A stretch of 56,674 nt of DNA from an uncultured Lachnospiraceae bacterium (lineage in GTDB: Bacteria > Bacillota > Clostridia > Lachnospirales > Lachnospiraceae): the NCBI GenBank assembly GCA_902760415.1, contig CACWGK010000007.1:1-56674 (forward strand), in the 5' to 3' direction. Below, one piece after another: positions 1-56,674 of this stretch. Numbering within the stretch: the first letter of the stretch is position 1; every line of letters begins with the position of its first letter. The notes beneath the pieces are model-generated. The model was not told where the DNA came from. It was given only the letters and a program-made list of their open reading frames with translations, and did not search any database. A program made the position numbers and the translations under genes.

Positions 1-407
1 TTTTCAGCTATCTCAGCCTTTAGGTCTGACGCACCAAGATATCTTGTAACAGCAGTAAAATGCATTTTTCCATTCTGACTTACTTCTTTTGAAACATGCG
101 CATACTCGCTCTCCGTCATTCTTGCAATATGATAGTTACCATCGCCATATATCAAATAAAAATACATATCCTCATCCGAACCTACAAATATCGGTTCCTC
201 AGTGATATCAAAATACACAGTACGCCAAGTACGCTTTTCTGATTCTTTCATAATATCCTCAATATAGCAGACATTTTGTAGCTTACTTGACGCACCAATC
301 AAACCGTATATTAAAATGAATAGTGCAAATGCAATAAACACTGTGCCAAAGATCACTCCACTACGAATCTTTCTTGATTCTACTTTTGTTGTCACTCTAT
401 CACTCAT
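1..407 (-). CDS. Membrane-anchored protein of unknown function, 3' part cut off by the window edge
   Basis: An open frame of 135 codons starts at an ATG at 407 and runs off the left edge without a stop. AGAGG lies about 10 bases before the ATG. The N terminus is short and basic (MSDRVTTKVESRKIRSG) and is followed by one hydrophobic helix at about residues 18-38. The rest is polar and looks extracytoplasmic, with aromatic stretches such as DEDMYFYLIYGDGNYHIAR. I do not recognise the family. The gene follows the terminator of the decarboxylase operon, so it is probably a separate unit, though I see no clear promoter. Confidence 0.65.
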   Translation of the reverse strand, partial: MSDRVTTKVESRKIRSGVIFGTVFIAFALFILIYGLIGASSKLQNVCYIEDIMKESEKRTWRTVYFDITEEPIFVGSDEDMYFYLIYGDGNYHIARMTESEYAHVSKEVSQNGKMHFTAVTRYLGASDLKAEIAE

Positions 408-458
408 CTATTCTGTACCTCTAAAGCTAATTTCAAATAAAACAAAAACACCACTTAT

Positions 459-496
459 AAAAATTGACGCTCTCACCAATTCGGCGAAAGCGTCAA
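459..496 (-). terminator. Rho-independent terminator of the Na+-pump decarboxylase operon
   Basis: On the minus strand TTGACGCT pairs with AGCGTCAA at 464-496, extended inward by CC/GG pairs around an AATT loop. A TTTTT run follows at 463-459. It lies about 30 bases after the stop of the carboxyltransferase gene. Confidence 0.85.
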
Positions 497-526
497 CATT
501 ATATCATATATTTGCATCAAAAAGAT

Positions 527-1933
527 TTATGCAGGATATGTTTTATTATTTGTATCTGCCTTGGACAGATCTACACCTGTCTGCTGAGCCTCTCTATACT
601 TGAAGAACTCAGTTGCAACCTGTGGGAACAGAGCATATGAAAGAACATCCTCATCCTGCTGGCTGTACTGCTTAATCTCTTCGCGAAGCTTATCAAGTTC
701 TGGCTCAAGATCATCTGCAGGTCTATGTGTGATAGGCTTTGTATCACCAATAGCCTTCTTCTGAACTTCTGGATTAAATGGCTTGATTGTCTGACCATAC
801 TTTCCAGCAAGAAGATCCTTAGATTCCTTAGTGATCATCTTATATCTCTCACCCATCAGAACATTAAGTACAGCCTGTGTACCAACGATCTGTGATGAAG
901 GAGTAACAAGAGGTGGCTCACCAAAGTCCTTACGAACACGAGGAACTTCTTCAAGAACTTCCTGAAGCTTATCATCCTGCTTAGCTTCCTTAAGCTGTGA
1001 TACAAGGTTTGAAAGCATACCACCTGGTACCTGATAAAGAAGAGTCTTAATGTTAACACCAAGAATCTTTGTGCTCATAAGACCAGACTCAAGACACTCT
1101 TCTCTATATGGTCTAAAGTACTCAGCTATCTCAGCAAGGAGATTCTGATCAAGACCTGTATCTCTGTCTGTACCCTTAAATGTCTCAACCATAACTTCTG
1201 TAGCAGGCTGTGATGTACCAAGAGCAAATGGTGATATAGCTGTATCGATTACATCAACACCAGCTTCAGCAGCCTTAAGATAAGTCATAGAAGCTACACC
1301 TGATGTGTAATGTGTATGAAGCTGAATAGGAAGACTTGAACCTTCCTTAAGAGCCTTAACAAGTCTCTCTGCCTCGTAAGGTACGAGAAGACCTGACATA
1401 TCCTTGATACAGATTGAGTTAGCACCCATCTCTTCGATACGACGAGCTGTATCCTTCCAGTAGTCAAGTGTATAAGCATCTCCAAGAGTATATGAAAGAG
1501 CTATCTGTGCATGACCACCTTCTTTATTAGTAGCCTTTACAGCCGTCTCAAGGTTACGAAGATCATTAAGACAGTCAAAGATACGAATTATATCAATACC
1601 ATTTGCAATAGACTTCTGAACGAAGTACTCTACTACGTCATCAGCATATGGTCTATAACCAAGAATATTCTGACCTCTGAAGAGCATCTGAAGCTTTGTA
1701 TTCTTAAAGCCATCCTTCAGCTTACGAAGTCTTTCCCATGGATCTTCCTTAAGGAATCTAAGGCAAGCATCAAATGTTGCTCCACCCCAGCACTCTACTG
1801 AGTGATATCCAACCTGATCCATCTTATCTATAATTGGAAGCATTTCTTCTGTTGGCATACGAGTTGCAATCAGAGACTGATGTGCGTCACGGAGGACTGT
1901 CTCAGTAATGCCAAGCTTCTTAATTTCTGACAT
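527..1933 (-). CDS. oadA: Pyruvate/oxaloacetate carboxyltransferase subunit (OadA-like, transcarboxylase 5S-like), no biotin domain
   Basis: This 468-residue protein is the catalytic TIM-barrel subunit that moves CO2 between oxaloacetate or pyruvate and biotin. Visible motifs are TETVLRDAHQS (metal-binding Asp16), ECWGGATFD, FRGQNILGYRPYADD, the active-site lysine in CIKDMSG (Lys177) and the metal ligands of LHTHYTSG (His206, His208). A conserved carboxylase C-terminal domain follows from about residue 300. There is no biotinyl domain, and the carrier is encoded separately two genes upstream. AAAGGA precedes the ATG. It is the last gene of its operon, separated from oadB by a 174-bp palindromic element. 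Whether it works as oxaloacetate decarboxylase, pyruvate carboxylase subunit B or transcarboxylase 5S cannot be settled from sequence alone. Confidence 0.92.
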   Translation of the reverse strand: MSEIKKLGITETVLRDAHQSLIATRMPTEEMLPIIDKMDQVGYHSVECWGGATFDACLRFLKEDPWERLRKLKDGFKNTKLQMLFRGQNILGYRPYADDVVEYFVQKSIANGIDIIRIFDCLNDLRNLETAVKATNKEGGHAQIALSYTLGDAYTLDYWKDTARRIEEMGANSICIKDMSGLLVPYEAERLVKALKEGSSLPIQLHTHYTSGVASMTYLKAAEAGVDVIDTAISPFALGTSQPATEVMVETFKGTDRDTGLDQNLLAEIAEYFRPYREECLESGLMSTKILGVNIKTLLYQVPGGMLSNLVSQLKEAKQDDKLQEVLEEVPRVRKDFGEPPLVTPSSQIVGTQAVLNVLMGERYKMITKESKDLLAGKYGQTIKPFNPEVQKKAIGDTKPITHRPADDLEPELDKLREEIKQYSQQDEDVLSYALFPQVATEFFKYREAQQTGVDLSKADTNNKTYPA

Positions 1934-1971
1934 TTTTTTATTTCCTTTCTATATCATATTCACATGCTCGA

Positions 1972-2145
1972 TTTTGAAAATGTTTTTCTCAACTCAGCTC
2001 TCGCACAGTGCGGGTACCCCTAGCGGCCGTCAGCTTGATTTCTTCGAAAACAAGCTTGGACTCGCTAAGCTCTCACTTCGTACAAAGTACTCGTGAATCG
2101 CTAAGCGCCGAGACCCGCAATGGTTTCGAAAAACATTATTCAAAA
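1972..2145. repeat. Palindromic MITE-like element or structured intra-operon RNA (element A)
   Basis: The 234 bases between oadB and oadA hold a compact inverted repeat. TTTTGAAAATGTTTTTC at 1972-1988 matches the complement of 2128-2145 with one inserted base. Inside, GCGGGT pairs with ACCCGC. There are also smaller hairpins: AGCTTG/CAAGCT, and GTAC around AAA. It contains CGCTAAGC twice. No gene fits here. It is richer in GC than the flanks and resembles a non-autonomous mobile element or a folded RNA spacer. Confidence 0.7.
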
Positions 2146-2167
2146 CTCTCGCATCTATACATTCTAA

Positions 2168-3289
2168 TTAGTGGACATTAAAGATAGCCATAAATGTACC
2201 GGCGGCGACTGCTGTACCGATAACTCCGGCAACATTAGGTCCCATCGCATTCATAAGAAGGAAGTTTGTAGGATCATACTCTGCAGCAACCTTCTGTGAT
2301 ACTCTGGCAGCCATAGGTACAGCTGATACTCCGGCTGAACCAATAAGCGGATTAACTTTACCCTTCGTGACAAGACACATAAGCTTACCGAACAGGACAC
2401 CCGCCGTGGTACCAAGTGAGAATGCAATAAGTCCAAGAAGAACTATCTTAAGTGTAGAAACCTGAAGGAATGCTTCTGCACTTGTTGTAGCACCTACTGA
2501 TGTACCAAGCATGATAACTACGATGTACATCATAGCATTTGATGCTGTCTCAGTAAGCTGCTTAACAACTCCAGACTCTCTGAAAAGATTTCCAAGCATC
2601 AGCATACCAACAAGTGGAGCTGTTGTAGGAAGGATCATAACAACTACGAGTGTAACAACGATAGGGAAGATAATCTTCTCAAGCTTTGTTACCTTACGAA
2701 GCTGAGGCATACGGACAAGCCTCTCCTTCTTTGTTGTGAATAACTTCATAAATGGTGGCTGAATAACAGGTACAAGTGACATATATGAATATGCTGCAAC
2801 TGCGATAGGTCCAAGAAGTGTATCACCCATTCCAAGCTTACCAGCAAGGAAGATAGATGTAGGACCATCTGCACCACCGATGATTGATATAGCAGCTGCT
2901 TCCTTACCTGTGAAGCCTAATGCTATAGCAAGGAAATAAGCACCATAGATACCGAACTGCGCCGCGGCACCAAGTATAAAGCTCGGCGGATATGCAATAA
3001 GCGGACCGAAGTCAGTCATAGCTCCTACACCCATGAAAATGAGTGAAGGAAGAATACTCCATTCATCCAGCATATAGAAGTAATGCAGAAGTCCGCCCTC
3101 TTCTATGATGCCAGGAAACATATTTACCAGAAACATACCAAATGAGATTGGTACAAGCAGGAGTGGCTCAAACCCTTTAGCGATTGCAAGATACATGAAT
3201 ACAAATGCAACAAGTATCATAATGTAGTTCTTCCAATCAAGAGTAGCAAATCCTGTCTGACTGGCAAGATTTATTATTATCTCTTTCAT
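2168..3289 (-). CDS. oadB: Sodium-ion-translocating decarboxylase, beta subunit
   Basis: This is the membrane subunit that couples decarboxylation of carboxy-biotin to Na+ export. At 373 residues it has the family's usual length. It is hydrophobic throughout, with many predicted helices. It carries the hallmark GGADGPTSIF motif with its conserved Asp141, and a conserved C-terminal stretch MGPNVAGVIGTAVAAG. GAGAGGAT precedes the ATG. It sits 38 bases after the biotin-carrier gene and belongs to the same minus-strand operon. The family covers oxaloacetate, methylmalonyl-CoA and glutaconyl-CoA decarboxylases, so the substrate must come from the partner carboxyltransferase. Confidence 0.95.
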   Translation of the reverse strand: MKEIIINLASQTGFATLDWKNYIMILVAFVFMYLAIAKGFEPLLLVPISFGMFLVNMFPGIIEEGGLLHYFYMLDEWSILPSLIFMGVGAMTDFGPLIAYPPSFILGAAAQFGIYGAYFLAIALGFTGKEAAAISIIGGADGPTSIFLAGKLGMGDTLLGPIAVAAYSYMSLVPVIQPPFMKLFTTKKERLVRMPQLRKVTKLEKIIFPIVVTLVVVMILPTTAPLVGMLMLGNLFRESGVVKQLTETASNAMMYIVVIMLGTSVGATTSAEAFLQVSTLKIVLLGLIAFSLGTTAGVLFGKLMCLVTKGKVNPLIGSAGVSAVPMAARVSQKVAAEYDPTNFLLMNAMGPNVAGVIGTAVAAGTFMAIFNVH

Positions 3290-3327
3290 CGTATATTTAT
3301 CCTCTCAATAAAGTTATAAAGAACCGA

Positions 3328-3708
3328 TTAGTTAAGTGTTGCAAGTGTATCGCCAGACTCTACAGAAGATCCAACTGAAACATCTACTGATGCTACTGTT
3401 CCATCTTCAGGAGCAACGATTTCATTTTCCATCTTCATAGCTTCAAGAACGAGAAGTACATCACCCTTCTTTACGTCCTTACCAACCTCTGTCTTAACTG
3501 CAAGAATCTTACCAGGCATAGGTGCAGATACTACTACTGATCCCTTTGAACCTGAAGCAGCTGGCTTAGCAGCTGGTGCTGCTGCACGAGCAGGCGCTGC
3601 GGCTGGTGCTGCTACAGGAGCTGCAGCTACAGGTGCTGAACCTGCGCCAACTTCTTCAACAGCAACATCATATGTTGTTCCATTAACTGTTATCTTATAA
3701 TTCTTCAT
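3328..3708 (-). CDS. Biotin carboxyl carrier protein of the decarboxylase complex
   Basis: This 126-residue carrier shuttles CO2 on biotin between the carboxyltransferase(s) and the OadB pump. The C-terminal biotinyl domain (about 56-126) carries the signature EAMKMEN, with Lys92 the expected biotinylation site, and PMPGKI upstream. Residues 22-55 form an Ala/Pro-rich flexible linker typical of decarboxylase and transcarboxylase 1.3S subunits. The first 20 residues form a short beta segment. GGGAGG precedes the ATG. It is the only biotin carrier in the operon, so both carboxyltransferase subunits presumably share it. Confidence 0.95.
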   Translation of the reverse strand: MKNYKITVNGTTYDVAVEEVGAGSAPVAAAPVAAPAAAPARAAAPAAKPAASGSKGSVVVSAPMPGKILAVKTEVGKDVKKGDVLLVLEAMKMENEIVAPEDGTVASVDVSVGSSVESGDTLATLN

Positions 3709-3727
3709 TTTATATAATCCTCCCTAG

Positions 3728-4756
3728 TTATCTCTTTGCTCTTCTAATCGATCTTACGACAAGCTTATCATTACTTGCTGTGTAAGCAGGTCCTCTAACA
3801 GCTCCAGCAGTTCCTGATGCAGTTGCTGCATATATAGCTGCTGTAATAACCGCTACAAGTTCGCTATCATTCATAAGATCTTCGGAATCAGCTGTAGCAG
3901 CCTTAGTATCAGCTGCCTTAGCACCTCTAGATGCTATAATCAAATCTTCAGTCTTCTTCTTTGCATTCTCCTGAGCCTGCTTCTTCTTTGCATTCTCCTT
4001 ACGGATATCCTTATCAAAAAGCATTGGAAGATACTTAAGAAGGCTAATTACAAATGATATGAATATAAGTACTAAGAATACGATACCCATACCAATACCA
4101 GTGTTAACACCGGCTTTCTTAATAAGTTCTGACTTTGAATATACCGGACTTACTTCAACTTCTACTGGATTATACTTGTATACTCCGTAGTACTTTCCAA
4201 GATAGCTGTCGAGGAAGCCATCCATTGATGTCATATCAAGTTCTTCATCTTCTCCAAATGCAGCAGGGATATACTGAGTTATATCCATGTTATAATCAGC
4301 AGCCTGTTTACTAAGATCAGAATAAAGACGTTCTTTATCAAGTGCATATCCCTTATTCTCTGAATATGCCACCTTAACTTCTACTGTTCTATGCTCATAC
4401 TTACAGAACTGAGAGAAAACAACCTTTCCTTCAGCACCATTTCTTATCTTAAATGATCCTTCACCTTCTAGATACTTATCGAAGCGACCGACATGATCTG
4501 TAGTCTGTGCAGCATCAAATCCTCTAACAGCTGTCTTCTGAAGATCATTTCCATCACTTAGATAGTATTCCTTTGCAGTATCATTTACATCTTTGTACTG
4601 GTCAATGATCATCTGAGAGAGCTTTTGCATAGATGGTGCATCAACTTCAAAGTTGAGATTATCTGCAATAGCCTTTTCTTCTTTTCCACATCCAGTAAGA
4701 GAAAGAATCAGTGCCACCATAAGCGTAAGCAGGAGCATCTTCTTAATCTTTTTCAT
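3728..4756 (-). CDS. Lipoprotein fused to a Na+-pump decarboxylase gamma subunit (OadG) domain
   Basis: I start at the ATG at 4756, preceded by AAGGAGG, because it opens a lipoprotein signal peptide (MKKIKKMLLL, lipobox LTGC). A longer in-frame start would overlap mmdA. The 342-residue product has a predicted extracytoplasmic domain of about 200 residues, then one membrane helix (GIGMGIVFLVLIFISFV). A charged Lys/Ala-rich cytoplasmic segment follows, then a C terminus typical of OadG (ELVAVITAAIYAA ... VVRSIRRAKR). OadG normally assembles the carboxyltransferase with OadB and is only about 80-130 residues long. The lipidated outer domain is therefore an addition of unknown role. Confidence 0.82.
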   Translation of the reverse strand: MKKIKKMLLLTLMVALILSLTGCGKEEKAIADNLNFEVDAPSMQKLSQMIIDQYKDVNDTAKEYYLSDGNDLQKTAVRGFDAAQTTDHVGRFDKYLEGEGSFKIRNGAEGKVVFSQFCKYEHRTVEVKVAYSENKGYALDKERLYSDLSKQAADYNMDITQYIPAAFGEDEELDMTSMDGFLDSYLGKYYGVYKYNPVEVEVSPVYSKSELIKKAGVNTGIGMGIVFLVLIFISFVISLLKYLPMLFDKDIRKENAKKKQAQENAKKKTEDLIIASRGAKAADTKAATADSEDLMNDSELVAVITAAIYAATASGTAGAVRGPAYTASNDKLVVRSIRRAKR

Positions 4757-4769
4757 TAATAAATCCTCC

Positions 4770-6179
4770 TTAGAAAGCGATATGCTTCTTATATGGTCTA
4801 TCTTCACTCTTTGTTGCAAGCATATCAAATGCAGCAATAACTCTCTTTCTTGTTGCATCTGGCTCGATGATGTCATCTACATAACCGCGTCTTGCAGCAG
4901 CCTTAGCACCAGTCTGAGATTCAATAATCTGCTTCTCTGTCTCCTTAATAGCAGCAACCTTATCATCACTTGCAGCTATTGTATCTGAAGCAAGGATCTC
5001 TGCAAGGTACTTAGAATCCATAGTGCCGATCTTAGCATTTGGCCAAGCATATACTACATCTGCTCCAAGGCTTCTTGAGTTCATCATCAGATAACCACTT
5101 CCAAAACCATTGCCGATAACAACATTTACCTTAGGAACTGTTGCTACAGCGAAGGCTGATATGAGCTTAGCTCCAGCCTTTGAGATATAAAGCTCATCAT
5201 TAAGTGTATTGTTGAAACCATCTACATTTGTAAGAGTAAGTACAGGTATGTTAAATGCATCTGCAAAGCTTACAAGTCCAGCAGCCTTACGGATACCCAT
5301 AGCTGTCATCTTCTTCTCCTGATTTGCAACTACTGCAACAGAGAATCCACCAAGCTTGATAAAGCCAGTAACGAAATCCTTACCTGACTCCTTCTTAAGC
5401 TCATAGAAGATGTTGTCATCTGCTATACTCTCTATAACTTTTCTTGCATCATCTGCGTATCCGTCAATACCAGGAATTGTTCTGTTAAGATCATCCTCAG
5501 TATCCCCGTCAACGAAATCATCATTATTTGAAGGGAGGAATGTAACAAGATTCCTAATCTCAGCAAGTGCTGATGCATCATCAGCTACTACCTTATCAAC
5601 CATGTTGCTATGAGTGCTTACGAACTCTGCTGAAGAAGTATCAAGCTTCTCTTCATAGTTACCCTCAACAGCATTAGGACTGTTAACAAAAAGCTTTGCT
5701 GAGTCAACCATAATAGTGAAATCAGAAAGTGAAGTCAGAACTGCTGCTCCGCCACCTGCATTTCCAAATATAGCTGTAATCTGTGGAATAACACCAGACG
5801 CCATAGTGAACTTCTTATAAAGTGCACCAAAGCTGTGAAGTGAATCAGTAGCCTCCTGGAGTCTCAAACCTGCACAATCGATAAGTCCGATTACCGGAGC
5901 ACCCACCTTCATAGCCATGCCATAGATATGAGAAATCTTCTTGGCATGCATCTCTCCAATAGCTCCACCAAGAACTGTTGCATCCTGGCTGTAAACAAAT
6001 ACGAGTCTTCCATCAATCTGTCCATAGCCTGTGATAACTCCGTCCTTAGGAGTATCGAGTGAACCTTCGTTGAAATCTGTTGCTCTTGCATTAACCTCTG
6101 CTCCGATTTCAACAAAACTTGAGTCATCAAGTAAGCTTGCAATTCTCTCACTTGCTGACAGTTTAAGCTTGTCGCTCAT
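4770..6179 (-). CDS. mmdA: CoA-carboxyltransferase, methylmalonyl-CoA decarboxylase alpha-like (12S-like)
   Basis: This is a crotonase-fold carboxyltransferase of the PccB/MmdA family, which transfers CO2 between an acyl-CoA and biotin. Motifs include GGAIGEMHAKKI, APVIGLIDCAGLRLQEA, a glycine-rich GNAGGGAAVLTSL oxyanion region, and the family C terminus GYVDDIIEPDATRKRVIAAFDML. At 469 residues it lacks about 40 residues at the N terminus compared with usual 510-residue members; the core is complete. GGAGG precedes the ATG and the gene follows a strong promoter. It is the first gene of the operon, 13 bases before the lipoprotein-OadG gene. Methylmalonyl-CoA is the likely substrate, but this is inferred. 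Confidence 0.88.
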   Translation of the reverse strand: MSDKLKLSASERIASLLDDSSFVEIGAEVNARATDFNEGSLDTPKDGVITGYGQIDGRLVFVYSQDATVLGGAIGEMHAKKISHIYGMAMKVGAPVIGLIDCAGLRLQEATDSLHSFGALYKKFTMASGVIPQITAIFGNAGGGAAVLTSLSDFTIMVDSAKLFVNSPNAVEGNYEEKLDTSSAEFVSTHSNMVDKVVADDASALAEIRNLVTFLPSNNDDFVDGDTEDDLNRTIPGIDGYADDARKVIESIADDNIFYELKKESGKDFVTGFIKLGGFSVAVVANQEKKMTAMGIRKAAGLVSFADAFNIPVLTLTNVDGFNNTLNDELYISKAGAKLISAFAVATVPKVNVVIGNGFGSGYLMMNSRSLGADVVYAWPNAKIGTMDSKYLAEILASDTIAASDDKVAAIKETEKQIIESQTGAKAAARRGYVDDIIEPDATRKRVIAAFDMLATKSEDRPYKKHIAF

Positions 6180-6278
6180 TACACTTTCCTCCGTAAAAAA
6201 TATTTAGTGAAAAATCTTAATGTTTTTGACCTATAATAAAAGACCTAAAAACTACTAGGACCAATTTTCGCCTTATAT

Positions 6279-6307
6279 ATTATAGTGTCTTACTACCTTT
6301 ATTTCAA
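6279..6307 (-). promoter_or_regulatory. Sigma-A-type promoter of the mmdA operon
   Basis: On the minus strand TTGAAA (6307-6302) and a perfect TATAAT (6284-6279) are 17 bases apart. They lie about 100 bases before the mmdA ATG and just after the terminator of pgsA. The leader is AT-rich. Confidence 0.85.
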
Positions 6308-6357
6308 GGTATTTATTTTGTTATCGTGTGTTATTTTTTGTCATTTTCATATAACAA

Positions 6358-6405
6358 AAATGAGTCATCAGCCCAGAGTATTACTCTAAAGCAGATGACT
6401 CATTT
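6358..6405 (-). terminator. Terminator of the fhs-folD-rimO-pgsA run, AAATGAGTCA-type stem
   Basis: AAATGAGTCATC at 6358-6369 pairs perfectly with GATGACTCATTT at 6394-6405. An inner AGAGT/ACTCT stem follows. On the minus strand the hairpin is followed by TTTTTG, placing it about 22 bases after the pgsA stop. It is one of three terminators in the window with the same stem sequence. Confidence 0.85.
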
Positions 6406-6426
6406 ACATTTCATTCAATAATATAT

Positions 6427-6984
6427 TTATTTGTATGTTTTTATTACATTTTTATTCTTAACTAGATAATCTATAAGCGAAACAACTGTCAGAACGAGTG
6501 ACGCATAGAGAAGAATCTGCTCGACTATATGGATTGGAGTCGCTGCATTTGTAAAGATAGAAGCAAGATCTGGAATCATAACACATAGCATTACCATGGT
6601 TACAGCCGTTTTTACTTTCCCCCACCAGCCAGCAGCAATTACAATACCATTATCTGCAGCTACAAGTCTAAATCCGCTGATTATGAACTCTCTTGAAATG
6701 ATAACTATAACAATCCACGCCGGGATTCTTCCAAGTTCTATAAGTGCAATAAGTGCAGCACTCACGAGAAGCTTATCTGCAAGAGGATCCATAAACTTAC
6801 CAAAATCCGTTACAAGATTATACTTCCTAGCTATCTTTCCATCTACCATATCCGATAGAGAAGCTATAATAAAGACAGCAAGCGCAAGCCATTTATTAGC
6901 AGGAATTGCTGTAACGTATAAAAGTACAAGAAATACAGGTATAAGTATTACTCTGAAGATTGTTATTTTGTTAGGTAAGTTCAT
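6427..6984 (-). CDS. pgsA: CDP-diacylglycerol-glycerol-3-phosphate 3-phosphatidyltransferase
   Basis: This membrane enzyme makes phosphatidylglycerol phosphate from CDP-diacylglycerol and glycerol-3-phosphate, the committed step to anionic phospholipids. The 185-residue sequence contains the complete CDP-alcohol phosphotransferase signature between residues 48 and 70: DGKIAR, then Gly62, Asp66 and Asp70 in DFGKFMDPLAD. Several hydrophobic helices surround it. The ATG is preceded by GGAGG. It is the last intact gene of the one-carbon/translation run, and a broken wall-binding gene separates it from rimO. Confidence 0.95.
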   Translation of the reverse strand: MNLPNKITIFRVILIPVFLVLLYVTAIPANKWLALAVFIIASLSDMVDGKIARKYNLVTDFGKFMDPLADKLLVSAALIALIELGRIPAWIVIVIISREFIISGFRLVAADNGIVIAAGWWGKVKTAVTMVMLCVMIPDLASIFTNAATPIHIVEQILLYASLVLTVVSLIDYLVKNKNVIKTYK

Positions 6985-7007
6985 ATTTCCTCCAATTAAT
7001 CTAAAAA

Positions 7008-7198
7008 TTATTTTGTATAACCTGATGCATCAAACCAGTAATTAACACCGTCGATCCACAGATACTGTGACTGAGGATACCATCCATTATCCTCAAACCA
7101 CCATCCATTTTCGCAAGTTACAGCACCCTGATCTCAGTTGTATTTGCTTGATGCTGCAGCATCATTTGAATTAGTTTCACAAATACTTTTTTCATCAT
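7008..7198 (-). pseudogene. Remnant of a cell-wall-binding repeat protein, interrupted by a stop codon
   Basis: Read on the minus strand, the frame ending at the TAA at 7008-7010 encodes NGWWFEDNGWYPQSQYLW followed by IDGVNYWFDASGYTK. This is a classic aromatic/glycine wall-binding (choline/glucan-binding type) repeat. Upstream in the same frame a TGA at 7134-7136 stands where a Trp codon (TGG) would fit. The only ATG after an AGGTGAGG-type site (7198) opens a different frame (MMKKVFVKLI). So the gene has lost its start region and carries at least one nonsense change. It probably once encoded a small secreted wall-binding protein. Confidence 0.7.
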
Positions 7199-7222
7199 CA
7201 GTTTGCCTTCCTCACCTACTCA

Positions 7223-8596
7223 TTATATCAAACGAGCCTCTAAGTCATATATGTCAGAATCAGTTATCTTCACTCTTACTATCTCCCCAGATAGAAGTTC
7301 ACGAGAAGAATCGATAAATATCATACCATCTATATCAGGTGCATCCATGTAGGAACGACCTACATACACATCATCATCAGGAAGATATCCATCTATTATG
7401 ACATCAAACTCTTTATCAACATAACTTGACAGTGTCTCAGCAGATATATCCTGTTGCAAGAGCATTATATCTTCTAATCTAGCATTTTTCGTGTCATCAT
7501 CAATCTGATCACCAAATAAAGCAGCAGGAGTACCATCTTCCTGAGAATAGGTAAATACTCCAACATGATCTAGTCTTAGCTCTGCAAGCGTATCAAGAAG
7601 ATGTTCATGATCATCTATCGTTTCACCAGGAAATCCTGTAATTATAGTGGTTCTAATCACGATATCAGGCATATTTATCCTAAGTGCGTTAACAACCTTT
7701 TTGATACCGGCCTTATCAATTCTTCGTCCCATACGTCTCAGGATATCATCTTCGGTATGCTGCACTGGCATATCTATATAGTGAAGAACCTTAGGATTTG
7801 AGGCCATCTCATTTATTAGTTCAGGATAGATTTCTTCCGGATATGCATATAAAAGTCTAATCCACTCTATCCCCTCTATCTTAGAAAGCTCTCTAAGAAG
7901 TAAATGAAGTCTCTTCTCTCCATATAAATCAATACCATAACATGTTGTCTCCTGTGCCACAAGTATCAGTTCCTTAACACCTGAATCCGCTAGCACCTTA
8001 GCTTCTTCAATAACTGATTCCATAGGAACAGACTTGTACTTCCCCTTAAAGTAAGGTATAGCACAGTATGTACAACGTTTATCACACCCATCAGCTATCT
8101 TAAGATATTCCAGATATGGACGTTCTGTAACTATACGTTCTATCTGGTTTCTATCTGGATAAGGACTATCCAGATCATTAAATCTAGTAACCGGAGAACT
8201 AACTCTAGACGAAGTAGAGTCATCAGAATCATTTACAGGTCGAATAGCCCTTAGTTCATCTATAACATCTACTATAGAGTCAAGGCTCATAGTTCCCACA
8301 AATGCATCAACTTCAGGAAGTTCCTTTGCTATCTGATCTTTAAACCTTTGAGCCATGCATCCAGTACATATAAGATACTTAAGCCTTCCTTCCTTTAGTT
8401 CAGAAAGTTCAAGAAGCTTATCTATACTCTCCTGAGTTGCTGATTCTATAAAGCAGCAAGTGTTAACTATAGCTGCATCAGCCTCCTCAGGATCAGATAC
8501 TAGATTATATTCAGAATTATTGATCAGCCCCAGCATGCGTTCGCTGTCAGCTGTATTTTTATCACAACCAAGTGTGACAAGCACTATATTAAACAT
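7223..8596 (-). CDS. rimO: Ribosomal protein S12 methylthiotransferase
   Basis: This radical-SAM enzyme adds a methylthio group to the conserved aspartate of ribosomal protein S12. The N-terminal domain carries the cluster cysteines in LGCDKNTADSE (Cys11), NTCCFIES (Cys47) and CTGCMAQ (Cys80). The radical-SAM motif CDKRCTYC gives Cys171, Cys175 and Cys178. The last 60 or so residues form a TRAM domain. The LGCDKN start distinguishes RimO from the tRNA enzyme MiaB. At 457 residues the length is normal. The ATG follows GGAGTATGGG. It lies downstream of folD, with a small GATGCT/AGCATC hairpin between them. Confidence 0.95.
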   Translation of the reverse strand: MFNIVLVTLGCDKNTADSERMLGLINNSEYNLVSDPEEADAAIVNTCCFIESATQESIDKLLELSELKEGRLKYLICTGCMAQRFKDQIAKELPEVDAFVGTMSLDSIVDVIDELRAIRPVNDSDDSTSSRVSSPVTRFNDLDSPYPDRNQIERIVTERPYLEYLKIADGCDKRCTYCAIPYFKGKYKSVPMESVIEEAKVLADSGVKELILVAQETTCYGIDLYGEKRLHLLLRELSKIEGIEWIRLLYAYPEEIYPELINEMASNPKVLHYIDMPVQHTEDDILRRMGRRIDKAGIKKVVNALRINMPDIVIRTTIITGFPGETIDDHEHLLDTLAELRLDHVGVFTYSQEDGTPAALFGDQIDDDTKNARLEDIMLLQQDISAETLSSYVDKEFDVIIDGYLPDDDVYVGRSYMDAPDIDGMIFIDSSRELLSGEIVRVKITDSDIYDLEARLI

Positions 8597-8672
8597 AACT
8601 TATTCCCATACTCCAGATGCTTTTACACAGCATCCATAAATATATCATCTTATTTGGGTTCTGAAACTAGAG

Positions 8673-9527
8673 CTATTGCATCTTCATAAGTGCTGACTGC
8701 AGACAGTTATTCATCAGCTCTGCAATAGTCATAGGACCAACTCCACCAGGAACAGGTGTGATCTTACCCGCAACCTTCTCTGCAGATTCGAAATCAACAT
8801 CACCACATAATTTCTTTGATCCATCATCTACTCTATGAATACCTACATCAATTACTGTAGCTCCTTCTTTAATATATGATGCATCGATAAACTTAGGCTG
8901 TCCTATAGCAACTACAAGTACATCAGCATTTTTACATACTTCCTTAAGATTCTTAGTATGAGAATGACATACAGTAACAGTTGCATTCTCACGAAGAAGA
9001 AGCATACTCATAGGCTTACCTACTATATTACTTCTACCTACAACAACAGCATTTGCTCCATCAAGAGGTGTATTGCTTCTCTTCAGAAGTTCGATAACAC
9101 CAGCAGGTGTACATGATACAAATCCCTTAGCCCCTATACTAAGACGACCAACGCTCTCTGGATGGAATCCATCAACGTCCTTATCTGGAGAAATGCTTCT
9201 GATAACCTTATCTTCGTCAATATGCTTAGGAAGTGGAAGCTGCACAAGTATACCATCTATCTTGTCATCATTATTCAGTCTCTCAACAAGATCAAGAAGT
9301 TCCTTCTCAGATGTATCCTCTGGAAGCTCATATGATTCAGATCTAATACCTGTATACTCACAAGCCTTCTTCTTGTTACCAACATATACTGTTGAAGCAG
9401 GATCATTTCCAACAAGGATAACAGCAAGAGCAACCTCTACACCCTTTGCCTTCAGTTCAGAAACCTGAGCTTTAACCTCGTCCTTTAAATCCTGTGATAT
9501 CTTCTTTCCATCAATTAATTCAGCCAT
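8673..9527 (-). CDS. folD: Bifunctional methylenetetrahydrofolate dehydrogenase/cyclohydrolase
   Basis: FolD interconverts 5,10-methylene-, methenyl- and 10-formyl-tetrahydrofolate in the cytosol. The 284-residue sequence is full length. It contains YVGNKKKACEYTGI (catalytic lysine region), DGILVQLPLPKHID, the Rossmann motif VVGRSNIVGKPMSMLL and the C-terminal PVPGGVGPMT. AGGAG lies 6 bases before the ATG. It follows fhs in the same direction, so the pair supplies one-carbon units from formate. A 184-bp palindromic element separates the two genes. Confidence 0.97.
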   Translation of the reverse strand: MAELIDGKKISQDLKDEVKAQVSELKAKGVEVALAVILVGNDPASTVYVGNKKKACEYTGIRSESYELPEDTSEKELLDLVERLNNDDKIDGILVQLPLPKHIDEDKVIRSISPDKDVDGFHPESVGRLSIGAKGFVSCTPAGVIELLKRSNTPLDGANAVVVGRSNIVGKPMSMLLLRENATVTVCHSHTKNLKEVCKNADVLVVAIGQPKFIDASYIKEGATVIDVGIHRVDDGSKKLCGDVDFESAEKVAGKITPVPGGVGPMTIAELMNNCLQSALMKMQ

Positions 9528-9589
9528 ATCATTCTCCTAATCTAAATAATAAATCTAAAAAACTTATATTTTTCCTAAAAATAAAACAA

Positions 9590-9773
9590 GTTTCTTGGGC
9601 TGACACATATCAGCACAAACGATAGTGGAGCACCACTTGCTAAGAGCGAGTCCGGGGACACCGAGTTTGCAACTCGACCGTAGGTCGACGGTGCGAAGAG
9701 GTGTCCGAAAAGGACGACGCTCGAAGCTTAGTGAGCCGGAGCGTGTTTGTGTGATATGTGACAGACAAGAAAC
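9590..9773. repeat. Long palindromic, multi-stem element between fhs and folD (element B)
   Basis: The left arm from 9590 (GTTTCTTG ... CACATATCA ... ACAAAC) is matched by the complement of the right arm ending at 9773, with few mismatches over about 30 bases. Inside are nested stems: GCTAAG/CTTAGT, GCGAGTCC with GGACGACGC, GGACACC/GGTGTCC, CGAGTT/AACTCG and CGACC/GGTCG. The whole reads as one branched cruciform. Open frames across it are accidental. It shares the GCTAAG and GCGAGTCC boxes with the element at 1972-2145. Confidence 0.75.
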
Positions 9774-9789
9774 GTATTGTATCACAACA

Positions 9790-11460
9790 TTAGAATAATC
9801 CTACGATTTCTCCACTTGGAAGAACATCGATTCTTTCTGCAGCAGGACTCTTTGGAAGTCCTGGCATTGTCATTATCTGACCAGCGATAGCTACTACGAA
9901 GCCCGCGCCAGCAGATACATATACTTCACGAATATTTACATTGAAACCTGTTGGTCTTCCAAGAAGCTTCTGATTATCAGAAAGTGAGTACTGTGTCTTT
10001 GCCATACATACTGGTACATTTCCGAAACCAAGATCTTCAAGCTTCTTAAGAGCATTGTTTGCTTCTGGGCTGTATTCAACACCATCAGCACCATAGATTT
10101 CACGTGATATTGTCTCAATCTTTTCTTTGAGGCTTAGACTGTCGTCATAGAGGAACTTGAAGTTAGGGCTTCCTTCTTCGATTGCTGCAAGTACCTGCTC
10201 TGCAAGTTCAAGTCCACCTTCGCCGCCCTTTGCCCATACTTCTGATACAGCAAAACGGCAACCCTTTGATTCAACGAACTCTTTAATAGTTGCAACCTCA
10301 GCATCTGTATCTGCAACAAACTTATTGATAGTTACAACAACAGGTACATTGTACTTCTTGAGGTTTTCTATATGCTTGCCTAAGTTTACGATACCTTTCT
10401 TCAGAGCTTCAACATTTTCCTGATTCAGCTCATCCTTTGGAATGCCACCGTTATACTTAAGGGCTCTGGCTGTTGCTACAAGAACAACAGCGTCTGGCTT
10501 AATGCCAGCCATACGGCACTTGATATCCAGGAACTTCTCAGCACCGAGGTCTGCACCGAATCCTGCTTCTGTGATTACATAGTCAGCAGCTTTAAGAGCA
10601 AGCTTTGTTGCTCTTACTGAGTTACATCCATGAGCGATATTTGCAAATGGTCCACCGTGTACAAATACCGGATTGTTCTCAAGTGACTGAATCAGGTTAG
10701 GTCTTATAGCATCTTTAAGAAGTACTGTCATAGCACCTACGCAGTTAAGATCAGCTGCTGTAACTGGCTCATTATCATAGTTATATGCAACTATGATTCT
10801 ACCAAGTCGCGCCTTAAGATCTTCCAGATCTTCAGCAAGACAAAGGATAGCCATAACCTCTGTAGCAACTGTTATGCAGAAGTGATCCTCACGGACAACT
10901 CCATCAAGTCTCTTTCCAAGACCAATTGTAATATTTCTAAGAGCGCGGTCATTCATATCAAGACATCTCTTAACGACTACTCTCTTAGGGTCAATACGGA
11001 GTGCATTTCCTTGAAGCATATGATTATCTAGCATAGCACACATCAGATTATTTGCAGATGTTATAGCATGAAAATCTCCAGTAAAGTGAAGATTCAGCTT
11101 ATCCATAGGTACTGCCTGCGCATAACCACCACCTGCAGCTCCGCCCTTTATACCAAAACATGGTCCAAGGGAAGGCTCTCTTATAGCAACTACTGTGTTA
11201 GTATTCATTTTATTGAGAGCATCTCCAAGACCAAGAGTTACTGTAGTCTTACCCTCGCCAGCTGGAGTTGGATTAATAGCTGTTACAAGAACCAGCTTAC
11301 CATTCTCCTTAGAAGCAAGCTTATCAATAAATTCATCGCTAAGCTTTGCCATGCTCTTTCCATACATTTCGATATCATCTTCCGATGCGCCGATCTTCTC
11401 AGCTATCTTTCTGATATCTAACATTGTTGCTTCCTGTGCAATCTGGATATCTGTCTTCAT
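9790..11460 (-). CDS. fhs: Formate-tetrahydrofolate ligase
   Basis: This ATP-dependent enzyme activates formate to 10-formyl-tetrahydrofolate, feeding purine synthesis and, in acetogens, the methyl branch of the Wood-Ljungdahl pathway. I chose the ATG at 11460 because GGAGG lies 6 bases before it. The ATG two codons earlier sits directly against that site. The result is 556 residues, the usual length. The N terminus [10 protein letters not shown] is typical, and the ATP-binding loop [16 protein letters not shown] lies near residues 65-80. folD follows in the same direction. The ftsK terminator immediately upstream leaves little room for a promoter of its own. Confidence 0.96.
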
Positions 11461-11501
11461 CCTCATCCTCCATTGATTGATTCCTTTGATTAATAGTTAC
11501 A

Positions 11502-11585
11502 AAATGAGTCAGCATTTACGTCCGACGTAACAGGTGACTCATTTTTGAGTCACTTGTTACGTCGGACGTGAGAAGTGACTCATTT
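11502..11585 (-). terminator. Very long nested-palindrome terminator of ftsK
   Basis: Two 24-base arms (11518-11541 and 11546-11569) pair with one mismatch around a TTTT loop. Outside them AAATGAGTCA (11502-11511) pairs with TGACTCATTT (11576-11585). On the minus strand the stem ends in TTTTG. The outer arm overlaps the ftsK stop codon. The stem is far longer than a normal terminator needs. Confidence 0.75.
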
Positions 11586-14373
11586 ATGAGAGGGAGTCCA
11601 TTTTTTCTTCGAACTCCGTCATATTCATCAGGATTCGTCTAGGCTTTGTTCCCTCTTCAGGACCAACTACACCAAACTCCTCCATTTGATCCATAATACG
11701 TGCGGCTCTGTTGAAGCCAATTCGCAGCATTCTCTGGAGATAACCAATAGATGCTTTATCTTTCTCTATAACGTAACGGGCTGCGTCTTCAAAGAGTTCA
11801 TCGTATCTATCATTATCTTCTGACGATGAACCGCCGGCTGAAGAACCACCGCTTGCTACTGCAGAATTATCAATTGATTGTGTAACTGTCTCATCATATG
11901 AAGTCTCGCCAGTGTTATCTTTAATGTAATCAACTACCCTAATGACTTCGTCATCATCGATAAAGGCTCCCTGTACACGAACAGGCTTTGTATAACCCGT
12001 AGGATAAAAGAGCATATCGCCCTTACCCAGCAGCTTCTCCGCACCAACCATATCGATGATAGTACGTGAATCTGTACCTGATGAAACAGCAAATGCAATA
12101 CGTGAAGGTACATTTGCTTTTATAAGTCCAGTGATAACATCTACCGATGGACGCTGTGTCGCAATAACAAGATGTATACCTGCAGCACGAGCAAGCTGCG
12201 ACAGACGAACGATGCTGTCTTCAACTTCTTTATGAGCAACCATCATAAGGTCGGCTAACTCATCTACGATAACAATAAGCTGATATAAATGCTTAAACTG
12301 TGGATCCTCATTTGGTCCCTGTTCAGCAACCTTCTTATTAAAGCCTTCTATATTACGAACATTATAGTTGGCAAAGAGCTGATATCTCTTTGTCATCTCA
12401 TCTACTGCCCAGTTAAGAGCACCAGCCGCCTTCTTAGGATCAGTTACAACTGGAATAAGCAGATGTGGTATGCCATTATACGCAGTAAGCTCAACCATTT
12501 TAGGATCAACCATGATCATACGAACATCTTCAGGAGATGATTTATAGAGAATACTCATAATAAGAGTGTTTATACAAACCGATTTACCAGAACCAGTTGA
12601 ACCAGCTATCAGAAGGTGGGGCATCTTTGCGATATCTGTAATGATAATCTGACCGCTTATATCCTTACCAACTGCAAATGCAACATTTGACTTAAATCTT
12701 CTAAAGAGATCATTATCGATAAGATCCCTGAAAAATACCGTCTGGTTATTCTTATTCGGAATCTCAATACCTATAGCAGCCTTACCTGGAATAGGTGCTT
12801 CTATACGAATATCTGTAGCAGCAAGAGCCATCTTGATATCACTTTCAAGAGAAAGTATCTTATTAACTCTTACACCCTGATCTGGCTGAAGTTCGTAACG
12901 TGTTATAGCAGGTCCTACGCTACAATTTGTGATAGTTACATTTACACCAAAACTCTCAAATGATTTCTTAAGAGTTAATGCTGTCTCTTTAACTGTCGCA
13001 TCATTAGATCTGTCAAATGATGCTCTTCCACCAGACTTCAGAAGACTAACAGGTGGGAACTTGTATACCTTCTTAGGTTCAGCCTGATTATCGATTTCAT
13101 TTGAAATCTCCTGCTTAGCTTCTATTCTATCCTTCTGTGTAACATGTTCAGGTTCTTCTACCTTCTTAACCTCAGGTGTAGGTGTTGGAGCTGGAACAGG
13201 TGCAGTATTTTCAGTAGAAACATTTATAGTATCATCAGTTGGTGCATTTATTGGGAAATCAAGTGCGCTTGCATCAGCTGTATTAGATGATTCAAATGGA
13301 TCATTATAAGTTCTAGGATCCACCTTAAGTTCTACAACATCATCATAATTAATTGACTTCTTACGAATAGGTGTACTTGTAATAGTCTTGTCACTTGGTG
13401 CCTGACCACGCTCAAGCTTCTTCTCTTCTGTATCAAAGACTGTAATATTTGTTAAAATATCCTGTTCAAAGCCCTTAGCACTAGCGTCATCTGTAGTAAG
13501 ATCACCAAGAAGAGCTTTTTTCTTCTTGCCGGCCGCCTTTTTCTCAGCAGCTTTCTTCTCTATAAGACGCTGTTCTTCAGCTTCTCTGGAATCACGAATG
13601 ATACTCTTGATATCTTCATCATCCTCATAGTCATATTCATCATACTCATCTTCATCGTCATCATATCCAACCTGATCTGCCATCATAAAGATAGACTTAA
13701 CAAGCTGAACAAGTCTAACATTTGTAATCTCTATAATAGATATAATAGATAAAAGTACAGTGATAATAACTGCACCAACTCTACTTAGAAACTTAGCTAT
13801 GAAGACTATGATTCCACCAAAGAATATTCCGCCACCACGATGATCGGTATATCCAAGAAAGTATAAATCCTTAACACCTATACTCTTAGTTCCTACAATC
13901 AGCTGACATATAAAGCCTATACACATAAAGAGGACCATAAACCAGATAAGCTTTTTTATAAGCTTAGGTTTAGGACCATTTGCCATAATAAATACAAATG
14001 CAATAAAGAAAAATAGAGGCAGAACATAAAATGTTGAACCAAATAGTCCAAAGAAAAATCCACTGAGCGCCTTACCTATCTTTCCGCATACTCCATAAGT
14101 TCCTAGAACTAATATAAGATTTACAGCAAAAAAGATAATGGTATATATCTCTCGAAGGTTCTCTGGTGGAGTTGCAGCTTCTGCTCTCTCTGCCGCCCTT
14201 TGCTTCTCATAGGCCTTTGTATTTTTGTTAGGGGTTCTCTTATTTGATGTACTTCTTGTAGATGCATTTCTACTGGAGTTACTTCTAGTAGTACTCTTTG
14301 AGCCACTTCTAGAATTACTTCTAGTAGTATTAGAACTTCTATTTGTAGTTTTACCAGTTGACTTTGTAGCCAT
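11584..14373 (-). CDS. ftsK: DNA translocase FtsK/SpoIIIE
   Basis: This septal ATPase pumps chromosomal DNA and activates XerCD/dif resolution at division. The 929 residues comprise, in order: a basic Ser/Thr/Asn/Arg-rich N terminus (1-60); four or five membrane helices (about 76-215); an acidic DDDEDEYDEYDYEDDED patch (238-254); a long low-complexity linker; the alpha/beta motor domain with Walker A GSTGSGKS (591-598) and Walker B in LIVIVDELADLMM; and a winged-helix gamma domain at the C terminus (IGYLQRMLRIGFNRAARIM) that reads polar DNA sequences. AAGGTGG lies 7 bases before the ATG. xerD is encoded 8 kb away. Confidence 0.96.
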   Translation of the reverse strand: MATKSTGKTTNRSSNTTRSNSRSGSKSTTRSNSSRNASTRSTSNKRTPNKNTKAYEKQRAAERAEAATPPENLREIYTIIFFAVNLILVLGTYGVCGKIGKALSGFFFGLFGSTFYVLPLFFFIAFVFIMANGPKPKLIKKLIWFMVLFMCIGFICQLIVGTKSIGVKDLYFLGYTDHRGGGIFFGGIIVFIAKFLSRVGAVIITVLLSIISIIEITNVRLVQLVKSIFMMADQVGYDDDEDEYDEYDYEDDEDIKSIIRDSREAEEQRLIEKKAAEKKAAGKKKKALLGDLTTDDASAKGFEQDILTNITVFDTEEKKLERGQAPSDKTITSTPIRKKSINYDDVVELKVDPRTYNDPFESSNTADASALDFPINAPTDDTINVSTENTAPVPAPTPTPEVKKVEEPEHVTQKDRIEAKQEISNEIDNQAEPKKVYKFPPVSLLKSGGRASFDRSNDATVKETALTLKKSFESFGVNVTITNCSVGPAITRYELQPDQGVRVNKILSLESDIKMALAATDIRIEAPIPGKAAIGIEIPNKNNQTVFFRDLIDNDLFRRFKSNVAFAVGKDISGQIIITDIAKMPHLLIAGSTGSGKSVCINTLIMSILYKSSPEDVRMIMVDPKMVELTAYNGIPHLLIPVVTDPKKAAGALNWAVDEMTKRYQLFANYNVRNIEGFNKKVAEQGPNEDPQFKHLYQLIVIVDELADLMMVAHKEVEDSIVRLSQLARAAGIHLVIATQRPSVDVITGLIKANVPSRIAFAVSSGTDSRTIIDMVGAEKLLGKGDMLFYPTGYTKPVRVQGAFIDDDEVIRVVDYIKDNTGETSYDETVTQSIDNSAVASGGSSAGGSSSEDNDRYDELFEDAARYVIEKDKASIGYLQRMLRIGFNRAARIMDQMEEFGVVGPEEGTKPRRILMNMTEFEEKMDSLS

Positions 14374-14391
14374 TTACTAACCACCTTGAAA

Positions 14392-14416
14392 CCCCTCCAT
14401 ATTATCTATGGAGGGG
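14392..14416 (-). terminator. Hairpin between the GH94 gene and ftsK, possible weak terminator
   Basis: CCCCTCCAT (14392-14400) pairs perfectly with ATGGAGGGG (14408-14416) around a 7-base loop. Only TTT follows on the minus strand, so termination may be partial, allowing read-through into ftsK. Confidence 0.5.
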
Positions 14417-14431
14417 ATTAGTTTTGATATA

Positions 14432-16843
14432 TTAAGAAATGTAAATGATAACCTCGTTATCATCTTTAAGAGCATCCGCAGGTATATATGGTTCATCATA
14501 TGCTTCACCATTTACTGTCATACTCTTAAAGCCTGACTCTGCTCCGTTAGGGTTCATAATAGTGATTGAGAGATGCTTTCCTCTGAAATCCTTAGATATC
14601 TCTACCTTATCCCACTTCGAAGAGATAGCTGGAGCAATCTTCAGACCATAGAAATCAGGTCTCATACCAAGGATACCCTCAACACATCCAACCATTACAG
14701 TTGATGCTGTACCTGTAAGCCAATGAACATGTGAACGTCCATGGAATGGGCTATCCTTACCCTCTGTAAACTGACCATAGCAATATGGTTCAAGCTTTCT
14801 TATCTCAGCCTTGTCATTCATAGCACTTGGAGCATTTTCCATAAAGTACTGGAACGCTCTATCACCATGTCCTGAAAGAGCCTCTGCAAGGATTATCCAT
14901 CCCTGTGGCTGCGAGAAGATACCACCATTTTCCTTAGTAGAAGCATTGAAGAGAAGCATAAGTGCTCCATCAAATGCATGCTCCTTATAAGCAGGTGCCA
15001 TAAGCATTACACCATAATCAGTATTAAGATACTTATTAACACTGTCAAGTGCTGCTTCTGCCTGATCCTTTGTAGCAAGACCAGATATTACAGACCAGCT
15101 CTGTGGATTAAGCCACATATTTGCTTCTGGATCAGTTCTCTCACCGATAACCTGACCACTTTCCATATATCCACGGATGAATCGATCTTCGTTCCAGCAA
15201 TCATTAAGTATCTTGCCGAGCTTCTCCTGCTCACCATCGATATATGCAATATAATCAGTGTCCTTCTTATATTCCGCAAACTTCTTTATTATAGTAAATG
15301 CATAATAAAGCTGGAATGCAACGAAGGTTGATTCACCCTTCTTACCAAGTCTCAGGCAGTCATTCCAGTCTGCATGAAGACCAGCAGGCATACCGTGAGG
15401 GCCAAGTCTGTTAAGTGAGAAACCAATTGCTCTCTTGAGGTGGTCATATACAGTACCCTCATCCTTGTTAGCATAAACTATAACTTCATCTATAAAGTCA
15501 AGATTTCCTGACTCTGATATATATTTGTATACTGTAGGGAAGAGCCAGAGTGCATCATCAGCTCTATAAGCTGGATGACCTGTTTCCTTTGCGTATACTG
15601 AATTTTCATCATTTTCATCTGGACATGTCTCATGACCAGCATTATGTGTGAACTTAACAAGTGGAAGTCCTCCACCGTTATCAACCTGAGCAGAAAGCAT
15701 GAAACGAATCTTATCTGCAGCAGCCTCTGGATCAAGGTGAATAACACCCTGAATATCCTGAACTGTATCTCTGTAACCATAACCATTACGAAGACCACAG
15801 TATATAAAGGAAGCAGCTCTTGACCAGATAAATGTCATAAAGCAGTTAAATGCATTCCAAGTATTGATCATGGTGTTGAACTCTGGAGATGGTGTCTTTA
15901 CCTGGAAATGATTCAGCTTACCATGCCAGTATGTCTTTAGTTCACTAAGTTCCTTCTCTGTTACAGCCTTAGCATCAGCGTAGCTGCTGATTATTTCTTC
16001 ACACTCTTCATCACTCTTCTGTCCTACGATGAAACATAATGTCTTAGTCTCACCAGGAGCAAGAGTAACCTTAGATGAAAGTGCTCCACAGCTGTTAGAG
16101 TTATAATTAAGGTAGCCGCCTAAATCTCCTGACTCAACTCCGATAGGATTTGAGTAATTACGATATGAACCAAGGAAAGCTTCCTTATCACCACAATATG
16201 AATCGATATTGCTGCCAGCAAGACCGATAAAACGGCAAGCTGCCTCACTACCATTCACTTTAGAATTAACAACATTTTCATTTATAACCTGCTTGATACG
16301 ATTACCCATGAAGTAAGTACGAGTAATGAAGAGTGTATACTGAAGATTTACCTGATCCTGCTCGTAGTTACCTTCATTTGTGAACTCAGCAAAACCAGTA
16401 AGTGTAAGATCTCTAGCTTTATCTGAAGCATTAGTTACATCAACACTCCATACTTCGTAAGTCTTATTAAGAGGTACGTAGTAAGATGCCTCTGTATGAA
16501 TACCGCTATAATCAGACTTGATAACAGTATAAGCTGTACCATGTCTAACCTCACTCTTAAATGTATCAAGAGACTTTCCAACAGGCATCCAAGAGTTTGA
16601 CCAGAAGTCGCCACTCTCATTATCTCTAATGTAGATATAACGACCAGGCTGATCGAAACTATTGAATACATATCTAAGAATTCGGCCATTAGCTCCAGAC
16701 TGTACAAAGCTGTAGCCGCCGGCGTTGTTCGATATGATAGCACCATATTCAGGCGAACCAAGATAGTTCGCCCATGGTGCTGGAGTATCAGGTCTATTTA
16801 TAACATATTCCTTATTACTATCATCAAAAAAACCAAACTGCAT
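14432..16843 (-). CDS. GH94 family disaccharide phosphorylase (cellobiose/chitobiose phosphorylase-like)
   Basis: GH94 enzymes cleave beta-linked disaccharides with phosphate, giving a sugar 1-phosphate and saving ATP. I start at the ATG at 16843 because family members begin with an MxFGFFDD-like sequence; GGAGG lies 11 bases upstream. The product has 803 residues, close to the usual 800-811. Features include the N-terminal beta-sandwich (FGFFDDSNKEYVI, NYLGSPEYGAIISNNAGGYSF) and an (alpha/alpha)6 barrel with YRDTVQDIQG and the catalytic-acid motif ADWNDCL. Cytosolic, with no signal peptide. The exact disaccharide cannot be assigned. With the GH5 cellulase at 30.9-32.5 kb, a role in cello-oligosaccharide use is plausible. 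Confidence 0.85.
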   Translation of the reverse strand: MQFGFFDDSNKEYVINRPDTPAPWANYLGSPEYGAIISNNAGGYSFVQSGANGRILRYVFNSFDQPGRYIYIRDNESGDFWSNSWMPVGKSLDTFKSEVRHGTAYTVIKSDYSGIHTEASYYVPLNKTYEVWSVDVTNASDKARDLTLTGFAEFTNEGNYEQDQVNLQYTLFITRTYFMGNRIKQVINENVVNSKVNGSEAACRFIGLAGSNIDSYCGDKEAFLGSYRNYSNPIGVESGDLGGYLNYNSNSCGALSSKVTLAPGETKTLCFIVGQKSDEECEEIISSYADAKAVTEKELSELKTYWHGKLNHFQVKTPSPEFNTMINTWNAFNCFMTFIWSRAASFIYCGLRNGYGYRDTVQDIQGVIHLDPEAAADKIRFMLSAQVDNGGGLPLVKFTHNAGHETCPDENDENSVYAKETGHPAYRADDALWLFPTVYKYISESGNLDFIDEVIVYANKDEGTVYDHLKRAIGFSLNRLGPHGMPAGLHADWNDCLRLGKKGESTFVAFQLYYAFTIIKKFAEYKKDTDYIAYIDGEQEKLGKILNDCWNEDRFIRGYMESGQVIGERTDPEANMWLNPQSWSVISGLATKDQAEAALDSVNKYLNTDYGVMLMAPAYKEHAFDGALMLLFNASTKENGGIFSQPQGWIILAEALSGHGDRAFQYFMENAPSAMNDKAEIRKLEPYCYGQFTEGKDSPFHGRSHVHWLTGTASTVMVGCVEGILGMRPDFYGLKIAPAISSKWDKVEISKDFRGKHLSITIMNPNGAESGFKSMTVNGEAYDEPYIPADALKDDNEVIIYIS

Positions 16844-16903
16844 ATTAGTAATATCCTCCAAAGTCTTTATATAGTTCCCCTAAATACTTTAAAGACCCTT
16901 ATA

Positions 16904-18991
16904 TTATTCCTGTTCAACATCCTTAAGTGAAAGGCTTACCTTACCCATCTCTATACCAAGAACCTTAACTTTAACCTTATCTCCGATGTTTACAACATCT
17001 TCAACCTTCTCAACTCTTTCCTTAGCAAGCTTTGAGATATGGATCATACCATCCTTGATAGGTGTAATCTGAACGAATGCACCAAATGGCATAATTCTTA
17101 CAACTTCACCTTCGTAAACCTTACCAACCTGGATAGGCTCAACGATAAGCTTGATTGTCTTTATAGCATTGTCGATACCATCCTGGTTGATACCACAAAC
17201 TGATACCATACCCTCATCATCGATATCGATCTTAACATCATTTTCTTCAATGATCTGGTTGATCATCTTACCCTTCTGACCGATAACATCACCGATCTTA
17301 TCAGGATCTATCTGAAGTGATACGATCTTAGGAGCGTACTCATTTACAGTCTCACGAGGAGCTGGGATAGCCTTAAGCATGCACTCATCAAGAATGTAGA
17401 AACGAGCTTCTCTTGTACGAGCGATAGCACCTTTGATGATCTCATCTGTAAGACCATGAATCTTGATATCCATCTGAATAGCTGTAATACCTTTCTTAGT
17501 ACCTGCTACCTTGAAGTCCATATCTCCGAAGAAGTCCTCAAGACCCTGGATATCTGTAAGAAGAACGAAGTCATCATCTGTCTCACCAGTTACAAGACCA
17601 CAGCTGATACCAGCTACAGGAGCCTTAATAGGTACACCTGCTGCCATAAGTGACATACATGATGCACATGTTGAACCCATAGATGTAGATCCGTTAGACT
17701 CAAATGTCTCAGATACGGCACGGATTGTATAAGGGAATTCTTCCTTTGAAGGAATTACTGGAAGAAGTGCTCTCTCAGCAAGTGCTCCGTGACCAATCTC
17801 ACGACGTCCTGGTCCACGAGATACCTTTGTCTCACCAACAGAATATGAAGGGAAGTTATAATGATGCATATATCTCTTCTCTGTGATGAAGTCATCAAGA
17901 CCATCAACCTTCTGTGCCTCTGAAAGAGGTGCAAGTGTTACGATATCACAGATCTGTGTTTGTCCTCTAGTGAACATAGCTGAACCATGAACTCTAGGAA
18001 TGATATCAACCTCAGCTGCAAGTGGTCTGATCTGATCAAGTGCACGACCATCTGGACGCTTGTGATCCTTCAGAATCATCTTACGAACTGTCTTCTTCTG
18101 ATACTGATAGAGAGCATCTCCGAGGAAGCTGAGCCATTCTTCGTTATCAGCATATCTTTCCTTAAGCTGATCCTTGAATGCATCGATATTCTTCTCTCTT
18201 GTCTGCTTATCATCTGTAAATACAGCCTCTTCCATAACTTCTGGAGGGATAACTGTCTTAATATCCTCAAAGAGTTCTTCTGGAACTGCATAGCTCTTAT
18301 ACTCGAACTTAGGCTTTCCACACTCTTCTACGATCTTGTCTATAAACTCGATAACTTTCTGGTTAACCTTGTGTGCCTCAAAGATTGCCTCAAGCATCTT
18401 GTCTTCAGGAACCTGATTAGCACCAGCCTCGATCATGATAACCTTATACTTTGTTGAAGCAACTGTAAGGTTAAGATCTGATACTGCAAGCTGAGCAGCA
18501 CTTGGGTTAAAGATAAGGTGGTTATTGATCATACCAACCTGTGTTGTAGCGCATGGACCATCAAATGGGATATCTGAGATAGATGTTGCTATAGCTGAAC
18601 CAAGCATAGCTGTAAGCTCAGGTCTGCACTCTGGATCAACAGAAAGAACTAAGCTCTCGAGTGTAACATCATTTCTGAAATCCTTTGGGAAAAGAGGACG
18701 CATAGGACGATCGATTACACGACATGTAAGAACAGCATTTTCAGATGCCTTACCCTCTCTCTTGTTAAAGCCTCCAGGAATCTTTCCTACTGCATACATC
18801 TTCTCGTTATACTCAACTGAGAGTGGGAAGAAATCGATTCCATCTCTAGGCTCCTTAGATGCTGTAGCTGTTGATAAAACAACTGTATCACCATAGTGAA
18901 TAAGAACAGCACCGTTAGCCTGCTTACCGACTCTGTCTACATCAACTCTAAGAGTCTTACCAGCAAGTTCCATTTCATACTTTTTGAACAT
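16904..18991 (-). CDS. pnp: Polyribonucleotide nucleotidyltransferase
   Basis: PNPase degrades RNA 3' to 5' phosphorolytically. I start at the ATG at 18991, since AAGGAG lies 9 bases before it and family members begin MFKKYEMELAGKTLRVD; an in-frame ATG six codons earlier has the ribosome site inside it. The 695 residues comprise two RNase PH domains separated by a helical domain (FTRGQTQ in the second domain; RGPGRREIGHGALAERAL; SNGSTSMGSTCASCMSL), then a KH domain (IGDVIGQKGKMINQI) and an S1 domain ending VSLSLKDVEQE. It has its own promoter and a strongly folded leader, and is separated from rpsO by aroE-aroK. Confidence 0.97.
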   Translation of the reverse strand: MFKKYEMELAGKTLRVDVDRVGKQANGAVLIHYGDTVVLSTATASKEPRDGIDFFPLSVEYNEKMYAVGKIPGGFNKREGKASENAVLTCRVIDRPMRPLFPKDFRNDVTLESLVLSVDPECRPELTAMLGSAIATSISDIPFDGPCATTQVGMINNHLIFNPSAAQLAVSDLNLTVASTKYKVIMIEAGANQVPEDKMLEAIFEAHKVNQKVIEFIDKIVEECGKPKFEYKSYAVPEELFEDIKTVIPPEVMEEAVFTDDKQTREKNIDAFKDQLKERYADNEEWLSFLGDALYQYQKKTVRKMILKDHKRPDGRALDQIRPLAAEVDIIPRVHGSAMFTRGQTQICDIVTLAPLSEAQKVDGLDDFITEKRYMHHYNFPSYSVGETKVSRGPGRREIGHGALAERALLPVIPSKEEFPYTIRAVSETFESNGSTSMGSTCASCMSLMAAGVPIKAPVAGISCGLVTGETDDDFVLLTDIQGLEDFFGDMDFKVAGTKKGITAIQMDIKIHGLTDEIIKGAIARTREARFYILDECMLKAIPAPRETVNEYAPKIVSLQIDPDKIGDVIGQKGKMINQIIEENDVKIDIDDEGMVSVCGINQDGIDNAIKTIKLIVEPIQVGKVYEGEVVRIMPFGAFVQITPIKDGMIHISKLAKERVEKVEDVVNIGDKVKVKVLGIEMGKVSLSLKDVEQE

Positions 18992-19022
18992 GTTTTGTTT
19001 CTCCTTCATATAATATATACTT

Positions 19023-19128
19023 GATCATACGAGGGTCCGAAACAACTGAACTATTATGAAGCGCATTCATAACACTTCAGTGGTCTCGGCTTGGGAACAG
19101 GAACAGTCTCCCTTCACCTCGCATAATC
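19023..19128 (-). ncRNA. Structured 5' leader of pnp (candidate cis-regulatory RNA)
   Basis: On the minus strand a 12-pair closing stem (19128-19117 with 19034-19023, including G-U pairs) encloses two hairpins. One is at 19112-19093 (GGGA..AC/GTTCCC). The other is a long one at 19089-19037 (CCGAGAC/GTTTCGG, then ACTGAA/TTCAGT, then TTATGAA/TTCATAA around TGCGC). Together they make a three-way junction ending about 30 bases before the pnp start codon. A role in PNPase autoregulation is my inference. Confidence 0.65.
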
Positions 19129-19134
19129 CATAAA

Positions 19135-19163
19135 AGTTTACCATAATAAGGTCTATACTTCAA
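19135..19163 (-). promoter_or_regulatory. Promoter of pnp
   Basis: TTGAAG (19163-19158) and TAAACT (19140-19135) are 17 bases apart on the minus strand. The predicted start of transcription is at the base of the folded pnp leader. Confidence 0.7.
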
Positions 19164-19178
19164 CCGCTATTTAACAAA

Positions 19179-19213
19179 AAATGAGTCATATCCACCTAGG
19201 AAATGACTCATTT
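19179..19213 (-). terminator. Terminator of aroE-aroK, AAATGAGTCA-type stem
   Basis: AAATGAGTCATATCC pairs with GGAAATGACTCATTT (one mismatch) around ACCTA. On the minus strand TTTTTTG follows. It lies 9 bases after the aroE-aroK stop codon and isolates pnp from it. Confidence 0.88.
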
Positions 19214-19221
19214 AGCCTTAC

Positions 19222-20598
19222 TTATTCTGTTATAGAAAAGATGTTTACTATCTCATCTACAGTTTTACCCGATGTATTAATCGTCACATCGCTGGTTGTC
19301 TTATAATATACCTCGCGTTGCTTCAGCATTTCTGAGATTTTTGCCTTCTTTTCTTCTTCAGATAGGCCATTTAAAAGTGGTCTCGCAGTATCATTCTTTA
19401 CGCGTTCATATATAGTATCTACATCCGCCTGAAGATAGTATATCCTGCCGCAATCCTTAAGTAGATTTCTGTTAGCAGTACGGAGCACAGCGCCGCCGCC
19501 AGTAGATACAACTGTATTATGCATAAATCTTATACTATCGATTGCAAATGTCTCTATCTCGCGAAACTTCTCTTCGCCGTCTTCAGCAAATATCTGATTG
19601 ATTGTCCTTCCTTCGCGTTCTACGATATAGGCATCCAGATCTATAAATGACATACCTCTTCTCTTGGCAAGTGCCTTTCCAATCGTAGTCTTGCCTGAGC
19701 CCATATAACCAACGAGAATTATATTGTCTCCATATAATTTCTGGCAAAGTCTCGCATAGGTAAGTCTCGCATCTTCGCCGCTAATCTTAGTATCGAACCA
19801 GTATTCAAATGCAATAATCCCCTGATAAAGCAGCATAGATAGTCCATTATCACTTCTCACGCCAAGAGAGTCCAGCTTCGCTATAAATGGAGTGACCGCC
19901 GGATTATATATAAGGTCATATCCATATTCTGCCATCTTATAAAAGTCATCATCATCTATAACAAGACCATCTGTGTCCTTTAGTCCAAATGATGTGCACT
20001 GAAAGAATATATACTTATCTACAGGAATATCTTTATATTCAGAAAGTCCAAGAGGAGTTATGCAGGATATCTCACTGGCTATCTTCTCAGCCTTTTCTTT
20101 AGTTCTATTAAGAAGGTATATCTTTTCCACACCGGCTTTCTCAAGCATCACGCATACAGCCCTGGCAGCTCCACCAGCGCCTATTATTACAGCCTTCTTT
20201 CCCTCGAGGATAACTCCTTTTGATTCAAGAGCTCTTCTAAGACCCGGCATATCTGTATTGTAGCCTTTGTAGCCTTTATCTATCTTCGATGGAACCAGAG
20301 TATTTACAGCTCCTATCTCTGCAGCCAGGCTATCCACCTCAACAAGAGTCTTCATAACCTCCTGCTTATATGGAACAGTAACATTTAACCCCTTAACACC
20401 TGACGCATAGAGACCCTTTACCGCACTAGCGATATTTGACTCACCATCAGTCTCTGCATTTTCAACATGAATAGGGAGATAAGCCGCATTTATCCCTGTA
20501 AGCTCGCACAAAGTATTATGAATAACAGGTGATAATGTATGTTCTATCGGATCACCTATTACACCTAATATACTAGTTTTACCATTAATCTCTATCAT
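19222..20598 (-). CDS. aroE: Bifunctional shikimate dehydrogenase/shikimate kinase fusion
   Basis: One 458-residue chain carries two consecutive shikimate-pathway enzymes. Residues 1-285 are AroE: LSPVIHN substrate loop, catalytic Lys78 in NVTVPYK, Asp116 in GYNTD, and the NADP loop GAGGAARA. Residues 291-458 are AroK: P-loop GYMGSGKT (297-304), DLDAYIVEREG shikimate-binding region, STGGGAV and the LID residues TARPLLNG. The order dehydrogenase-kinase matches the pathway order (dehydroshikimate to shikimate to shikimate 3-phosphate). The ATG follows GAGGAT. The gene sits between rpsO and pnp, which are usually adjacent, and aroC is just upstream. Confidence 0.95.
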   Translation of the reverse strand: MIEINGKTSILGVIGDPIEHTLSPVIHNTLCELTGINAAYLPIHVENAETDGESNIASAVKGLYASGVKGLNVTVPYKQEVMKTLVEVDSLAAEIGAVNTLVPSKIDKGYKGYNTDMPGLRRALESKGVILEGKKAVIIGAGGAARAVCVMLEKAGVEKIYLLNRTKEKAEKIASEISCITPLGLSEYKDIPVDKYIFFQCTSFGLKDTDGLVIDDDDFYKMAEYGYDLIYNPAVTPFIAKLDSLGVRSDNGLSMLLYQGIIAFEYWFDTKISGEDARLTYARLCQKLYGDNIILVGYMGSGKTTIGKALAKRRGMSFIDLDAYIVEREGRTINQIFAEDGEEKFREIETFAIDSIRFMHNTVVSTGGGAVLRTANRNLLKDCGRIYYLQADVDTIYERVKNDTARPLLNGLSEEEKKAKISEMLKQREVYYKTTSDVTINTSGKTVDEIVNIFSITE

Positions 20599-20632
20599 AT
20601 ACGTCTAATCCTCTAACCTTCAGTAAATAAGA

Positions 20633-20662
20633 AAAGCACACAAGTAGTCCCCTGTGTGCTTT
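20633..20662 (-). terminator. Terminator of rpsO
   Basis: AAAGCACACA (20633-20642) pairs with TGTGTGCTTT (20653-20662) around a 10-base loop. TTTTC follows on the minus strand. It lies 12 bases after the rpsO stop; the T run is short, so some read-through into aroE-aroK is likely. Confidence 0.75.
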
Positions 20663-20673
20663 CACTTTCGTAA

Positions 20674-20940
20674 TTACTTTCTAAGACCAAGCTTCTCAAT
20701 GAGTGCTCTGTATCTTTCGATATCCTTACCTTTAAGATAAGCAAGAAGATTTCTTCTCTGACCTACCATCTTAAGTAGACCTCTTCTTGAGTGGAAATCA
20801 TTTGGATGATTCTTGAAGTGCTCATTAAGGTCGTTGATTCTTGCTGTAAGAATAGCAATCTGAACCTCTGGTGAACCTGTGTCATTTGAACCATTTCCGT
20901 ACTTAGCTGTGATCTCAGCCTTCTGCTCTTTAGTAATCAT
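20674..20940 (-). CDS. rpsO: 30S ribosomal protein S15
   Basis: S15 binds the central domain of 16S rRNA early in small-subunit assembly. The 88-residue sequence is full length, with the family core [38 protein letters not shown] and [27 protein letters not shown] precedes the ATG. It has a strong promoter whose -35 box overlaps the last codons of aroC, and a folded leader of about 80 bases suited to autoregulation by S15, as known in other bacteria. Confidence 0.98.
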
Positions 20941-20973
20941 TGTTACTACCTCCTATAATAAATATACGCCTCA

Positions 20974-21011
20974 TACCGAGTCTAGGTCGGAGTTCTCCAA
21001 AAACTCAGTAC
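20974..21011 (-). promoter_or_regulatory. Hairpin in the rpsO leader, possible S15 autoregulatory site
   Basis: On the minus strand TACTGAGT (21011-21004) pairs with ACTCGGTA (20981-20974), with a G-U pair and an inner GGA/TCC mini-stem. It lies between the predicted transcription start and the rpsO ribosome site. Autoregulation by S15 is known in several phyla; this specific structure is my inference. Confidence 0.5.
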
Positions 21012-21029
21012 GGGTTAAAAACATAGGTA

Positions 21030-21058
21030 TGATACAGTATTACCCCTCCTATGTCAAG
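21030..21058 (-). promoter_or_regulatory. Promoter of rpsO, -35 inside the end of aroC
   Basis: A consensus TTGACA (21058-21053) and TATCAT (21035-21030) are 17 bases apart. The TTGACA is also the last two sense codons of aroC (TTG ACA, then TAG). Confidence 0.9.
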
Positions 21059-22206
21059 TCCCTAATAATTCTCTCATGAATGTCGATTAAATCATAAGAA
21101 CTTTCATTTACTCCATATGTTTTCATCAGTTTATCAAGGGTGGAGCATGTATTATCCATCATAAGATCAAGTATAGTCATAGCCACCATAGATTCGACTA
21201 CTACAACCGCCCTAGGAGCAATTATCGGATCATGTCTTCCCTTAATCTCTATCTCAGTTTCATTTAGATTCTTATCTATTGTATGTTGCTTCTGGAATAT
21301 AGAAGGAGTTGGCTTAAATGCAGCTCTAAGAGTTATCGTCTCTCCATCGGATATACCACCGAGGATTCCTCCACTATGATTAGTAGCCTTAACAACATTA
21401 CCCTCTTCAACATAGAAAGCATCATTATTCTCAGAGCCTCTCTTTGTTACAACCTCGAATCCATCACCTATTTCAATACCCTTAACAGCACCTATAGACA
21501 TTATAGCTGATGCAAGCCTTGCGTCGAGCTTATCAAATACAGGATTACCTATACCCGCCGGAACATTAGCTGCAAAGCACTCCACCAAAGCTCCAGTCGA
21601 ATCCTTTTCTTCCATCAATTTATCTATATATTTTGCAGCCTTTTCTGCAGCTGCTTTATCAGGCATACAGAGGCCATTAGATCTCATTTCTTCATAAGAC
21701 CAGTTATTATAATCTATAGCAATATCGCCAATCTGCTTAACATATGCGCATACAGATATCCCTAAATGCTTCAAAACCTTTATAGCTATAGCACCGGCCG
21801 CAACTCTACCTGCAGTCTCACGACCAGATGATCTTCCGCCGCCTCGATAATCTCTAAAGCCATACTTCATATCAAAGCCATAATCAGCATGACCAGGACG
21901 ATACTTATCAGCTATATCACTGTAATCCTTTGATATCTGAGAAGTATTCTCGATAAGAAGCATAATAGGGGTACCAGTAGTCTTACCTTCGAAGACTCCT
22001 GACATTATCTTTACTTTATCGCCCTCATTTCTAGGAGTAGCATACTTAGACTGACCAGGCTTACGTCTATCCAGAAACTGCTGAATATACTCTTCATCTA
22101 TCTCAACACCAGCAGGACATCCATCCACTACCGCGCCAATACCAGCGCCGTGGGACTCTCCCCACGTTGTCACTCTAAATCTTTCTCCAAATGTAGAACC
22201 ATTCAT
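21049..22206 (-). CDS. aroC: Chorismate synthase
   Basis: AroC converts 5-enolpyruvylshikimate-3-phosphate to chorismate using reduced FMN, the last common step of aromatic amino acid synthesis. The 385-residue sequence has the N-terminal MNGSTFGERFRVTTWGESHGAGIGAVVDGCPAG, the central YRPGHADYGFDMKYGFRDYRGGGRSSGRETAGRVA block and the C-terminal RHDPIIAPRAVVVVESMVAM region, in the usual order. GAGGT lies 7 bases before the ATG. It follows xerD and precedes rpsO and the aroE-aroK fusion, so two shikimate genes flank rpsO. Confidence 0.97.
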   Translation of the reverse strand: MNGSTFGERFRVTTWGESHGAGIGAVVDGCPAGVEIDEEYIQQFLDRRKPGQSKYATPRNEGDKVKIMSGVFEGKTTGTPIMLLIENTSQISKDYSDIADKYRPGHADYGFDMKYGFRDYRGGGRSSGRETAGRVAAGAIAIKVLKHLGISVCAYVKQIGDIAIDYNNWSYEEMRSNGLCMPDKAAAEKAAKYIDKLMEEKDSTGALVECFAANVPAGIGNPVFDKLDARLASAIMSIGAVKGIEIGDGFEVVTKRGSENNDAFYVEEGNVVKATNHSGGILGGISDGETITLRAAFKPTPSIFQKQHTIDKNLNETEIEIKGRHDPIIAPRAVVVVESMVAMTILDLMMDNTCSTLDKLMKTYGVNESSYDLIDIHERIIRDLT

Positions 22207-22243
22207 TTCATGTACCTCAAAAAATAAATCTAAGAAAAGCGAA

Positions 22244-22280
22244 AAGGAGTTAAAACCAGTCTCACCCTCTTTAACTCCTT
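22244..22280 (-). terminator. Terminator after xerD
   Basis: AAGGAGTTAAA (22244-22254) pairs with TTTAACTCCTT (22270-22280) around a 15-base loop. On the minus strand TTTTC follows. It lies between the xerD stop and the aroC start. Confidence 0.75.
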
Positions 22281-22332
22281 CTCTTTCCCCACATATCGAA
22301 AAAGGTCCAAATGGACCAAACTGTATTTTATT

Positions 22333-23226
22333 TTACGCTCTTGGATGAGCCTTATCATAAACTTCTTTAAGTTTACTTGGCTTAACCTTCAGATATATCT
22401 GTGTAGTAGAAATGTCGGAATGACCAAGCATTTCCTGTAAGCTAGCAAGATCAGCTCCATTTATTACCATATGAGTAGCAAAGGAATGTCTGATCATATG
22501 AGGTGTGATATCCTTCTCGATACCAGCCTTCTTTGCATAAGACTTAAGTACCTTCCAGAATCCCTGACGAGACATCATTTCACCCTTTACATTTGTAAAG
22601 AGATACTCACTATCAGCGCACATATTAGGTCTTATATCAGATATATATCTACTAAGTGCATGTTTAGCAGCATTTTCTATAGGAATAATTCTGCTCTTAG
22701 TTCTATCATGACACTCAATATAGTTAAGCGACAAGTTTACGTCTGATACTTTAAGTGAGATAAGCTCTGATACTCTAAGTCCAGTAGCATAAAGCAGTTC
22801 AAGCATTGCCTTATCTCTTATCTCCTTAGGTGTATCTCCAGATGGCTGATCAAGAAGCAGATTAACCTCTTCTATAGTAAGCGTCTCTGGCGCCTTCTTC
22901 TCAACCTTAGGTGGTTTAAGTCCCTCAGTAGGATTGCCAGTTACAAGACCTCTCTCAAGTAGATAAATAAAAAATGACCTGATACTTGCAATACTTCTGG
23001 ATACTGTTGCTGAGCTCTTTTTCTGATCTTCCATAAAAAGAACATACGAACGAAGCAAAGTAGTATTAACATCTCTAACTTCACTTACGCCGTTCTCATG
23101 CATGTAATCCATCATCTTCACAAGATCACGTCTATATGACTGAACAGTATTCTGACTGCTCTTTTTTACATCTACAAGATAGTTTATGTAATTATCAATC
23201 TCGCGTTCCAATACTTTTCCACCCAT
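22333..23226 (-). CDS. xerD: Site-specific tyrosine recombinase XerD
   Basis: XerD resolves chromosome dimers at dif together with a partner and FtsK. I start at the ATG at 23226 (MGGKVLEREIDNYINYL), which gives 297 residues, the normal length. A longer frame opens with GTG and has no ribosome site. The N-terminal SAM-like core-binding domain (1-105) precedes the catalytic domain, with Arg in TGLRVSELISL, the lysine region, HMIRHSFATHMV (His, Arg), LGHSD (His) and the tyrosine nucleophile in STTQIYLKV. It has its own promoter about 100 bases upstream. Confidence 0.93.
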   Translation of the reverse strand: MGGKVLEREIDNYINYLVDVKKSSQNTVQSYRRDLVKMMDYMHENGVSEVRDVNTTLLRSYVLFMEDQKKSSATVSRSIASIRSFFIYLLERGLVTGNPTEGLKPPKVEKKAPETLTIEEVNLLLDQPSGDTPKEIRDKAMLELLYATGLRVSELISLKVSDVNLSLNYIECHDRTKSRIIPIENAAKHALSRYISDIRPNMCADSEYLFTNVKGEMMSRQGFWKVLKSYAKKAGIEKDITPHMIRHSFATHMVINGADLASLQEMLGHSDISTTQIYLKVKPSKLKEVYDKAHPRA

Positions 23227-23552
23227 ACACTTTCTACCGTAATGTAATCCAATTATGTAAAACAATTCTGTAAAACTCACGATGTAACAAAATGTACATA
23301 ATTGTTACAGAAAGGCTAGTGGTATTAGTATAGTTGTAAATTAACATAAAATCAATAATAATTTTTTATGTAAATATAGCTTAATGCCTTAAAAATGGCG
23401 ATTTTTCGCAATATACCGCGAGATTATATAGGTTTACATACAATATCTTGTGGAAAATATTTTTTTGTATTTTTTTCAAAAAGGTTACAATTTTTACATA
23501 AAACTTGTTAAATATGCTTAAAAATTACTTAATATTTATTTATCATTTAAGG
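23227..23552. other. AT-rich intergenic stretch before xerD
   Basis: About 326 bases without a gene. It holds the xerD promoter (23327-23355), a near-palindrome GTAACAA/TTGTTAC at about 23284-23308 between that promoter and xerD, and otherwise very AT-rich DNA with several TTACAT words. I see no small gene here. Confidence 0.7.
23327..23355 (-). promoter_or_regulatory. Promoter of xerD
   Basis: TTGATT (23355-23350) and TATACT (23332-23327) are 17 bases apart on the minus strand, about 100 bases before the xerD start. Confidence 0.75.
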
Positions 23553-24134
23553 TTATCTTTTAAGATTATCTTTATTCAGTGCATAATACTGAATCGCTAT
23601 TATCGTTTTACTGTCAACTATAACCCCTTGCTCAATAAGCTCCATCGCTTCGTCCAGAGTTAACTTAATAATCTCAATATACTCATCTGGATCTCTGGAA
23701 ACACGCCCTTCAACAAGGTCAGTTCCAATATAAACAGCTGTTCTCTCGCTGAAAAGACCTGCTGCAGCAAGTATATAGCTCACAAATGTAAGCTTTGTAG
23801 GGATTAAGCCCGTCTCTTCCTCAGCCTCTCTAAGAGCACATCTGTAAAATGTATTCTCCGGCGATCTATAATCCGAAGATGCCCCTTCATTATCTACCAC
23901 CTCCGCACAACCAGCCGGAATCTCTATATCCATACCATTTATGCTATTGCGGTACTGTTTTACGAAAAGAAGTTTACCGGTATTATCTACCAGTAACACA
24001 CCTGATCCATTTCTATTCTCTACAAAATCATAATGCACCCTCTCACCAGTTGGCTTCTCAAGTGTATCCTCATAAACCTTTACTCTATGAGCTTTGTACT
24101 TTAATTCTCTATTAACTAACTTTAAACTATCCAT
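23553..24134 (-). CDS. Nudix hydrolase, ADP-ribose pyrophosphatase type
   Basis: This 193-residue cytosolic enzyme probably splits ADP-ribose or a related nucleoside diphosphate sugar. The family pattern is clear: VKQYRNSINGMDIEIPAGCAE, then the Nudix helix REAEEETGL, then AAAGLFSERTAVYIGTDL. The usual Nudix box is interrupted by about 15 extra residues (DNEGASSDYRSPENTFYRC region) between the glycine and the REAEEETG helix. The ribosome site is weak (AGGT). It follows the rny terminator. The exact substrate is not decided by sequence. Confidence 0.88.
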   Translation of the reverse strand: MDSLKLVNRELKYKAHRVKVYEDTLEKPTGERVHYDFVENRNGSGVLLVDNTGKLLFVKQYRNSINGMDIEIPAGCAEVVDNEGASSDYRSPENTFYRCALREAEEETGLIPTKLTFVSYILAAAGLFSERTAVYIGTDLVEGRVSRDPDEYIEIIKLTLDEAMELIEQGVIVDSKTIIAIQYYALNKDNLKR

Positions 24135-24153
24135 AATATGTACCTATTTAAAA

Positions 24154-24185
24154 ACCACCCGCCCCTCATACGAGAAGCAGGTGGT
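24154..24185 (-). terminator. Terminator of rny
   Basis: ACCACC and GGTGGT close a hairpin with an inner GC pair. On the minus strand TTTTT (24154-24150) follows. It lies a few bases after the rny stop codon. Confidence 0.85.
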
Positions 24186-24190
24186 CGTGT

Positions 24191-25744
24191 TTACTTTGCG
24201 TAATCTGTTACTCTAGATTCACGAATCAGGCTAACCTTAATCTGTCCAGGATATTCAAGCTCATCTTCGATCTGCTTGGAAATATTTCTAGCCAGAAGTA
24301 CCATATCCGCATCACTAATCTTTTCAGGAACAACAGCTACTCTGATCTCTCTACCTGCCTGAATAGCAAAGGATCTCTCTACTCCGTCGAAACCATTTGC
24401 AATATCCTCAAGCTTTGTAAGCCTTGTGGTATATGTTTCAATAGTCTCTCTTCTTGCACCAGGTCTAGCAGCTGATATAGCGTCAGCAGCCTGAACGATA
24501 CAAGCGATGATTGATTCTGCTTCACAATCGCCATGGTGTGAAGCAACCGCATTTATAACAATATGATTTTCTTTATATTTCTTACATAAGTCAACACCAA
24601 TGCTGACATGTGAACCTTCCATCTCACGGTCGATAGATTTACCGATATCGTGGAGAAGTCCGGCTCTCTTAGCTAGCTTAACGTCTTCGCCAAGCTCACC
24701 AGCTAGAAGTCCACTTAGATAAGCAACTTCAACAGAATGCTTTAACACATTCTGACCATAGCTTGTTCTATACTTAAGACGTCCAAGAAGCTTAATAAGT
24801 TCAGGATGCAGACCATGCACTCCAACATCGAGTGCCGCAGCCTCACCTTCTTCTCTCATCTTAGTCTCAACTTCCTTCTGTGCCTTCTCGACCATTTCTT
24901 CGATTCTGGCTGGATGTATACGACCATCTACGATAAGCTTCTCAAGTGCAACACGTGCAACTTCACGTCTAACTGCATCAAAGCTAGATAAAACTACTGC
25001 TTCAGGTGTATCATCGATTATCAGATCAACTCCTGTAAGAGTTTCAAGGGTACGAATGTTACGTCCCTCACGACCAATGATACGTCCTTTCATTTCATCA
25101 TTTGGAAGCTGTACCAGTGAAACTGTCGACTCAGAAACTACATCAGCGGCACACTTCTGAATAGCGCCTACCACGTATTCCTTAGCTCTCTTATCAGCTT
25201 CTTCCTTGGCTCTGGTTTCCAGCTCCTTAATCATCATTGCGGTTTCATGCTTTACATCATCTTCTACGGTTTTAAGCAAATAATCCTTAGCTTGTTCAGA
25301 GGTAAGTCCAGAGATTCTCTCCAGTTCCTGTTGTCTCTTGGCAGAAAGTTCGTCAACTTCAGCAACCTTCTTAGCAAGATTAGCTTCCTTAGCAGAAAGA
25401 GATTGTTCTCTTCTCTCCAAGGTATCACTCTTCTTGTCGAGGTTTTCTTCTCTCTGAAGAACTCTCTTCTCCATATGCTGAATCTCTGATCTGCGGTCCT
25501 TGACTTCTTTCTCAATATCATTCTTAGTCTTAAGGGCCTCTTCCTTTGCAGTCAGAAGAATATCTCTCTTCTTTGACTCAGCTGTCTTAAGCGCATCATC
25601 TATAATGTCCTTAGCTTTATCTTCAGCTTTTCCAATCTTTGCCTCTGCGATATTCTTACGATAAGCTATACCCACAAGACAACCAATAACTAAAGCTATG
25701 ATAAAGGCTACTACTACGATGATTACCCATATAAGAGTAGACAT
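24191..25744 (-). CDS. rny: Ribonuclease Y
   Basis: RNase Y is the membrane-bound endonuclease that initiates mRNA decay in Firmicutes. I start at the ATG at 25744, preceded by AAAGGAGGTACTCCT; this yields 517 residues beginning with a single membrane helix (about 2-26). A long charged coiled coil follows (30-200), then a KH domain ([21 protein letters not shown]) and the HD domain with catalytic HDIGK and ASHHGD motifs. The ribosome site can fold on itself (GGAG/CTCC around GTA). Its promoter overlaps the end of recX. Confidence 0.96.
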
Positions 25745-25831
25745 AGGAGTACCTCCTTTATTAAAATGTAATGTGCAAAATGTAACGTAGTTTTTAAAAC
25801 TACATAACAACGTGTAAAAACACACTTTAAT

Positions 25832-25860
25832 AGTTTATACTTTATCGGATATTATGTCAA
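25832..25860 (-). promoter_or_regulatory. Promoter of rny, -35 inside the end of recX
   Basis: TTGACA (25860-25855) and TAAACT (25837-25832) are 17 bases apart. The TTGACA is the last two sense codons of recX (TTG ACA, then TAA). The leader contains two hairpins, GTGT/ACAC and GTAGTTTT/AAAACTAC. Confidence 0.82.
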
Positions 25861-26469
25861 GTAATTGTTAATCTTATCGTAAGTGAAGCCATGACGTGAT
25901 AAGAAGGCTATCGCACGCCTTTTTATCCTTATATCATTCAGGTCCAAGTTCTTATATTTCTTCTCAAGAAGGTCCTTTATAACATCATCTTCAGTCACGC
26001 CTTCATCACTATAAACATTGTCTATTATATGTCTGTAATCCGACGCTTCAACTCCTCTGGACTGTATCTCTCTCTCAATAAGAGAGCGACTCTTCGACCT
26101 AATATAAGTTCTGGTATAGCTTTCCACAAATCGTCCATCATCAAGATACTTCGACTCATAGAGAACAGCTATAACATCTTCAACTATAGTCTCAGAGAAG
26201 CCCTTCATGTATAACTTATTCTTGATAACGCCTGCCGGATACTCCGCAGTGGCAAGATAGCCAATAGATTTCTGATAAGCCCTGTCATAGATCAGGTCCC
26301 TTATAGCACACACCTCCGAATCAGAGTCAAATGTATAAAACTCATCATCACTCTCTGGCGCATCTATCCCCAGACGTTCAAAATCCGCTTTAAATATACT
26401 TCCAAGATAGATATCATTTACATATATCTTATACTGCTTGCCTTTTTTCTTGCTTCTAACAGTATTCAT
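25852..26469 (-). CDS. recX: Regulatory protein RecX
   Basis: RecX binds RecA filaments and limits their activity. The 205-residue protein is helical and charged. It shows the RecX three-helix repeats (GYLATAEYPAGVIKNKLYMKGFSETIVEDVIAVL, then YLDDGRFVESYTRTYIRSKSRSLIEREIQSRGV, then RRAIAFLSRHGFTYDKINNYL). Its start is 10 bases after the recA stop, so the two are almost certainly cotranscribed. The N-terminal 50 residues are less conserved. Confidence 0.9.
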   Translation of the reverse strand: MNTVRSKKKGKQYKIYVNDIYLGSIFKADFERLGIDAPESDDEFYTFDSDSEVCAIRDLIYDRAYQKSIGYLATAEYPAGVIKNKLYMKGFSETIVEDVIAVLYESKYLDDGRFVESYTRTYIRSKSRSLIEREIQSRGVEASDYRHIIDNVYSDEGVTEDDVIKDLLEKKYKNLDLNDIRIKRRAIAFLSRHGFTYDKINNYLT

Positions 26470-26478
26470 CTATGAATC

Positions 26479-27507
26479 CTACTCTTCGCCTGATTCATCA
26501 GACTCTTCTTCATCATTATTAAAGTATATTTCTCTAACCTTATCTTCAATCTCCTGCATAACATCAGGATTTTCCTTCAGATAAAGCTTAGCATTCTCAC
26601 GGCCCTGACCAATCTTCTCGCCAAGGTATGCATACCAGGCACCAGACTTACTTACAACATCACAGGCAGCGGCAAGATCCAGGATATCGCCTTCCTTAGA
26701 TATACCTTCGCCAAACATGATATCGAACTCAGCCTTCTTAAATGGAGGAGCAACCTTATTCTTTACGATAGTAACACGTGTTCTGTTACCTACACCATCT
26801 CCACCAGTCTTAATAGTCTCTACACGTCTAACATCCATTCTTACAGATGCATAGAACTTAAGAGCACGACCACCAGTAGTTGTCTCTGGGTTACCAAACA
26901 TAACACCAACCTTCTCACGGAGCTGATTGATGAAGATAACTACACAGTTTGTCTTGCTGATAACTGCTGTAAGCTTTCTAAGAGCCTGTGACATAAGTCT
27001 TGCGTGAAGACCTACATGGCTGTCTCCCATTTCACCATCTATTTCTGCCTTTGGTACAAGAGCAGCAACAGAGTCGATTACAAGAACATCCATAGCACCC
27101 GATCTAACCATAGTCTCTGTGATTTCAAGCGCCTGCTCACCACTATCTGGCTGTGAGATATAGAGGTTATCTATATCTACACCGATATTCTTAGCATATA
27201 CAGGATCAAGAGCATGCTCCGCATCTATGAATCCAGCAATACCGCCACGCTTCTGAACCTCAGCTACAACGTGAAGTGCAACTGTAGTCTTACCACTTGA
27301 CTCAGGTCCATATATCTCTATAATACGGCCTCTAGGCATACCACCTATTCCAAGTGCTATATCAAGGCTGAGGGAACCTGTTGGAACAGCCTCAACACTC
27401 ATGTTGCTGGCACTATCGCCAAGCTTCATAACTGAACCTTTACCAAACTGCTTTTCTATCTGCGCCAAGGCTGCATCGAGAGCCTTGAGTTTCTCTTCAT
27501 TTTGCAT
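26479..27507 (-). CDS. recA: Recombinase RecA
   Basis: RecA forms filaments on single-stranded DNA, catalyses strand exchange and triggers LexA self-cleavage. The 342 residues include Walker A GPESSGKT (67-74), [20 protein letters not shown] (ATPase core), the DNA-binding loop [30 protein letters not shown] and an acidic tail [16 protein letters not shown] precedes the ATG. It is transcribed away from tmcAL. The promoter has an extended -10. I see only a partial GAAC half site nearby, not a clear LexA box. Confidence 0.98.
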
Positions 27508-27544
27508 AAATATCTCCTTTCAATTTTAACGAACAAACAAAGTT

Positions 27545-27553
27545 AGTATAGCA
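27545..27553 (-). promoter_or_regulatory. Extended -10 promoter of recA
   Basis: TGC followed by TATACT (27553-27545) on the minus strand forms an extended -10. No good -35 is visible 17 bases upstream. It lies about 38 bases before the recA ATG. Confidence 0.65.
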
Positions 27554-27617
27554 TAATGGATATAAAAATGCTATTCTTACTTTATAGGTTAGATAGTTAT
27601 AAAAGGGGGTGTAAGAC

Positions 27618-28847
27618 ATGTCAAATATAGGAATAATTGCTGAGTATAATCCGTATCATAACGGTCATAAATACCTGGTCAAAAATGCTATAAAAGAGAC
27701 TGACGCTGATGGCGTAATCGCTCTGATGAGTGGTAATTTTATCCAGCGCGGAGCACCGGCCATGGCCGATAAGTATTCAAGAGCCGAAGCCGCAGTTCGT
27801 GGCGGAATTGATATAGTCTTCGAACTTCCCGTAATATATGCAACATCAAGCGCCAGAGACTTCGCCAACGGAGCTATCGCTATGCTGAGTTCTATAAAGA
27901 ATATAGACTACGTAGCATTTGGCGTTGAAGATATGGAGACATCACTCTTCTTCGAAATTGCCGATATACTCGCTAACGAGCCAGAGGAATATAAGAATCT
28001 GCTAAATGAATACTTAGCAAAAGGCAATTCTTATCCAAGTGCAAGTGAGAAGGCTATTAAAAAGATTCTCGGTACCAGCATCGGACAGATTATCTCGAAG
28101 CCCAACAACATTTTAGGCATTTCCTATATCAGTGCACTGATAAAGCAAAAAAGTCACATCAAACCTATCCTTATAGAACGATGTGACAGCGGATATAACT
28201 CCGCAGAGCTTACCGGCAACTATGCAAGTGCTACTGCCATTAGAAATGCAATAATGAATAACACCAGCATAAGACCATACATTCCAAAGGTTTGCGTTAA
28301 GCCATATGAAGAATATTTCTCAAAACCACTATCAGATATAACTTGGCTCACTCCATACATCGCTTCCAGAATGATATATGACAGAAATCTTCCACATGAG
28401 ATATCAAATCTTGAAGGCGTTATGGACATGACTGAGGAGATACTTAATAGACTTAGGAAAGCACCTCTTCCTATAAAATATATAGAGCTGGCGGATTTTC
28501 TTAAGACTAAGAATATAACTATGACACGCGTAAGCCGTGTACTACTCCATATGGTACTTGGAATACTCACAGAAGATAGAGAGCTAGCACTTAACAACGG
28601 ATATGCAAAGTATCTTAATCTACTGGCATTTAAGGGAGATAAATCCACACTGCTTAAAAGTATATCCATGAATACCGAACTATCCGTTATCAATAAGAAA
28701 GCAAATTACAAACCGCAGTCCGAGCTTGGACAACGTTTGTGGGAAATGGATAAACTAGCAACTGACCTATATAATCAACTAGTATACGACAATCTAAATA
28801 TCAGATTACATAGCGAGCTAACCTGTACAGTTCGTAAAGTAAATTAA
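27618..28847 (+). CDS. tmcAL: tRNA(Met) cytidine acetate ligase
   Basis: TmcAL uses acetate and ATP to make N4-acetylcytidine at position 34 of elongator tRNA-Met. The N terminus GIIAEYNPYHNGHKYL is the HxGH-type nucleotidyltransferase motif of the YlbM/TmcAL family. MSGNFIQRGAPA, the GVEDM region and SATAIRNAI follow. At 409 residues the length is normal. AAAGGGGGTG precedes the ATG. It is the only intact plus-strand gene in the window, divergent from recA with about 110 bases between them and convergent with the coiled-coil gene. Confidence 0.93.
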   Translation: MSNIGIIAEYNPYHNGHKYLVKNAIKETDADGVIALMSGNFIQRGAPAMADKYSRAEAAVRGGIDIVFELPVIYATSSARDFANGAIAMLSSIKNIDYVAFGVEDMETSLFFEIADILANEPEEYKNLLNEYLAKGNSYPSASEKAIKKILGTSIGQIISKPNNILGISYISALIKQKSHIKPILIERCDSGYNSAELTGNYASATAIRNAIMNNTSIRPYIPKVCVKPYEEYFSKPLSDITWLTPYIASRMIYDRNLPHEISNLEGVMDMTEEILNRLRKAPLPIKYIELADFLKTKNITMTRVSRVLLHMVLGILTEDRELALNNGYAKYLNLLAFKGDKSTLLKSISMNTELSVINKKANYKPQSELGQRLWEMDKLATDLYNQLVYDNLNIRLHSELTCTVRKVN

Positions 28848-28850
28848 AAA

Positions 28851-28874
28851 CAGGGAGACGTAAACGTCTCCCTG
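28851..28874 (-). terminator. Terminator between tmcAL and the coiled-coil gene
   Basis: CAGGGAGACG pairs perfectly with CGTCTCCCTG around TAAA. On the minus strand TTTTT follows, which ends the coiled-coil transcript. On the plus strand the following sequence is only T-rich (GATTCATTCTTC), so it may also weakly stop tmcAL. Confidence 0.85.
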
Positions 28875-28921
28875 ATTCATTCTTCAGTAAATATATATAG
28901 CTAACTTACATAGCAAATATA

Positions 28922-29677
28922 TTAATCATCTAAGAAATCATCATCGTCATCGTAGTCATCATCATCGTAGTCGTCGTCATCGTAGTCATCATCTGCATCT
29001 ACGCCTGCATCTGGTGTCATAGGAGCCATAGCTGGTGTACCCATACCGATTCCCATGCCATCATCGAAATCCATACCATCATCTCCATAGTTATCTCCAT
29101 AGAGAGCAGCCTCTGGTGTACCATTTATAAGATTGATACTTGTCTCAACCTCTGAAAGGTTGTTGCTAAGTGTAAAGATACCCTGCTCAAGGCTATCAAC
29201 AAGATTCTTGTAATTCTCATTTTCAGCTTCAAGCTGTGCTTCCATAAACTGCTTGATGTTAGTTATCTTCTCTTTTGTATACATCATAGCGCCCATTCTT
29301 ACCTCTGTAGCCTCTGTCTTAGCTTCAGTAAGAACTCTATCAGCCTCTTCTCTAGCAGATTCCATAATCTCATTCGCTCTAGCATTTGCAAGTTCAGTAA
29401 TATGACTCTGCTCTACAAGACGATTAGCTTCATTAACAGACTCGGATATTATAGCATCTGAACGTGTTCTAGCAGAAGCAAGAATAGCTTCCTTATTACG
29501 CATGATCTTCTTACATCTTTCAATCTCACTAGGGAGTTTCAGCTTAAGTTCGCTGAGCATACGCTCAAGTTCATCCTTTGGAACAACAATCTTATTTGAT
29601 GAAAGAGGCTGGAACTTACATCCTTCTACAAAAGCCTCGATCTCATCGATCATTTCTTCAACACCCTTTTTACCCAT
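28922..29677 (-). CDS. Coiled-coil protein with a poly-aspartate tail, function unknown
   Basis: The 251-residue protein begins with a short conserved-looking region (EEMIDEIEAFVEGCKFQPLS). A long heptad-like coiled coil rich in Glu, Ala and Arg (about 45-175) follows. The C terminus is extreme: Gly/Met/Asp-rich, then DADDDYDDDDYDDDD and a final FLDD. Such architecture recalls DivIVA-like or V-ATPase subunit H-like scaffold proteins, but I cannot assign it. GGAGG precedes the ATG. It lies downstream of rsmD-coaD. The GAT/GAC triplet run in the DNA is coding, with mixed Asp codons. Confidence 0.75.
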   Translation of the reverse strand: MGKKGVEEMIDEIEAFVEGCKFQPLSSNKIVVPKDELERMLSELKLKLPSEIERCKKIMRNKEAILASARTRSDAIISESVNEANRLVEQSHITELANARANEIMESAREEADRVLTEAKTEATEVRMGAMMYTKEKITNIKQFMEAQLEAENENYKNLVDSLEQGIFTLSNNLSEVETSINLINGTPEAALYGDNYGDDGMDFDDGMGIGMGTPAMAPMTPDAGVDADDDYDDDDYDDDDYDDDDDFLDD

Positions 29678-29734
29678 TTTAAATATCCTCCTGTTAATAT
29701 CTTATACTTTTCGTACTAGATTATCTAATCCTTA

Positions 29735-30256
29735 TTACTCGCCTTCGACTGTCTCACTTTCATGAGAATCACTCTTCTTCCACAGCTTATCGTAAAGCTT
29801 CTTCTCTACCTGCTTTGGAACAAAATCGTGAAGCGACATACCATAGCTTGCAAACTCCTTCGCCATACTTGAGCTGACAAATGAATACTTAGGATCTGTC
29901 GGCATAAAGAGTGTCTCCATCTCTAAAGCAACCGATCTGTTACCCTGAGCCATCTTGAACTCACAAGCAAAATCGGACTCTTCTCTTAGACCTCTTATAA
30001 GAATGTTTACATTATTCATTCTGGCAAAGTCTACAAGTAGTCCATCATAGGTCTCAACCACTACATTTGGGTAGTCGGCAATAACCTCATTTAACATATT
30101 AGCACGTTCATCTAGAGAAAACAACGGAGATTTTTTCGACGAATTGTTAAGTATACACACTATTACTTTGTCAAAAATCTGCGCCGATCTCGTTATAACA
30201 TCTATGTGTCCCAGGGTAACCGGATCAAAGCTCCCTGGGTAAATCACTGTACTCAT
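29735..30256 (-). CDS. coaD: Phosphopantetheine adenylyltransferase
   Basis: CoaD makes dephospho-CoA from 4'-phosphopantetheine and ATP, the penultimate step of CoA synthesis. The 173-residue sequence opens with YPGSFDPVTLGHIDVI (the HxGH-type nucleotide site), has RGLREESDFACEFKMA and the adenylate-binding end YSFVSSSMAKEFASYG. It starts 3 bases after the rsmD stop, with an AAGG ribosome site inside the end of rsmD. rsmD-coaD is a common Firmicute pair. Confidence 0.97.
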   Translation of the reverse strand: MSTVIYPGSFDPVTLGHIDVITRSAQIFDKVIVCILNNSSKKSPLFSLDERANMLNEVIADYPNVVVETYDGLLVDFARMNNVNILIRGLREESDFACEFKMAQGNRSVALEMETLFMPTDPKYSFVSSSMAKEFASYGMSLHDFVPKQVEKKLYDKLWKKSDSHESETVEGE

Positions 30257-30259
30257 GAT

Positions 30260-30811
30260 CTAGCCTTTCTCACATATAAAGATATGCTTATTGGTTTTAT
30301 AATTCTTAGTCTTGTATATCTTAAATCTAGTATTCTCGAGGAAGCTAAAATCCTCATCAAGTCTCGACTCAACTATAATAGTATAATCTGGATTCTGGAA
30401 CTCTTTACCATTCAGAATCTCCAAGACTTCCTTCTCAAATCCATGTCCATATGGTGGATCAAAGAAGAGAATATCAAAGTCAATGCGGCTCTGCTTTCTG
30501 AGATAACCTATAACATCCGATCTCACAAGTTCAGCCTCATCCTCGAACTTAGTGAACTGAATATTCTGCTTTATAATCTCATAAGCATCCTTGTTATTCT
30601 CAACAAGTACTGCTCTGGATGCACCTCGAGACAAAGCCTCAATTCCTATAGCTCCGCTTCCTGCAAATGCATCAAGAAAACGCGAACCAGGAACCTCCAT
30701 CTGTATGCAATTAAACAGTGTCTCCTTATACTTATCCGCTGTAGGTCTGGTATTATCACCCTCCAGAGTTTTAAGTGGAAGACTTCTTCTTGTACCCGCT
30801 ATAACTCTCAT
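30260..30811 (-). CDS. rsmD: 16S rRNA (guanine966-N2)-methyltransferase
   Basis: RsmD methylates G966 in the 30S subunit with S-adenosylmethionine. The 183-residue protein begins MRVIAGTRRSLPL, the family start, and has the SAM loop LDAFAGSGAIGIEALSRGA and the catalytic FFDPPYGHGFE motif. No ribosome site is visible before the ATG, and a good promoter ends only 8 bases upstream, suggesting a leaderless message. coaD follows immediately. Confidence 0.95.
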   Translation of the reverse strand: MRVIAGTRRSLPLKTLEGDNTRPTADKYKETLFNCIQMEVPGSRFLDAFAGSGAIGIEALSRGASRAVLVENNKDAYEIIKQNIQFTKFEDEAELVRSDVIGYLRKQSRIDFDILFFDPPYGHGFEKEVLEILNGKEFQNPDYTIIVESRLDEDFSFLENTRFKIYKTKNYKTNKHIFICEKG

Positions 30812-30819
30812 AATATCTC

Positions 30820-30848
30820 AATATACCATATAATGTGTAATAGAACAA
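30820..30848 (-). promoter_or_regulatory. Promoter directly before rsmD, possibly leaderless
   Basis: TTGTTC (30848-30843) and TATATT (30825-30820) are 17 bases apart. Only 8 bases lie between the -10 box and the rsmD ATG at 30811, so transcription should begin at or next to the start codon. Confidence 0.65.
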
Positions 30849-30885
30849 CATTTTTATTCAAAAAGTACAAAACCTAGCGTCAAAA

Positions 30886-32463
30886 CTAGTTATCTGTCAC
30901 AATTTGATTCTTCAGCCACTTACCTGCATCGCTTAGATCATCGTCTTCCCAACCGGATGTTTTGGAGCATCCAGAGTCTATCAGAGCTGATGTCTCATTC
31001 TTATTACATAGACTCCAACCTGCATAAGACAGATTATATTCGTCTATCATTTCGAACCAATCCTCAGCTGAATCATAATCGATAGCACCATTTCCGGAAG
31101 CATCACATATACTAAACTCAGAGATAAAGACACATAGTCCTTTGTCATGAGCCGTCTTAACCTTGCTTCTGATATTATCCTTATGAGTAGCAGCATAGAA
31201 ATGAGTCGTATAAGCTATATTCTCCTGACCTGTGATAGGATCATCAGCTGCTATCTCAACATCCTGAGACCATGTAGGGGTACCAACTATAATGATAGCG
31301 TCCTTATCATTTGCTCTGATTACAGGAATAACTGCCTCAGCATACTCCTTAATATCACTCCAGGAAGTAGAACCATTTGGCTCATTACATATCTCATAGA
31401 GCACATTATCATAATCAACATACTTAGCTGACATTTCATCGAAAAATGCAATCGCCTCATCCTGGTTTATCGAAGGATTATTATCACTAAGTATATGCCA
31501 GTCGATTATTACATACATTCCAAGCTCTGTCGCATATTCTACTCCGTCATCAACAAGAGACTTAAGCTTAGACTTGTCGCCGTCCTGACAGTATCCGCCA
31601 GATTCACCTGTATACATAGCAAGTCTTATAAGATTTGCGCCCCAGTCATCACGGAGAGTCTGAAATGCATCTTTATTAACATACTCTGGGAACCAAGCAA
31701 GCCCATGAGTGCTGACACCCTTAAGCTGATACTTCTTTCCATTTTTATCTACAACATCAGTTCCATCTATAGAAAGCTTTCCGTGATTTTCAAGCGGTGT
31801 GCCTGATTCTGGTTCGATCTTTTCTTTCTTAGATTCAGCCTTTTCCTCCTTAGACTGTGTAGTAGGTTCTTCCTTAAGTTCAGTATACTCTTCACCATTT
31901 ACATATAAAGTTGCAACCTTCTCAGAATCAGAGCTGCTTTTATACTTTACTTGTAATCCCATTTCTATATTTCCACCCTGAGGTATAGTGCCGTTATAAT
32001 CCACAGCAGTTATAGTCAGCTCATCACCAGATATCTTGTATTTACCATTCCAGTTGTCACCTATCTCACCGCCCTTAAAGCCTGAGATAACAACCTTCCA
32101 GTCTGATACATCTGACTTAGACTTATTATCGATTCTTATCTTATACTGATATACAAACTTATCGCCATCTGGCCAGTTACCATCATCAGATACAGTTACT
32201 GAACAAGCAAGCTTCTTCTCCTTAGCATCAGACTTAGTTGCGTGCCTTTCAGCTTCAGTATCCTCTTCGTCCTCTGCAGCTACTTCTTCAGAAGTCTCGT
32301 CTTCGTCATCATTTTCCTTTACAGTAGCCTGGGTAGTTACCTCTTCAGTAGTTTTATCCTTGCCGTAATTCTTACTTACAAAAACCGCTATAGAAGTAGA
32401 TAGTATAACAATGACAGCAGCCATTACACCAATAATAATCAGTAATTTATTATTCTCTTTCAA
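30886..32463 (-). CDS. Membrane-anchored GH5 endoglucanase with a cellulose-binding-like domain
   Basis: The 525-residue protein has one N-terminal membrane helix (about 8-30), a Thr/Glu/Asp-rich linker (35-85), a beta-sandwich resembling a CBM2-type cellulose-binding module (about 86-190; GNWPDGDKFVYQYKIRIDN, ISGFKGGEIGDNWNGKY), a second acidic linker, and a GH5 catalytic barrel (228-525). The barrel has YEICNEPNG (acid/base Glu361), HFYAATH and VFISEFSIC (nucleophile Glu449). It probably cuts beta-1,4-glucan at the cell surface. The start codon is TTG, with AAGGAG 8 bases upstream. It follows recG by 45 bases and may be cotranscribed with it. Confidence 0.88.
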   Translation of the reverse strand: MKENNKLLIIIGVMAAVIVILSTSIAVFVSKNYGKDKTTEEVTTQATVKENDDEDETSEEVAAEDEEDTEAERHATKSDAKEKKLACSVTVSDDGNWPDGDKFVYQYKIRIDNKSKSDVSDWKVVISGFKGGEIGDNWNGKYKISGDELTITAVDYNGTIPQGGNIEMGLQVKYKSSSDSEKVATLYVNGEEYTELKEEPTTQSKEEKAESKKEKIEPESGTPLENHGKLSIDGTDVVDKNGKKYQLKGVSTHGLAWFPEYVNKDAFQTLRDDWGANLIRLAMYTGESGGYCQDGDKSKLKSLVDDGVEYATELGMYVIIDWHILSDNNPSINQDEAIAFFDEMSAKYVDYDNVLYEICNEPNGSTSWSDIKEYAEAVIPVIRANDKDAIIIVGTPTWSQDVEIAADDPITGQENIAYTTHFYAATHKDNIRSKVKTAHDKGLCVFISEFSICDASGNGAIDYDSAEDWFEMIDEYNLSYAGWSLCNKNETSALIDSGCSKTSGWEDDDLSDAGKWLKNQIVTDN

Positions 32464-32508
32464 GTTTCATTCTCCTTAGTATAAAGTATTATATATATCA
32501 TAATGACA

Positions 32509-34479
32509 TCAAATGTCATCTATAATAAGCGACAGATCCTGAGCAAGTCTAAGCATATCCGCATGCTTATATATATCCGCTATACGGAAGTTTAGGTCTC
32601 CACTCTGACGTATTCCAAAGAAGTCTCCCGGACCTCTCAGTCTCAAATCCTCTGACGCAATAAAGAATCCATCATTTGAATCTTCCAGTACCTTAAGCCG
32701 CTCCATAGACTCTTCGGTTTTATTTACATTTATAAAGATGCAGTAGCTCTGAAGTGAACCACGACCAACTCTTCCTCTTAGCTGATGAAGCTGAGCCAGT
32801 CCAAACCGCTCCGCATTCTCTATCATCATTACAGTAGCATTTGGATTGTTAATACCAACCTCTATAACTGTAGTCGACACCAGAACATCTATCTCTCTCT
32901 TCACGAAGTTCTCAAGTATACTGTGCTTCTCAGCTTCCTTCATCTTACCATGTAAGTAGGAAACTCTCACGCCGCTCCCAAGCTTCTCCTGAAGGTCCTC
33001 GCTGTAGTTAATTACATTTTCCGCATCAACCGCTTCGCTTTCCTCAACCATTGGACATATAACATAAACCTGTTCTCCCGCTCCAACACGTTCTCTTATA
33101 AACTTATAAGCAGCCGGTCTATAGTCCGTACCAACGACGCAGTTGTATATGCTCTTTCTATCCGCAGGCATATCCTTTATAACGGAAATGTCCATATCGG
33201 CATAAAGAATGATAGCAAGAGTTCTAGGAATAGGTGTTGCACTCATGACGAGTACATTTGGCATTTCACCCTTCTCAGCCAGCTTCTCCCTCTGCTTAAC
33301 ACCGAAACGGTGCTGTTCATCAGTTATAACCAGTCCGAGATTCTTAAACTCCGTTGCATCTTGTATTATGGCATGAGTACCTATAACTACATCACAGCTT
33401 CCATCCCTTAACTTCTGATATACCTCTCTCTTCTCCTTAACCGTCATAGATCCAGTAAGAAGAGCAACATTTATCTTATAAGGCTTAAGCATCTTGGACA
33501 CATCTTCGAAATGCTGCATAGCCAGAACTTCCGTCGGCACCATAAGTGCACCCTGGTATCCCGATACTGCATTCATAAGAAGTGCTATAACTGCTACGAC
33601 AGTCTTACCCGAACCAACGTCTCCCTGGATAAGACGACTCATCATGTAATCCGATTCCAGATCCTTACTTATATCTTCTACAGCACTTTTCTGTCCTTCT
33701 GTTAGAGAGAAAGGAAGACCAGCTATAAAGCCATCCCTCTTCATCTTAGCTGCGTCCGTTATCTTATGATGATTACTCTCTACTACAGTCTTCTCCTTAA
33801 GCTTCCTTACATTTATAAGAAACTCCATAAACTCATCAAGGGCTATCCTCTTAATCGCATTCTTAAGTCCTTCCTCATCATCAGGAAAATGAATACGCAT
33901 GATTGCTTCGCCTCTATGCATAAGGCCATATTTCTCTATAATATCCTCTGGGAGATAATCCGGTAATGTAAGTACCATATCTCTCAGCTGCTCTATAGCT
34001 CTCGTTATAGAATTATTCGTTATACCACTCTTAAGCGGATATATAGGACGAAGCGTACTGAGCATCTTCTGATAATTAAACTGAGTAAAGAACTCTGGCA
34101 TCTCCATAACTCTGAGTGTGCCTTTGATCTTAATAGTTCCGTAGAAAATGTACATTTCCCCCTTATGGAACTGAGACTTAAGATATGGCTTATTGAACCA
34201 TACCATCCTAAGACTTCCGGTGGAGTCTGAAGCAGAGAGAGATGTTATAGAATATCTCCGTCCTTTTCTTTCTTCTACGTAACTCACGACCTTGCAAAAA
34301 ACAGCAACCCTGTCTCCCTCACTTACATCAGCAACAGAGACAGGCTCACTGTATTTCTTATAACTTCGAGGATAATAGGTGATAAGGTCGCCTACAGTAG
34401 AGATTCCGAGTCTTGCAAACTGCTCAGCTGTCTTCTCACCTATTCCTTTTATATGTTGTATATCATCTTCTAATCTCAT
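32509..34479 (-). CDS. recG: ATP-dependent DNA helicase RecG
   Basis: RecG remodels stalled replication forks and branched DNA. The 656 residues contain the N-terminal wedge/OB domain (about 50-150), helicase motif I GDVGSGKT (286-293), motif II DEQH (ITDEQHRFGVKQREKL), SATPIPRTL and the C-terminal helicase motif VIEVGINNPNATVMMIENAERFGLAQLHQLRGRVGRG. It is slightly shorter than the usual 680 or so. The ATG lies 5 bases after the yloV stop with almost no ribosome site, so translation is probably coupled to yloV. Confidence 0.97.
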   Translation of the reverse strand: MRLEDDIQHIKGIGEKTAEQFARLGISTVGDLITYYPRSYKKYSEPVSVADVSEGDRVAVFCKVVSYVEERKGRRYSITSLSASDSTGSLRMVWFNKPYLKSQFHKGEMYIFYGTIKIKGTLRVMEMPEFFTQFNYQKMLSTLRPIYPLKSGITNNSITRAIEQLRDMVLTLPDYLPEDIIEKYGLMHRGEAIMRIHFPDDEEGLKNAIKRIALDEFMEFLINVRKLKEKTVVESNHHKITDAAKMKRDGFIAGLPFSLTEGQKSAVEDISKDLESDYMMSRLIQGDVGSGKTVVAVIALLMNAVSGYQGALMVPTEVLAMQHFEDVSKMLKPYKINVALLTGSMTVKEKREVYQKLRDGSCDVVIGTHAIIQDATEFKNLGLVITDEQHRFGVKQREKLAEKGEMPNVLVMSATPIPRTLAIILYADMDISVIKDMPADRKSIYNCVVGTDYRPAAYKFIRERVGAGEQVYVICPMVEESEAVDAENVINYSEDLQEKLGSGVRVSYLHGKMKEAEKHSILENFVKREIDVLVSTTVIEVGINNPNATVMMIENAERFGLAQLHQLRGRVGRGSLQSYCIFINVNKTEESMERLKVLEDSNDGFFIASEDLRLRGPGDFFGIRQSGDLNFRIADIYKHADMLRLAQDLSLIIDDI

Positions 34480-34484
34480 TTGGG

Positions 34485-36209
34485 TTACTCAACAGATAGG
34501 ATATAATAATAGATTGGCTGACCACCAAAACGTATATCTACATCAAGGTCGTCATACTTTTCTGATAGGGATGCAGCGAAGGCCTCAGCTTCTTCTTTAG
34601 AAACGTCCTCTCCATAGTATAGACTGATAAGTCCACTATCCTCATCGACAAGAGTATCTATGAGCTGCTTTGTAACTTCTTCTACGTCTGTACCTACAGC
34701 ATCTATTCCATTATCAGAGATACCCATAATATTGTTCTTACGTATCTCCTTACCTTCCACAGAAGTATCACGTACTGCAAATGTAATCTCGCCGGTCTTT
34801 ATTCCAAGGCTTGCTTCCTTCATACCCTCAAGATTTTCTTCCGGTTCAAGCGCTTCATTAAACTCAAGCATAGCAGCAATGCCTTGAGGAATTGTTGCAG
34901 TTGTTACTACATATACCTTCTTGGCATCAACTATCTCTGCAGCCTGATTAGCAGCAAGAACTATATTCTTGTTATTTGGAAGTATAAATACATTTTCTGC
35001 ATTTACCTTATCTATAGCCGAAATGATATCATCAGTACTAGGATTCATTGTCTGACCACCACGGATAACGTAGTCTACTCCTATCTCCTCAAAGATAGTA
35101 GAGAGACCCTCACCCGCAGATACAGCAACAAAGCCATACTTCTTAGGTGGCTCCTGAGGCTTTTCTTCTTCAGACTTTTCAGATGAAGCTTCAGACTTAT
35201 CGTCTGCTTCGTAAGGAATAGCGAAGGATATTCTCTCATTATGCTCCTCACGCATATTATCTACCTTACAACGTGTAAGCTGACCATACTCAAGTCCCTT
35301 CTCAAAAGCCTGACCAGGATGATTAGTATGAACATGAATCTTGAGCACTTCTTCATCGGCAACACATACAAGTGAGTCACCAATAGAGAGAAGAAACTCC
35401 TTTATCTTCTCTATCTCTTTATCTGATAATTCTTTCTCAAGAAGAACTATAAACTCTGTACAATATCCGAACTTAATATCTGCAGTAGATATATCATCTC
35501 TACTGCTTCCCTTAGCAGTTGGGATCTCTTCAAGAAGACCAGCACCTCTGGCCGGGCTAGATGGAACCGCATCACCTTCAAGTACAGCAGCCTCACCCTT
35601 AAGAGCCATAAGGAAACCACGCATGATCTCCATAAGTCCCTGTCCACCAGAATCAACAACCCCCGCTTCCTTAAGTACAGGAAGAAGTTCAGGTGTTCCA
35701 GCAAGAGCCTCATCACCTGCTTCAACTATCTTCTCAAGATATTCAACAAGATCATCTTCTGTAGACAGAAGATCTGAAGCCTTCTCTGCCATAGCTCTGG
35801 CAACTGTAAGGATAGTTCCTTCCTTAGGTTTCATAACCGCCTTATAGGCAGTCTCAGTAGCATGTGCAAATGCAGATGCTATAACCTCAAGTGTTATCTC
35901 TTCCTTATCTTTTACATCACGGCAGAATCCGCGAAGAAGCTGAGACAAGATAACACCTGAGTTACCTCTAGCTCCTCTAAGTGATCCACCAGATATAGCT
36001 TTAGCAAGAGAATTAATAGTTGGCTTATCAAGACTCTTAACCTCTGCTACTGCAGACATTATAGTAAGAGTCATATTAGTTCCTGTATCTCCATCTGGAA
36101 CTGGAAATACATTTAATTCATTTATATATTCTTTTTTATTACTGATATTATTAGCTCCGGAGATAAATACTTCCTTCACGAAATCCGCACTAATATCCTT
36201 AACAAACAT
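34485..36209 (-). CDS. yloV: DAK2/DhaL-domain protein YloV (FakA-like)
   Basis: This family is related to the kinase subunit of fatty-acid kinase, which phosphorylates acyl chains held by FakB. The 574 residues have an N-terminal DhaL domain with the ATP-Mg motif NVFPVPDGDTGTNMTLT and RGARGNSGVILSQLLRG (about 1-205), a linker, then a FakA-type middle and C-terminal region (KFGYCTEFIVLLE; FILPNNKNIVLAANQAAE). A charged low-complexity insert (KSEASSEKSEEEKPQEPPKK) lies near the middle. GGAGG lies 7 bases before the ATG. It follows yloU and precedes recG, the B. subtilis order. Confidence 0.9.
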   Translation of the reverse strand: MFVKDISADFVKEVFISGANNISNKKEYINELNVFPVPDGDTGTNMTLTIMSAVAEVKSLDKPTINSLAKAISGGSLRGARGNSGVILSQLLRGFCRDVKDKEEITLEVIASAFAHATETAYKAVMKPKEGTILTVARAMAEKASDLLSTEDDLVEYLEKIVEAGDEALAGTPELLPVLKEAGVVDSGGQGLMEIMRGFLMALKGEAAVLEGDAVPSSPARGAGLLEEIPTAKGSSRDDISTADIKFGYCTEFIVLLEKELSDKEIEKIKEFLLSIGDSLVCVADEEVLKIHVHTNHPGQAFEKGLEYGQLTRCKVDNMREEHNERISFAIPYEADDKSEASSEKSEEEKPQEPPKKYGFVAVSAGEGLSTIFEEIGVDYVIRGGQTMNPSTDDIISAIDKVNAENVFILPNNKNIVLAANQAAEIVDAKKVYVVTTATIPQGIAAMLEFNEALEPEENLEGMKEASLGIKTGEITFAVRDTSVEGKEIRKNNIMGISDNGIDAVGTDVEEVTKQLIDTLVDEDSGLISLYYGEDVSKEEAEAFAASLSEKYDDLDVDIRFGGQPIYYYILSVE

Positions 36210-36239
36210 GAAACTTCCTCCGATATGTAAAGGGATGAC

Positions 36240-36596
36240 TTAGTCAATAACTCTGACGCCCTCTACGTATACATTTATTTTATTCACCTTCATATTGGTG
36301 TAATCTTCAACCTGATACTTTACAGTACTTATAAGGTTATCCACTACTGTTCTAATGTTAACTCCATAAGAAACTATAATATGGAAGTTAATGTACAGTC
36401 CATCGTCATCCATCTTCACGCTAACACCACGACTGACATTGTCGCCTTTAAGAAGCTTAGCAAGTCCATCCTTCACGCTAAGGCTGGCCATACCAACTAT
36501 ACCGAAGCAGTCCAGCGCAGCATGTCCGGCAAACTGGGCAATAACTTCGTTATCAATATATATCTCACCATTTTCATTTTCCAAAAGCTTAGACAT
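36240..36596 (-). CDS. yloU: Asp23/Gls24 family envelope-stress protein
   Basis: I start at the ATG at 36596 because AGGAGG lies 6 bases before it; this gives 118 residues. The sequence shows the Asp23/Gls24 pattern: YIDNEVIAQFAGHAALDCFGIVGMA, then a variable loop, then a hydrophobic strand-rich half (NFHIIVSYGVNIRTVVDNLI) and KVNKINVYVEGVRVID. Family members sit at the membrane and affect envelope stress and membrane homeostasis; YloU is usually coupled to YloV. Its promoter lies just after the rpmB terminator. Confidence 0.93.
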   Translation of the reverse strand: MSKLLENENGEIYIDNEVIAQFAGHAALDCFGIVGMASLSVKDGLAKLLKGDNVSRGVSVKMDDDGLYINFHIIVSYGVNIRTVVDNLISTVKYQVEDYTNMKVNKINVYVEGVRVID

Positions 36597-36629
36597 ATGA
36601 AACCTCCTCTCAACATTAGTTTCTCCGAC

Positions 36630-36658
36630 ATTATACAAAATATGCCAACAATAATCAA
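36630..36658 (-). promoter_or_regulatory. Promoter of yloU-yloV
   Basis: TTGATT (36658-36653) and a perfect TATAAT (36635-36630) are 17 bases apart on the minus strand, between the rpmB terminator and the yloU ribosome site. Confidence 0.85.
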
Positions 36659-36678
36659 ATATATGAGAAAAATAAAAA

Positions 36679-36706
36679 AGCCAGCCATACTTTTGTATGA
36701 CTGGCT
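36679..36706 (-). terminator. Terminator of rpmB
   Basis: AGCCAG and CATAC arms pair with GTATG and CTGGCT (one mismatch) around TTTT. On the minus strand a run of six or more T residues follows. It makes rpmB monocistronic. Confidence 0.9.
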
Positions 36707-36730
36707 ACTTAGTTCACTTAAAATATCAAA

Positions 36731-36916
36731 CTATGCACGCTCTACCTTACCTGATCTAAGGCACTTTGTACAAACATAGATAGTCTTAGGAGACCCATCG
36801 ACCTTTGCCTTGACTCTCTTGATATTAGACTTCATAATTCTATTTGATCTTCTATGTGAGTGGCTCACATTGTTTCCAAAATGAACTGACTTATCGCAGT
36901 AAAAGCACTTAGCCAT
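36731..36916 (-). CDS. rpmB: 50S ribosomal protein L28, zinc-binding form
   Basis: L28 is a small basic protein of the large subunit. The 61-residue sequence is complete (AKCFYCDKSVHFGNNVSHSHRRSNR, YVCTKCLRSGKVERA). It keeps both cysteine pairs, Cys4/Cys7 and Cys49/Cys52, so it is the zinc-ribbon (C+) form rather than the zinc-free paralogue. AAAGGAGG precedes the ATG. It has its own promoter and terminator. Confidence 0.97.
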   Translation of the reverse strand: MAKCFYCDKSVHFGNNVSHSHRRSNRIMKSNIKRVKAKVDGSPKTIYVCTKCLRSGKVERA

Positions 36917-36982
36917 CCCTTGGCACCTCCTTTAACTAGTAAACTCAGTCTAGATATATGCTCCAGACTCGCAACATTTGGT

Positions 36983-37011
36983 ATTCTAACAGATTTAATA
37001 ATCTAATGCAA
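36983..37011 (-). promoter_or_regulatory. Promoter of rpmB, abutting the sortase stop
   Basis: TTGCAT (37011-37006) and TAGAAT (36988-36983) are 17 bases apart. The -35 box begins 2 bases after the TAG of the sortase gene. Confidence 0.78.
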
Positions 37012-37012
37012 G

Positions 37013-38344
37013 CTAATTTTTTATTTTTTTAGCAACGACTACATATCTGCCCTCATTTGTATGATAAGCACATGTAGAAAGTGTCAGAAGATTCTCGCCA
37101 TATACGGCGCTTTCCTCAATATTATAAGGGGTTAATGACTTAACCTTCTGGACGTATTCATCGAACTCTTCCTTATTCTCTGCCTTGAAGAATTCATAAT
37201 ATTTAAATGAATTAGGATCATCTTCATCTATCTTTGTTCTAAAAGCAGCGATAACTTCATACTCAGCATCTTCAAATGTAGTATTGAAGATTATCTTGCT
37301 ATGCTCCTTATAGAAAGATTCACTCTCATAGGAAAGAAGCGCATGGAACATAGTACCAGCCTTCATGTTATGTCCATATATAAGAGTATTATCACGAGCC
37401 TTCAAAGGATTAGAACCTGCAGCAGCAAAGAGTGTTCCTGATGAACTATAGTCTCCATTAAAGTCCATATGGAGATACTTCTGTTCATCATTAGGTGTAT
37501 ACATGACTGGATAGTCAACATTTGTTCCAGGAATAGTAAGCCATCCTATAAAGTCCGGATTCTTGGTATATACATCTGCAAACTTGGACTGAACCAGATT
37601 ACCCTCTATTGTCTCATAGGATGTAAAATCCGTATCCTGCTTCTTACCAGTCTCAGGATCCTTTGATCCATCTTCTTTTATAAGCTTCTTTACATCATCA
37701 AATGAGTTCTCAGCCTTTCTTATCTTATAGAAGTATAGTCCAAGATAAGTACCAGATCCCAGGAATATGAGAATAAAGATAACCAGCAGAGTATTAAGAA
37801 TAGCAGTCTTACGCTTTTTCTTCTTCTGCTTTATCGCAGCTTCTTTTCTGGCTTCTGCAGAAGTCTTCTTCTTCATAATCTCCGCTCTGGAGATTCTTCT
37901 ATCTATCTCTTCAGCTTCCTCATACTTATTCTTAGGAGCTGATGATTCATCAGTCTTAGCTGGAGCCGTATCTTCGTGGCTTGGCTTTGGAGCATTACCA
38001 GCATCACCTCTGCGAAGTACTGATTCTGGCTTTAGTACATTTGATATAGTCTCTCTCTCAGGAGGAACAGGAACCTCTTCTTCAAACTGTTCTACCGCAG
38101 ATTTCTTAGTAGAACCACCCTTCAGTTTAAAACGAGCACCTTCTTTTGGAGCTTCCTCATCCAAAGACTGCCATTTATCCTGCACCTTTGGTTCTGGCTT
38201 AACCTCAACCTTTGGCTCCGGTTTTGGTTCCTGTTTTGGCTCCGGTTTTTGTTCAACCTTAGTCTCTGGCTTTGGTTCCTGTGCAGATGAATCCGAAGTA
38301 TATCTACGGAGTATTTCTTCAATTTCTTCAGGATTATATGACAC
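37013..38344 (-). CDS. Class B-type sortase with a long Pro/Glu/Lys-rich cytoplasmic N terminus
   Basis: Sortases anchor surface proteins to peptidoglycan by transpeptidation. I start at the GTG at 38344: AGAGG lies about 8 bases before it, inside the end of the upstream Nudix gene, and the GTG is 2 bases after that gene's stop. The 443 residues begin with about 180 cytoplasmic residues rich in KPEP-type repeats. One membrane helix follows (about 180-205), then the catalytic domain: GWLTIPGTNVDYPVMY, His325 in IYGHNMK, Cys425 in TLSTCAY and Arg433 in EGRYVVV. The length and the helical insert before TLSTC fit class B. No sorting-signal substrate is encoded nearby. Confidence 0.88.
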   Translation of the reverse strand: MSYNPEEIEEILRRYTSDSSAQEPKPETKVEQKPEPKQEPKPEPKVEVKPEPKVQDKWQSLDEEAPKEGARFKLKGGSTKKSAVEQFEEEVPVPPERETISNVLKPESVLRRGDAGNAPKPSHEDTAPAKTDESSAPKNKYEEAEEIDRRISRAEIMKKKTSAEARKEAAIKQKKKKRKTAILNTLLVIFILIFLGSGTYLGLYFYKIRKAENSFDDVKKLIKEDGSKDPETGKKQDTDFTSYETIEGNLVQSKFADVYTKNPDFIGWLTIPGTNVDYPVMYTPNDEQKYLHMDFNGDYSSSGTLFAAAGSNPLKARDNTLIYGHNMKAGTMFHALLSYESESFYKEHSKIIFNTTFEDAEYEVIAAFRTKIDEDDPNSFKYYEFFKAENKEEFDEYVQKVKSLTPYNIEESAVYGENLLTLSTCAYHTNEGRYVVVAKKIKN

Positions 38345-38346
38345 TT

Positions 38347-38796
38347 TTAATACCTCTTTGTTCCCCAAAGTTTTGCTTTCTTAAGTGATAGATATTCACT
38401 GTAAGCATTTTCAAGTATTTGTTTCTCATTTGGAAACTTAAGCAAATGATATGCTTCATGATATTTATAATAACCAGAATCACAGAAATACTCTTCCTTC
38501 TGTGGTCTGCTATAGAAGCTCTCGCCCATCATAAGGAACCAGTGAACATCCTTAGATACCACATCATTATAAGTAGAAAATGTATAACTGCTCTTTCCTA
38601 TATATTTGACGATCGTTGCATCTGCACCAGTTTCTTCCTTTACCTCGCGAATTGCAGTCTCGCGATGTTCCTCGCCCTCTTCGACGGTTCCCTTAGGAAG
38701 TACCCAGCCTTCATAACGATTCTTATAGTTCTTGTATAAAAGAAGTATCTTTCCACGAAAGATAACCACACCTCCACAACTAATTGCTTCAACCAA
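38347..38796 (-). CDS. Nudix hydrolase
   Basis: A 149-residue Nudix protein of unknown substrate. The motif region reads WVLPKGTVEEGEEHRETAIREVKEETGAD, a complete Nudix box including REVKEETG. The N terminus VEAISCGGVVIFRGKILLLY is typical of the ApaH-like/MutT fold. I prefer the TTG at 38796, which AGGAGG precedes by 8 bases; a TTG two codons earlier is too close. The gene has its own promoter and leads into the sortase gene, whose ribosome site lies in its last codons. Confidence 0.85.
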   Translation of the reverse strand: MVEAISCGGVVIFRGKILLLYKNYKNRYEGWVLPKGTVEEGEEHRETAIREVKEETGADATIVKYIGKSSYTFSTYNDVVSKDVHWFLMMGESFYSRPQKEEYFCDSGYYKYHEAYHLLKFPNEKQILENAYSEYLSLKKAKLWGTKRY

Positions 38797-38862
38797 GCGC
38801 AATCCCTCCTATTCTCTGGTGTGAAATATGCCGTCAATTAACGGATGACCGCATTCCATAAA

Positions 38863-38891
38863 ATTATACATCAAGAACAGTTCACATGCAA
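38863..38891 (-). promoter_or_regulatory. Promoter of the Nudix-sortase pair
   Basis: TTGCAT (38891-38886) and a perfect TATAAT (38868-38863) are 17 bases apart on the minus strand, about 70 bases before the Nudix start. Confidence 0.85.
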
Positions 38892-38929
38892 ACCTTAGAC
38901 CGTAAGTTCACCAAATATTTATATTAACT

Positions 38930-40399
38930 CTAATATCCATAATATGCATCAAATACGCAGGACGCAACATAGGTTCCAGAAGTCTGATTAGTGGTATAGT
39001 CTTCTACGACTACACTTATTACAATATCCGGATTTTCTACATTTGAATATCCAACAAACCAGGAGTTGCAATTACCACTATTATCATACTCAGCAGTTCC
39101 AGTCTTGCCTGCAACCGTATATGGTTTAGAGCCCAGATACTGTGTAGCAGTACCATCAGTAACAACCTGACACAGCATAGGAATTATATCCTGAGTCAGT
39201 TCTGGATCTATTATAGAACCGCAGGACTTGGACTTGTAGTTAATGAGAGTCACTCCGTCAGCATTTTGGACGCTGTCAACAAGTGAAGGTTTCATAAGAA
39301 CACCACCATTTGCGATAGCCTGCATAATAAGCGCATTGTGAAGCGGAGTTACGAGGGTATCACCCTGTCCGATAACAGTCTGAGGTATCTCAGAATAATT
39401 ACTATCAGCAGTAAGTTTAAACTGTGATCTGGAATACTCGCCATCATATGGAAGCTCGCCATTATATAGGAGACTTTCTGCGAGCTTATTTAGTTCACCG
39501 ATATCGATTTCATTACATCCAATATTTGCGACACTTGTGTTACAGCTATGAGCAAGTGTACCAGCAAGGTCAAGATCACCATGAGCCTCGCTATTACTAC
39601 ATCTAATCGATACACTGTTGAATATATCCGAGCCATAACATGTATGGTGATAGTTCTCATAATCAGGATGTTCCTTCATATATTCAAGAAGAGTTATTAT
39701 CTTAAATGTAGAACCCGGCGCATAGAGTCCCTGAGTCGCTCTATTAAGCAGAACCGTACTACTGCTGCCTTCATCACTATGAACAGATGCCCAGACATTA
39801 TCAATATCATTTGGATCAAATGTTGGATTAGAATACATAGCAAGAATTCTACCAGTAGATGCTTCAAGTACAACAACCGCACCTCTGGCATCTCCCAGAG
39901 CATCGGCCGCTGCCTGCTGGAGATTCACATCCAGTGAAGTTACTATGGTGTCACCTATGTTCTTCTCTGAAGATAGATCACTTCCAACCTTACTGAAGAT
40001 ATTAACATGAGATCTCATAAGATTAACATTTTCAGAAAGCTCTATACCTGATCTTCCATACGAATTATATCCCACAGTATGTGCGAACAGACTGCCATAA
40101 GGATAGACTCTGGTTTCCTCTCCCTCAGCATCCTTCTCAGTAGTAGCAAGCACTACTCCATCACTCGTTATAATATCACCTCTTGTAACATACTTATCAA
40201 AGCTGTCCTGTCTCTTATTAGAAGACTTCGCTACAACCGTATCAGTATCCTTAACCATAAAGTAGATTAGATAACTGAACATTCCGATAAATATGAGAAC
40301 AAAAAGATAGGTCATAACAACCAGCGGTTTATTCTTTATTCGATTTTTCTTTACTTTTTCGCGTTCTTTTTCCAGGAACTGTCTCATTTCTGGAGACAT
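38930..40399 (-). CDS. Penicillin-binding transpeptidase, PbpA/FtsI-like
   Basis: This class B PBP crosslinks peptidoglycan together with the SEDS protein encoded upstream. I start at the ATG at 40399, preceded by GAAGGA; the gene then overlaps the SEDS gene by 71 bases. The 489 residues comprise a charged cytoplasmic tail, one membrane helix (about 26-49), a short dimerisation region (GDIITSDGVVLATTE; VYPYGSLFAHTVGYNSYGRSGIE) and the transpeptidase domain with STFK (Ser230, Lys233), SCN and KTGTAEYD. Its pedestal is short, as in the PbpA group. Confidence 0.92.
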   Translation of the reverse strand: MSPEMRQFLEKEREKVKKNRIKNKPLVVMTYLFVLIFIGMFSYLIYFMVKDTDTVVAKSSNKRQDSFDKYVTRGDIITSDGVVLATTEKDAEGEETRVYPYGSLFAHTVGYNSYGRSGIELSENVNLMRSHVNIFSKVGSDLSSEKNIGDTIVTSLDVNLQQAAADALGDARGAVVVLEASTGRILAMYSNPTFDPNDIDNVWASVHSDEGSSSTVLLNRATQGLYAPGSTFKIITLLEYMKEHPDYENYHHTCYGSDIFNSVSIRCSNSEAHGDLDLAGTLAHSCNTSVANIGCNEIDIGELNKLAESLLYNGELPYDGEYSRSQFKLTADSNYSEIPQTVIGQGDTLVTPLHNALIMQAIANGGVLMKPSLVDSVQNADGVTLINYKSKSCGSIIDPELTQDIIPMLCQVVTDGTATQYLGSKPYTVAGKTGTAEYDNSGNCNSWFVGYSNVENPDIVISVVVEDYTTNQTSGTYVASCVFDAYYGY

Positions 40400-41774
40400 T
40401 CTGGCTTCCTTCTCCGTACGCGATTCGTTCTCTTTCTTTTTCAAAATCGTCAGCCTCTTTACTTACTAAAATATATACAAATTGAACTATAGCAAAACAT
40501 ATGAGTGTACTGAACACGCTACTCATTCCGTAACTTACGAGGGGCAGCGTCACACCGGTAGATGGGATAAACTTTATAGCTCCACCTATATTCAGGAAAA
40601 CCTGGAATATATAACTGATTGCTATTCCAAATGTAACGTACTTATAAAATGGTTGTTTACATTTCATAGCAATATTCTGCATAGCGATAAAACTGCTCAG
40701 GTATATGAGGATAAGTGCAAGTCCGAAGATTACACCAAGTTCCTCGCAAATAGCCGAGAAGATAAAGTCACTCTCAGCAACAGGAATAAGGTAAGGCATA
40801 CCATTTCCAAGTCCAGTTCCCGCAAAGCCTCCGGAACTAATACCGAAGAGAGATTCACAAACCTGATAGCCATAAGTATCCTGATAAGCAAAAGGATCCT
40901 TCCAGGCCAGAACTCTGACCACTATGTGGGCGAACAGCGAATCTTTAAAGAGCATGTAGCCCAGCGCGCAGGCAGCCACCATAAATATGAGTCCGAGTAT
41001 CGGGAATATAGCTCTGGATGTAGCCAGATAGACCATGGAGAAGTATACAACATAGAAAAGCATAACCGCACCAAAGTCTTTTTCAAGAACAAGAACCAAC
41101 ATAAAGCCTGCCGAGATAGCTGCATTTATGATAAGTTCTTTTAGAGTACTCAGCTTCACCAGGGAGCTCGCCACAAAGAAAATGAAGATTATCTTTACAA
41201 ACTCCATAGGCTGAAGTGATATAAACTTAAGATCTATCCAGTTCCTTGAGCCGTTAACGACTTTACCAACTCCAGGAAGAAATACAGATAATAATAGGAG
41301 AATACCAAAGATTCCGAACAGGATATACCTGTCCTTCAAATTTCTAAACTTACCAAGTATAAATGGTATAAATATCGTAACACCAAGACCGATACTTGCC
41401 AGAATAAACTGTCTTACCGCAAGCTTCGGACTAAGCCTCAGAAGAACCGTGTAGCCTATCAGCATTAGGAAAGCTACATTATTGGTCATAAGCTTCGACG
41501 AGTTCTTATAGAATATTCTGAAGAGAACTATATAGAGAATCGCGATAATTATCTCGACCACATAATATATCAGAACCGTAACATCTTCTTTATTGATGAA
41601 TAGCATTATGTGACACAGAAAATGAATCATAAAGATATAGAATATCTGCTTATTCAGATTACTATTTCTCTTCTCTCTATCCTTGGCCGTAAAGTACGTA
41701 TAGCACTTTATCGTATATAAAGCCATAAAGACCAGAACCAGATATTTAGATGTCTTGCATATAAGATTAGCCAT
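40329..41774 (-). CDS. SEDS-family peptidoglycan polymerase (RodA/FtsW/SpoVE type)
   Basis: SEDS proteins polymerise lipid II into glycan strands with a class B PBP partner. The 481-residue sequence has about ten membrane helices and the conserved GSRNWIDLKFISLQPMEFVKI, GYQVCESLFGISSGGFAGTGLGNG, PVAESDFIFSAICEELGVIFG and FIPSTGVTLPLVSYGMSS segments. The last normally reads SYGGSS, so one glycine is replaced by methionine. A basic cytoplasmic tail overlaps the start of the PBP gene. Two extra N-terminal helices precede the core. It follows the U32 peptidase gene by 9 bases. Confidence 0.92.
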   Translation of the reverse strand: MANLICKTSKYLVLVFMALYTIKCYTYFTAKDREKRNSNLNKQIFYIFMIHFLCHIMLFINKEDVTVLIYYVVEIIIAILYIVLFRIFYKNSSKLMTNNVAFLMLIGYTVLLRLSPKLAVRQFILASIGLGVTIFIPFILGKFRNLKDRYILFGIFGILLLLSVFLPGVGKVVNGSRNWIDLKFISLQPMEFVKIIFIFFVASSLVKLSTLKELIINAAISAGFMLVLVLEKDFGAVMLFYVVYFSMVYLATSRAIFPILGLIFMVAACALGYMLFKDSLFAHIVVRVLAWKDPFAYQDTYGYQVCESLFGISSGGFAGTGLGNGMPYLIPVAESDFIFSAICEELGVIFGLALILIYLSSFIAMQNIAMKCKQPFYKYVTFGIAISYIFQVFLNIGGAIKFIPSTGVTLPLVSYGMSSVFSTLICFAIVQFVYILVSKEADDFEKERERIAYGEGSQNVSRNETVPGKRTRKSKEKSNKE

Positions 41775-41783
41775 ATCTTTATA

Positions 41784-44207
41784 CTATATACCTTTCTCTA
41801 TATGTCCAAGAGTATATCTCTTCTTTTTATAATAGGAAGCCTGCCCACTGATCACATCTAAGACCTCTTCAGGTGTCTCATCCGAAAAGTAAACAAACTT
41901 TAGTTTATTATAGGATTCTCTAAGCTCATCATAATCCTGAAGACTTAGAGGATAATCATTAAGTACTACGTTATAACCGAGCTCCTCTGCTCTAATAACA
42001 TTTACGCAGCGTCCCTTAGAATCCTCAAGTATTCCATCAGTATCCCTAAGACCCGCTGTGACCATAAGAGCTATCTTGCCATAGGTCATCATAATGCATT
42101 CAGTCTTATAATCAATTCCGCCAATCTCGCGAAGGCTTAGTTCGAGAGACGCTTCTACGGTAATCTTGCCTATAAAATCTAATTCAGCTTTAAGTATATC
42201 AGCAATATACGGAGCGGATATATCATTATACATGTATAGTGAATTTGCGAGTATAAAGTCCTTATCCTTAAAAAGCCTAGCCGACAGAGCAAGCGAATCG
42301 ATAGAACGAATATAGAGACCTTCAACAGAACTCAGATAATAAGATTCATTTCTAGCAAATGAGTTATGTAAACCGAGAAGCCACTCATTCTCTCTATCTA
42401 TGTACGGAAGACCAAGGAAGATTCTAACATTCTTATGATCCTTCTTAAAGTCTTCTAATCTATCAATAGATTTTCTTAAATCATCATAAGTATATCCGCC
42501 AAGCCCTGAATCCAGAATGATTATTACATTGCCAGATACAGTACCTAGTTCCTGCGGATTCTTTCTAAGAAATACATCCAGCTGATTCGGATATGAAAAT
42601 GAATAAACTAGGCTATTTTTATCTAAAGGAATTCTTATAACTCTTTCCTTAGTATACTCCTTATATCCCGAAACCTTTGAAATATCATTTATATTATCTA
42701 TATCTCTATGATACTTGCTACAGATTGCGTCTTCCATCGACTGGATAGCCTGACGCCTCAGATTACTTATATCACCTATACGGATAAATGCATTATCATC
42801 TAGTACAACATCGAGGTTCCCCAGTTCAAATCTTGTATTACCAAGTCCGGATACTTTAGAACGAATGGTTGCTTCATCTATCGGACGTTTAGCAGCCTCA
42901 CTTACAACCTCGCCCTCTTCTGTAACACTTATATCATCTCTTGATATAGTAATAGACAGTTTCTTTCCTATCTTAGCTTCGACCTTAATGTCTACGCAAA
43001 GCTTCTTATCTTCTGATAGAAGCTCATCAAAATAATCAACCAATTCTTTAGATCTGGTACGATATATACACGCACCCTTCTTAATCCTCTTGGTTTCAGG
43101 TGCATTAAGTGTTATATATTCATCAGCATCAGCCTTAATATTTGAGGTTATAGAGATTGGTTCCTGAACATCGATAAGGAGTTCATCCTGTCTCTCCATA
43201 GATTTCAGAAGATTAAAGCTTATCTTTCCACCAGATATCTTATCCACAGTACCCATCTTAACGCCGCGTCTACCTGGCATACTGCTGTCAATCAGCTCCT
43301 CATCCCACTTAGACTCTGTACGCTGAGGAGTTCTGTTCATATAGCCAGAAGAGAAACCACCTCGGTTAAATGTATCAAGAAGTCTCGAAGTAAAGTACTC
43401 TACTCTATCAGGTGAAAACTTGCCATCTATATATTCATCGACGAGAGTTCTATACGCTTCGACTGTGGCCGCGGTGTAGTATTCATTTTTCATGCGTCCT
43501 TCTATCTTGAGACTGTCAATTCCTGCGTCAACCATTTCCGGAATAAACTTAAGTGAGCAAAGATCTCTCATAGACATCAGATACTCACCATTATACTTCT
43601 GTCTGCAAGGCTGAGCGCATCTTCCGCGATTTCCACTTCTGCCACCCATCATAGAACTCATGAGGCATCTGCCACTATAACATAGACACATGGCTCCGTG
43701 AACAAAAGCCTCCACCTCGACACCAGCAATCTCCTTGATGCGAGCTATCTCTTCTATATTCATTTCTCTCGCAGCTACTACGCGGGACGCTCCCATACTC
43801 TTAGCAAGAAGGGCACCTTCAGGAGTCAGAATATTCATCTGCGTACTCGTATGAATATCTAGGCCCGGAAATGAATCGCGAACAAGCCTCATTATGCCAA
43901 AGTCCTGAATCAATACAGCATCTAAACCAGCTTCATATAGTGGAACAAGCATATCATACACTCCGCGAAGCTCAGAGTTCTTAATAAGCGTATTACAGGT
44001 AAGATAAATCTTCACACCATAAAGATGAGCAAGATCTATAGCTGCTACCAGTTCCTCCGAACTGAAATTATCAGCATAGGCTCTTGCCCCAAAAGAAGCC
44101 CCCGCTAGATAACAGGCATCCGCACCGGCTGCTATAGCAGCCTTCAGGGATGACATATTACCACACGGGGCAAGTATTTCTGGTCTTTTAAGCATCTTAT
44201 CTATCAC
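41784..44207 (-). CDS. Peptidase U32 family protein
   Basis: U32 proteins include collagenase-like peptidases and the RNA hydroxylation proteins RlhA and TrhP. This 807-residue member has the N-terminal U32 domain (RPEILAPCGNMSSLKAAIAAGADACYL; the PROSITE-type signature around VEAFVHGAMCLCYSGRCLMSS; RGRCAQPCRQKY; SLKIEGRMKNEYYTAATVEAYR). The clustered cysteines are likely Fe-S ligands. A long C-terminal part follows, including a second conserved region near residues 600-750. The start GTG overlaps the zapA stop; an ATG four codons later is an alternative. An RNA-modification role is more likely than proteolysis, but this is inference. Confidence 0.85.
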   Translation of the reverse strand: MIDKMLKRPEILAPCGNMSSLKAAIAAGADACYLAGASFGARAYADNFSSEELVAAIDLAHLYGVKIYLTCNTLIKNSELRGVYDMLVPLYEAGLDAVLIQDFGIMRLVRDSFPGLDIHTSTQMNILTPEGALLAKSMGASRVVAAREMNIEEIARIKEIAGVEVEAFVHGAMCLCYSGRCLMSSMMGGRSGNRGRCAQPCRQKYNGEYLMSMRDLCSLKFIPEMVDAGIDSLKIEGRMKNEYYTAATVEAYRTLVDEYIDGKFSPDRVEYFTSRLLDTFNRGGFSSGYMNRTPQRTESKWDEELIDSSMPGRRGVKMGTVDKISGGKISFNLLKSMERQDELLIDVQEPISITSNIKADADEYITLNAPETKRIKKGACIYRTRSKELVDYFDELLSEDKKLCVDIKVEAKIGKKLSITISRDDISVTEEGEVVSEAAKRPIDEATIRSKVSGLGNTRFELGNLDVVLDDNAFIRIGDISNLRRQAIQSMEDAICSKYHRDIDNINDISKVSGYKEYTKERVIRIPLDKNSLVYSFSYPNQLDVFLRKNPQELGTVSGNVIIILDSGLGGYTYDDLRKSIDRLEDFKKDHKNVRIFLGLPYIDRENEWLLGLHNSFARNESYYLSSVEGLYIRSIDSLALSARLFKDKDFILANSLYMYNDISAPYIADILKAELDFIGKITVEASLELSLREIGGIDYKTECIMMTYGKIALMVTAGLRDTDGILEDSKGRCVNVIRAEELGYNVVLNDYPLSLQDYDELRESYNKLKFVYFSDETPEEVLDVISGQASYYKKKRYTLGHIEKGI

Positions 44208-44608
44208 TTCTTCTCTTTCTCTGCTTCAAGCTGAACCAGCTTCTTCTGCAGAGCATTTACCTGTTCCTTATATTCTTCTACCAGCTTAAGCGCAGCCTCG
44301 TGCTTAATCTGTGATTCGATAACCTCATGTCTAAGTTCATATAACTGCTGTTCCTTATCCGAATTATCTCCAGCGGTTTCATCAGCCTTTGCCTTAGCCT
44401 TGAAATAATCATCAGCAATATTGAGTGCAAGCAGAATACCTTGATATTCTATATTCATTCTACGGTATTCTTCAGAAGTCTTACACTCTGCTATCTTACC
44501 ATTTATATATGTTGCGACATTCTGAAGATATTCTTCACCTTCGAATCCGCTAAGTGTATAAACCTTATTATTTATAACTACAGGAATATCTGTTTTCTTC
44601 TGTCCCAT
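44204..44608 (-). CDS. zapA: Cell division protein ZapA
   Basis: ZapA binds FtsZ and crosslinks its protofilaments at the Z ring. The 134-residue sequence starts with the ZapA globular head (VVINNKVYTLSGFEGEEYLQNVATYINGKIAE, then ILLALNIADDYFKAKAKAD). A long Glu/Lys/Gln coiled coil to the end is longer than in E. coli ZapA. GAGGTG precedes the ATG. It lies 11 bases after ruvB and its stop overlaps the U32 start, so ruvAB, zapA, U32, SEDS and PBP form one run. Confidence 0.9.
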   Translation of the reverse strand: MGQKKTDIPVVINNKVYTLSGFEGEEYLQNVATYINGKIAECKTSEEYRRMNIEYQGILLALNIADDYFKAKAKADETAGDNSDKEQQLYELRHEVIESQIKHEAALKLVEEYKEQVNALQKKLVQLEAEKEKK

Positions 44609-44619
44609 ATTGCACCTCT

Positions 44620-45621
44620 TTAACTAAGTAAATAATCAAGTTTTAAATGTTTATATGCCTTCTCAGTAGCCACACGACCTCTTGGAGTACGATTAATGAG
44701 TCCGTTCTTAATAAGGTATGGCTCATATACATCCTCTATAGTTCCTGAATCCTCGCCAATAGCTGCAGCAAGAACTTCAAGTCCTACAGGACCACCACCG
44801 AAATTATTGATGATAGTCATAAGAATATTTCTATCTGTATCATCGAGTCCAAAGCTATCTACATCTAGCTTATCAAGGGCACTTTTAGCGACATTATAAT
44901 CAATTTTACCTTGATGTTCAACCTCAGCAAAATCTCTAACTCTCTTAAGGAGTCTATTCGCTAGTCGTGGTGTACCTCGTGATCTCTTAGCTATCTCAAG
45001 AGCTCCTTCTTCATCTACCTCGACTCCAAGAACCTTGGCGGATCTTACAACAATACTCATCAGGTCGACTACCGAATATAGATCGAGTCGATTAACTACT
45101 CCAAATCTATCACGAAGTGGAGCGGATAACATACCAGCTCGTGTAGTAGCTCCTATAAGAGTAAATCTAGGAAGGTCAAGTCTTATAGACTTGGACTGTT
45201 CTCCCTTACCGATAATTATATCTATAACAAAGTCCTCCATAGCTGGATACAGGACTTCTTCTACCTGTTTACTAAGTCTATGAACCTCATCAATGAAGAG
45301 AACATCATTTGGAGACAGCTGACTAAGTATAGCTGCCAGTTCACCCGGCTTCTCTATAGCAGGTCCAGATGTTATCTTGATATTTACTCCCATCTCCTCA
45401 GCTACGATAGTAGCAAGAGTTGTCTTTCCTAGTCCAGGAGGTCCATACAGAAGTACGTGATCAAGTGGTTCCTTACGTTTCTTAGCAGCTTCGATAAATA
45501 CCTGAAGATTCTTCTTTACCTTATCCTGACCGATATATTCCTGCAAAGAACGTGGACGAAGACTTCTCTCAAGTGTTTCTTCCTCAAGCTTTGATTCAGT
45601 TGTAATAATACTATCCCTCAT
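44620..45621 (-). CDS. ruvB: Holliday junction branch migration helicase RuvB
   Basis: RuvB is the hexameric motor that drives branch migration with RuvA. The 333 residues contain [20 protein letters not shown], Walker A GPPGLGKT (60-67), Walker [11 protein letters not shown], sensor [18 protein letters not shown] and the C-terminal winged helix [20 protein letters not shown]. It starts 9 bases after ruvA. The ribosome site is weak (AGGT), suggesting coupling. Confidence 0.98.
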
Positions 45622-45630
45622 GCTTTAAAC

Positions 45631-46227
45631 CTATATAAACTTAAGTGCCGAAACGATGAGTTGTTCAACCGTCATCTCTTCTGCTCCTTCAACCTTTCTG
45701 ATAGCCTTAAGCGCTGCAGTGTTAGAGTAACCAAGTGAGCATAATGCCTCAGCAGCTTCAGATATACTTGAAGAAGAATCCTCCGACTGAGCATCTCCAG
45801 ACGTTCCTTCAAAGATTGTACCTTCAAGGCTTATCTTATCACGAAGCTCTAAGATTACCTTCTGCGCTGTCTTAGGTCCGATACCGTTGGCCTTGCTAAT
45901 TGTCTTATAATCATTTGACATAATAGCAGCAGCTAGATTATCGGTACCAAGTTCATCAAGTATTGAAAGAGTGCCCTTAGGTCCGACGCCATTTACCGAT
46001 ATAAGCTGCTTAAATAAAGTCTTCTCATATGAGCTTAGGAATCCAAAGAGTCTGATATCATCTTCCTTGACTTCCATATATGTGATGATCTTCACCTCAC
46101 TACCTAGAGAAGGCAGCCTTCGAATCACATCCGAATAAGTAAGTATCTCATATCCTATACCCCCAGATTCTACAACAACACTTCCGGTAGTAACTTCACT
46201 TAGGATACCATTTACGTAAGCTATCAT
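45631..46227 (-). CDS. ruvA: Holliday junction branch migration protein RuvA
   Basis: RuvA clamps four-way junctions and recruits RuvB. The 198 residues comprise an OB fold (MIAYVNGILSEVTTGSVVVESGGIGYEI), a double helix-hairpin-helix domain (LISVNGVGPKGTLSIL; KANGIGPKTAQKVILELRDKI) and a C-terminal UBA-like RuvB-binding domain (EAAEALCSLGYSNTAALKAIRKV). GGGG precedes the ATG. It follows the divIVA terminator closely, and no separate promoter is visible, so it may depend on read-through. Confidence 0.96.
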   Translation of the reverse strand: MIAYVNGILSEVTTGSVVVESGGIGYEILTYSDVIRRLPSLGSEVKIITYMEVKEDDIRLFGFLSSYEKTLFKQLISVNGVGPKGTLSILDELGTDNLAAAIMSNDYKTISKANGIGPKTAQKVILELRDKISLEGTIFEGTSGDAQSEDSSSSISEAAEALCSLGYSNTAALKAIRKVEGAEEMTVEQLIVSALKFI

Positions 46228-46247
46228 AATCTACCCCTAAAATGAAA

Positions 46248-46275
46248 GAGTGCTACAATGTACCTTGCAGCACTC
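46248..46275 (-). terminator. Terminator of divIVA
   Basis: GAGTGCT (46248-46254) pairs with AGCACTC (46269-46275), with inner CAA/TTG pairs. On the minus strand TTTCATTTT follows. The interrupted T run may let some transcription pass into ruvA. Confidence 0.7.
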
Positions 46276-46304
46276 ATCATAATTCTATGAATCAATATAT
46301 CGAT

Positions 46305-46814
46305 TTACAGGAACTCGAAGTCGTCTGACTCTTCCTCGCCATCACCGATCATTACCTTATTAGGCTTTCTAGCTTCCTCAATCTCTCCAACGAATACATC
46401 ATCGCCATCGCCGAAGACATCGTCTGCTGAATCGTTCTGGAAGAACTTAGAAGTAGCTGACTCCTCTTCATCCTTCTTAGATGTCATCTTTATCTTTCCT
46501 TCGCTTGATGTATCTGTGAATACATCATCAAATGGATCATCAACCTTAACATCAGCCTTCTTCTCTTCAACCTTTTCTTCCTTCTTAGGCTCATCTGCCT
46601 TAGAATCACCAGAAGACTGCTTCTCCATTTCATACTTTAGTACATTTAATTCCTTAACTAAAGCTTCCTTCTCATCTCTGAGCTTCTTATTCTCTGTAAA
46701 GAGCTCATCGTATGCTCTATATACAGTATCAACATACTGATCTACGTCTGTTTTCTTATAACCAAAAAGTCCTTTTCCAAAATTATGTGATCTTATGTCT
46801 GTAGGTTGCATCAT
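46305..46814 (-). CDS. divIVA: DivIVA domain protein
   Basis: DivIVA proteins bind negatively curved membrane and organise poles and septa. I start at the ATG at 46814 (MMQPTDIRSHNFGKGLFGYKK), 11 bases after GGAGG; a longer frame begins at 46865. The 169 residues show the lipid-binding N terminus (FGKGLFGYKKTDVDQYVDTV), a coiled coil (to about residue 70) and an acidic, Lys/Asp/Glu-rich disordered tail ending ESDDFEFL. It has its own promoter and terminator. Confidence 0.85.
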   Translation of the reverse strand: MMQPTDIRSHNFGKGLFGYKKTDVDQYVDTVYRAYDELFTENKKLRDEKEALVKELNVLKYEMEKQSSGDSKADEPKKEEKVEEKKADVKVDDPFDDVFTDTSSEGKIKMTSKKDEEESATSKFFQNDSADDVFGDGDDVFVGEIEEARKPNKVMIGDGEEESDDFEFL

Positions 46815-46869
46815 AGTCGTCTCACCCTCCAATAAATATTCTAATGGTCCGCCTAGCACGCACACATTG

Positions 46870-46897
46870 ATTATAACATATTTTATGTTACTTTCAA
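46870..46897 (-). promoter_or_regulatory. Promoter of divIVA
   Basis: TTGAAA (46897-46892) and TATAAT (46875-46870) are 16 bases apart, with TGT before the -10 (extended). It begins about 10 bases after the stop of the upstream exonuclease gene. Confidence 0.82.
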
Positions 46898-46906
46898 CAT
46901 ATAATT

Positions 46907-47941
46907 TTACTTCATTGTACTATGCATTATACCACAAATTACGTAAGAAATGTAGTCATAAATTAACTGATTATTGCCCAAAAATTGGTCATCTAACATA
47001 ATAAATCCACTTCGATCTCTGGCACTTTCTTTATAGACCGCATTTTTACCTTCATAACCCTTAAATACGGGTACGAAATATCCTTCTTTGGTGTCATATC
47101 CATCTGTCTGTTTAGTGCCAAAATAGTAATTCAGAGTTCCAACAAAGATTGGAAGACTTACCTTCATTCTATCCTTCTCAGCATCTACACTACACCCACT
47201 ACAGCTTGCGAATACAGGTCTTATAAGTGGATTATCGAGATGAGCCTCCACCTCTAGCATCAACTTATCGTTACTATTTGTAACATTATACTTAACATCA
47301 CTAAACCGTCCCTTAGAAATGGAATCTATACCCAGAACTGCTCCAAGATAAAGCATTCCTTCCATATCATCCCTATTGTGTCTTAAGACGAGCTCGCGAT
47401 TCTTCTCATTCTTCATAGCAAGATACTCAAGATAAACCTCGATCAGCTGACCGCCATTATACATATCGACACGGTCTATACCAAGATATTTTTCTATAGT
47501 CTTCTGCTTTATATTAGGAAGTCCTAGCGCAAACTTATAGGGTTTGATACATTTCATAAGGTCAAAGGATACTACACCGCTGAACACATCCTCCAGCTCT
47601 ATGCCAAGCTTACGCTTAATCATCTGAATACGCTTACGGATATAAGGTATATCAAAACGGTCTCCATTAAACTCGACCAATATGTCGTAGTCCTTAATCA
47701 TCTCACCAAAGGTTTTTATCATTTCCGGTTCAGATTTTCCATCATCATTGAATAGCTGAATGATCTGCCACTCACCATCTATATAAAGATTTAAACCGAT
47801 TATATAAGTAAATGAGTACTCCGGCGAAAGCCCTGTAGTCTCTATATCAAACATACAGACTTTCTTCCCCTCAAAAACCTTAGGCACTAAATCAAAGTCT
47901 TTTATTCTATCATTTGGCACTAACTCTACTATCTTTTCCAT
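46907..47941 (-). CDS. YprB-like RNase H-fold 3'-5' exonuclease
   Basis: A DEDDh-type exonuclease domain protein of 344 residues. Catalytic motifs are FDIETTG (first Asp/Glu), FNGDRFDIPYI (second Asp) and HNRDDMEGM (His and Asp) near residue 190. The C-terminal third is a mixed domain seen in the YprB group, with a CSGC pair in the ASCSGCSVDAEK segment. The substrate is unknown. There is no ribosome site before the ATG, and a TATAAT box ends 6 bases upstream, so the message is probably leaderless. Confidence 0.85.
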   Translation of the reverse strand: MEKIVELVPNDRIKDFDLVPKVFEGKKVCMFDIETTGLSPEYSFTYIIGLNLYIDGEWQIIQLFNDDGKSEPEMIKTFGEMIKDYDILVEFNGDRFDIPYIRKRIQMIKRKLGIELEDVFSGVVSFDLMKCIKPYKFALGLPNIKQKTIEKYLGIDRVDMYNGGQLIEVYLEYLAMKNEKNRELVLRHNRDDMEGMLYLGAVLGIDSISKGRFSDVKYNVTNSNDKLMLEVEAHLDNPLIRPVFASCSGCSVDAEKDRMKVSLPIFVGTLNYYFGTKQTDGYDTKEGYFVPVFKGYEGKNAVYKESARDRSGFIMLDDQFLGNNQLIYDYISYVICGIMHSTMK

Positions 47942-47947
47942 AGCTGA

Positions 47948-47956
47948 ATTATAGCA
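47948..47956 (-). promoter_or_regulatory. Extended -10 promoter directly before the YprB-like gene
   Basis: TGC followed by a perfect TATAAT (47956-47948). Only 6 bases separate the -10 box from the ATG at 47941. A poor -35 (TGAAAA) lies 17 bases upstream. Confidence 0.65.
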
Positions 47957-48015
47957 TATTTAACGGTAGTTTTTCACCAAGTATTAATCACATTTTTGGC
48001 GCATTTTTTATTATA

Positions 48016-48112
48016 ACTTCATTTGAAGTGAGGTCCTCACGTTCGATTCTGCGCCTGCCCAACAAAAAAAACCGCTTACGCGGTTTTTTGTTGGAGCAGG
48101 CGGGAATCGAAC
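48016..48112. repeat. Inverted partial copy of the tmRNA 3' end, with small palindromes
   Basis: On the plus strand 48041-48075 (GTTCGATTC, GCCTGC, CCAACA, then the A run and ACCGC) imperfectly repeats the minus-strand sequence from 48112 to 48080. That covers the T-arm, acceptor end and terminator arm of tmRNA. Next to it are two more palindromes, ACTTCATTTGAAGT (48016-48029) and GTGAG/CTCAC (48028-48040). The copy cannot fold as a tRNA. Confidence 0.7.
48066..48089 (-). terminator. Terminator of tmRNA
   Basis: AAAAAACCGC (48066-48075) pairs with GCGGTTTTTT (48080-48089) around TTAC, extended by CCAACA/TGTTGG outside. On the minus strand an eight-T run is part of the stem. The same hairpin can stop transcription from the other side. 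Confidence 0.88.
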
Positions 48113-48430
48113 CCGCGTCCGAAAGCTCTTCCATTACAGTATCTCCCATCACAGTAAGTGTTTTAACATTCCCTCTACCACACGTCCACTCACAGACTTA
48201 TGATTTCAGTAGCTTGTAATTCTTCCCGAGCCTACAAGCTTCGGCAAGGAAGTGCTCCGTCTGTTCGATACCAGACTCTCACGCAACGGACGACGCGAGG
48301 CTGATAGCTGCCATTAGGCAGCGAGTGCTAATCTATTGTCAGCGTTTATTTTTTTAGATGTTTTTACGAGGTCACCCACCTCGGATGGCTGCCATAATTT
48401 CTAAACCCCCGTCGAAACCAGTACTACCCC
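48092..48430 (-). ncRNA. ssrA: Transfer-messenger RNA
   Basis: tmRNA rescues stalled ribosomes and tags the nascent protein. On the minus strand the 5' end GGGGTAG pairs with the 3' CTGCTCC as acceptor stem. The 5' part continues TGGTTTCGACGGGGG and the 3' part is a canonical T-arm (GCGGGTTCGATTCCCGC). The tag frame ends KINADNRLALAA followed by TAA near 48315; its first residue is not certain. The discriminator A is followed by ACA, so the CCA tail is not fully encoded. smpB lies 0.5 kb upstream in the same direction. Confidence 0.96.
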
Positions 48431-48462
48431 TGGTTTTTTAAGTTGTTTATAAGCAGTTAAGA

Positions 48463-48801
48463 TTACTCAGCATCTGTATCTGATGCACTATCTGTAGCTG
48501 TTGCACTATTGAACTCATCTAACATTTTCTGAAGATCCTGGTTAGCACCTATATCATAGTAATCCTTATTCCACTTAGCTTCAAACCAATTTGCATATTC
48601 TGATGCAGCTATAGTTCTGTGCTTTTCAGCCTGCTTCTTCTGATAATTATATAATCCTTTACCAAGAGGAATGCCGATGATAGCACCAACACCGAGAGAA
48701 GCTAAGAGAACAGCGCCAAGCTTCTTGACCTTATTGATCTTCATAGTCTTCTTACGGTTCTTTTTTTCCTCTTTATACTTATCTACTTTTTCCTGACTCA
48801 T
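48463..48801 (-). CDS. Small membrane protein of unknown function, between smpB and tmRNA
   Basis: A 112-residue protein starting at the ATG at 48801, preceded by AGAGGTGA. It has a strongly basic, Lys-rich N terminus (MSQEKVDKYKEEKKNRKKTMK), one membrane helix (about 31-53, GAVLLASLGVGAIIGIPLGKG) and a polar tail ending in a Ser/Ala/Asp-rich stretch (ATATDSASDTDAE). I do not recognise the family. It has its own promoter; the tmRNA 5' end lies 32 bases after its stop, so the tmRNA precursor may be cotranscribed with it. Confidence 0.75.
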   Translation of the reverse strand: MSQEKVDKYKEEKKNRKKTMKINKVKKLGAVLLASLGVGAIIGIPLGKGLYNYQKKQAEKHRTIAASEYANWFEAKWNKDYYDIGANQDLQKMLDEFNSATATDSASDTDAE

Positions 48802-48851
48802 TTCAGTCACCTCTAACAAAGCTTATTGTAGTCCATCACAGACCACGCATA

Positions 48852-48880
48852 ATAATAAACCATATAACTCAAGAAAACAA
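48852..48880 (-). promoter_or_regulatory. Promoter before the small membrane protein and tmRNA
   Basis: TTGTTT (48880-48875) and TATTAT (48857-48852) are 17 bases apart on the minus strand, 50 bases before the small gene. Confidence 0.6.
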
Positions 48881-48884
48881 GAGT

Positions 48885-48930
48885 CTTTTTAGTATAAGGC
48901 TTTTCTTCTTTTTAGTTCAAGGCTTTTCTT
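48885..48930. repeat. Two-copy 23-bp tandem repeat after smpB
   Basis: 48885-48907 and 48908-48930 are head-to-tail copies of CTTTTTAGT-NN-AAGGCTTTTCTT, differing only at the two N positions. It lies just after the smpB stop. Confidence 0.8.
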
Positions 48931-48938
48931 CAAAAGTA

Positions 48939-49409
48939 CTAATCTCGAAGATTTACCTTAAAATCTCGTCTTGCTTCTCTTTCTTGATCCTTCTTAGCAA
49001 GGTCATGTCTCTTATCATAGAGTTTCTTACCACGTGCCAGTCCAATCTCAACCTTTACAAGACTTCCACTAAAGTAAACCTTAAGCGGAACTATAGTTAC
49101 ACCTTTATCCTTAGTTCTTCCAATAAGCTTATTAATCTCAAACTTATGGAGAAGCAGTTTCCTCTTACGAAGGGGATCCTTATTAAAGATATTTCCTTTC
49201 TCATAAGGATTGATGTGCATCTTATTGATATAAACCTGGCCATTATCAATGGTTACATATGATTCCTTGATGCTGCAATTGCCCTGTCTCAGAGACTTAA
49301 CTTCTGTTCCGGCAAGTTCTATACCAGCTTCAAATGTATCATCTATAAAGAAATCATGATAAGCCTTTTTATTGTTAGCAATGAGCCTGGTGCCCTTTTC
49401 TTTAGCCAT
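48939..49409 (-). CDS. smpB: SsrA-binding protein SmpB
   Basis: SmpB binds tmRNA and delivers it to stalled ribosomes. The 156-residue sequence has [51 protein letters not shown] and the C-terminal [29 protein letters not shown] tail, all typical. AAAGGA precedes the ATG. It follows rnr, and its partner RNA lies downstream. Confidence 0.98.
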
Positions 49410-49451
49410 ATCAACTCACTCGTCCTTTCAAAAACCTCATTTAAATATACA

Positions 49452-51620
49452 TTAGATAAACTCAAAATCTATGACTCGGTCTACTTTATCACAGCGTACA
49501 AGCTTCACATGACATTCATCACCAAGCTTCATAACCTTACCCGTTGTCTTACCTACCATTTCAAACTTATCTTCATAGTATGTATAATATTCATCCGTCA
49601 GATCAGCAACTCTTACGCCACCTTCTACGGTATTAGGAAGTTCCACAAATATAGTCTGATTCGTAAAACCAGAGATAACTCCCACAAATGTCTCTCCAAT
49701 ATGCTGCGACATATACTCAATCTGCTTCAGCTTTACAACATCACGTTCAGCATCAACCGCACGGCGTTCCTTCATAGAGTTATCCTCTGACACCTTCGGA
49801 AGAAGCTTCGAATAATGTTTGATACGTCCACCTGTAAGCTCACCGTGAAGATTCTCCTTTATAATCCTATGAATCTGAAGATCAGGATATCTTCTTATCG
49901 GAGAAGTAAAATGGCAATAATACTTACAAGCTAGTCCAAAGTGACCTATACATTCTGTCGAATATCTAGCCTGTTGCATCGAACGAAGTGTCATCTTCGT
50001 AAGCAGAGCCTCGTAAGGTTCATCCTTTATGGATTCCAAAAGCTTCTGATATTCCTTTGGATGTATCTTATCTCGACTAACCTTGAAATACTTCTTAAAA
50101 CTCCGCATCGCTTCTCTAAGAACGTCAACCTTCTCAGGAAGCGGAGTCTCATGTATTCTATATTCAAATGGGATATCTGCCCAGAAGTACTCCTCGGCGA
50201 CAGTCTCATTTGCCATAAGCATAAAATCTTCTATTATCTTGGTAGCGCAGTTTCTATCATAAGGATGGATATCTACAGGTACGCCTTCTTCATTTACGAT
50301 AATCTTAGTCTCTGCCACGTCAAAATCGATGGAACCTCTCTTCTCTCTGGCGGACCTTATGATCTCAGAAAGCTCGAGCATCAGACGGAACATAGGTACT
50401 AGGTAGTCATATCTCTTCATAAGAGCTTCGTAGCTTCTCGAAGGATCTTCTTCTACCACCTCTGGAGACGATGCCTCACCCGTAAGTATCGTTGCGACAT
50501 CTGTATAGTTCATGCGCTCATTAACATTTATGAGACCCTCTACTATCTCATGATTCACAACCTTACCGGTCTCATCAATATCCATCATGCATGACAGACA
50601 TAGCCTATCCACATCATGATTAAGCGAACAGATACCATTTGAAAGCTTATGAGGAAGCATTGGGATAACGCTGTCAACAAGGTAATTACTTGTACCACGC
50701 TTTAAAGCTTCCTTATCAAGTGGCGAGCCCTCGCGAACATAGTTTGATACATCAGCAATATGGACACCTAAATGATATAAACCATTTTCGAAGGACAGCG
50801 ATATAGCATCATCAAGATCCTTCGCATCTTCTCCATCTATAGTAACAGTATCGAGCTGACGGAAATCACGTCTGCCTACCTTTTCTTCTTCAGAAACCTC
50901 GTCTGGAATATCATTTAACTGATTCTCTACATCATCAGGAAACTCAACAGGGATTCCGTATGTTCTCACAACCTGAAGAATATCAGTTCTTGGATCATCC
51001 ACATGACCAAGCACCTCTGAAACATGACCTGTAGGCGACTTCTTATCATCACCAAAGTCTTCAAGAGTTACTATAACTACACTTCCAGAGACAGCATTTG
51101 ACGCGCTGTGCTTTGGAATATATATATCATCCGCAATCTTCTTATTGTTTGGGATTACAAAACCGTATCCTTCGCACTGCTGATATACACCGATAAGTTC
51201 CGAAGTATTTCTAGAAAGAATCCTTATGATTCTAGCTTCCTTTCTAGGGCCTCTGGAACCCTTTATAACGCTGATCAGAACCTTATCGCCATGAAATGCA
51301 TTTAGCGAATCCTTTGCAGATACAAAGAAATCCTCCTCATATCCCTCAACGGTTACAAAACCGAATCCGCGACGAGTACTGCTAAATGTACCAGTCAGCA
51401 TATCCTTCGGCGGAAGCATATAACGATTATTCTTCGTCTTAATAAGCAGCACATCATCGCACAGCTTATTTAAATAATCAAGAAATGCAGCTTTCTTCTC
51501 TTCTGTATCCACTTCATACATATAACAGAGTTCCTTGAACTTAAGAGGTCGATAATCGTTCTTCGACATCAGTTCTTTGAAGGACTCATATATTTCATTT
51601 TCTTTTTCTGTATATTCCAT
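49452..51620 (-). CDS. rnr: Ribonuclease R
   Basis: RNase R is a processive 3'-5' exonuclease active on structured RNA and part of trans-translation quality control. I start at the ATG at 51620, with GGGTGA upstream, giving 722 residues. Domains in order: an N-terminal helix-turn-helix (about 1-65), cold-shock domains (STRRGFGFVTVEGYEEDFFV), the RNB catalytic domain with the acidic DGEDAKDLDDAISL motif, and a C-terminal S1 domain (GVISGFTNQTIFVELPNTVEGGVRVADL). The basic tail seen in E. coli RNase R is absent. smpB follows 42 bases later. Confidence 0.96.
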   Translation of the reverse strand: MEYTEKENEIYESFKELMSKNDYRPLKFKELCYMYEVDTEEKKAAFLDYLNKLCDDVLLIKTKNNRYMLPPKDMLTGTFSSTRRGFGFVTVEGYEEDFFVSAKDSLNAFHGDKVLISVIKGSRGPRKEARIIRILSRNTSELIGVYQQCEGYGFVIPNNKKIADDIYIPKHSASNAVSGSVVIVTLEDFGDDKKSPTGHVSEVLGHVDDPRTDILQVVRTYGIPVEFPDDVENQLNDIPDEVSEEEKVGRRDFRQLDTVTIDGEDAKDLDDAISLSFENGLYHLGVHIADVSNYVREGSPLDKEALKRGTSNYLVDSVIPMLPHKLSNGICSLNHDVDRLCLSCMMDIDETGKVVNHEIVEGLINVNERMNYTDVATILTGEASSPEVVEEDPSRSYEALMKRYDYLVPMFRLMLELSEIIRSAREKRGSIDFDVAETKIIVNEEGVPVDIHPYDRNCATKIIEDFMLMANETVAEEYFWADIPFEYRIHETPLPEKVDVLREAMRSFKKYFKVSRDKIHPKEYQKLLESIKDEPYEALLTKMTLRSMQQARYSTECIGHFGLACKYYCHFTSPIRRYPDLQIHRIIKENLHGELTGGRIKHYSKLLPKVSEDNSMKERRAVDAERDVVKLKQIEYMSQHIGETFVGVISGFTNQTIFVELPNTVEGGVRVADLTDEYYTYYEDKFEMVGKTTGKVMKLGDECHVKLVRCDKVDRVIDFEFI

Positions 51621-51643
51621 AATAATCACCCATAATAACAAAA

Positions 51644-51670
51644 GGGGTGCCTACAAGAAGTAAGCACCCT
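51644..51670 (-). terminator. Terminator of secG
   Basis: GGGTGC and GCACCC arms pair around about 13 bases. On the minus strand CCTTTTGTT follows. It lies 28 bases after the secG stop and just before rnr, so rnr expression may rely on read-through. Confidence 0.75.
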
Positions 51671-51697
51671 CTTCATATCACAATCCAGTATATCAGC

Positions 51698-51931
51698 TTA
51701 TACCCACTTTGAACTAAGTAAAGCAGCTAATATAATAAACAAAGCTCCAAGAATTGCTGTTGCTCTCTGAATACGAGCTTCTCTTGAATGCTTCTTATTC
51801 TTTCCCCAGTAAGTATCAACAGCTCCTGTAAAACTACCTGTGAAGCCCTGTTCCTTACCCTCCTGGCTAAGAACTATAATTGCAAGTGCTACTGCAACAA
51901 CTATTAATGCTATAGTAAGTGCGATTTTCAT
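51698..51931 (-). CDS. secG: Protein translocase subunit SecG
   Basis: SecG is a small helper of the SecYEG channel. I start at the ATG at 51931, preceded by GGAGG; the product is 77 residues. Two membrane helices (about 3-22 and 57-74) flank a conserved loop with QEGKEQGFTGSFTGAVDTYWGKNKKHSREA. secG next to rnr, smpB and ssrA is the usual Firmicute order. It has its own promoter. Confidence 0.95.
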   Translation of the reverse strand: MKIALTIALIVVAVALAIIVLSQEGKEQGFTGSFTGAVDTYWGKNKKHSREARIQRATAILGALFIILAALLSSKWV

Positions 51932-51962
51932 AAGTTTCTCCTCCAAAAAATCATACTTAGTG

Positions 51963-51991
51963 ATAATAACATAGTAGTCATCATTATGCAA
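51963..51991 (-). promoter_or_regulatory. Promoter of secG
   Basis: TTGCAT (51991-51986) and TATTAT (51968-51963) are 17 bases apart, with TGT before the -10. Confidence 0.85.
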
Positions 51992-52031
51992 GTAGCTTTT
52001 TTAAATATTTTATAAACAAGAATTATATAAC

Positions 52032-52430
52032 TTATTTATTCTTAAGAATATCTCTAATTTCTGTAAGAAGTAACTCTTCCTTTGTTGGCTCAGCTTCCTT
52101 CTCTTCCTCAGCTTCTTCTTCCTTCTTACGAAGATTCATAAGCTTATTCATGCCCTTGAGCATAAGGAATAAAATTAATGCAACAATAATGAAGTTAACT
52201 ACTGCAGATACGAAATCTCCCCAAAGGATAGCATTTCCTTCTGGTCCTGGAAGAGGAATCTTTCCTCCAAACTCTGTACCACCAAAGATGCTAATTACTG
52301 GTGTAATGAAGTCATCTGTAAATGCTGTTACAATAGCTGTAAAAGCACCACCGATGATAACACCGATTGCCATGTCCATTACATTTCCCTTAAGGGCGAA
52401 CTCTTTAAACTCTTCTAGAAATTTCTTCAT
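52032..52430 (-). CDS. mscL: Large-conductance mechanosensitive channel MscL
   Basis: MscL opens under membrane tension to release solutes in hypo-osmotic shock. I start at the ATG at 52430, with GAAGGGAAGG upstream; the 132 residues begin MKKFLEEFKEFALKGNVMDMAIGVIIGGAFTAIV. That is the conserved amphipathic helix and pore-lining helix. The second membrane helix (FVSAVVNFIIVALILFLMLKG) and a charged Glu/Lys-rich cytoplasmic helix ending ELLLTEIRDILKNK follow. It has its own promoter. Confidence 0.97.
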   Translation of the reverse strand: MKKFLEEFKEFALKGNVMDMAIGVIIGGAFTAIVTAFTDDFITPVISIFGGTEFGGKIPLPGPEGNAILWGDFVSAVVNFIIVALILFLMLKGMNKLMNLRKKEEEAEEEKEAEPTKEELLLTEIRDILKNK

Positions 52431-52491
52431 ACTAAAACCTTCCCTTCTATATTGGATTTTGTGATTTTTTGTGCTTTCACACAACACAGTA

Positions 52492-52520
52492 AGTATAGCA
52501 ACTCACTTGGTAAAATGCAA
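52492..52520 (-). promoter_or_regulatory. Promoter of mscL
   Basis: TTGCAT (52520-52515) and TATACT (52497-52492) are 17 bases apart, with TGC before the -10. Confidence 0.85.
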
Positions 52521-52617
52521 TAATTGATTGTTACTCTCTCCATGTGTGCGGTATAATTATTTTATAGAATATCTACATGATAAGACATATCAAAAAAGCT
52601 AGATCAGAGGTGACTAA

Positions 52618-53041
52618 ATGATAAAAACATATTTCAAAAAAGCATGTATTATAGCCATGTGCATCAGTCTTCTTTTATCATCTACTTCTATAGTTCACGC
52701 CAAGGAAACTGGATGGGAAGAAAAGGATGGACGTTGGTATTACTACTACGCTGACGGGACTACTCCAGTTGGTGAGGTCACAATAGACGGAACCGGATAT
52801 ATATTTACAGCAGAAGGCTACATTCTCGATAAGAATGAAACATTAGATCTAATTGACAGTGCCCAGAGTGGTTACGGAGTTAAGCCAATCGGACCAACAG
52901 GTTCATGGGGGACTAAATTCAAAAGGCTGGTACTACATGGACACCAGCGGATGGTATCCAAAGGATGAATGGTCAAAAATCAATGGTACATGGTACTACT
53001 TCAACTCATCAGGTTACCTTACCATTACCTGGCCATACTAA
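52618..53041 (+). pseudogene. Secreted cell-wall-binding repeat protein, frameshifted at a run of five G
   Basis: The first frame starts at an ATG after GAGGTGA and encodes a signal peptide (about 1-28, ending VHA) followed by wall-binding-type repeats (GWEEKDGRWYYYYADGTTPV, EVTIDGTGYIFTAEGYILD). It ends early, at 52968. The next repeats ([34 protein letters not shown]) continue in another frame to the TAA at 53039-53041. Removing one G from the run at 52907-52911 joins both frames into one repeat protein of about 140 residues. A TATAAT at 52552-52557 could serve as the -10. It may be a true mutation, a phase-variable tract or a sequencing error. Confidence 0.78.
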
Positions 53042-53071
53042 AACTTTATAATAATTCTATTCCCAACATAA

Positions 53072-53102
53072 AAGGCGTGTCACTTAGTTAGTGACACGCC
53101 TT
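53072..53102 (-). terminator. Convergent terminator between the wall-binding gene and tpiA
   Basis: AAGGCGTGTCACT pairs perfectly with AGTGACACGCCTT around TAGTT. On the minus strand TTTTATG follows. Its position between converging genes lets it serve both. Confidence 0.9.
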
Positions 53103-53139
53103 ATTATCTGCCAGGGAGAACCGCCCCCGTTGGCCTTTT

Positions 53140-53886
53140 TTAGTAGTTAACGATCTTACCGAAGTCAGCCTTGAGTGAAGCTCCACCAACAAGACCACCA
53201 TCGATATCAGGCTGTGCAAAGAGCTCAGCTGCGTTACCAGCGTTAACTGAACCACCGTACTGAATACGTACAGCATCAGCTGTCGCTGCATCATAGATCT
53301 CAGCGATGCAATCTCTGATTCCCTTACATACTTCCTGAGCCTGCTCAGTTGTAGCAGTCTTACCAGTACCGATAGCCCAGATTGGCTCGTAAGCGATAAC
53401 CATGTTCTTTACATCATCAGCTGCAACGCCCTGAAGGTCTGACTTAATCTGAAGTCTGATCCAATCCATTGTTACGCCCATCTCTCTCTGCTCTAAGCTC
53501 TCGCCACAGCAAAGGATTGGTGTAAGACCAGCTTCGATAGCCTTCTTAACCTTCTTATTAAGTGTGCAGTCACACTCCTTGAAGTAATCTCTTCTCTCTG
53601 AATGACCGATGATAACATACTTAACACCAGCATCTACAAGCATCTCTGCTGAAATCTCGCCTGTGTAAGCACCCTTATCTTCGAAGTACATATTCTCAGC
53701 ACCAACTTCTACGTTAGTACCCTTTACAGCCTCAACAACAGGAACGATGTCGATAGCTGGAACACAGTAAACTACATCTACTGCATCATTTACTACAAGG
53801 TCCTTCAGCTCTGCAACAAGTGCTACAGCCTGTGAAGGAGTCATGTTCATCTTCCAGTTTCCTGCAATAATCTTCTTTCTTGCCAT
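53140..53886 (-). CDS. tpiA: Triose-phosphate isomerase
   Basis: TpiA interconverts dihydroxyacetone phosphate and glyceraldehyde 3-phosphate in glycolysis. The 248 residues include GNWKMN (Lys12), the catalytic [12 protein letters not shown] (His95) and [15 protein letters not shown] (Glu167, followed by flexible loop 6), and the phosphate loop [18 protein letters not shown] precedes the ATG. It starts 13 bases after pgk, so the two form one operon. Confidence 0.98.
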
Positions 53887-53899
53887 TTCTATTCTCTCC

Positions 53900-55111
53900 T
53901 TATTTATCGTTAGCTGCTGCTACGCCTGGAAGCTCCTTACCCTCAAGGAACTCAAGTGATGCACCACCACCTGTTGAGATGTGGCTCATCTTGTCACCAA
54001 ATCCAAGCTGGTTACAAGCTGCTGCTGAATCACCACCACCGATGATTGTTGTAGCATCTGTCTCAGCAAGTGCCTGAGCTACTGCGATTGTACCTGCAGC
54101 AAGTGTTGGGTTCTCGAATACACCCATAGGTCCATTCCAAACAACTGTCTTAGCTGTCTTAGCAGCATCTGCGAAGAGTGCTCTCGTCTTCTCGCCGATA
54201 TCAAGACCTTCCTTGTCAGCTGGGATTGAATCTGAAGAAACTGTCTGAACTTCGATTGGTCCATCGATTGGATCAGGGAAACCATCAGCTACTACTGTAT
54301 CTACAGGAAGGAGAAGCTTCTTACCAAGTGAATCTGCCTTTGCAAGCATTTCCTTACAGTAATCAATCTTGCTATCATCAACGAGTGACTTACCAACTTC
54401 CTTACCCTGTGCCTTAAGGAATGTATATGCCATACCACCACCAATGATAAGTGTATCGCACTTCTCAAGAAGGTTTGAGATAACATTAAGCTTATCAGCA
54501 ACCTTAGCACCACCAAGGATAGCAACGAATGGACGTACTGGATTCTCTACTGCATTTCCAAGGAAATCGATTTCCTTCTGCATAAGGTATCCAACTACTG
54601 CTGTATCAACATACTTTGTAACACCAACATTTGAGCAGTGAGCTCTATGAGCTGTACCAAATGCATCATTTACAAATACGTCTGCAAGTGAAGCAAGATC
54701 CTTTGAGAATGCCTCACCATTCTTTGTCTCTTCTGCACGGAATCTTGTGTTCTCAAGAAGGATAACTTCGCCGTCGTTCATAGCATTTACAGCCTCAACA
54801 ACGTTTGGTCCAACTACTTCTGGATTTGGTACGAACTTAACTTCCTGTCCAAGAAGCTCTGAAAGACGAACTGCTACAGGAGCAAGTGTCTTTGTCTTTT
54901 TATCCTCTTCTGTCTTAACCTTTCCAAGGTGTGAGCAAAGGATGATCTTACCGCCATCAGCGATAAGCTTCTTGATTGTTGGGAGTGCAGCTACAAGTCT
55001 GTTCTCATCTGTGATCTTTCCGTCCTTAAGTGGTACGTTGAAGTCACATCTTACGAGTACGCGCTGTCCCTTTACGTTAATATCGTCAACTGATTTCTTA
55101 TTAAGTGACAT
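53900..55111 (-). CDS. pgk: Phosphoglycerate kinase
   Basis: Pgk makes ATP from 1,3-bisphosphoglycerate. The 403 residues have the N-terminal [39 protein letters not shown], the hinge region [27 protein letters not shown] and the C-terminal [46 protein letters not shown] precedes the ATG. It is 190 bases downstream of gap, beyond the gap terminator; its promoter is not obvious (a TATAAA lies about 40 bases before the start). Confidence 0.98.
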
Positions 55112-55211
55112 TTTATTACCTCCTAGTAATTTTTTTCATTTGAGTATTTTATAGCCGATGAGCATAGCTCTCGACCTAATTTTCTGATTTATAATTTCTT
55201 AGAAGAAAAAA

Positions 55212-55241
55212 TGGGTCCGACTTCATATAAAGTCGGACCCA
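55212..55241 (-). terminator. Terminator of gap
   Basis: TGGGTCCGACTT pairs perfectly with AAGTCGGACCCA around a 6-base loop. On the minus strand TTTTTTC follows, about 60 bases after the gap stop. Confidence 0.92.
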
Positions 55242-55300
55242 ATTCTTAGGTCTTCTTAAAAAGCCGCTAGAATACTCGACTAATTATATAATCGACTCTA

Positions 55301-56338
55301 TTATGCAAGCTCTGCGAAGTACTTGATTGTTCTAACCATCTGTGATGTGTAAGAATTCTCATTATCATACCATGATACTACCTGAACCTCATAAAGGTCA
55401 TCAGCGATCTTAGATACCATAGTCTGTGTAGCATCGAAGAGTGAACCGAACTTCATACCGATAACGTCTGAAGATACGATTGGATCCTCGTTGTAACCGA
55501 AGCTCTCGCTTGCAGCAGCCTTCATTGCAGCATTGATGCCATCAACTGTTACGTCAGCACCCTTAACTACAGCTGTAAGGATTGTTGTTGAACCTGTTGG
55601 TACAGGAACTCTCTGAGCTGATCCGATAAGCTTTCCGTTAAGCTCTGGGATAACAAGACCGATAGCCTTTGCAGCACCTGTTGAGTTAGGTACGATGTTA
55701 GCGGCACCAGCTCTTGCTCTTCTAAGGTCACCCTTTCTGTGTGGTCCGTCAAGGATCATCTGATCACCTGTGTAAGCATGAATTGTGCTCATGATACCGC
55801 TCTGGATTGGAGCATAGTCGTTAAGTGCCTTAGCCATAGGTGCAAGACAGTTTGTTGTACATGAAGCAGCTGAGATGATCTGATCATCAGCTGTAAGTGT
55901 ATCATTGTTAACTGAGAATACGATTGTCTTAAGATCATTTCCAGCAGGAGCTGAGATAACAACCTTCTTAGCACCAGCATCGATATGAGCCTGTGACTTT
56001 TCCTTTGAGCAGTAGAAACCTGTACACTCAAGTACTACGTCTACACCGATCTTTCCCCATGGAAGTTCCTTAGCGTCTGCCTTAGCATAAATCTGAAGTG
56101 TCTTACCATCAACAGTAATTGTTCCAGCCTCATCATCAGCTGTAACTGTGTGAAGATTCTCACCGATCTTTCCAGCGTATCCGCCCTGTGCTGTATCATA
56201 CTTCAGAAGATGAGCAAGCATTGAAGGCTTTGTAAGATCGTTGATAGCAACTACCTCATATCCCTCAGCACCAAACATCTGTCTGAATGCAAGACGTCCG
56301 ATACGTCCAAATCCATTAATCGCTACTTTTACTGCCAT
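55301..56338 (-). CDS. gap: Glyceraldehyde-3-phosphate dehydrogenase, NAD-type
   Basis: GapA oxidises glyceraldehyde 3-phosphate with NAD and phosphate. The 345 residues show the Rossmann start [16 protein letters not shown], Asp34 in AINDLTKP (favours NAD over NADP), the catalytic [12 protein letters not shown] (Cys160), [10 protein letters not shown] (His) and [22 protein letters not shown] precedes the ATG. It has a strong promoter and a short GCCGG/CCGGC hairpin in its leader. Confidence 0.98.
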
Positions 56339-56407
56339 TTTATAAATCCTCCTAAGAAAATATATTGATGAATGCCGGTAGCAGCCGGCTAAACATTCTG
56401 CCCTAAT

Positions 56408-56436
56408 ATAATACCTTCTTTGATTTGTTTTTTCAA
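56408..56436 (-). promoter_or_regulatory. Promoter of gap
   Basis: TTGAAA (56436-56431) and TATTAT (56413-56408) are 17 bases apart on the minus strand, 70 bases before the gap start. Confidence 0.82.
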
Positions 56437-56536
56437 CCCTGGATTTACCAATTAACCTAAAAACTAGTGGGTAATATCTAATTCAGTTTTCTGTAAAATG
56501 CTTATGTAAACTATTGCTTGCTTTTTCACTTGTCTT

Positions 56537-56674
56537 TCTGCCTTTCCTCTTTTATCTTGCTTGCTTTTGTTAGCTTCCGGCATACACTTATGCTTGTTTT
56601 GTTTGTTTCGTCTGCCTTTCATCTTTTATCTTGCTTGATTTTGTTTGCTTCTGGCATACATTTCTGCTTGTTCT
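56537..56674. repeat. 74-bp tandem repeat, at least 1.9 copies
   Basis: Copy one starts at 56537 (TCTGCCTTTC...) and copy two at 56611, with about 85 percent identity; the second is cut by the window end. Both hold CTTTTATCTTGCTTG and GGCATACA. The period is not a multiple of three and all frames hit stops, so it is not coding. A weaker half copy may precede 56537. Confidence 0.75.

Follow-up and report, generated by a model that had tools for sequence, protein, structure and literature searches.

The messenger RNA of pnp, the gene for PNPase (polyribonucleotide nucleotidyltransferase), is predicted to open with a conserved double-stranded hairpin, both in the window (the whole stretch of 56,674 nucleotides that was analysed) and in nearly all close relatives examined. 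Profile searches found RNase PH domains (PF01138), a KH domain (PF00013) and an S1 domain (PF00575) in the pnp product. The open reading frame listing places the pnp start at 19009, which alignment to relatives moves to 18991 on the minus strand, with the Shine-Dalgarno motif AAGGAG nine bases before it. The genes and the parts of the leader are as follows.

16904..18991, minus strand: pnp (PNPase, 695 aa; NF008805, 945.6 bits; TIGR03591, 919.5 bits).
19001..19006, minus strand: Shine-Dalgarno AAGGAG of pnp, read from the sequence, outside the conserved structure.
19023..19034, minus strand: 3' arm of the outer stem P1, CCTCGTATGATC, from the fold and the P1 arm-swap controls.
19037..19089, minus strand: core hairpin P2/P3, CCGAGAC-C-ACTGAA ... 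TTCAGT-T-GTTTCGG, from the fold, the relatives and covariation.
19037..19043, minus strand: P2 3' arm GTTTCGG, near-invariant by column information content.
19044, minus strand: 1x1 mismatch base on the 3' side (U), from mismatch column statistics.
19082, minus strand: 1x1 mismatch base on the 5' side (C opposite the U at 19044), from mismatch column statistics.
19083..19089, minus strand: P2 5' arm CCGAGAC, near-invariant (P2 columns, mean 1.89 bits).
19093..19112, minus strand: short hairpin GGGA..TCCC, genus-level only, from the fold.
19117..19128, minus strand: P1 5' arm GATTATGCGAGG, with the predicted +1 at 19128, from the fold and the promoter reading.
19135..19140, minus strand: -10 hexamer TAAACT, with TG at 19143-19142, from promoter scoring.
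19158..19163, minus strand: -35-like hexamer TTGAAG, 17 nt spacer to the -10, from sequence and promoter scoring.
About 19175..19213, minus strand: palindromic terminator-like hairpin after aroE-aroK, from sequence and fold.
19222..20598, minus strand: fused aroE-aroK (shikimate dehydrogenase and shikimate kinase; PF08501, PF01488, PF01202).
20674..20940, minus strand: rpsO (ribosomal protein S15; TIGR00952, 132.9 bits).
48089-48430, minus strand: tmRNA gene, the sole above-threshold Rfam match in the window.

The fused aroE-aroK gene separates rpsO from pnp and thus breaks the usual rpsO-pnp neighbourhood; the leader remains with pnp.

Folding of the minus strand from 19128 to 19023 gave a minimum free energy (MFE) of -49.3 kcal/mol (z -7.89), and none of 200 dinucleotide shuffles was as good (mean -23.35 kcal/mol, sd 3.29). 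The plus strand of the same interval folded far more weakly (MFE -30, z -3.19). These values bear out the structured pnp leader that the preliminary description had read by eye at this position, and the fold corrects its details. P1, formed by GATTATGCGAGG and CCTCGTATGATC, has the 12 pairs described earlier, with two G-U pairs instead of four. The long hairpin, previously read as 20 pairs, comprises 22 (7+6+9) and is interrupted by two 1x1 mismatches. The three-way junction that had been described is present here; as a conserved feature it did not hold up, since it is confined to the genus-like loci L001-L020. In the fold of the predicted transcript, the unpaired probabilities of the Shine-Dalgarno motif range from 0.35 to 0.97 over seven positions.

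No T run follows P1 or the core in the sequence, as an intrinsic terminator would have. A terminator scan of the leader found none either, with a scanner that is insensitive and also passed over the terminator-like hairpin at 19175..19213. A search of the leader against Rfam 15 returned no family at gathering score; MIR405, mir-880, mir-7147, mir-8489 and Ms_IGR-7 appeared as sub-threshold matches only (E up to 10) and were rejected.

Relatives were collected by scanning named genomes for the PNPase N-terminus and taking the best 80 of 583 confirmed stretches, a sample that is biased toward close relatives of this PNPase. Their records are titled Lachnospiraceae, carry genus names (Blautia, Dorea, Coprococcus, Eubacterium) or read only Clostridia, Clostridiales or Eubacteriales. 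With L062 excluded (53 nt upstream), 79 usable loci remained, L014 and L018 being two matches in one genome. Among these loci from the best 80 of 583 matches, the core hairpin was found in 77 and was lacking in two (L075 and L089). Its near-invariant halves read CCGAGAC-n-nCTGA and TCAGT-n-GTTTCGG, and 64 of the 79 loci match both CCGAGACnnCTGA and TCAGTnGTTTCGG exactly at normal spacing, again among the best 80 of 583. The loop and the distal stem of the core are free in sequence and length among relatives. L029, with a large loop insert, is counted among the 77 and excluded from most scripted counts, and the start-codon distances and the sense and antisense z values cover 76 of the 77 core loci. 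A median of 45 nt separates the 3' end of the core from the start codon (76 loci). Across the 76 named leaders, the mean z was -7.1 for the sense strand vs -5.4 for the antisense strand, the sense strand being better in 62. Plain DNA similarity to the leader was detected in 17 of 61 genus genomes, own genome included, all 17 with exact core halves; the absence of a DNA match in the other 44 is not an absence of the element.

Two of these loci are unusual in layout. In L029 (UBA7109), a large insert of repeat-like hairpin sequence lies between exact core halves, which are about 250 nt apart. In L041, extra hairpin-rich sequence between the core and pnp leaves 210 nt from the end of the core to the start codon.

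Loci L001-L020 have 26-39 nt of junction on the 5' side of the core. In the 75 remaining loci this junction does not exceed 8 nt, and P1 joins P2 directly or via a small asymmetric loop. Since these 75 loci leave no room for it, the short hairpin is limited to the genus, and on sequence grounds it is, together with the three-way junction that it creates, a genus-level decoration.

Covariation of the core in relatives, which the preliminary description had made decisive for its structure, was found. We aligned 54 of 89 distinct cores (alignment A1, hand-picked; shorter cores were kept and near-duplicates dropped). In A1, 95.0% of cells are paired vs 82.0% after shuffling, 15 of the 22 pairs changed on both sides, and there are 132 double-change cells vs 37 in shuffled alignments. 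All five covariation measures were reached by none of 500 shuffles, which leave relatedness in, so that the result is strong but not a probability. Structures slid along the alignment stay below 50% paired.

Conservation of the letters is uneven along the core. Mean column information is 1.89 bits in P2, 1.51 in proximal P3 and 0.40 in distal P3, and all three are mostly paired. The 1x1 mismatch at columns 8/58 is never a Watson-Crick pair (0 of 54 vs a shuffled mean of 12.1; 0/5000 shuffles); C-A (33) and U-U (14) dominate, and U-G occurs in 2 of the 54. A G-U pair occupies columns 5/61 in 52 of the 54 A1 sequences, which favours an RNA element over a DNA operator.

The sequence of P1 differs between species, yet the arms of the same species pair better than swapped arms. 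With arms defined from the predicted start (32 non-redundant of 46 leaders), own arms paired at -14.0 kcal/mol vs -8.1 kcal/mol when swapped, a difference reached by 0 of 10000 permutations. With 60-nt flanks (69 of 93 loci), the values were -18.2 vs -12.2 kcal/mol (0/5000). The outer stem thus co-varies between species, in agreement with the earlier reading of a closing stem. The signal is noisy per species: the own partner ranked first in 12 of 69 loci with 60-nt flanks, and in 6 of 32 with start-defined arms (third or better in 19 of 32). Given these modest ranks, the support for P1 is collective and not leader by leader. If only strictly contiguous helix is counted, the median length of P1 is 7.5 pairs (76 of 92 loci).

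The pnp-proximal promoter, TTGAAG-17-TAAACT with TG before the second hexamer, gives a predicted +1 at 19128, the first base of P1. It has 8 of 12 consensus matches, which is below the threshold of a plain promoter scanner that accordingly did not list it, and was identified by sequence reading and a promoter score devised in this analysis. The hexamer TAAACT is found again in other members of the genus. Measuring -10 positions from the foot of P1 yielded no sharp peak, since that foot was truncated both by the strict helix rule and by the folding window; leaders were folded from their predicted starts instead. Six or all seven P2 pairs form in 66 of the 68 non-redundant leaders (from 93) folded in this way. 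Pairing begins within the first six nucleotides, with a partner across the core, in 42 of the 68, including 37 of 49 strong-promoter leaders; in 26 of the 68 the 5' end is not paired across the core in this manner. Predicted transcripts start with GATTG in 22 of the 68. That the RNA begins at the foot of the structure, as proposed in the preliminary description, is therefore supported as a prediction by the promoter reading here and in many relatives. The element is also retained in relatives without a convincing promoter of their own (e.g. L084, L088 and L092). Capping of the 5' end by P1 would hence not be general, and the element probably acts on upstream read-through too.

The exact core pattern occurs in one copy in its own genome. 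In the order, covariance model R1 matched 93 of 392 genomes, 92 being from its own family with the own genome counted; in the phylum it matched 5 of 398, four of them within the family. This R1-positive family is inferred to be Lachnospiraceae from the record titles of the same contigs. Directly upstream of pnp lie 42 of 44 fetched R1 match loci, and six weak matches in the family (G318, G326, G247, G340, G438 and G178) adjoin pnp by coordinates. The two matches outside the family, G079 (L252) and G631 (L133), were dismissed as chance: each is an AT-rich or terminator-like hairpin, and the stretch fetched around it contains no pnp. Surveys with R1 and with the two further models R2 and R3 score 14 to 19 candidates per genome, so that a missing match does not equal absence.

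The class A core, as we call the hairpin described so far, was not seen by eye in 13 family genomes without an R1 match; several of these have pnp 72-125 nt behind rpsO. Its absence there and in 2 of the 79 loci makes the element dispensable. Five of the 13 show a different long hairpin (L136, L149, L150, L151 and, weaker, L140), and the long mismatched hairpin before pnp in L149, L150 and L151 is possibly a further spelling of the same device. Loci L149-L152 belong to one genus of the family, in which the class A core was not seen in four genomes.

Differently spelled hairpins precede pnp in other Clostridia, for which 84 pnp upstream loci were fetched of the 171 genomes with a match. The halves of class B read TTTAGCA-G-TTA with TAA-G-TGCTAAA, and those of class C GTAGATT-G with G-AATCTAC. 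Simple motif rules divide the 84 loci into 13 class C, 4 C-like, 9 class B, 9 B-like and 49 with neither. By folding alone, 43 of the 84 have, close to pnp, a hairpin of at least 24 pairs that no T run follows; these are not necessarily control elements. Alignment A2 (13 of 14 class C rows, and L197) has 93.9% of its cells paired, and 28 double-change cells vs 9.3 shuffled (0/500). In alignment A3 (16 of 22 distinct class B-like loci), 91.8% of cells are paired, and there are 29 double-change cells vs 9.4 shuffled (0/500). Weaker measures are less clear-cut: further pair types were reached by 132 of 500 shuffles in A2 and by 11 of 500 in A3, and double-changed pairs by 43 of 500 in A3. Classes B and C mostly have G-G as the mismatch (11/16 and 13/14, respectively).

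R2 matched 29 and R3 matched 52 of 291 genomes of the class. Every R2 locus (29) and every fetched R3 locus (30) was located at pnp, including those of 15 R2 and 16 R3 genomes outside model building. Of the other 22 R3 genomes, 13 were placed by coordinates, 12 with the match adjoining pnp and one with it off pnp; in that one, G1028, the R3 match (C1:3732377) is far from the R2 match (C1:2346970) and was taken as off pnp. Classes A, B and C thus have a shared architecture with clade-specific spelling, a likeness in build, homology aside.

Further leaders depart from these classes. A class D-like leader (L198, L200, L207 and L169) pairs TTAGC-CA-TTAGA with TCTAA-GT-GCTAA, a 2x2 internal loop replacing the 1x1 mismatch. 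L199 and L220 have long pnp leader hairpins with a GGTCAACAGAAG-like pattern, outside classes A-D. Inspection by eye of 30 phylum genomes of other classes revealed little comparable. Hairpins of at least 20 pairs were seen there in L323 and L349. As pnp leaders, the hairpins of L332 and L334 were rejected for their resemblance to rpsO terminators, those of L325 and L341 for lying within the rpsO coding sequence, and that of L346 for overlapping the pnp start.

By analogy with E. coli, we think it probable that RNase III cuts the leader and that PNPase represses its own expression by way of this site. Of the features of this functional class, those open to sequence analysis were found: a structured RNA upstream of pnp, a long mismatched stem, an RNase III gene in the same genome (TIGR02191, 232.4 bits; cut-off 166.25) and a PNPase with KH and S1 domains. 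The pnp mRNA would open as a rod consisting of P1, an internal loop, the 7-pair P2, the fixed 1x1 mismatch and the long P3. RNase III would make a staggered cut in this rod and remove its tip, leaving a short 5' RNA bound to the new mRNA 5' end via P1 and lower P2. PNPase would digest this short RNA from its new 3' end and so expose the processed mRNA, which in this phylum may decay by 5' exonuclease or RNase Y. The level of pnp mRNA would then fall as PNPase rises, which is what is reported for E. coli. Where the cut is made is probably set by the internal loop and the mismatch.

RNase III generally requires shape, not letters, and the near-invariance of P2 therefore exceeds what cleavage needs. 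It suggests that a protein also reads the duplex sequence, or that cleavage must be very precise. This remainder leads to the rival of a sequence-reading protein, which would bind the P2 duplex and the mismatch and repress translation or stability without cleavage. Candidates are PNPase itself, RNase III acting as a binder, and another RNA-binding protein. Such an operator would account for the contrast between 1.89 bits in P2 and 0.40 in distal P3, both mostly paired, and for a mismatch that is never Watson-Crick in 54 sequences. KH and S1 domains usually bind single strands, however, the Shine-Dalgarno motif lies outside the structure, and the long variable P3 stems suit a nuclease substrate better than a compact operator. 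An operator without cleavage thus seems to us rather unlikely, even with the precedent, in a passage of PMC10362022 and a reference title in PMC7509114, that E. coli PNPase also acts on its own mRNA in ways independent of its phosphorolytic activity. The broader idea, that Clostridial PNPase is controlled by duplex operators read by sequence, is one we put forward tentatively. On that idea a module of about 7 pairs, a 1x1 mismatch and a long stem would be kept while its spelling is replaced as a unit (CCGAGAC, TTTAGCA, GTAGATT). If true, the spelling would co-evolve with its reader, be it PNPase, RNase III or an unknown factor.

The remaining explanations fit the same data less well. A 5' end held in P1 could passively shield the pnp mRNA from 5'-end-dependent decay, and the predicted 5' end does enter P1 in 37 of the 49 strong-promoter leaders; the near-invariant letters of P2 and the kept mismatch would go unexplained, and the element also occurs in leaders without an evident promoter of their own, which makes passive stabilisation improbable. 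We consider it very improbable that the leader is an S15 leader (an rpsO-type three-way junction) or a small-molecule riboswitch. An upstream rpsO and the three-way junction in this genus would suit these, but the junction is not conserved outside the genus, the loop and distal stem vary freely in length and letters, and no Rfam leader or riboswitch matched. As regards S15, aroE-aroK lies between rpsO and the element here, the element goes with pnp, and 31 of 83 element loci have no same-strand rpsO in the flank examined, some flanks being short. Finally, the core halves form a near-perfect inverted repeat, as would a DNA-level operator, an intrinsic terminator or a mobile element. Against this, 52 of 54 sequences have the G-U pair at columns 5/61, so that the two half-sites consistently disagree as DNA, and compensatory changes keep the RNA pairs. 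A terminator is contradicted by the missing T run and by the scan that found none (the aroE-aroK hairpin being passed over as well), and a mobile element by the single exact copy in the genome and by fetched matches that are almost all at pnp. We give these DNA-level readings hardly any credence. Cleavage by RNase III with feedback by PNPase remains the reading that we prefer, and it has parallels in known systems.

PNPase autocontrol is a standard case of an enzyme controlling its own mRNA and was worked out in E. coli. The E. coli rpsO-pnp leader is reportedly the site of this RNase III/PNPase autocontrol (Jarrige et al. 2001). In the same folding as used here, the E. coli rpsO-pnp spacer forms an outer stem, internal loops and a long stem. 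Both leaders lie just upstream of pnp, with their own promoter, a predicted one here, after rpsO, and rnc is present in both genomes. They differ in that no core sequence is shared by eye, that sraG is annotated on the opposite strand in E. coli, and that the near-invariant 7-pair segment and the fixed mismatch belong to the leader described here. As to mechanism, the E. coli pnp 5' UTR is described as being cut by RNase III, followed by faster decay (in part of PMC5371410), and PNPase as digesting the short protecting RNA (in part of PMC10362022).

The preliminary description supposed that a comparable structure would be new in Firmicutes, which the pnp 5' UTR of Streptococcus pyogenes contradicts. 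The section of PMC6431027 concerned describes RNase III-dependent cleavages in it, citing Le Rhun et al. 2017, and suggests PNPase feedback by the same mechanism. What is alike is the stem-loop in the pnp leader of a Firmicute, which in S. pyogenes gives RNase III-dependent RNAs of 22 and 30 nt; unlike here, no conserved core is described in that section of PMC6431027, and the two leaders are set side by side by description only. For P. acnes, staggered RNase III cuts in the pnp leader are mentioned in a passage of PMC3848588. With E. coli, Streptomyces and S. pyogenes, it is among the bacteria in which cutting of the pnp leader by RNase III and feedback by PNPase are reported or suggested.

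Actino-pnp (RF01688) is listed in a portion of PMC2864571 as a pnp leader motif of Actinomycetales. It is a named cis-regulatory motif and, like the present element, came from comparative genomics. It differs in belonging to another clade, and its model has no match here: an Rfam search of the leader with E up to 10 did not bring up RF01688, and a search of the own genome with it gave 0 matches at E <= 10, a search in which no control genome passed the cut-off. We take the Actino-pnp motif to be the same as the intergenic hairpin of S. coelicolor. According to the relevant passages of PMC10126417, RNase III cleaves that hairpin at a 4/4 internal loop, and an rnc mutant has 2-4 fold more PNPase activity.

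Searches of open-licence PMC full text listed no description of these Clostridia elements, and pnp is absent from the main text of a large survey of structured RNAs in the human microbiome (PMC8040213). The analysis yields three covariance models and cut sites that can be tested, and it offers a way to annotate the pnp leader in these genomes. The clade-specific spellings on the same architecture constitute a natural experiment on what RNase III and PNPase read in double-stranded RNA. Taken together, the comparison suggests that the Clostridia leader is a parallel to the known RNase III/PNPase pnp leaders, with its own near-invariant sequence and no Rfam match, and that such a parallel device may serve many Clostridia, among them almost every Lachnospiraceae-like locus that was examined by gene.
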